DNA of 26,204 nt from a virus, in the IMG/VR virus record IMGVR_UViG_3300024518_002072, positions 1 to 26,204 of that record; one strand, given 5' to 3'. How positions within the stretch are numbered: position 1 is the first letter of the stretch; every line of letters begins with the position of its first letter. The notes below the pieces were generated by a model. It had not been told where the DNA came from. It made no database searches and saw only the letters and a program-made list of their open reading frames with translations. Of the stretch, positions 1 to 26,204 are shown in pieces. The position numbers were made by a program, and so were the translations under genes.

Positions 1-118
1 TGGGGATACCCAAGTCTGGGAATGGCGGAAGTGGGATCTTGGGAAGATCGGGGATCGGAGGGATAGGTAGCCCCGGAAGCCCCGGAAGCTTAAAGGCAGG
101 AATCGAACAGGCGCTCAT
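1..118 (-). CDS. Proline-rich baseplate-region protein, N-terminal part (cut by window edge)
   Basis: The reading frame starts at an ATG whose last base overlaps the TGA of the spike gene (ATGA junction) and runs off the left edge after 39 codons. The visible part starts MSACSIPAFKLPGLPG and is then almost entirely Pro, Leu, Ile and Gly in a short periodic pattern (LPGLP, IPPIP, LPKIP, LPPFP). Proline at every second to third residue implies an extended polyproline-like stretch, with no globular fold visible. It follows the spike gene directly in a baseplate operon, so it is probably a tail-tip or baseplate component. The rest of the protein lies outside the window, and no family is assigned. 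Confidence 0.6.
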   Translation of the reverse strand, partial: MSACSIPAFKLPGLPGLPIPPIPDLPKIPLPPFPDLGIP

Positions 119-828
119 GGCTTAATCGTCCAGCTAATGGATGCGACGCCAGCTTGCCCCAATGGCCCGTACAGAACGGCGTTCGCTCCAGGTAGCGGAG
201 GTGTAGCTGGAGCAATGTTGCCCAAGTTTCCGCCGCCCGTGTTGCACATGAAGTTGTCCCCGTTAATAGAGACTCCCTTTTCGTTAATGATCAACTGCGT
301 TTTACCGGCCATCAAAATGATCTCATCCTTGGTTACTTGAACAAGCGATGTCCCAAGGCTTAGGTTGATGCTGGACTCTCCGTTGTTGTCGCCAAGGAGA
401 GAGATCCCCATGTCCGTTAATACCGCTCCTGACGAATCCTTTTCTTCTTCAAGATCCGCGGCTTTTGTCACCATGGAGATCGAGTTTGACGAGTCCTTAA
501 CGAGCAGTCTCGTCGGCCCCTTGGTCACTATGGCGCGGTCGCCAGGCTGAAGGTTTCCCGCGTTAGAAACTGAGCGATTGTCCCACGTTCCGAAAACGAA
601 CGTCTCGTTTCCAAAGCTATAAGAAAAAGCCTGAGGAGCACCAAACTCGTCAGCCTCCGCAGGAACTGAATAAAACCCGTCAGTGGTCGCTACAGACTGG
701 CAATCAAAAGCGAAGCCCTCTGTCTCCCCCTCGTCATATCTAACATCGCCAAGGCTAACTGTGATCCTGCCGTCCTCGACAGAGGATACCAAGAGATCGG
801 AATAGTTCCAGTTGTCCTCGAATGCCAT
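115..828 (-). CDS. Baseplate spike protein, Mu Gp45-like
   Basis: This 237-aa protein is probably the central spike below the tail tube, which punctures the host envelope on sheath contraction. The N-terminal half (about residues 15-115) is beta-rich and contains LQPGDRAIV, as expected of an OB-fold that binds the hub. The C-terminal half (about 150-200) has short alternating strands such as DEIILMAGKTQLIINEKG followed by GVSINGD, a pattern typical of the trimeric beta-helix of phage spikes. The length matches Mu Gp45-type proteins. The ATG is preceded by GGAG at 6 nt. It follows the propeller gene and precedes the proline-rich ORF with a 4-nt overlap. Family and position agree, but the fold is inferred. 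Confidence 0.7.
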   Translation of the reverse strand: MAFEDNWNYSDLLVSSVEDGRITVSLGDVRYDEGETEGFAFDCQSVATTDGFYSVPAEADEFGAPQAFSYSFGNETFVFGTWDNRSVSNAGNLQPGDRAIVTKGPTRLLVKDSSNSISMVTKAADLEEEKDSSGAVLTDMGISLLGDNNGESSINLSLGTSLVQVTKDEIILMAGKTQLIINEKGVSINGDNFMCNTGGGNLGNIAPATPPLPGANAVLYGPLGQAGVASISWTIKP

Positions 829-830
829 GG

Positions 831-2210
831 TTACTCCGTGTTGGCCACCATTGTGCGGAGCAGATCAGCCCACTGAATGACTTTGTCAGAAAGCCGCTGA
901 ACATATAAGTGGCAGTTCTTAAAAGTTGTGGCCACAAGCTCTGGCGTCATGACATCTGACGGGGCACTCGCGGAATTAATTTGCAGGGTGATCGACCCAC
1001 TAAAACTAAGTTGACCCATGTTAACTCTAGGTGAATCAACTGCCAGAATGACACCCGGAGCAAGTGGCTCCTGAGACACCCACGTGACGCCACCGTCTGC
1101 CGTGTAGATAACAACACTCGAATCAGTTTCCGTGCTGTATCCACATGCCCACCCCTCGTTTGCACTGACAAATCGAACGCCCGTCAGGTGAGCATCTACC
1201 CCGCTGGTAAGCTCTGTCCACACTGCCCCACCGTCTATGGTCTTAATAATGTATCCAGATTCACCGACGATGTAGGCGATGTCGTTCGTCACAACGGAAA
1301 CGCCACTAAGGTAATACGATGAACCTATCGCCTGAGGCGTGTAACTAGCCCCGGCATCAGTCGTCTTGAACACCCCTCCCTGTCCACCGACTGACCACCC
1401 TACCCCCGTATTTAGAATATCAACATCAATAAGGGATGCCCCGAAAGCAGTTGGGATCGTAACATTTATCCAGGTTGCCCCATTGTTTATCGTGTAAAGA
1501 GTCTCCCCCCCTGCGCCGCAAACAATTCCCCTACCATCAGCAAGAAAGCTCACGGAGTAAAGGGTGAAGGTATGGGGAGCCGTCACGCTAGGCGTCCAGA
1601 GCGCCCCACCGTTCGTTGTGCGAAGGACAGTGTTCCCCTCGCCAACAGCCCACCCGGACAGTTCGTCCTGAAAGTCCACCCCTGTTAGCCCCACTGTGAC
1701 GCCGCTTGCCTGTGTTTGCCACGACCTGCCACTTGTCGAACTGTGGACAATGGAGCCAGCGCCGCCGACGGCCCATCTGTGGGAAGTGGATGGCGAGGAC
1801 ACGTCCGAAAACGATACAGCTGGTGATGTTGGATTTAACATGGGCTCCCATGTGTTTCCCGCATTCACGCTCTCAAGAAGCTTGAAGCCAACAGAAGAGA
1901 CGAACCTCAAGTTAGCCGGAACTGCCGTGAGTGGCTTCTTGGTCGTGTCATATGTTCTTGAAGATGAATACCATTGGTAATCAGGTGTGAACGGCGGCGA
2001 ATCTGGCAGGAAATTATTGCAACTCACGTTAAGCGGAACATGGTTGCGAGGCGGCTTCGGGATATTTACAAGCGTACTCCCGGCATCACCGAAGCCCGAG
2101 CCAGGCTCCCTGACCTTTATTACTGGCCATCGGGGGAGCCCGTCGACGTCAAGATCGGCCAAAGACAGCGAGAAGTTTGCGCGAAACTGAGAGTAGGTCG
2201 GGATAATCAT
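831..2210 (-). CDS. Baseplate-operon protein with a Ycf48/BNR-type seven-repeat beta-propeller
   Basis: This is a 459-aa protein. Residues 1-100 are a non-repetitive N-terminal region. From about 105 to 380 a 40-45-residue unit recurs seven times, each with an Asp-box-like signature ending in W or Y: VNAGNTW, TSGRSW, TTNGGALW, INNGATW, TTDAGASY, TIDGGAVW and TADGGVTW. Most units carry a preceding GWAVG-type strand (RWAVGG, GWAVGE, GWSVGG, GWACGY). This is the hallmark of Ycf48-like/BNR propellers, and seven repeats would close a seven-bladed ring. The C-terminal 75 residues are not repetitive. The ATG overlaps the hub stop codon by 4 nt and the spike gene follows directly, so it is co-translated with baseplate genes. 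Receptor binding or hub-spike assembly is an inference. It has no signal peptide. Confidence 0.75.
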   Translation of the reverse strand: MIIPTYSQFRANFSLSLADLDVDGLPRWPVIKVREPGSGFGDAGSTLVNIPKPPRNHVPLNVSCNNFLPDSPPFTPDYQWYSSSRTYDTTKKPLTAVPANLRFVSSVGFKLLESVNAGNTWEPMLNPTSPAVSFSDVSSPSTSHRWAVGGAGSIVHSSTSGRSWQTQASGVTVGLTGVDFQDELSGWAVGEGNTVLRTTNGGALWTPSVTAPHTFTLYSVSFLADGRGIVCGAGGETLYTINNGATWINVTIPTAFGASLIDVDILNTGVGWSVGGQGGVFKTTDAGASYTPQAIGSSYYLSGVSVVTNDIAYIVGESGYIIKTIDGGAVWTELTSGVDAHLTGVRFVSANEGWACGYSTETDSSVVIYTADGGVTWVSQEPLAPGVILAVDSPRVNMGQLSFSGSITLQINSASAPSDVMTPELVATTFKNCHLYVQRLSDKVIQWADLLRTMVANTE

Positions 2211-3685
2211 CTTGGAACAGCCCCCAGGATGAGGGAATCGAGTGGCAATAGAACTAAGCTCGTAATTTGACCAGATGCCCTGGTGGCGGAGAACTGCCTA
2301 GAAAAGATCCACATATCTTCGTCAATATCCAACTTTTTAATGATGACCCGAACAACGGTATTCGGGGTCCACATTGCCCCGGAGGCTGCAACGAACCCCG
2401 CCACCGAACAAGCGATCTTAAAACCGCCCGGAGCCCGAAGTCCCAACATCAGCTCCGCAAAGGTCTGACACCTTTCTGCATCGCGAGACATCTTATCTTC
2501 AGAAAACTTGGGCTTATATGGTTGAAAATCAGACTTGTAGTGAAACCTCTGCCTTTCAATAGTCTTATAGGCCACTGATTTGTAAGGGAATACCATCCTC
2601 TTGCGACCAGCCGGAATCTTAAACCAGCGCTCAGTATTTTCATAATCGTTCGTATAGACATCAATAGCGCCCTCTATACGAACCCCCGCAACTGGCTTGT
2701 TAGCCCTAACGGCCCCCGGCTTGTCGGGAGCTGGACCGTATATGATGCTCCCGAATCCTGGTCCTTGAACGAGGTTTTGCCCAACCGGCACCATTTCCGG
2801 ATCTTTCTGATTGACGGCCCCTGGTGCCTTTTTGCTCAGCTTCTTCATCAAGGCTTGACCGCCAACGACAATCTCACTGAACTGCCCGTCGTTGGTGTCG
2901 CTTACGTTTATTCCGTCAAGCATCAAGTCGCCCAACACGAGGTCGTCACCAGCGGCAGAGGCGTATGACCCGTCAAAAAGAGTGTAACTCGCGTCCTGCT
3001 CATATATCGGACGATCGAGCATCAGGCCGCCAAAGGCGTCTGTCTTCAAGATAAAACCCAAGCGGGAGATTATTCTAGATACAAACCCATAAGCCTTCTC
3101 GCCCTTCTGGGCCTTTAGTTGTTTCGCCTTCAGCTTAGTAACCGGCACGGGCGCCGGAAGATTTCCGAGAGGAGAATTTACCGTTTGGCCACTCTTGACC
3201 ATAAGGTCCGATCCGGTGTTGTTCTTCAGGTCAAGGTTCCTGTTAGAGAAGAACGGCGACAACACCGTCATAATAAGCTGGGAAACAGGAACATCTGTTT
3301 TGGAACTAATTGAAAACTGAGAACTGACGCTGGCTTCATAGGCTGCCGTTAGAAGTCCTTTTATCTCCAGCATTATCGCGGTACCGTTTCGCGCCATGCT
3401 GAAGGTTTGCGTTGTTATGACGCCGGTTGCCTGGAGATTGTCTCCGATAAGAAACTGAACAGCATTGCCCTTCGAGAGCTTCTTTCTGTAGCTCTCGAAC
3501 TTATCGTTAGTAGGGAATACCGTAACGGACAGCCTTCCAATGGGATCTAGAAAGTTTTCGTTTAGTGTGAAGTTTGTCCACAGTTCGAGAACTTCTCCAG
3601 CCTCATAGTAACCTTCGCCGCTTTCGTAGCTTTTGGCCCTCTCCGGGTCTAAAAACACAAGCTTAAGAGATGAGCCTTGCTCCAC
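2207..3685 (-). CDS. Baseplate hub protein, Mu Gp44 / gpD-like
   Basis: This 492-aa protein is probably the hub that links the end of the tail tube to the spike. The support is its length, its position after a DNA-circularization-type protein and before a Gp45-like spike, and a beta-rich architecture. It opens with a beta-domain (about 1-120; LELWTNFTLNENF, GRLSVTVFP, GNAVQFLIGD), continues with a segment resembling the Gp44 middle domains (VSRIISRLGFILKTDAFGG near 205-225), and ends with VRVIIKKLDIDEDMWI and SLVLLPLDSL. A long polar, basic loop lies around 280-410. The start codon is GTG, preceded by a G-rich stretch, three bases after the previous gene's TAG. Its stop overlaps the propeller start by 4 nt. 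The hub assignment is fairly secure, the exact family less so. Confidence 0.65.
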   Translation of the reverse strand: MEQGSSLKLVFLDPERAKSYESGEGYYEAGEVLELWTNFTLNENFLDPIGRLSVTVFPTNDKFESYRKKLSKGNAVQFLIGDNLQATGVITTQTFSMARNGTAIMLEIKGLLTAAYEASVSSQFSISSKTDVPVSQLIMTVLSPFFSNRNLDLKNNTGSDLMVKSGQTVNSPLGNLPAPVPVTKLKAKQLKAQKGEKAYGFVSRIISRLGFILKTDAFGGLMLDRPIYEQDASYTLFDGSYASAAGDDLVLGDLMLDGINVSDTNDGQFSEIVVGGQALMKKLSKKAPGAVNQKDPEMVPVGQNLVQGPGFGSIIYGPAPDKPGAVRANKPVAGVRIEGAIDVYTNDYENTERWFKIPAGRKRMVFPYKSVAYKTIERQRFHYKSDFQPYKPKFSEDKMSRDAERCQTFAELMLGLRAPGGFKIACSVAGFVAASGAMWTPNTVVRVIIKKLDIDEDMWIFSRQFSATRASGQITSLVLLPLDSLILGAVPR

Positions 3686-3687
3686 GG

Positions 3688-4647
3688 CTACACCCCCAGG
3701 TTGTCGCTTGCCGAGTCTATCTCTGCATTAAACTTTTTATCGGAGTAGTAAAGAACATAAACTGGTTTCAGGAGAGTGCTTCGGGGGATCGTGGGACTAT
3801 TAAGGATCCCTGGATTGAGCCCAATAAGCTCGCCCACAGTATTCCCCGTTTCAGCGGAAATCCGGTCCAGGTTCGTTTTAAAGGTTATGTGCTTTCTGGC
3901 AATCGCCCTAGTGTTTATACCGTTCCTCTCGGCCAGTAGCTTTATGCCGTTCCACAGAGTGATCAGGTTTCCCGCAAGCGCCCACGTGGCGTTGCTGCCA
4001 ACCGATTCCGCTGTTTCAATGATTGCTTCAACCGCGCCAAGAGATTGGTTCAGATATCCTTCCACAGTGTTTCTTGAAGAAGATACGAGCCCATCTATCT
4101 TCTTCACCATGTCCAGAAGGCTCGTCTCTGGCATTCCCGGTGGAAGCGGTAGCCCAAGGTCGCTGTAATCCTGATCTGCCGCTTCAGCCGCAGCTGTCAG
4201 GGAGGCGTCCGCTCTTGCAAATGGGAAATTGATGTCTTCTGCCGGGTCGGCCAAGGTTTCAATAAACGAAACCTGTAGGATCGCGCCAGATGTTCTCGCT
4301 GCGCTCAAGTCAACGCTCCAGGTTTTTACATAAGCCAATGTAAAACCAAAGACAGGATGCTGTAACTTCCCCGGAGAATCGTCAACTGCCACGGCGTTAA
4401 GCCACTTGTTGAACAACTCAGGAAAGTAATTTTTGCCTAAGTTGTTTAGAAAGTGGAGCCGGAAATTCATTGGGCTAGGATCGCGCCCCACATTCTCATG
4501 CGCCGCCCCGTTGATGTACGGGTACCTTCGCTCAGCTAAAGAAAACGATCCTGAGAACGATGCCGAGTCGTAAGGCGGCGACTCCAGGCCGCGCCATGTC
4601 ATCTTGGGCAGCGTCCCAATTATTGATGTTGTTGAGTTTAACGGCAT
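3688..4647 (-). CDS. DNA-circularization-N-domain protein, Mu gpN-like baseplate/tail component
   Basis: This 319-aa protein follows the tape measure. Its N-terminal 90 residues carry the pattern of the DNA circularization N-terminal family (WRGLESPPYDSASFSGS, then LAERRYPYINGAAHENVGRD, then MNFRLHFL). In Mu the homologue is a baseplate protein despite the historic name. The C-terminal half is helical, and near the end NTVGELIGLNPG followed by LLKPVYVLYYS suggests a LysM-like element. The frame is open to 4884, but that extension lies inside the tape-measure gene and is low-complexity, so the ATG at 4647, eight bases after the tape-measure stop, is preferred. The ribosome site there is weak, so translation is probably coupled. 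Confidence 0.7.
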   Translation of the reverse strand: MPLNSTTSIIGTLPKMTWRGLESPPYDSASFSGSFSLAERRYPYINGAAHENVGRDPSPMNFRLHFLNNLGKNYFPELFNKWLNAVAVDDSPGKLQHPVFGFTLAYVKTWSVDLSAARTSGAILQVSFIETLADPAEDINFPFARADASLTAAAEAADQDYSDLGLPLPPGMPETSLLDMVKKIDGLVSSSRNTVEGYLNQSLGAVEAIIETAESVGSNATWALAGNLITLWNGIKLLAERNGINTRAIARKHITFKTNLDRISAETGNTVGELIGLNPGILNSPTIPRSTLLKPVYVLYYSDKKFNAEIDSASDNLGV

Positions 4648-4654
4648 GGCGTCA

Positions 4655-7102
4655 CTATGGCTTGTAGTTGTCTCCCCAGTTAGCACCAATGCCAGATAGC
4701 CCAGGAGTGCCAGGGGAGCCCTGTGGGTGAGCAGTCGGAAAGGGGACACCGCTAACGTTGAGGACACCGGTGAACACGGCATTGGTAGTTTTGATTGTTG
4801 CCACTGGAGCACTGACGGCGATCTCGTTGCCCTCTTTATCAATCTGGGTTTCTCCCCCTCCCACCTTGTGCCCCTCGCCGGCAATCTTGCCGCCGGCTCT
4901 GGCTATATCGCGCCCCTCTAAATAGTTAGCTATCAACATCCTGAATTGCTGCTGCCTACCAACGTCGCCCTTAAAGTCGGGGTTCGTTCTGGCGGCCCCC
5001 TCGGCAAGTTGTGATGTAACATTAGTCCTTCTGGCAATGTCGTCACCAAACCCCTTGTGCCTCCCCCCCGTGCCGTAAAGGAGGCTTTTCTCAGATGCCA
5101 TCTCCTCAAGCTCTCTTGCTTTTGCTTCAGGCACACCCATTTTTACCATTTGCCTGACCAGGGATTCTTTGCTCCTGCCGCGCTTATTGAAAAAGAGTCT
5201 GGCGTTTCCTTCCTTATCTTTTTGTACAGTGGTAAGGCCCGCAATGGCTCCGAGGGACATCCCGTACTCGGCATCCATTTGCTTTTGCTCAAGACTGGCA
5301 ACCTCCTTATCAAAGCCTGCCATTGTTCCTTTATACTCAGATATATCCGCTTGCGACTTTGGAATAACAGACGCGTCCCACTTCTTTTTATAGGCCGCGC
5401 GCCTGTCTTTCGTTAATTGCAACTTCTCTTTAATGTTGCCGGCGGCGAAAGCGTCGTCTGCCTCTTTGCCCCTCTTCGCATCCATGGCTTTGTTAAGAAA
5501 TCCAAATTGGTCAGCAACAAATCCTACCAGCGACGCAAGCGACGCCATCGCAATAGTCATGCCCTTGATCGCCACCACAAGTCCGTCTACAGCGTCTTTG
5601 TTTCCAGCCAGGCCCTTTAGGGTTGGAAGCAGCTCTTTAGAAACTTCGGCGGTAACTTTTTCCCAGGCTGCCGTTAGTTGAGCGCTTGTCGTCTCTTGTT
5701 TGATTGCATGGTCCTCCATGATTTCAGTAACAGCCTCGCTACCGACCTTTAAGGATTGGATAAACTCGTCGAATGCCTTCTTCGTCTCAATGGCGGTTCT
5801 CTTTACGCCACCCTGATCTTCTCCAGCCGCAAGCTGATCCCATTTCCTTGAGAAGCCGCTAGTATACCGAATGCCGCGCTGCTTGAAGATGTCCATAAGA
5901 GCAACCTTACGGTCCTTCTTCTTTATCTTATTACCCTGAGCATCTGTAGCGTCGCCAGTCAGCCGGTTGTCTGTTCTATAAAGAATGTCGGACAGGATGT
6001 CCTCCATGTCTCTAAACTTAGATCGACTTCCCTTTCTGAATGCGTTTACGCCAAGCTTTGACAGCTTCCCCGTGTGCTGAGCCTGGGCGACATTGGCGTA
6101 AGCTCGCTCCATTGACGTGGCGGCTCCTGCTGCTGTGCCAGATCCCTGCGCTCCAATCTGAATCATGCTGGACAGTGACTTGACGGCGTCGAATCCAGTC
6201 CTGCCGCTAAACCTCGTCATGGCAGACGCCATCTTGGGAAGGTACTTCGCCAAGTCGGACAGCTCGATTCTGTTTCTCTTACCTGCCACTGCCATCATGG
6301 ACAGCCCGGTCATCATCTCTTTAGGATCTTTGATCCCCATCTTAATCTGCATCTCAGCCATGACTCGGCCAAGATCTTCCATGTCTGTACCAGTAGCGCT
6401 GCCCACCGTGGCAAACGTGTTCATATACTTTTTGGCACCTGGCAAGTCGCCCGTCTTGCTCACGAACGCCATCATGCCCTTAGTAAGATCTAACGACTTT
6501 ACTCCTGGGTTAGCCATTGATGTAGCCTGAATGCGGCGCATGAGACTGCCAACATTTGCCCTTTGGCCAGGCTTTCGCCCCTTAATTGCTAGGCTCGCCA
6601 CAGCCTCCTCAAGCTCGACCGCTTGCCGCCCTGCTGCGCCAACTGCCATCGCTCCAAAAAGGGCACCAGTTGCCCCTACGCCTATCATGCCCGTTCCCCC
6701 GCTAAAGCTCCTCAGTCTCCCCATCTGAGCAGCGGCTCTTCGGTTTGATGCTGCCAATGCCTTGTTTGCCGCTGCCTCTTTAGCCTTTTGTGCAGCCGCA
6801 GCCTTTGATGCAGCGACTGCATCTGCGCCACGCTTCTTTTCGGCCTTAGAAAGATTCTTTAGTTCCCTGGCTAACTTCTTTAGTCCCTTTAGCTCTTTAG
6901 TCAGACCGGAGATGGCTGATGCCGACGCTTCTTTGGCAGCTAGCTTACGTTGCTTGGAAGTGCTCTTCGCGACTCTCGACATCTTCTTGTCGAGCTTTTG
7001 GACAGTTCTCGCAGTGTGCGCAGCGGCTGTTTCTATATCCTTAAATGCGCGTATGACAGACTCTTTGCCGGTCGCGGAAAAGGTATAAACAATTGCTGCC
7101 AT
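4655..7102 (-). CDS. Tail tape measure protein
   Basis: This 815-aa protein sets tail length, acts as a scaffold for tube assembly and is expelled into the host. The evidence is its size as the longest gene in the tail section, its place between the tail-assembly genes and the baseplate, and its composition. Residues 30-125 are Lys/Ala-rich coiled coil. A Gly/Ala hydrophobic segment lies at about 136-158 (GVGATGALFGAMAVGAAG). The middle (160-470) resembles TP901-type tape measures, with helical stretches such as LSDLAKYLPKMASAM. A second hydrophobic segment (GMTIAMASLASLVGFVAD) is near 520-540. The end is unusual: the last 25 residues are Pro/Gly-rich (QGSPGTPGLSGIGANWGD). The ATG lies three bases after the stop of the upstream gene. 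Confidence 0.9.
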   Translation of the reverse strand: MAAIVYTFSATGKESVIRAFKDIETAAAHTARTVQKLDKKMSRVAKSTSKQRKLAAKEASASAISGLTKELKGLKKLARELKNLSKAEKKRGADAVAASKAAAAQKAKEAAANKALAASNRRAAAQMGRLRSFSGGTGMIGVGATGALFGAMAVGAAGRQAVELEEAVASLAIKGRKPGQRANVGSLMRRIQATSMANPGVKSLDLTKGMMAFVSKTGDLPGAKKYMNTFATVGSATGTDMEDLGRVMAEMQIKMGIKDPKEMMTGLSMMAVAGKRNRIELSDLAKYLPKMASAMTRFSGRTGFDAVKSLSSMIQIGAQGSGTAAGAATSMERAYANVAQAQHTGKLSKLGVNAFRKGSRSKFRDMEDILSDILYRTDNRLTGDATDAQGNKIKKKDRKVALMDIFKQRGIRYTSGFSRKWDQLAAGEDQGGVKRTAIETKKAFDEFIQSLKVGSEAVTEIMEDHAIKQETTSAQLTAAWEKVTAEVSKELLPTLKGLAGNKDAVDGLVVAIKGMTIAMASLASLVGFVADQFGFLNKAMDAKRGKEADDAFAAGNIKEKLQLTKDRRAAYKKKWDASVIPKSQADISEYKGTMAGFDKEVASLEQKQMDAEYGMSLGAIAGLTTVQKDKEGNARLFFNKRGRSKESLVRQMVKMGVPEAKARELEEMASEKSLLYGTGGRHKGFGDDIARRTNVTSQLAEGAARTNPDFKGDVGRQQQFRMLIANYLEGRDIARAGGKIAGEGHKVGGGETQIDKEGNEIAVSAPVATIKTTNAVFTGVLNVSGVPFPTAHPQGSPGTPGLSGIGANWGDNYKP

Positions 7103-7105
7103 TTC

Positions 7106-7411
7106 TTAAAATCCAGGAGCAACGGGCGTGTGAAGGTAGCGAGGGATCTCTTTATCAAAGAACTCTGTAAGCTCATCCATGTAAACTCGGAAGTTACTCA
7201 AAGGCTTTCTTGGACCATCGTACTCGTCCACAATATAACCTGCGTAATAAGCGTCCATTTCCACCTTGATTGTGCTGCTCGCGCTGCTGTTGGTTACAAT
7301 TCTAGCGCCAGTATTCCCCTCTAGAAAACCAGTCCTATTCGTGTACTCGTGGGTGTCTATTTCGCTATTCGAGGCAAGCACGCCGGCTTGCCACATGAAC
7401 TCAGACATCAT
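7106..7411 (-). CDS. Small neck/tail-completion-like protein (Gp10-like), putative
   Basis: This is a protein of about 101 aa just before the tape measure. It contains NRTGFLEGNTGARIV followed by an alternating beta stretch and MDAYYAGYIVDEYDG. This resembles the TG-x-L plus (Y)A-x-x-V/I-(E/N)-x-G layout of HK97 Gp10-like tail-completion proteins. The frame is open to 7501, but that would overlap the upstream gene by 101 nt. The paired ATGs at 7411 and 7408, close to the upstream stop at 7401, are better starts, and an AGAGG-like ribosome site lies about 10 nt upstream. Gp10-like genes usually sit before the tail tube, so a position next to the tape measure is slightly odd. The family assignment is tentative. 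Confidence 0.55.
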   Translation of the reverse strand: MMSEFMWQAGVLASNSEIDTHEYTNRTGFLEGNTGARIVTNSSASSTIKVEMDAYYAGYIVDEYDGPRKPLSNFRVYMDELTEFFDKEIPRYLHTPVAPGF

Positions 7412-8132
7412 CGCTGATCGCCTCTTCGCCCTCCTCGTCAATTTCCTCAGATCCCCGATCTTGATCTTCATTGAATACTGGAGCATCGTCTTCACCTTCA
7501 ACTTTCAGAGATAGGTATTCGTCGAACTTGTCTTCTCCGAGGGTGTCCACAATACCGAAGAACTTGCCGCTCAATATGATAAACGCTTGAGTAATCCACT
7601 CTGGCGACTTTTCTGCCAGAAAATGATCTGGAAAATTTGTATGCGAGGACCGCGCCGCAGCCCTGGCGTACATCATGATGTCTGGAACCTTTATGCTCCA
7701 CGACGTTGGCGCGTGACGCCTGCGCACCTCGTGATAAAGGTTTAGCAGCGTAGCGATCTGATCAGTCGTAAGGTTCTCTCTCATCCATTTGGGTCCAGGA
7801 AAAGCTGCGTACTTATTCCTTGAGCCCTCTTCAGCGTCCTCGTTAACCTCTTTGCATGCCCGGAAAAGCGCCTCGATGGCTTTGCTGTCATTTAGCAAAT
7901 CCATGTCCTGAGCAGCCTCCTCGATACCCTCGCTCACAGCCTTCACGTACTTGTGGGCCGACACCACCGAGTAATCTTCCTCGGACTTGGTGTTTACCCG
8001 AATCCCCACCTTAGAGACGTCCTTGTCTCCTAAACTAAAAAAGCCCTGGACATCGAACTCGTGAATGTCTCGTTCACGCTGCTCGATTGCCAGGGCTAAT
8101 TTACTCTTTGGAATCTGCTTCGATTTGCTCAT
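7401..8132 (-). CDS. Putative tail assembly protein (upstream of tape measure)
   Basis: This 243-aa soluble protein has no recognisable catalytic motif. It is helical and strongly acidic at the C-terminus: the last 40 residues are mostly Glu and Asp (EDDAPVF, GSEEIDEEGEEA). Position is the main clue: contractile phages usually encode tail-assembly chaperones between the tube and tape-measure genes. Residues 115-215 (LTTDQIATLLNLYHEVRRRHAPTSW, FFGIVDTLGEDKFDEYLSL) look like an alpha-helical domain. The ATG lies within the end of the previous gene (32-nt overlap, different frame). No slippery heptamer is visible at the overlap, so ordinary coupled translation is more likely than programmed frameshifting. 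The function is inferred from gene order only. Confidence 0.55.
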   Translation of the reverse strand: MSKSKQIPKSKLALAIEQRERDIHEFDVQGFFSLGDKDVSKVGIRVNTKSEEDYSVVSAHKYVKAVSEGIEEAAQDMDLLNDSKAIEALFRACKEVNEDAEEGSRNKYAAFPGPKWMRENLTTDQIATLLNLYHEVRRRHAPTSWSIKVPDIMMYARAAARSSHTNFPDHFLAEKSPEWITQAFIILSGKFFGIVDTLGEDKFDEYLSLKVEGEDDAPVFNEDQDRGSEEIDEEGEEAISDDV

Positions 8133-8664
8133 TGACTAACTTATTTGCAGCCGAAAACGCCATTCGCTGACCGTCCGTCAGCTCTGCCATGGGTAGTCCG
8201 TAGTAGCGCTCCGGTCTTTGGTTTCTAATCAGACCTGCCCCGGTTGCCACATCACAGCACTCACTCATCGCAACTACAATAGAAAAATTTGAAGGCGCCT
8301 TTGCACCCTTAGAAAGAACGTTCTTCCAGAGCTGGGCGTCCTGGGATGCTAGCGATGGGCAAATTGCTCCGAAAGCCCTGCTGAACGCGCTCATGAGGAG
8401 CCTGCACTCCATTGTTTCAAGAAGCCCAACCTCTTTCCCGGAGTTGAACGCCAGCTCGCCATCGCAAAAAATTGACCTTGCGGCAACCTCGTGCTCTCCG
8501 CCCTCATCAATTGCTCGGTGAACCTCTTCGGAGGTTAGGGCATGAGCCCACAGCTCGAATCTGCTCAAAAGATATATGCGATGCTCGATCTTAATTTTAG
8601 GCCGAGGTCGCCTGATAAGCATCCGAAACAACGCAGCGGGCTCTATGTCTTTAGGGGGCTTCAC
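8101..8664 (-). CDS. Putative tail assembly protein (follows tail tube)
   Basis: This 187-aa protein of unknown family lies directly after the second tail-tube gene and overlaps the next gene by 32 nt. It starts at a GTG, three bases after the upstream TAG, with AGGA just before the start. An internal ATG at residue 14 is an alternative. The N-terminus is basic (LIRRPRPKIKIEHRIYLLSRFE) and the rest is mixed helical with four cysteines, including a CC pair in MSECCDVATG. The gene pair 8101-8664 / 7401-8132 occupies the slot where tail-assembly chaperone pairs usually occur. The function is inferred from that position, as no conserved motif was recognised. Confidence 0.5.
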   Translation of the reverse strand: MKPPKDIEPAALFRMLIRRPRPKIKIEHRIYLLSRFELWAHALTSEEVHRAIDEGGEHEVAARSIFCDGELAFNSGKEVGLLETMECRLLMSAFSRAFGAICPSLASQDAQLWKNVLSKGAKAPSNFSIVVAMSECCDVATGAGLIRNQRPERYYGLPMAELTDGQRMAFSAANKLVNEQIEADSKE

Positions 8665-8667
8665 TTC

Positions 8668-9081
8668 CTACTCGAAAAAACTAGATCCTTTTCCAACAAA
8701 TACGAAAGAAAGGGCCGACGTTTGACCCACCGAGCCACTTCGATTTACCGACGTGATAAAGCCCCTCGTAATAAGGCGTCTCCCAGTGCTCCCCTCTTGA
8801 AGCATTATCTCAATCTCGTCGTTGTTGGCCATCATCGCCTCGTACTCAGGGTACATGTCTGCCGACCTGCCGTCGTTGAATGCGGCAAATACGCCCGTGT
8901 CTAAGGGGATCACGTTGCTTACCGTAATGCGGCGAACCAGCGGCCCCGTTGTTACGCCCTCGAAGCCATTGACAACCGAATACACTTCGGCTGTCGCTTT
9001 CTCAAGAGACGTTTCAACGGAAACCGCTTCTGCGAGTACGTTGCCGTTAAGGACAACATAGATGTTGCTATAGATCGCCAC
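8668..9081 (-). CDS. Tail tube protein, second paralogue
   Basis: This 137-aa protein is clearly related to the gene just upstream of it (9094-9465). The two share the N-terminal pattern MA[IL]YS with LAE..[SV].ETSL, the middle VSNVIPL against ASNVIPL, and the end RG[FY]IT followed by a beta-strand and G.G[ST].FE. Compared with the first copy it carries an insertion of about 10-15 residues after VIPL (VFAAFNDGRSADMYPEYE). Beta-rich proteins of this size directly after a sheath gene are tail-tube subunits. It starts at GTG with AAGG about 10 nt upstream. It may be a second tube or a tube-terminal ring protein. The family is well supported by the internal comparison; the division of labour is unknown. 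Confidence 0.65.
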   Translation of the reverse strand: MAIYSNIYVVLNGNVLAEAVSVETSLEKATAEVYSVVNGFEGVTTGPLVRRITVSNVIPLDTGVFAAFNDGRSADMYPEYEAMMANNDEIEIMLQEGSTGRRLITRGFITSVNRSGSVGQTSALSFVFVGKGSSFFE

Positions 9082-9093
9082 TCAGCCCAAACC

Positions 9094-9465
9094 TTACTCG
9101 AAGGCTGTACCAGTCCCTCTGAACGTAAACGATATTGTCACCGTGGCGCCAACACCGGCAGCTCTCGGAACTTCGGTAATGTACCCACGAGTAACGCAGG
9201 TTTTGCCGCTCCCGATCTCCTGGATTTTTAACTCCACCTCAGTGGATTTAAGCATGAGCTTTTCAAAATCCACTTCTACACCGGTTAGGGGAATTACATT
9301 GGACGCTGACACCGTTCTCATGATCGGGCTTGGGGTAATACCCTTCCACCCGTCCTTGATTGTCATAACATCCTGGATGTCTGCCGATAGGGACGTTTCG
9401 ATCGAGGTGTTCTCGGCCAACAAGATCCCATCGAGCGTCAGATTTAACTGTGAATAGAGTGCCAT
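9094..9465 (-). CDS. Tail tube protein, first paralogue
   Basis: This 123-aa beta-rich protein is encoded directly after the tail sheath, with a one-base TAATG overlap. In contractile phages this slot almost always encodes the inner tube subunit, which stacks as hexameric rings inside the sheath. The sequence shows alternating strands (LNLTLDGILLAENTSIETSL, MRTVSASNVIPLTGVEVDF, ATVTISFTFRGTG) and no long helices, as in Gp19/Mu gpM-type tubes. Its closest relative in the window is the next gene. A GGGAG element about 11 nt upstream of the ATG can act as ribosome site. It is the better candidate for the main tube subunit because it adjoins the sheath gene and lacks the insertion seen in the second copy. 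Confidence 0.7.
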   Translation of the reverse strand: MALYSQLNLTLDGILLAENTSIETSLSADIQDVMTIKDGWKGITPSPIMRTVSASNVIPLTGVEVDFEKLMLKSTEVELKIQEIGSGKTCVTRGYITEVPRAAGVGATVTISFTFRGTGTAFE

Positions 9466-11036
9466 TAGTAAGAAGCTCCCGTTTCTTGAATGGTGAACTC
9501 GCCCTTGTACAAGTGCTCCACCGAGTAGAAGTCAACGCTAACCGCGATACCAGCGGTTACCTTTTTAGCCACGATGCTGCCCTTCATGTCGGTAACCTTG
9601 TCGGGCGCCAAAATCGGCCCTTGGTATTGGCCAAGAGGGGTTGAACCCGTCAAGTCATCGATCACCTGCTTCATCATCGCAGCGACCTGCTGAGGAGTGG
9701 TCGTTCGAGCGGTCGCAGACTGTCCCTGAATGGGATTGTCTGAAACGAATGGCTGCTTAGTGCTGCTCCATCGCTGCTTCACGAGGTTCCAGGCAAAGTC
9801 GATCACACTCGTGATGTGGCCGGGTCGGGCTCGAAAGTCGCTGTCTCCAGCAGAGTTCTGACATCGAGAAGTAATGAACCTAACAAGATAGGCTTTTCCG
9901 TCAGGGCGGAAAGCAATTGGGGATACCCCGTTGTTAAGATCAGCTCGCTGCTCAGTTGTCGTCGGTCGGTCGTTGACGTCAAACGGCGCCAAGATCTGAT
10001 ACACTGCCGAGTCAGAGCTTTGATAGCCGGCAAAGTTAGCCGCCGGCTGAGCAACCTGCTGGCTTCTCACAACCGCAGTGTTCTGAGCCGCAAGCATGGC
10101 AGGAGTCCAGTCGTTCCGCTCCGTGTGAAACACGAATCCACGAACACTGTTCAGCGCCGTACCTACACTCGTTGCGCCCGCCTGATCGTCCACGAAAGCG
10201 CTGAGAGCGCACTGCTCTTTGCCGTTGATGGGAAGCGCCTGAGTGCGAATCATCGCCATCAACTCGCCATTCTGGCCATCATTGTCAACAACTGGCGCGG
10301 TATTACCAACTGTCGAGCTGGCGCTGTTTTGATGCCATGGTGAGACTTGGTAATAAATCTCGCTGTTAGCAACAGAATCAATTGCAGTTGTCCCAATATC
10401 TGGGACCGTCCCAGCCTGCGTGACCGTCTTCACAATAGTGGTAGTGGTTGGCTTATCAAACGACATCCTGATCCCAAAGGTCAGCCCAGGGTCACCAATA
10501 ATGAAGTTGCCCCGGAGGCCAGCGTTAGCTGCCTCTATCGTAACAAGGCCGGCAGCAGCAATAGCTGTTACCGGAAGAGTGGCATCAGCCCCAGCGTTAA
10601 TCGCATCAGCCGCAGCCGCTGCAATAATCGTGGGGGTGTCACCGTTGCCTACGGGCACGTACATCGTTTCGCCAATTACGTTAATCTCAAGAGTGGTCGT
10701 TGCGTCAGAATTTGTCGCAAATAAGAACGTACACTCAGCAGACATTCCAGCGCTCTCCGTGACAGCAACGCCATATACCGTGGCGCCGCTATCTACAGCG
10801 GTGTACTTCATGTACATCTGATAAAGCTCAGACCGCACTCCAAACCGCGCCTGGGCATCTGAGTCATCAGAGATGAATCGCCCAAGAGCGTCCAGCGGCT
10901 CACTGCCGGCTGCTGTGATATTTCCGTATAAAACGACTTCGCGGTTTGGGCCTTGGCTCGAAAGCCCAGCTCCAAAAATTAACTCTCTCCGCGTTGCCGG
11001 AATTGGATCGTTAGGGTCGATTCCAGTAAGTGCCAT
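9465..11036 (-). CDS. Contractile tail sheath protein, Mu gpL-like
   Basis: This 523-aa protein is the sheath subunit, whose contraction drives the tube through the host envelope. The support is the length, the order sheath-tube-tube-assembly genes-tape measure, and typical sequence: an N-terminal region with PATRRELIFGAGLSS and VVLYGNITAAG, an Ala/Thr-rich beta domain (about 100-190), and a C-terminal domain from about residue 270 containing RGFVFHTERNDW, ADLNNGVSPIAFRPDG, KAYLVRFITSR, and an ending with VAKKVTAGIAVSVDFYSVEH. The last part matches the conserved C-terminal domain that interlocks sheath subunits. It starts at ATG in a TAATG overlap with the previous gene, with a purine-rich AAAGGAAAGGGG ribosome site. 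It establishes that the phage is a myovirus. Confidence 0.88.
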   Translation of the reverse strand: MALTGIDPNDPIPATRRELIFGAGLSSQGPNREVVLYGNITAAGSEPLDALGRFISDDSDAQARFGVRSELYQMYMKYTAVDSGATVYGVAVTESAGMSAECTFLFATNSDATTTLEINVIGETMYVPVGNGDTPTIIAAAAADAINAGADATLPVTAIAAAGLVTIEAANAGLRGNFIIGDPGLTFGIRMSFDKPTTTTIVKTVTQAGTVPDIGTTAIDSVANSEIYYQVSPWHQNSASSTVGNTAPVVDNDGQNGELMAMIRTQALPINGKEQCALSAFVDDQAGATSVGTALNSVRGFVFHTERNDWTPAMLAAQNTAVVRSQQVAQPAANFAGYQSSDSAVYQILAPFDVNDRPTTTEQRADLNNGVSPIAFRPDGKAYLVRFITSRCQNSAGDSDFRARPGHITSVIDFAWNLVKQRWSSTKQPFVSDNPIQGQSATARTTTPQQVAAMMKQVIDDLTGSTPLGQYQGPILAPDKVTDMKGSIVAKKVTAGIAVSVDFYSVEHLYKGEFTIQETGASY

Positions 11037-11374
11037 TACTCGTTACCCCTTTCCTTTGAAGTTTCTGCCTTTTCGCTTTTTGCTTTAGGCTTCGGTTTAG
11101 ATTTAGATGAAACCGAAGCGAGAGCATCGGCTGAAGAGTCGGCGTAAACATACTCTCCTAGTTGTTTTAATGTCCCACGAGATACTGCTTTTACCAGATG
11201 TGGGTGGTACTCCGCTGCGATGGTGCAGGGAACATACCTATCACCGTGAGACTTTGCTGCCTTGCGTTGCTCAAGAGACTTTCTGGTTTGAGCAACGTAG
11301 CGATTTGCAATATCGCTATGCGGATCGGTCACGAGTGTCCCCTGGACACCTTCAAGCACCATGTACCTCTTCAT
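11036..11374 (-). CDS. Small hypothetical protein preceding tail sheath
   Basis: This 112-aa protein was not recognised as a named family. Residues 1-75 are compact and mixed (MVLEGVQGTLVTDPHSD, YVPCTIAAEYHPHLVKAVSRGTL). The last 30 residues are a low-complexity Lys/Ser/Ala/Pro tail (SKSKPKPKAKSEKAETSKERG). Its ribosome site is one of the best in the window, AAGGAG five bases before the ATG, so it may be well expressed. It overlaps the sheath start by one base (TAATG). In Mu a small gene occupies the same place before the sheath (the Gp38/DUF2635 slot), and the first part here could be a functional counterpart, but sequence similarity could not be checked. It may act in neck-to-tail joining. 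Confidence 0.55.
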   Translation of the reverse strand: MKRYMVLEGVQGTLVTDPHSDIANRYVAQTRKSLEQRKAAKSHGDRYVPCTIAAEYHPHLVKAVSRGTLKQLGEYVYADSSADALASVSSKSKPKPKAKSEKAETSKERGNE

Positions 11375-11383
11375 ACTTACTCC

Positions 11384-11899
11384 TTACGGAAGCTGACCGG
11401 CTGAATGCGCCACCCAGTCAATTCCGTTAAAATACGACTTCGCCCACCAAGACTGACTTGCGGGGAGAGAGAACAATGTTCCTGCTCCTGGACCTCCATT
11501 CACGATGTCCATCGTAAACGCGCCAAGCCCAAGTCTCAAGACGTGGATGATGTCCCCTGCCTCTGCATTTACTGTCGAAAGCGTCTTCTCTCTCGCTGCC
11601 GTGAGGGGAGATGCGGCAGGGAGAACTCGAAAGAAGTTCTCCCCTACTGTTAGAGACTGATCTGCATCCGTCAGGTCAGTGCCCTGTACAGGATTCCTGA
11701 CAAGCTTCCAGCGCCCCAGAGTGCCGCCCTGATGACCCAGGATCGTTAGAGAGTCTAGGGTTGAAACATCGCCAACAAGCCACTGGTATAGCCTCGGGGT
11801 GTCCAGGGGAGTGTTGTAATGGGTGATATCAGGGCCAAGGTCGGCCTCCATCTTAGCTTTGCTCACCCGAATCGTGGAGGCTCTTCTGGGATTAGCCAT
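11384..11899 (-). CDS. Beta-rich structural protein, hypothetical
   Basis: This 171-aa protein is of unknown family. After a basic start (MANPRRASTIRVSKAKME) it is made of short beta-prone segments with many Gly, Thr and Ser residues (YQWLVGDVSTLDSLTILGHQG, VGENFFRVLPAAS, IVNGGPGAGTLFSLPAS). It ends with YFNGIDWVAHSAGQLP, a terminal pattern (xWxxxSAGQLP) that I associate with phage virion decoration and tail proteins. It starts in a TAATG overlap with the putative neck protein and ends just ahead of the strong ribosome site of the next gene. A virion structural role is inferred from position and composition. Confidence 0.5.
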   Translation of the reverse strand: MANPRRASTIRVSKAKMEADLGPDITHYNTPLDTPRLYQWLVGDVSTLDSLTILGHQGGTLGRWKLVRNPVQGTDLTDADQSLTVGENFFRVLPAASPLTAAREKTLSTVNAEAGDIIHVLRLGLGAFTMDIVNGGPGAGTLFSLPASQSWWAKSYFNGIDWVAHSAGQLP

Positions 11900-12687
11900 T
11901 ATGGATCCTCTGTGCCGTCAGGAGCCGAAAGTACACGGTCCATTATAAATGTTGTTTGGGTGCCCTCGCCAGCACCATTGATACTGAAGTTACCATCATG
12001 AAGAACGTCGCCAGGATCTTCCATCGTCATCGGCTGGACCTTCTCATGAATCTTAAATACCCCTCTGAGGGCCGGGTAATCACGAGCCGAATGCTTCTTC
12101 ACTCGCCTGTCTGCACCCGGACCCTCGTCAATACCGAATCTCCCAGGTTGGCCGCCTACATATTCCCAGCCAACAACGCCAAGAGGAGCCAGCGCTTGAG
12201 CTATACCCATCCCAGCCGGGTTGCCCTTGTAGCTATAACTTGTGTGGAGCTGACGCTCGCTCATCTTGTGCATAGCCGCGTCTACAGATGAAATGAGCCC
12301 AGCTCGCCTTTGGACTTCAGAAAGCTTTGGAAGCTCAGGGAAAACGTACAGCAAGTGTAGGTTTCTGACCCTGAAACTGTAAAGCAGGGTCTTTTCCATC
12401 ACCGTGCTTATGCCTTCCCACCAAACGAAAAGACAGGGCACCGGCAATTTTACCTTAATCCCCTGCGGTTCAAGAGGGTCAAAGTCAAACTGATTCGCTG
12501 GTGGAACAGCGTCTAACATCAAGCCACTAGGTAAGATGTTCTTTAGCTTGTCATCTAATGCGTCTTTTATATAAAAGCTCGCAAAGCTAAGAACGGCTTC
12601 AATAATCGGATCGGCTAGCTTCTGGCCAACCTCTCCTGGCGCAATAGGTAGCTCTAGTGCGCCAACCGATGACGCCTCGGAGGGCAT
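11899..12687 (-). CDS. Putative neck / tail terminator protein
   Basis: This 262-aa protein lies between the head genes and the sheath. A central stretch of strands (PVPCLFVWWEGI, LLYSFRVRNLHLLYVFPEL) flanked by helices (PIIEAVLSFASFYIKDALDDKL; VQRRAGLISSVDAAMHKM) fits an alpha/beta neck protein. In Mu-type phages this place is filled by Gp37-like (DUF1834) proteins that connect the connector ring to the tail. A C-terminal 60-residue part (LRGVFKIHEKVQPM, INGAGEGTQTTFIMD) is beta-rich. The ATG directly follows the TAG of the 35-aa ORF (no spacing), and the stop overlaps the next start by one base. The neck assignment rests on context; the sequence was not matched to a named family. Confidence 0.5.
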   Translation of the reverse strand: MPSEASSVGALELPIAPGEVGQKLADPIIEAVLSFASFYIKDALDDKLKNILPSGLMLDAVPPANQFDFDPLEPQGIKVKLPVPCLFVWWEGISTVMEKTLLYSFRVRNLHLLYVFPELPKLSEVQRRAGLISSVDAAMHKMSERQLHTSYSYKGNPAGMGIAQALAPLGVVGWEYVGGQPGRFGIDEGPGADRRVKKHSARDYPALRGVFKIHEKVQPMTMEDPGDVLHDGNFSINGAGEGTQTTFIMDRVLSAPDGTEDP

Positions 12688-12795
12688 CTACTGCTCCTCC
12701 ACCGTGATCTCTTCAGGGCTACTCACCACTGTCACGGTATTACTGGCCTCTTCCACAGTTATTTCTTCAGGGCTCTGAACGACGGTTACGCTCAT
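12688..12795 (-). CDS. 35-aa microprotein made of a tandem 18-residue duplication
   Basis: This short ORF lies exactly in the gap between two genes: its ATG overlaps the previous TGA by 4 nt and its TAG directly abuts the next ATG. The product is acidic and beta-prone and has two copies of VTVV-x-SPEEITVEE starting at residues 3 and 21. Over the 14 aligned codons, 13 amino acids are identical although eight codons differ silently; the only replacement is Gln7 versus Ser25. That pattern indicates selection on the protein, so the ORF is very likely translated. The function is unknown. It may be a small virion or assembly peptide, as its neighbours are structural genes. Confidence 0.7.
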   Translation of the reverse strand: MSVTVVQSPEEITVEEASNTVTVVSSPEEITVEEQ

Positions 12796-13154
12796 CTCGT
12801 GACCTCCGGGTTCACCACGAACCTACCCTGGATCAAGCGAATGACATTCGGTGGCGCACTAGCATCAAAAACCTCAAGGTCATAAACTGCGTTCTTAAAC
12901 GCATAAGCAGCCGTCTGAACAGATGTGACAGTCAGCTTGACCTCACCATTCGTGGCAGGGGCCACAATCTCCAGACCCGCAGCAGGGCTAGATGTAAACG
13001 ACGCCAGGGACGCCACCTCCTCAGTGCTTAGCCGAACCTGCATACGGGCCTCGTAACCCGTTAAGTCTACGCCGGCGCCCGCTGCTGTGGTGTAGGTAAC
13101 CGTGAGAGTGTACGTCGATCCCTGGTCAACATGAATATTATACGTTTGAGCCAT
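12792..13154 (-). CDS. Small beta-sandwich virion protein, hypothetical
   Basis: This 120-aa all-beta protein begins MAQTYNIHVDQGSTYTLTVT and continues VDLTGYEARMQVR, NGEVKLTVTSVQTAAY, AVYDLEVFDASA and ends with RLIQGRFVVNPEVTR. This series (DQG-T ... DLTGY-x-ARMQVR ... YDLE ... G-F-V-x-PEVTR) recurs in small proteins of many tailed phages, found near head-tail genes, and is thought to form an immunoglobulin-like or baseplate-upper-protein-like sandwich. No enzymatic motif is present. The ATG follows the TAA of the zinc-ribbon candidate by 3 nt and the stop overlaps the 35-aa ORF by 4 nt. The family is recognised from memory and its exact role is not established. Confidence 0.65.
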   Translation of the reverse strand: MAQTYNIHVDQGSTYTLTVTYTTAAGAGVDLTGYEARMQVRLSTEEVASLASFTSSPAAGLEIVAPATNGEVKLTVTSVQTAAYAFKNAVYDLEVFDASAPPNVIRLIQGRFVVNPEVTR

Positions 13155-13157
13155 GAC

Positions 13158-13313
13158 TTAATTGGCCTCCTGCGGCTCGTCCTTATCGATAGGCTCACCA
13201 AACGACCCGCACACCTCACAGACAAGCTCGCCAAGCCAGATAGCTGGACAGCGAATGCACGCTCGCCATATCGGAGAATCAGGCAAAGCTTTACCCATGA
13301 AACTAATCATCAT
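13158..13313 (-). CDS. 51-aa zinc-ribbon-like microprotein
   Basis: This short ORF starts at an ATG that overlaps the TGA of the upstream gene by 4 nt (a second ATG follows at once) and stops three bases before the next gene. It has two CxxC knuckles, CIRC at residues 19-22 and CEVC at 32-35, separated by nine residues, the layout of a small treble-clef or zinc-ribbon module. The rest is a short N-terminal helix-prone segment and an acidic tail (EPIDKDEPQEAN). The frame is open upstream to 13529 without a plausible start. The function is unknown; it may bind nucleic acid or stabilise a virion protein. Confidence 0.6.
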   Translation of the reverse strand: MMISFMGKALPDSPIWRACIRCPAIWLGELVCEVCGSFGEPIDKDEPQEAN

Positions 13314-13546
13314 GGCCAACCTGGCGGCGCGTCGTCTTGCCATGCTGGCGTTTGCATCAGCGCTACCGCCTCTGCGTGAGTAAGCGACGGAAGGCCAGAG
13401 AAGGCGGGCGGAGTTGCTCCGGACCACTTCAGGACGCACTGACTTTCGTCTAGACTGGTCCTCACCGTCGCCTCTTCTTCGATAGCTTGCTCGTATTGCT
13501 CTGGCGTGGCGGGATAGTCGACAACGCAATAATTCAAATCGCTCAT
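13310..13546 (-). CDS. Small acidic hypothetical protein
   Basis: This 78-aa protein is linked on both sides by ATGA overlaps: its ATG overlaps the stop of the LamG-array gene and its TGA overlaps the next start. The sequence (MSDLNYCVVDYPATPEQYEQ ... LPSLTHAEAVALMQTPAWQD) was not matched to a family. It is acidic in the first half, and LTHAEAVALMQTPAW looks like a short helix followed by a Trp-containing turn. Small proteins after phage fibre or adhesin genes are often chaperones for them, and that is one possible role; the evidence is adjacency only. Confidence 0.5.
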   Translation of the reverse strand: MSDLNYCVVDYPATPEQYEQAIEEEATVRTSLDESQCVLKWSGATPPAFSGLPSLTHAEAVALMQTPAWQDDAPPGWP

Positions 13547-16533
13547 GGTATATCCGTCTCTATGTCGCCATCCGACATATTACTGCAAAACAATACCCTA
13601 GTAAGATCGGGTCCTGCAACAGACATCGTTCCCGGAGTGGCGCCCGTGTCACTCGTAGCGTCACCCATTCTCCACCAGGCGTTAATATCTCCCCATGTGG
13701 CTGCAAGCTGGCTCAGGTCGGGCGGGCTCCCACCCCCGTATAGAGCCGTCACCTCGCCAGAGGTTAGCGCTCGGTCATAAAGCGCCACGTTGCACACGTT
13801 GCCCAAATAGTCGAGCGTCGATGGGGCTCCGCGGCGACCGATACGCATGGGCTCTGCGGTTAGGATCGTGTTACTGCCGAGGGTGTTGCTGAGCGTGGTC
13901 ATAGCGACGGGGGCGCCGTCAACATAGACCGTCACGTTCGAAACGTCCCCCGGCGTCGACGCTGTATACACGACCGCCACGTGGTACCACGTACCTGTGT
14001 TGTACGTCGTACCGAGAGAATATAAGTCGAGATAGTTACCGGCTGTGTGCGTCATCTCAAAGCGCAACTCACCGGTAGCGTGTAGGAACAGGTTCCACCC
14101 GCGAAACGGGGTGGAGCCTTCGCCTTTTCCGATCAGAATCCCGTATGTTGCAGTCGAAGACTTAAACCAAGCTGAGGCAGTAAAGGGCGTGTTGTATTCG
14201 TAAGTTGGCCCGGCATTCACTTCGCAGTAATCGTCAACACCGTCCATCGCGGTGCTAGTTCGCACCGCGTAGTCTGTTGCGTTGTTCGTATTGGTCTGAC
14301 CCGCGACCATATTGTGAACAGTCAGATTGTTTGAGCCTACCACGTCGTACTGGGTGCCGCCCGCTGCCGTGCTGTCGCCAGCATCGTCCCCGCATCGGTA
14401 CCAACTCACAAGCCCGCTCAGCGCCGACAGGTCACTAGCCTTGCCCATCGCTGACGCTTGCCGGTCGTAGATTGCGGAGATTTCAACGGGCGTGAGCACC
14501 CTGTCAAATATCGCCACTTCATCAAGAGTGCCGTCAAAATGCGTAGCCCCTTTTACCGTAAGCGGACCTCCAATTATCAGCGGGGCGCTACTCGTCGTTG
14601 GACTCTGCACTGAAGTCGCGAAGTTTATGTAAGTGGCGGCTTCTACGCCGGCGACATACATCTTCAGCCCCGCTACAGTTTCAGAACCGTCGTATGTGTA
14701 AACGATGTTCTTCATCGAGCCTGTCGTGGTGAACGGATCTGCTACCCCGCGCTCAAGTTGCCAGCCTGCCCCCAGATCGTGAATTAACAACGCAACAGGA
14801 GCGCCATTGTAGAGCCCTACCGCCCACCCCGCGTTAGTTCCGCCAGAGGCAACCTTGGCGACGATGAACATGTACGCTGAGCTTTCAGTCGCGCACCAGA
14901 GACTAACCGACCACGGGTCGGTGGAATCAAAATCGATGCCGGCTGGAGACGCTGCGCCTTCGAGCCTATCGTCTAGACCATCGAATAGGATGGCGTTGTT
15001 GTTGGTATACGGAACAGGGGCACAATTAGGGACGTCTTCAGCCAAATCGGCCCAGTCCATGTTTGTCTGAAATCCGTGGGATGTGCCTACGATGTCCCAT
15101 ACGCTGGCCTGCCCAAGCGCAATACCATCAAAAGTCGCGTCCCCGCAACGCCACCAATGAAGAAGATCGGCGCTTGCGCTGTGCTGGGTGAGATCTACAG
15201 GGTCACAGCCGTTATACATCTCTACACATTCCGCTGCCGTTAGCGCGCGACTGTAAAAACTGGGCTCATCGAACCGACCGTTATACAGGCTAATCGCCGT
15301 TGGGCCGAACGTCTCGCGCCCCGCAATATAGACTCGGCTGCCAGGGTTCCCTACGCGATCCGGAACTGCTGTGGTTTGCCGATCTGCTCCACCGTCAATG
15401 TCTATCGTCAGGGTTGTGCCGTCCCAACTCATCACCGCAAGGTGCCAGTCCCCATCGTTGAACAAGCCAACAGATGACGCGAAAGCAGGGCCGGCAGTCG
15501 CGCCCATGTAGCCTAGGATCTGCCCGCCACTTAGAAAGATGACCCAGTCGCGGGCGAGGGCCCCACCCCACTTGCTGAAGATGTCAGCCGTTCCCCCTTG
15601 GGTGGTCTTAAACCAGATTGCAGCAGAGAAGTGCTGATCAACCCCACTGAAGCTCGCGTCGTTGCCGAGGTTTACAAACTCGTCAATTCCGTCTGCTGAT
15701 AGGCTAAGTAAATTCCAAAATGCTTCGCCCGGAGACTCTGTGACAATATCTCCAGCAGCCGTGTTAATAGAGAGCAAATCGTTACCGTTGGGGCTCTGGT
15801 CGAATATCTCGCCACCCGGTGCCGCGCTGTCTCCGGTGCCGTCGCCCATTCGCCACCAGCCGTCGAGATTGGCAAACCCCGTGATGTCGAGCGGCTTGCC
15901 GGCAATGCCGGAGCCCTGGTTGTATAGCGTCGCGATTTCTGCCGGCGAAAGGGACGCGCTCCAGATCGACAAGTCGGCAATAGAGCCCGGAAAGAAGTTG
16001 CCTCCAGGGTAGCGACCGATGTCTAGGTCGCCCGCTCCGAGCGTTGTATTTCCGCCCAGCGTGTCTCTGTAAGTCAGGCCACTTGGAACAGGCATCGTGC
16101 TCGTACCATTTATGTACGTCGTACAGCCGGAGGCTAAGCCTGACCCGTTGTACTCCCAGGTGATCATCTTCCAAGCACCCGTGAGTGTCGTTTGCGTCAC
16201 CGCTTCTTGGATATAGAGATTGCCGCCGAGATTGTTGCACAAGAAGAACAGCGGTTGGCCGAGAAAAAAACCTACGGCCCAACCCATAATGCTGCCAGCC
16301 GCTTGCTTGCTCGCGAGATAGATGCCAGCTGTCGATGTGCCGCGTACCCAAGCGTTAACAGTGAAAGCTGAGTTCCAGTCGAACTCGCAGCCCGTCACCG
16401 TGCCAGCGGCTCTCGTGAGGCGCTCGCTGACGCCATCTAGGACGATGGACTTCGTATCTGTAAAGGCCGGTGGGGCCGGGGCTCCGCCTGCGGACTGTCG
16501 TCCCAAGCCTAGTACGATGCCAATTCCCCTCAT
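13543..16533 (-). CDS. Large virion-associated protein with four LamG/concanavalin A-like domains
   Basis: This 996-aa protein is the longest gene in the window. After a short Gly-rich start (MRGIGIVLGLG) it has four similar domains at about residues 28-207, 276-440, 514-690 and 760-932. Each begins with a [VLM]DG[VIL]-[SD] strand, has a W-[FV]-[KR] or W-C strand, an [YI]-x-[DN]G[GTA] strand near the middle and an F-[DN]G-x-x-[DA]-x-x-[IF]-[FYW]-[DS]-R-x-L end, as in LamG/laminin-type jelly rolls that bind carbohydrate or protein. After each domain comes a linker with WWRMGD, WWRCGD, WYRCGD and WWRMGD near 226, 460, 711 and 953. It sits among head and neck genes, so it may be a capsid-surface or neck adhesin. 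No signal peptide or catalytic residues are seen. Confidence 0.8.
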   Translation of the reverse strand: MRGIGIVLGLGRQSAGGAPAPPAFTDTKSIVLDGVSERLTRAAGTVTGCEFDWNSAFTVNAWVRGTSTAGIYLASKQAAGSIMGWAVGFFLGQPLFFLCNNLGGNLYIQEAVTQTTLTGAWKMITWEYNGSGLASGCTTYINGTSTMPVPSGLTYRDTLGGNTTLGAGDLDIGRYPGGNFFPGSIADLSIWSASLSPAEIATLYNQGSGIAGKPLDITGFANLDGWWRMGDGTGDSAAPGGEIFDQSPNGNDLLSINTAAGDIVTESPGEAFWNLLSLSADGIDEFVNLGNDASFSGVDQHFSAAIWFKTTQGGTADIFSKWGGALARDWVIFLSGGQILGYMGATAGPAFASSVGLFNDGDWHLAVMSWDGTTLTIDIDGGADRQTTAVPDRVGNPGSRVYIAGRETFGPTAISLYNGRFDEPSFYSRALTAAECVEMYNGCDPVDLTQHSASADLLHWWRCGDATFDGIALGQASVWDIVGTSHGFQTNMDWADLAEDVPNCAPVPYTNNNAILFDGLDDRLEGAASPAGIDFDSTDPWSVSLWCATESSAYMFIVAKVASGGTNAGWAVGLYNGAPVALLIHDLGAGWQLERGVADPFTTTGSMKNIVYTYDGSETVAGLKMYVAGVEAATYINFATSVQSPTTSSAPLIIGGPLTVKGATHFDGTLDEVAIFDRVLTPVEISAIYDRQASAMGKASDLSALSGLVSWYRCGDDAGDSTAAGGTQYDVVGSNNLTVHNMVAGQTNTNNATDYAVRTSTAMDGVDDYCEVNAGPTYEYNTPFTASAWFKSSTATYGILIGKGEGSTPFRGWNLFLHATGELRFEMTHTAGNYLDLYSLGTTYNTGTWYHVAVVYTASTPGDVSNVTVYVDGAPVAMTTLSNTLGSNTILTAEPMRIGRRGAPSTLDYLGNVCNVALYDRALTSGEVTALYGGGSPPDLSQLAATWGDINAWWRMGDATSDTGATPGTMSVAGPDLTRVLFCSNMSDGDIETDIP

Positions 16534-16537
16534 GCGC

Positions 16538-16813
16538 TTAGTACAATGCGAGGATCAATGTTGCAGTCGTGTTTGTCGCCATCACGCGAGATACCTGAAC
16601 ATCGAGAATGGTCCCAGCCGCTACAGCGGAAAATGTAATTGGCGTAGCCGCTACAGCCTGCCCCAGCATTACAACAGCTACATCGCCAGCCCCTCCGATG
16701 TACAGTGCCCTGGTAGGCCCATCGTCAAGGTCGGCCCCGTCATTAGCGACTACCGCTGTGGCGTCATACGCCCCGTGGAGAACCGTTCTTGCTGCTGCAT
16801 TACCTTTAGGCAT
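16538..16813 (-). CDS. Spike-base-type protein, RCAP_Rcc01079-like
   Basis: This 91-aa protein matches, from memory, the small family named after the Rhodobacter gene transfer agent spike base protein Rcc01079. It has the typical series: ATAVVANDGADLDDGPTR, ALYIGGAGDVAVVMLG, a PITFSAVAAGTIL strand and an ending with VMATNTTATLILALY. In the gene transfer agent the protein is the base of capsid spikes; phage relatives usually occur with head genes. It lies directly before the large LamG protein with a 4-base gap, so the pair could form a capsid-attached base plus adhesin, which is an inference. It starts in a TAATG overlap with the Gp36-like gene. Confidence 0.7.
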   Translation of the reverse strand: MPKGNAAARTVLHGAYDATAVVANDGADLDDGPTRALYIGGAGDVAVVMLGQAVAATPITFSAVAAGTILDVQVSRVMATNTTATLILALY

Positions 16814-17277
16814 TAGTAAATTCCAAAACTGTCAGGGTCGTTGAAAAACTTAGGTGCAGGATCGGGATTGATTGGATCACCGCTTCGCACGACGCCACCC
16901 TCGTTGGCCGCCGGCTCCGGGGAGCCTACTACATCGAGCCGGGTCACGCCTTTGCGCAGCTCCAGCAAGTCCCTTCGGGCAGTCTCCATTAGCTTCCTGC
17001 CGTCTGCTCGGATGTACTCCGGGTGCCGGTCGTACAAGTACGAAACAGCAATGTCCAAGCAAAGCCTCTTAACTTCATTTGGAGCAGATGTCCCCAGAAG
17101 TCGAATTGCCGCAATGTCGTAATTGCCGCGGAGGAACCCCTCAACATAACTCTCCGAATCAGCAATGACTCGCAGTAGCGGGTTCTCGTCTGGCGTCCCG
17201 TCAACATTGTCGTCCAATATCTGACGCACAACCGTCTGAGTGATGCGGTCTTCGATGTCGCTGAGTGTGATGTACAT
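16813..17277 (-). CDS. Head-tail connector protein, Mu Gp36-like (DUF1320)
   Basis: This 154-aa helical protein follows the capsid gene as in Mu-like phages. It begins MYITLSDIEDRITQTVVRQI and contains VIADSESYVEGFLRGNYD, then VKRLCLDIAVSYLYDRHPEY and METARRDLLELRKGV, which is the pattern of the Gp36/DUF1320 connector family that forms a ring under the portal. The C-terminal 40 residues are a Pro/Gly/Asp-rich tail. The frame has an earlier ATG at 17298, but the one at 17277 is preferred because family members begin MY-x-T and because it forms a TAATG overlap with the upstream stop. Confidence 0.75.
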   Translation of the reverse strand: MYITLSDIEDRITQTVVRQILDDNVDGTPDENPLLRVIADSESYVEGFLRGNYDIAAIRLLGTSAPNEVKRLCLDIAVSYLYDRHPEYIRADGRKLMETARRDLLELRKGVTRLDVVGSPEPAANEGGVVRSGDPINPDPAPKFFNDPDSFGIY

Positions 17278-17528
17278 TACTGTACATATCCCATGCACGT
17301 GAGGCCCACGGCTTCGGCATCAGCACTTAGGCTCTCTGGCACACTTCGCGTAAGTCCGGGCGTCCACCCTTCAATCTTCGCTCCACCAATCTCACCCTCA
17401 ACGGATCGACCAGTTTCGTTGCGCCATCTCACATAACGCCCAGGCATAGCGTGAACAGCAGGCTTCGGAACCGGGGGGGTAGCCCTCGGCCTGCTATCCA
17501 CGCTACGCTTGGAACGTCGTTTGCTCAT
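17277..17528 (-). CDS. Small basic hypothetical protein after major capsid gene
   Basis: This 83-aa protein has a strongly basic first half (MSKRRSKRSVDSRPRATPP, then MPGRYVRWRNETGRS) and a more neutral second half ending ESLSADAEAVGLTCMGYVQ. It was not recognised as a family. It follows the major capsid gene with a 2-base gap, has no clear ribosome site, and its stop overlaps the Gp36-like start by one base, so it is probably co-translated. The basic N-terminus could contact DNA inside the head or an acidic capsid surface. Its length is short for a connector, and its role is unknown. Confidence 0.5.
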   Translation of the reverse strand: MSKRRSKRSVDSRPRATPPVPKPAVHAMPGRYVRWRNETGRSVEGEIGGAKIEGWTPGLTRSVPESLSADAEAVGLTCMGYVQ

Positions 17529-17530
17529 GA

Positions 17531-18709
17531 TTAGTTGATCGGGGCGGTGATCAAGTAACCCGTGGGCGATGCCACGACTTGGTGAACCTCGCTCACACTG
17601 ACCTGAGCGGTGTAACCACCACCATGGCCCTTGAGAGGATCATAATCCACCACCGTCTGGATTGCGCCATGACGGAACGTGTAACCAAACACAGCATTGC
17701 GGACGCTTGCACGACGCGCAACTCGGACAACGCCGAAGACGTCACCCCAGATACGGGTGTACGGAAGCGCCGTCTGTCCCTCAACATTGGGATCCTGACG
17801 CGCCTTGCCCACCAAGAGTCGGTCGATGTCAAAGAATCGAGCGATCATGTCGGGCGTGGCCAAACCAGGCGAGCTGCCGTTGTACTTGAACAAGTCAAGA
17901 ATCGCCGGATGGCGACTCAGAACCTGATACACGTCAAGCGAACAGAACCCGATGAGGTCACTCGGCCCACGTCCCTGCCAGATGGCAGCGGTTGCAGTCT
18001 GAATGTCAGCAATGGGGTCACCACCAGTGACAGTGTCCCAACGGTTGGCAGCGCCGATCGCTGCCGTGTTGGCCCCGAAGTTGGCAGCCGTCGTCAGAAC
18101 ACCGGCAATGCGCTGCTCACGACGGAACGACAAGCCTTCAGCAATGGCTTCGACCAAGTCCACCATCTCGTTCAAGGGCGCATCCTCGTTCGTGAGCGTC
18201 ATGCGCGACACGAAGTTGGAATAACCATAAGGACGACACACGTAAGTGCTAGTCGAGCGAGTTTCCTGAATCTCGTTCGCCTGTCCACGGCTGCCCATCT
18301 CGTCATCCGGGTACTGCAAGCGGTCGCTTTGACCGTAGCTGAAGTACACGTCAGACTCTTTGCCAACCTGAAGGAGAGGCATCAGCTCTTCGCCAATGTA
18401 CATCTCATTCGCATACTGAATGCTCAGGTTGCTCATGGTGGCGTTTACATGGACAGCTCCAGGAGCGATGTCCTTGAGTGCCAGGTTTGCGCTATCCCAC
18501 GCTCGAAGTACCCGAGGGTCACTGGAGCGTCGGGCCTCGTCAACACGAGAAACGTAGTCTTGGTACTTCTCAAACCGGGGCGTCATGCCACGGCGACGCA
18601 TTGCGCGCGTGTTGCTTTTAACGATGTCACCATGCGACACGGATCCGAGGGCACTCAAACGAGCGACCTCTGCCATGTCCTGGTCGGTCAATTGAATTTG
18701 TTTAGACAT
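17531..18709 (-). CDS. Major capsid protein
   Basis: This 392-aa protein is the shell subunit. Evidence: its place after the portal, protease/scaffold and decoration-like genes, its length, and HK97-fold-type features. There is a helical N-terminal region (about 1-85) with many charged residues, then NEMYIGEELMPLLQVGKESDVYF, an element seen at the start of the E-loop/P-domain region in many phage capsid proteins, a long helix with VDLVEAIAEGLSFRREQRIAG (about 185-210), GFCSLDVYQVLSRHPAILD (about 255-275) and a beta C-terminus. A strong ribosome site (GAGAGGA, 8 bases before the ATG) fits high expression. No clear protease cleavage site could be identified by eye. Confidence 0.82.
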   Translation of the reverse strand: MSKQIQLTDQDMAEVARLSALGSVSHGDIVKSNTRAMRRRGMTPRFEKYQDYVSRVDEARRSSDPRVLRAWDSANLALKDIAPGAVHVNATMSNLSIQYANEMYIGEELMPLLQVGKESDVYFSYGQSDRLQYPDDEMGSRGQANEIQETRSTSTYVCRPYGYSNFVSRMTLTNEDAPLNEMVDLVEAIAEGLSFRREQRIAGVLTTAANFGANTAAIGAANRWDTVTGGDPIADIQTATAAIWQGRGPSDLIGFCSLDVYQVLSRHPAILDLFKYNGSSPGLATPDMIARFFDIDRLLVGKARQDPNVEGQTALPYTRIWGDVFGVVRVARRASVRNAVFGYTFRHGAIQTVVDYDPLKGHGGGYTAQVSVSEVHQVVASPTGYLITAPIN

Positions 18710-18729
18710 TTTTTGAATCCTCTCAAGAA

Positions 18730-19158
18730 TCAGGAATGAGTGTGACGCCCGAGTGCCAGTTGCATGCCCACGATGTCACCAGGGACCCCGGCTTGGACAA
18801 AAACGCCATAAATAGGCTCGTCGCCTGCTGCGCCAATAGCTACGCAGTCGGTGAAGCCATCTGCCGCAGCGTCGGAGGTCCAGGTGGCTTTGGACCCAAG
18901 AGTCGCCGTGCCATTTGTGGCCACGGGGACTGGCACAACCGGAGCGAACAAGAACACATCCACGTTAGCATCACCAGCGACCACGCTGGTTCCACCAGTG
19001 TGTGCCACGCCAATGATGAGGTCTGACGATAATGCGGCATTCCGAACTGTGGTAGCGGTGTCCATCGTGACACCAAAACCAACGGTCACCGTTTGACCGG
19101 CAGTAATATCGTAGTTGCCGAGCGTTGCGTAGTTGAGTTTACGAGTTGCAGTACTCAT
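18730..19158 (-). CDS. Head decoration-like protein
   Basis: This 142-aa all-beta protein lies between the protease/scaffold gene and the major capsid gene, the usual place for a capsid-stabilising decoration protein. It contains ITAGQTVTVGFGVTM, LIIGVAHTGGTSVVAGDANVDVFLF, a Val/Pro strand (PVVPVPVATNG) and DEPIYGVFVQAGVPGDIVGMQL, which is reminiscent of the DUF2190-like capsid-cement proteins of Mu-type phages. It is small, Gly/Ala/Val-rich and has few charges, as such surface proteins often have. Its ATG has AAAGG about 10 bases upstream. The decoration role is inferred from fold type and gene order. Confidence 0.65.
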   Translation of the reverse strand: MSTATRKLNYATLGNYDITAGQTVTVGFGVTMDTATTVRNAALSSDLIIGVAHTGGTSVVAGDANVDVFLFAPVVPVPVATNGTATLGSKATWTSDAAADGFTDCVAIGAAGDEPIYGVFVQAGVPGDIVGMQLALGRHTHS

Positions 19159-19173
19159 TATTTATTAACCTTT

Positions 19174-19584
19174 CTAGGCACCAAGTTGCTTAACGAGGGC
19201 TTCAAACTCCACACCGCTGGTATCACCAGCAGACAGAGATTTCGGGGTGGGGTCTTCACCAATCACGTCTTCAACAACGTTCTTGAGAATGTTCATGTCG
19301 GGTCGCGATTCGATGGCTTTCAAGTGCTCCTCGAACAACTCCGGTGACTGAGTCGCAAGCTTAATCAGCGTGTCCTTCTCAGTGGGGGCGATCTTCACGC
19401 CAATCAGGTCATTCAGGGTCTTCTCAACAGATTCGACACGAAGAGTGTCCGCTTGCTTGCGGTACTCGTTGCGCTCCTCTTCGAGATCCATACAACGCTT
19501 ATTGAGCGTTTCGACCTTCTCTTTTTCTGATACGAGTTGAGCCTTCATACTCTCCAGCTCAACAACTGCTTTTTCAAGCTCCAT
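19174..19584 (-). CDS. Nested scaffold protein from internal start in the protease gene
   Basis: An in-frame ATG at 19584, inside the protease gene, is preceded at 9 bases by a full AAGGAG Shine-Dalgarno in a purine-rich stretch. Translation from it gives a 136-aa protein made only of the scaffold region: a heptad-like coiled coil at 1-50 (MELEKAVVELESMKAQLVSE), a helical middle and the end SGVEFEALVKQLGA. A nested scaffold made from the 3' end of the protease gene is known in lambda (C/Nu3) and related phages. The site and the domain border coincide, so the product is likely, though it is not proved from the sequence. Confidence 0.6.
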   Translation of the reverse strand: MELEKAVVELESMKAQLVSEKEKVETLNKRCMDLEEERNEYRKQADTLRVESVEKTLNDLIGVKIAPTEKDTLIKLATQSPELFEEHLKAIESRPDMNILKNVVEDVIGEDPTPKSLSAGDTSGVEFEALVKQLGA

Positions 19585-20187
19585 TGCTTTTCTCTCCTTC
19601 CCGCCATCGGCGGTTTGTTCCCTCTCCCGTGGCGGGGTGAGGTCGAACTGACGGTCGTCGGCATCATCTGCCTTGTCCGCAGTAAGATCTTTCTCTTCCT
19701 TCTCATCCCTGACCTTTGTGGCCATCGCCTTCATGCGAGTCAGCGCTTCGGGATTACTCGGAATAGGAACGACACTGATCTCATAAAGCTCATTGTCGCT
19801 CAAAACATACACGTCCTTGTCGTTGCGCATCTCCTGACGGACCTCGCGAGGCTTAAAACCCACGCTGACCGCCCGCAGAGTTCGCTCCTGGACGCTCTGC
19901 CACACCTGCTCTGCCACAGGATTAGCCTTCGCAGATGCGAAAACAATCGTCGCCTGGAGCTGACCGTCCTTCACGCCCACGTTCGTCGCGTGACCAATCG
20001 GCAAATCCTTGGAACTGTGGCCAAACAACACCACCGGGTTCTTCAGATAGCGCTCCAAGTCCCAGCTCTGCTCCACGATGTCACCATCAGCATCCATAGC
20101 CTCGGTTGAGGCCACGAAATCCGCCTGACGCTCCTCAAGACGAATCGACTTCATCTGAAGGGCGGATGCCGCAAGCTCATTCATCAT
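19174..20187 (-). CDS. Prohead protease (HK97/S78-type) with C-terminal scaffold region
   Basis: This 337-aa protein is predicted to assemble inside the prohead and to cleave scaffold and itself during maturation. The protease part (about 1-160) has the expected pattern: His in LFGHSSKD (about residue 57), Ser in RAVSVGF (about 108) and Glu in LYEISVVPIPSNP (about 136), comparable to the His-Ser-Glu triad of HK97 Gp4. A charged linker (165-200) leads to a coiled-coil scaffold region (about 202-337; MELEKAVVELESMKAQLVSE). The frame is open to 20250, but paired ATGs at 20187/20184 have AAGGAG six bases upstream of the first and overlap the portal end only slightly, so that start is chosen. Confidence 0.82.
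   Translation of the reverse strand: MMNELAASALQMKSIRLEERQADFVASTEAMDADGDIVEQSWDLERYLKNPVVLFGHSSKDLPIGHATNVGVKDGQLQATIVFASAKANPVAEQVWQSVQERTLRAVSVGFKPREVRQEMRNDKDVYVLSDNELYEISVVPIPSNPEALTRMKAMATKVRDEKEEKDLTADKADDADDRQFDLTPPREREQTADGGKERKAMELEKAVVELESMKAQLVSEKEKVETLNKRCMDLEEERNEYRKQADTLRVESVEKTLNDLIGVKIAPTEKDTLIKLATQSPELFEEHLKAIESRPDMNILKNVVEDVIGEDPTPKSLSAGDTSGVEFEALVKQLGA
19594..19599 (-). promoter_or_regulatory. Internal Shine-Dalgarno for nested scaffold start
   Basis: On the minus strand the sequence GGAAGGAGAGAAAAGCAATG gives AAGGAG with a 9-base purine-rich spacer before the ATG at 19584. It lies inside the protease/scaffold reading frame exactly at the domain border. It equals the best gene-start ribosome sites in the window. 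Confidence 0.6.
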
Positions 20188-21562
20188 CGACGGCTCCTTC
20201 TCCAGCATCAACGTCATCTGTAATGGTGTCTGACTCTCCGTCATCTTCAATAAACTCCTGACCCCTCAAAAGCTCGTCGCCCTCTTCAGGATCTGCAATG
20301 CCAGCCTTGTTACGAACCCACCACTGCGGGATATCTAGACCAGCTCTTACGAAACCTTCGACAGCGCGAGATAGCGCGCCCATGTCAACCGAGTCCTCGG
20401 TGATGAAGTTGAACTCAGGGACCGGCTGCTCCGCACCGAAGTTCAATCTCACCAGCGGCTCGATGATGTCACGGCGGATCGTGCTTGCCATCGACACCGC
20501 GTCACCCTCCCGGATGTCCTTACGCACCCGGTCATGAACCTCGCCCAAGCTCCGAGCACCACGCTCGCCCTGCTCGACCGTCATCGTCTGGCCAAGCACG
20601 CACTTGCTCATCTCCATCCCGAGCCACTCACACAAATCGTGATGCTCAGGCTTGCCGCCTCGACCACGCTCTGGCCAGATGATCTCGATGTCCGCGCGAT
20701 CAGAGAACGTCGCCACACCATTGGTCGTCAACTGCTCAAGTGCGCTGAGCATGTCCTCGATGTCCTTCGTAGACGCCGTGGACTTGTACTTTCCAATCCG
20801 CCAAGGCTTGTATGCAAGCTCAGCTAGCTTCATCCAGTCCGATTGCGCCCAATTTCGGAAGAGCGCAGCCCACATAAGCACCCGAACCAGCCCCTCACGG
20901 GCAGTAACATCGCCCGTTACACGCGGTTGGTACTGGATAAACTTGTCCGGATAGCGCGTCATCAGGTTCACGCCATCGACCGGAGTGCCGAATTGGTCCC
21001 ACCACAGAAGCTCACCGTCGCCCCAAGAGAACCGAAATCGCCTCGGACTGACCGGTGTGAACCCCGATGGGACCACATAACCATCAGATAACTCGTAATT
21101 CACCTCAGATACGGCATATCCGAAGTAAATACCCCCAGCTAGGTGGGTCAACAGGTCCGTGAAGCTCCTGGACCGCTCTCCGTTGCCGTCAGCGCCCTTC
21201 AGAGCGCTTTCTACGAAGAATGCGACCTCGCGGTCCTTATCGGTGGGAACGTACCCCTCGTGGGGTATTGCGGGCGTTATGGCCCAATTTAGGGACGAAA
21301 CAGCGATTTCGCGGGTGTTTAAGAGCGCCTGGAGGTGACAATCCTTCTGTCTCGCCTCATTTGCCAGGTCTACAAGCTGATAAACGTACCCACTATCAGC
21401 CTCTCGAATGATCGAACTCACCCTCCGGGGTGTGATCCCACCACCAATTCGGACAAATTGCTCCCCAAGATTCAGGGGATAGATGGGACTACGCCGAAGC
21501 GCCAACGGAATAGACGTATCTTTCCGCTGAAACGACTCAGCTAGGCGAGAAAAGATGCCCAC
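20177..21562 (-). CDS. Portal protein, Mu Gp29-like (DUF935)
   Basis: This 461-aa protein forms the dodecameric ring through which DNA enters the capsid. The sequence shows the DUF935 series: LVDLANEARQKDCHLQALLNTRE (about 65-85), VSSLNWAITPA, LTHLAGGIYFGYAVSEVNYE (about 140-160), YKPWRIGKYKS, the highly characteristic VLGQTMTVEQGERGARSLGE (about 327-346) followed by VHDRVRKDI and IIEPLVRLNFG. The C-terminal 40 residues are acidic (FIEDDGESDTITDDVDAGEG). The start is GTG at 21562, immediately after the TAA of the 52-aa ORF. Its end encloses the ribosome site of the protease gene. Confidence 0.88.
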   Translation of the reverse strand: MGIFSRLAESFQRKDTSIPLALRRSPIYPLNLGEQFVRIGGGITPRRVSSIIREADSGYVYQLVDLANEARQKDCHLQALLNTREIAVSSLNWAITPAIPHEGYVPTDKDREVAFFVESALKGADGNGERSRSFTDLLTHLAGGIYFGYAVSEVNYELSDGYVVPSGFTPVSPRRFRFSWGDGELLWWDQFGTPVDGVNLMTRYPDKFIQYQPRVTGDVTAREGLVRVLMWAALFRNWAQSDWMKLAELAYKPWRIGKYKSTASTKDIEDMLSALEQLTTNGVATFSDRADIEIIWPERGRGGKPEHHDLCEWLGMEMSKCVLGQTMTVEQGERGARSLGEVHDRVRKDIREGDAVSMASTIRRDIIEPLVRLNFGAEQPVPEFNFITEDSVDMGALSRAVEGFVRAGLDIPQWWVRNKAGIADPEEGDELLRGQEFIEDDGESDTITDDVDAGEGAVDDE

Positions 21563-21565
21563 GTC

Positions 21566-21724
21566 TTACGACTTCTTGCTGGCCTTCTTCTTTAAAGCCT
21601 TGGGCCTGGAAGGAGCCGGTGCCGGTACGGGTTTCGCCTTGGGCTTTGCCTTGGGACGCAAGTCACAACAGTGCTTGCATGGGCACAGCTTGCCCTTAGA
21701 GCCGCCATAGAGGCACTCGTTCAT
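21566..21724 (-). CDS. 52-aa Cys- and Lys-rich microprotein between terminase and portal genes
   Basis: This short ORF fills the 158-base gap before the portal gene: its ATG overlaps the preceding TGA by 4 nt and its TAA lies 3 nt before the portal GTG. The N-terminal 20 residues (MNECLYGGSKGKLCPCKHCC) hold five cysteines and a histidine in a CPCKHCC cluster, suggesting metal binding. The remaining 32 residues are a Lys/Pro/Ala-rich tail (RPKAKPKAKPVPAPAPSRPK ...), resembling histone-H1-like or DNA-binding tails. A role in DNA packaging or compaction can be imagined but is not shown. The exact fit between neighbouring stop and start supports a real gene. Confidence 0.6.
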   Translation of the reverse strand: MNECLYGGSKGKLCPCKHCCDLRPKAKPKAKPVPAPAPSRPKALKKKASKKS

Positions 21725-22029
21725 GACAAGATCGCCCAGCAAACGAGGCTATCGTCAGTCGCCACCGTTGCGCCGCTTGCGTCTACAGACACGATGTCAA
21801 ACGACGTAGCCGTAACGTTGTCAATCATGTAGTGGACCCCCGTTGTGCCGGCGAGAGTTACCAAGCTGACAAAAATCTCACTGCCGCCAGGAGATGCGTC
21901 CACAACGACGCCGGACACAGTGGCGGTGCCACCACCAAGCGTCTCGGTACCGGTCTGCGGCTTAAAGTCTTGGAGGTTGCCCTCGGCGTTGATTTTGCGG
22001 GCAAGTGTGCCGCCCCATGAGAGTGCCAT
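21721..22029 (-). CDS. Small beta-rich hypothetical protein (possible decoration protein)
   Basis: This 102-aa protein lies between the terminase large subunit and the portal. It starts MALSWGGTLARKINAEGN and is then beta-prone and Gly/Thr/Ser/Val-rich (GTATVSGVVVDASPGG, IFVSLVTLAGTTGVHYMID, ATSFDIVSVDASGATV, ending SLVCWAILS). The strand pattern GVHYMIDNVTATSFDIVS...DDSLVCWAI resembles small phage virion-surface proteins. It starts at ATG 8 nt after the terminase stop, with GAGGA about 13 nt upstream, and its stop overlaps the 52-aa ORF by 4 nt. It has no enzymatic motif. The function is inferred only from composition and from its position beside head genes. Confidence 0.5.
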   Translation of the reverse strand: MALSWGGTLARKINAEGNLQDFKPQTGTETLGGGTATVSGVVVDASPGGSEIFVSLVTLAGTTGVHYMIDNVTATSFDIVSVDASGATVATDDSLVCWAILS

Positions 22030-22036
22030 AATCTTT

Positions 22037-23422
22037 TTAGAATCCTCTTCCGGTCATCCGCGCTAGGCGAACTGGTTTATTGCTTGAATACGCCAGCCTG
22101 AGTGATGGCGTGTATATCGATAGGGCTAATGCGTCAGCTCGGTCGGGTGAACGTCCAATACGTCTCTTGATCTCGCTCTTCTTCTCTACCCGATACCTGC
22201 CGCGCACGTCAAAGTCATAATTCGCGCTGACCATGTCAGCAATTAGCTTATCATCCTGCGGGATGGCCCCGCCATCCTTCAGCCAATCGTTAATACCGAA
22301 CCATAGCTGCGTCCGCAGGTTGTAATACGACTCCTCATCGTTCGCATTCATGCTCGATACAACGTCCACAACCTGAATCAAGGTGTCCTGGTCAGAGTGC
22401 ATTAGCGTATCGACAACCCCGGAGCCCACTCCAATGCCGTCGATCTTCACTAACGCTGGGCCTTCGTGGCCCAGGTGGTGCCGCTTCGCGACCTCTACCA
22501 CCCAATCTGCTACCTGCACGTTGTCGAGATTCGACGCCGTTACGATTTCGAGGACTTTGTTTCCTCGTCTGACGACAATACAAGCATCGTCATCGCCAAA
22601 CCGAGCCGGGTCAACCCCGAGATGAAGCTGGCTGTTCGGCGTCGGAGTCGAATCGTATATGTCGCCAGCCGTCGCGACGAGATGGAGAGGTACAACGGTC
22701 GTCTCATGGCTCCCCGCGAAGTTGCCCAAGCATCGTACCTGAAACATCGGGCTGTGCTCACCCCACTCCGCAAACTTCTCCTCAATCCAAGGCGTTGTCG
22801 CCAAACCTGGGATCTTATACTCAGCCGCGTCGTAAGCTGAGATGTGAAACGTCTTATAGAAGTCCGCTTTCGTATGAAACGCATCGTAGAACGTGCCCGA
22901 TGGGCGGGTGGGGTTACCAATCAGCAAGCAGTGAGCGCCGCCAGCACGGTTGCCCTCGATCGCCTCGAAGATGTTCTCCGTCACACCACTCGCCTCATCG
23001 ACGATGAACAGCAAGTCTGAACCGGAGATACCGGCCATGCGCTCAGATTCCTTCGTTGAGAACCCGATAATCTCCCGACCATCCGGCCACTGCATCCCCA
23101 GTCCAGGCAGCTCCGCTGGTTTCGGGAACCCTCTGCCATAACTCAGCCGCTTGATCTCTTTCCAGAGAATGTTTCTGATCTGAGGGTTCGTCGTGGCAGT
23201 CAATACCACGCGACCATTCGGCTTCTCCGATGCCCACCATAGGGCTAGTGCGCTTGCGCAAAAACTCTTACCCGTCTTGTGCGAACTGCGCACAGCCACA
23301 CGATGATTGTTCGCCACCGCACGACAGATGTCCTTCTGATACTCAGGGATGATAGAAACCCCAAGGCGATTCGATATGAACTCGACCGGGTCAGTGCAGT
23401 GCGACCGCTTCTTCGTTTTCAT
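22037..23422 (-). CDS. Terminase large subunit (ATPase and nuclease)
   Basis: This 461-aa protein is the packaging motor, which cuts concatemeric DNA and pumps it into the prohead. In numbering from the chosen start it has Walker A SSHKTGKS (about 46-53), Walker B LLFIVDEA (Asp142, Glu143), coupling motif LLIGNPT (about 166-172), and the RNase H-like nuclease with Asp271 in HLGVDPARFGDDDA, Asp328 in VKIDGIGVG and Asp427/430 in GRSPDRADALALS. The frame remains open to 23509, but that start would be TTG and the extra 29 residues are Ser-rich and lie inside the small-subunit gene. The ATG at 23422 leaves a 32-nt overlap and is preferred. Confidence 0.88.
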   Translation of the reverse strand: MKTKKRSHCTDPVEFISNRLGVSIIPEYQKDICRAVANNHRVAVRSSHKTGKSFCASALALWWASEKPNGRVVLTATTNPQIRNILWKEIKRLSYGRGFPKPAELPGLGMQWPDGREIIGFSTKESERMAGISGSDLLFIVDEASGVTENIFEAIEGNRAGGAHCLLIGNPTRPSGTFYDAFHTKADFYKTFHISAYDAAEYKIPGLATTPWIEEKFAEWGEHSPMFQVRCLGNFAGSHETTVVPLHLVATAGDIYDSTPTPNSQLHLGVDPARFGDDDACIVVRRGNKVLEIVTASNLDNVQVADWVVEVAKRHHLGHEGPALVKIDGIGVGSGVVDTLMHSDQDTLIQVVDVVSSMNANDEESYYNLRTQLWFGINDWLKDGGAIPQDDKLIADMVSANYDFDVRGRYRVEKKSEIKRRIGRSPDRADALALSIYTPSLRLAYSSNKPVRLARMTGRGF

Positions 23423-23831
23423 TAACAGACGCTTCGCTATCGAGGCGGCTGACACGTTCGAGGAGCTGGACGAACTGCTCTTCTGGGAGGACTTCCTGGG
23501 CAATGGCAAATACCTTTTCTAACTCTCGCTTAACTTCGAGCTGAATCTTCTGGCCCCACTCCTGTGGGTACTGCCGCTCAAGGATGAATGCGTGCGCCTT
23601 CCAGTCAGGGCTCGCTGCGATCTGTTCAATGTGAGCCTTCTGAGCCGCGCTCTCCGCTGCATCAAGGCTTCGCAAAAACGAGGGGTAAGGAACCTCACCA
23701 TCGGCCGCCAGTTTGACAAGCTTTCGATACCTTGCCGGAGTGATCCCCGCCGACTTTAGCGCCCGCATGCGAGGCATTCCGTCTTTGATGGCTAACACTG
23801 CCTCTTGAATCTGCTCTGACGTAAGTTCCAC
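23391..23831 (-). CDS. Terminase small subunit, putative
   Basis: This 146-aa protein directly precedes and overlaps the large subunit. The N-terminal 50 residues look like a helix-turn-helix (LTSEQIQEAVLAIKDGMPRM, then RALKSAGITPARYRKLVKLA), which would recognise the packaging site. The middle (AAESAAQKAHIEQIAASPDW, then WKAHAFILERQYPQEWGQKI) resembles the oligomerisation region of many small terminases (K-A-x-x-x-LE-R-x-x-P-x-x-W-G). The C-terminus is acidic (EASVNENEEAVAL). The start is GTG with AAGG about 9 nt upstream. The upstream gene overlaps it by 137 nt, which is unusual. Role from domain pattern and position. Confidence 0.75.
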   Translation of the reverse strand: MELTSEQIQEAVLAIKDGMPRMRALKSAGITPARYRKLVKLAADGEVPYPSFLRSLDAAESAAQKAHIEQIAASPDWKAHAFILERQYPQEWGQKIQLEVKRELEKVFAIAQEVLPEEQFVQLLERVSRLDSEASVNENEEAVALH

Positions 23832-24150
23832 TACCTATAACCTTGTTCAATGTCTTTCTGTTGCTTATTACAGCCTTCTTTAATTCCACTTGAGTATGGT
23901 CTATCTCTTTTAAATGCTCTTTTAAGAGCTTTGTCAAGTGCGGCCTGTGATCTACAAACTCTGGAAAGTACTTAGAAAGTAGAGGAACGGTTAGGTACAG
24001 AGGCGATCCTTTGCCGCCTCCCAAAAAAATTTTCTCGTGCAACTCTTTTTCTCGCTTACGAACGAGATAGACGATTTGCCTGGGAGTCAATGGTGCCAAC
24101 AGCTCCGCTAGCCGGGGAATGAACAAGGGGCCTGTAATCTCTTTAACCAT
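23695..24150 (-). CDS. Putative winged-helix DNA-binding protein upstream of terminase
   Basis: This 151-aa ORF starts at ATG 24150, inside the end of the preceding gene (43-nt overlap). Residues 1-65 look like a small winged-helix or excisionase-type DNA-binding domain (LTPRQIVYLVRKREKELHEK, a GGGKGSPLYLTVPLLSKYFP wing and helix). Residues 68-105 are a charged coiled-coil-like helix (LTKLLKEHLKEIDHTQVELK). The last 45 residues (from about TYVRADSRGS on) lie in a different frame over the terminase small subunit and look compositionally unlike the rest, so the functional part may end near residue 105. It may be an accessory packaging or late regulatory factor; that is an inference. Confidence 0.5.
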   Translation of the reverse strand: MVKEITGPLFIPRLAELLAPLTPRQIVYLVRKREKELHEKIFLGGGKGSPLYLTVPLLSKYFPEFVDHRPHLTKLLKEHLKEIDHTQVELKKAVISNRKTLNKVIGSGTYVRADSRGSVSHQRRNASHAGAKVGGDHSGKVSKACQTGGRW

Positions 24151-24554
24151 GAACTGACTTTTTCCGGTGGCTTGTAGGATAACAGAAATGCTTGATGTGC
24201 TGTTACAAGGATTTTTGTGCTTGTCTCAACTATCCGGGTCAGCTCGCTCCCAGTCTTGGGCGGCCAGTGGTGCGCGATGAGGCCCGCCAAGATCCCATAC
24301 TTCAGCCTGAGCTGCGTCGCGAGCGGTGGCGGGGAATACGCAGCCTCAATGCTCCGCTGAAGATTCGGCGCCAGCTCAGCTAAAGCTCGACGTACCGAAC
24401 GCTGCTTAGATGCAGCTCGCATAGCCTCGTCGCTCGGATGGAAGTCGCGCTCCGATTGAGGCATCCCGTCAAAGCTCTGTGCCGAGAATCCAAGCTGAGC
24501 GTCAGACTGATTGTAATACCAGTCCAATATGTCCAGGGCTTTCAGTTGTGTCAT
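24108..24554 (-). CDS. Hypothetical first gene of the late operon
   Basis: This 148-aa helical protein was not assigned to a family. It begins MTQLKALDILDWYYNQSD and contains ERDFHPSDEAMRAASKQRSV, RRALAELAPNLQRSIEAAYS, LATQLRLKYGILAGLIAHHW and ILVTAHQAFLLSYK. The arrangement R-x-V-R-R-A-L-x-x-L-x-P-x-x-Q-R-x-I-x-x-A-Y resembles helical phage proteins that regulate late transcription, but that is only an impression. It is the first gene after the terminator and repeat region, so it would be transcribed from any promoter there. AAGAAG lies next to the ATG and the spacing is poor, so initiation may be weak. Confidence 0.55.
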   Translation of the reverse strand: MTQLKALDILDWYYNQSDAQLGFSAQSFDGMPQSERDFHPSDEAMRAASKQRSVRRALAELAPNLQRSIEAAYSPPPLATQLRLKYGILAGLIAHHWPPKTGSELTRIVETSTKILVTAHQAFLLSYKPPEKVSSWLKRLQAPCSFPG

Positions 24555-24629
24555 TCTTCTTTTGGAGATGTGAGGAATAGGTTTTTGTGGGGTTATTCAA
24601 AATGGCCATACACTACACTACACTATGTG

Positions 24630-24651
24630 TATGGCGCCCTATGTGACGATA
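24630..24651. repeat. Degenerate third copy of the 22-bp repeat
   Basis: TATGGCGCCCTATGTGACGATA matches the tandem unit at 17 of 22 positions and has the same orientation. It lies 20 bases from the perfect pair, close to two helical turns. Confidence 0.55.
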
Positions 24652-24671
24652 TATCGTAGCGTAGTGCGATG

Positions 24672-24715
24672 TATGGCACCATGCGTGACCATATATGGCA
24701 CCATACGTGACCATA
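24672..24715. repeat. Two 22-bp tandem repeats with dyad TATGG/CCATA half-sites
   Basis: The unit TATGGCACCAT(G/A)CGTGACCATA occurs twice without a gap, at 24672-24693 and 24694-24715, with one mismatch. Each unit begins with TATGG and ends with CCATA, the reverse complement, and contains an internal TATGGCACCATA-like near-palindrome. Additional TATGG boxes lie at 24725-24729 and 24734-24738. Such arrays serve as operators or replication iterons; which one applies here cannot be decided from the sequence. Confidence 0.75.
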
Positions 24716-24756
24716 CATGTAGTGTATGGCGATGTATGGTCAAATCTAATGAGCAC

Positions 24757-24792
24757 AAAAAAATGCCGTGCCAGGCAGCAACCTGGCACGGC
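24757..24792 (-). terminator. Intrinsic terminator (minus strand)
   Basis: The arms GCCGTGCCAGG and CCTGGCACGGC (24765-24775 and 24782-24792) pair perfectly over 11 bp with a 6-base loop. On the minus strand the hairpin is followed by A and then seven U residues (plus-strand A tract 24757-24763). No U tract exists on the other side, so it stops minus-strand transcription only. It ends the operon of the 301-aa gene, 66 bases after that gene's stop codon. Confidence 0.88.
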
Positions 24793-24793
24793 T

Positions 24794-24828
24794 CTTGCAT
24801 GTAGGTGGTAGAATTACCTACATGCAAG
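24794..24828. repeat. Perfect 13-bp inverted repeat beside the terminator
   Basis: CTTGCATGTAGGT (24794-24806) and ACCTACATGCAAG (24816-24828) are exact reverse complements separated by 9 bases. It can fold as an RNA hairpin just before the terminator in the minus-strand transcript or act as a dimeric protein-binding site. It has no U tract of its own and is separated from the terminator hairpin by one base. Confidence 0.8.
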
Positions 24829-24857
24829 GTGAATGTACGACGGTGTAGGTTAAGGCG

Positions 24858-25763
24858 CTATACTGTGCTCCGCTGTACGAAGCCGGTGCGATCCTTGAGA
24901 GCGTCACCCTTGGCGTATAGCACGACAACGTGCCCTGCGGGGTCTGTAAAGCGTAGATCGGTATCCTCGCCGCTGTGCGTTGGGCACCCTTGCCAGCGCT
25001 TGCGAAGCATACCCAAGTGGACACGCTTCGCGTCTTTCAGCTTGTCGCTATCCTCAGCCGCTACCACTACCGCCGCGTTGCCGCCGCGGGCCATCCACCG
25101 CTTGGCCTCTGAAACGCTCTCAGGTGACTCCGAGACGCTGTAAGTGAGATGGTACCCCGCCGTACTGCGGGCCTTAGCAGGGGCCTTTGTGTAGTCGTAC
25201 AGCGTGACACCGTTGCGATCGGCACCACGCAAGTCGAGACGGTGCACGCCCATCGATTGGATCGCTTCGGTGTCAAGGTACTTCTCCCATGGAACATCTG
25301 TGGAGCCATTGAGCCTAGCTGCAGCGGTCATGCCCAGCGCTTGCGCTTCGCATGCATGGAGCGTCAGCTCGGCCACGATACGGCGCAGGAAGTAGGCCGG
25401 GAAGAGCTTGAAGAGCAGGGCTTTGCGCACCTGGGCACGTTGGCTGCTGTTCATCTTCAGCCGTCCTGTGCTGTGCCCTAAGCATGCTAGGATGCAGCCT
25501 GCTGTTGCCCATGCGCACAGGTTGAACCCGGACGATGAAGCGGCGGCCATGTAGAGCACGACCGTCAGCACCTGCTCAACTTCGCCTTTCTCGACCTTGG
25601 CGCTGGTGCCAAGCAAGCGCATAGCATTGCCACCGGGCGTTTGAGATAGCAGTGAGAACAGCGCTTCTTGGCTGTAGTCGGCTGTAGACCTACCAGCGAG
25701 CCAATCTAGCCGTTCGCGGGCTTGTGGGTTGATCTTGGCCGGCTTCGGGATGAAACGGATCAT
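24858..25763 (-). CDS. Phage-conserved protein with Cys-motif (DUF7227-like), function unknown
   Basis: This 301-aa protein resembles, from memory, a family widespread in phages of diverse hosts (DUF7227-type). It has FNLCAWATAGCILACLGHSTGR (about 80-101; Cys83, Cys90, Cys94 in a C-x6-C-x3-C pattern), ARLNGSTDVPWE (about 149-160), TLYDYTK (about 187-193), TAGYHLTYSVSES and an end with DLRFTDPAGHVVVLYAKG (about 269-286). The Cys triplet may bind metal. No function has been assigned that I can name safely. The ATG overlaps the previous stop by 4 nt, and transcription ends at the terminator 66 bases downstream. It belongs to an operon separate from the structural genes. Confidence 0.7.
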   Translation of the reverse strand: MIRFIPKPAKINPQARERLDWLAGRSTADYSQEALFSLLSQTPGGNAMRLLGTSAKVEKGEVEQVLTVVLYMAAASSSGFNLCAWATAGCILACLGHSTGRLKMNSSQRAQVRKALLFKLFPAYFLRRIVAELTLHACEAQALGMTAAARLNGSTDVPWEKYLDTEAIQSMGVHRLDLRGADRNGVTLYDYTKAPAKARSTAGYHLTYSVSESPESVSEAKRWMARGGNAAVVVAAEDSDKLKDAKRVHLGMLRKRWQGCPTHSGEDTDLRFTDPAGHVVVLYAKGDALKDRTGFVQRSTV

Positions 25764-25954
25764 CGTGCACCCCTGACGATCTGCTTCACGAACCTTGCCG
25801 CAACCGTGCAGTGCTTGCCTGGCGAATTCTCGCGGTACTCCGCGAGCACGCGCTCTGCTTCGTCAAGCGTATCAAATTCTCCCTCGACTTCCCAACCGTG
25901 GCCGTGGCCATAGTCGGACAGCAGCGCGAAAGCCCTCATAACGGGGCGGATCAT
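25760..25954 (-). CDS. Small hypothetical protein (64 aa)
   Basis: The preferred start is the ATG at 25954, which overlaps the upstream TGA by 4 nt. The frame is open to 26065, but that extension is Arg/Pro-rich out-of-frame sequence of the neighbour. The product begins MIRPVMRAFALLSDYGHGHG, then WEVEGEFDTLDEAERVLAEY and RENSPGKHCTVAARFVKQIV. This is a short alpha/beta protein with the F-D-T-x-[DE]-E-A pattern common in small phage and plasmid proteins of unknown role. Its TGA overlaps the start of the 301-aa gene by 4 nt, so the genes are co-translated. Confidence 0.6.
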   Translation of the reverse strand: MIRPVMRAFALLSDYGHGHGWEVEGEFDTLDEAERVLAEYRENSPGKHCTVAARFVKQIVRGAR

Positions 25955-26136
25955 CGGTTGACCCCCACGTAGAGATCTTGGTTCAACTCGATGGCCCACG
26001 CTGGTCCGTACACCACGAGGTCGTTGCGACCGTCCGCGCGGACGAAGCAGCCACGGTCCAGACATCGGGGCTGTAGTTTTGCCGCCCTCCGACGACTTAT
26101 CCTAAGGTCAAGATCACGGCGTGCTTTGCAGATCAT
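25951..26136 (-). CDS. Small basic hypothetical protein (61 aa)
   Basis: This small protein is basic at the N-terminus (MICKARRDLDLRISRRRAAK) and continues LQPRCLDRGCFVRADGRNDL, with two further cysteines, ending IELNQDLYVGVNR. It is supported mainly by exact ATGA overlaps at both ends, with the edge ORF and with the 64-aa gene, in the same operon. The family is not recognised. Confidence 0.5.
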   Translation of the reverse strand: MICKARRDLDLRISRRRAAKLQPRCLDRGCFVRADGRNDLVVYGPAWAIELNQDLYVGVNR

Positions 26137-26204
26137 GACTGCACCTCGCCGCCGATGATAACCGTGCCGTCGGGTCCGAGGTGGTGGACCTCGTTAACAG
26201 TGAA
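26133..26204 (-). CDS. C-terminal end of a hypothetical gene cut by the right edge
   Basis: An open frame enters from the right edge and codes for 23 residues (FTVNEVHHLGPDGTVIIGGE, then VQS) before a TGA that overlaps the next ATG by 4 nt. The junction type is that of the other genes in this operon, which supports it as a real gene end. The repeating pattern of strands (V-x-x-L-x-PDGTVIIGG) is beta-prone. Nothing more can be said about its function. Confidence 0.45.
   Translation of the reverse strand, partial: FTVNEVHHLGPDGTVIIGGEVQS

Follow-up and report, generated by a model that had tools for sequence, protein, structure and literature searches.

A predicted seven-bladed propeller within a split domain encoded between the baseplate hub and spike genes of a Mu-type phage

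Introduction

In a virus from the IMG/VR collection (IMGVR_UViG_3300024518_002072), a gene for a repeat protein lies between the genes for the baseplate hub and spike, which raises the question of what a β-propeller might do at this place in a phage tail. We analysed a stretch of 26,204 nucleotides, positions 1 to 26,204 of that record, which is called the window throughout. An earlier note had described the product of the gene as a Ycf48/BNR-type propeller of seven repeats and had suggested that it may be a receptor-binding propeller presented around the spike or an assembly platform for the hub–spike complex, with its non-repetitive ends serving as attachment modules.

Results

On the minus strand of the window, the genes run from the head genes, which we take to be such from their order and sequence, through those for sheath, tube, tape measure, and a DNA-circularisation-type protein to the hub, the propeller gene, the spike, and a proline-rich repeat protein. 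The hub (2207..3685, minus strand), which is of the Mu gp44/GpP type, matches the Pfam families GpP_4th and NMB1110-like_C and PHROG 177 (baseplate hub). Its profile finds Mu gp44 in the PDB (1wru; E 6.7e-10), together with two more Mu-type hubs, and matches SuMu gp44 in hhalign. The gp45/Vgr-like spike (115..828, minus strand) was assigned by its position, by the match of its profile to the Vgr spike fragment 3wit in the PDB (E 1.6e-4), and by hhalign to the gene following the hub in MW202476 (probability 96%); hhalign of the spike profile against SuMu gp45 gave no significance. Because the hub matches Mu gp44-type hubs and the spike matches Vgr, we take the operon to encode a contractile, Mu-type baseplate, as the earlier note had supposed. 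The translational coupling that it described is likewise present: the hub stop and the start of the propeller gene share 4 bases as ATGA, and 2 bases lie between the propeller stop (833-831) and the spike start (828).

Directly behind the spike gene, the window holds the start of the proline-rich repeat protein (1..118, minus strand), which is truncated by the window end. Full copies were recognized by sequence at L002:9499-9828, L005:18833-19174, L025:9437-9892, and L011:12386-12700. The protein, of about 105-110 residues, has conserved ends, with a Cys near the start and CPLD at the end, and lies where one might expect a PAAR-type spike tip. Among the head–tail connector genes, the window (13543-16533, minus strand) also encodes a protein of 996 residues that contains four LamG/ConA-like domains (PF13385; E 3e-65); in the relative L005/L008, a gene for a similar LamG-like protein (L008:19489-21123) lies in the tail-fibre region instead.

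The propeller gene (831..2210, minus strand) is an open reading frame with an ATG start that encodes 459 residues. Its product matches Pfam PSII_BNR with an E value of 8.6e-23, and its sequence relatives in the PDB are HCF136/Ycf48 chains. Seven Asp-box-like motifs are found at residues 116, 159, 200, 242, 285, 326, and 372 (1080..1865, minus strand), with spacings of 43, 41, 42, 43, 41, and 46 residues, which agrees with the seven-repeat, BNR-type propeller claimed earlier. The strict pattern [ST]-x-[DN]-x-G-x-x-[WFY] is matched by six of the motifs and only loosely by the seventh; shuffled sequences contained 0.1 matches on average, and none of 3000 shuffles reached six. Self-similarity of the protein peaks at offsets of 126 (three blades), 41, and 43 residues, the peaks at 126 and 41 exceeding those of all 500 shuffles.

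A closed ring, on which the earlier note had made its proposal depend, is predicted by AlphaFold2 for residues 102-393 (1032..1907, minus strand), with pLDDT values mostly of 75-89. Six blades are complete in themselves, and one is made of three strands from the N-terminal side and one from the C-terminal side. With VIA-align, the model can be superimposed on the seven-bladed designed propeller WRAP-T (7bid) with a Z score of 32.6 and an rmsd of 2.2 for 279 residues. The Asp-box motifs sit in the c–d loops of the model, so that the repeated motif occupies the turn joining the third to the fourth strand of each blade, as is characteristic of BNR/Asp-box repeat proteins. As modelled, the region is a seven-bladed β-propeller, with seven four-stranded blades in a closed ring. 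In the full-length model, which was computed from an alignment of three sequences, the two ends of the protein have pLDDT values of about 25-30; because they are folded without confidence there, the placement of the propeller relative to these ends rests on the alignment described below.

The name Ycf48 stands as a description of fold and repeats and fails as a family assignment. Against the NCBIfam model for Ycf48, NF010237, the protein scores 84.5 bits, compared with an equivalog cut-off of 326, and reading of the N-terminus (MIIPTYSQFRANFS...), which belongs to the first half of the carrier domain introduced below, revealed no signal peptide or lipobox. On these two grounds, the score and an N-terminus that does not read like that of a lipoprotein or lumen-targeted protein, membership of the Ycf48 family was rejected.

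Asp-box propellers include glycosidases, and the propeller could accordingly be an enzyme, for instance one that cleaves a host surface polymer during penetration; a weak NCBIfam match to the F510_1955 family glycosylhydrolase (33 bits versus a cut-off of 175) points the same way. Yet every catalytic model remains below its cut-off, and the model has seven blades, whereas sialidases have six. The sialidase RIP motif (R-[IVL]-P) is absent, for which reason sialidase identity was rejected, and the arginines in the propeller are few, with seven scattered over residues 96-395. An enzymatic role appears improbable.

Intact homologues of the gene occupy the equivalent place in three more contigs, L002 (95% identical), L005 (57%), and L025 (34% in the propeller region), each with the order hub, propeller, spike, and the start of the propeller gene overlaps the hub stop in the window, L005, and L025. 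Since these are separate contigs, the arrangement is real, and an assembly artefact is ruled out; conservation of the gene order in relatives, for which the earlier note had asked, is thus established.

Hub and baseplate-J alignments, run against viral contigs, yielded more distant phages. Four contigs that the hub search placed with the L012 group (L013, L014, L016, and L017) were left out of individual reading. The hubs of the distant relatives are 34-38% identical to that of the window, and in six of these phages (L011, L012, L015, L031, L032, and L041) the gene in the gap between hub and spike encodes 152-161 residues, without a propeller. A profile of this propeller-free protein, which we call X, matches the window protein with an E value of 7.8e-22 in two places and in the correct order: profile positions 2-87 fall on residues 1-92 (i-E 2.6e-10) and positions 104-157 on residues 401-455 (i-E 4e-10). 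When all open reading frames of at least 40 residues in the window, L002, L005, and L025 were searched with the profile, the four propeller genes alone were found (E 1.7e-25 to 9.6e-22), the next-best frame having an E value of 0.06. In an alignment of 14 X proteins, a single column opens where the propeller sits.

Because propeller-free X matches both ends of the window protein separately and the alignment opens once, the ends can be read as two halves of one domain, an N-terminal half of residues 1-95 (1926..2210, minus strand) and a C-terminal half of residues 396-459 (834..1025, minus strand), and the propeller as an insertion. We regard it as very probable that the architecture is indeed that of a propeller inserted into a split X domain. 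With both halves matching propeller-free X beside a Mu-type hub and spike, the window protein is, judged by its sequence, a member of the X family. The ends are common to phages with and without the propeller and are, for this reason, probably the attachment part, as had been proposed; they form one split domain, however, and not two modules.

X was seen in 16 contigs examined, between hub and spike in 13 of them and adjoining a tail-fibre gene in 3, and it carries the propeller in 4 of the 16. The AlphaFold2 model of the L011 copy, based on 14 sequences (pLDDT 81.5, pTM 0.78), is a compact β-rich domain with an N-terminal helix, in which the insertion point of the propeller corresponds to the turn of a predicted β-hairpin formed by strands 84-90 and 93-101. 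X cores were compared with Pfam, PHROGs, and NCBIfam without a match exceeding a cut-off, and the model had no match at E 0.001 among viral and PDB structures; its best structural matches, at Z scores of about 5, are Ig-/cadherin-type sandwiches, below the trusted level. X would seem to be a so far undescribed family, a baseplate accessory protein of some Mu-type phages.

Other forms and places of X were also encountered. In L039, L043, and L045, the protein comprises 243-263 residues (L039:7464-8195, L043:340-1101, and L045:7477-8268) and contains a different insertion, of ~85 residues, behind the first helix; the L039 protein matches the PHROG 1236 head protein (E 5e-5). In L038, L046, and L047, X lies immediately upstream of the tail-fibre gene, away from the hub–spike gap. 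Upstream of the relocated X, a TnpB-like frame (L047:13993-15153) and an HNH-like frame (L046:12975-13649) were noted by eye. Neither X nor the propeller is present in the Mu-like phages SuMu and MW202476, where the spike directly follows the hub. Because these two phages lack X and the other three place it elsewhere, X appears to be accessory, with a changeable place in the operon.

This distribution bears on the proposal that the propeller is an assembly platform, that is, a structural collar joining the hub and spike or the wedges, for example by replacing contacts of other proteins. Propellers frequently serve as protein–protein platforms, and the conserved position between hub and spike, the overlapping start codons, and the purifying selection on the gene would all suit such a function. 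The proposal is weakened, however, because relatives encode hub, X, and spike without the propeller, and SuMu and MW202476 lack both X and propeller; the propeller is, besides, the least conserved portion of the protein. We consider a platform unlikely, and less likely than a role in display.

Between the window and L002, dN/dS is 0.13 for the propeller, 0 for the N-terminal half of X, and 0.04 for the C-terminal half, values that indicate purifying selection on the propeller gene. The N-terminal half of the window protein is 100, 63, and 54% identical to those of L002, L005, and L025, respectively. For L025, identity is 34% in the propeller, 50% in the C-terminal half, 44% in the hub, and 42% in the spike. 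These comparisons indicate that the propeller is maintained, yet more variable than the X that carries it. Within the propeller, the loops between successive blades and the a–b loops show the lowest conservation (0.20-0.29 identity by pair) and the Asp-box turns are among the best-conserved classes (0.51-0.56), a pattern that, with three independent sequences, is suggestive of a variable propeller face.

A neutral passenger, tolerated by X and without a role of its own, might also be confined to one clade and diverge faster than its flanks, as the propeller does. Against this, an open propeller with seven boxes is retained at a hub identity of 58%, and at least five boxes are retained at 44%, and the dN/dS of 0.13 likewise speaks against a passenger; we regard such an explanation as very improbable. 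DNA divergence between the window and L002 is uneven throughout the tail region and not in the propeller alone. Patches of low identity (61-81% versus about 95% around them) were observed at window positions 4615-5214, in the last part of the tape-measure gene, and at 8365-8514, within the gene at 8101-8664. With the whole tail region uneven, no conclusion on an exchange of the propeller was drawn from this divergence.

In a tree of 17 hub sequences, the backbone of which is poorly supported, the four propeller phages cluster together (support 97/92) with one state change. Since they form a single hub clade, one gain accounts for the distribution of the propeller, and the simplest reading of its origin is a single insertion into an older, propeller-free X; a loss of the propeller in the other X phages is a possible alternative. 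Every relative that carries X is an environmental contig. When the propeller protein, the hub, the spike, and one X protein were used as queries against the proteins of GenBank phages, matches were either lacking or very distant, and the baseplate-J protein had no match among plasmids. The only match in the genome collection, L006 (Bacteroidota, 21%), is to a distant propeller only.

Discussion

Our results point to the following explanation. X would be a baseplate accessory protein, a single domain predicted to be β-rich and about 155 residues long, whose gene lies between those for hub and spike and into which a seven-bladed Asp-box propeller is inserted at the turn of a β-hairpin. Because X is common to all these phages, the split domain would be the part that retains the protein in the baseplate, and the propeller, both ends of which lie together, would project outward from it. 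The propeller may bind the host, since relatives manage without it, since it is the variable part, and since receptor binding is known or presumed for propellers of other phage baseplates (phi11 Gp45 and phiKZ gp131; PMC4901313). It would then serve this clade as a display module that binds the host surface, perhaps by its glycans.

The single gain of the propeller in one hub clade counts in favour of this insertion and display, as does the position of X just ahead of the tail-fibre gene in three phages. Receptor binding is the leading reading for the propeller; for the display function itself, the chances seem about even, and the explanation as a whole, from accessory protein to display module, is one that we favour slightly. 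On the other side, the faster divergence of the propeller would also fit a relaxed constraint, the uneven divergence from L002 extends over the whole tail region, and the proximity to the hub gene could point to a position at the centre of the tail, where a receptor binder would be less accessible. A broader and rather doubtful idea is that X is an exchangeable 'socket' between hub and spike, which would take up whole domains in its loops and present host-surface binders beside the spike and not on the tail fibres; the propeller in the hairpin turn in one clade and, in other phages, the segment of ~85 residues close to the N-terminus would be examples of such domains.

The related phages provide a natural comparison, with the same type of small protein and the same neighbours, and with the propeller inserted or not. 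The role of the propeller is therefore directly testable by removal of the insert alone. The finding also draws attention to a baseplate protein family that has no name yet and whose phages are missing from the GenBank phage collection that we searched.

Among known proteins, Ycf48/HCF136 (PSII_BNR) gives the top sequence match in Pfam, NCBIfam, and the PDB and likewise has a seven-bladed Asp-box-type propeller, but that of the window is embedded in a phage baseplate protein. Among the papers covered by our literature searches, none described a Ycf48-type phage baseplate protein; a search of viral structure predictions returned many BNR-type tail proteins. With the Mu baseplate operon (gp44 hub, gp45 spike; PMC11915804), the window shares the type of hub and spike and the general gene order, but SuMu has no gene between the two, and the list of baseplate components given with the Mu structure, gp43-gp50, includes no additional X-like protein (PMC11915804).

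The published baseplate propellers that we met in the literature belong to long proteins at the periphery, in which they form the end or a middle part. In phiKZ, gp131 (4GBF) places a seven-bladed propeller at the edge of a contractile-phage baseplate (PMC4901313); compared by description, this propeller makes up the C-terminal domain of a protein at the periphery, whereas that of the window interrupts a small protein whose gene lies between those for hub and spike. Gp45, the receptor-binding protein of phi11, is a baseplate protein bearing a propeller that presumably holds the sugar of the receptor, and receptor binding is the job assumed for both proteins; unlike the window protein, Gp45 has five blades and a trimeric stem and tower, and six trimers surround the baseplate of a siphophage (PMC4901313). 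Propellers in phage tails are thus already known, and the new elements here are the X family and, between hub and spike, the architecture of an inserted propeller.
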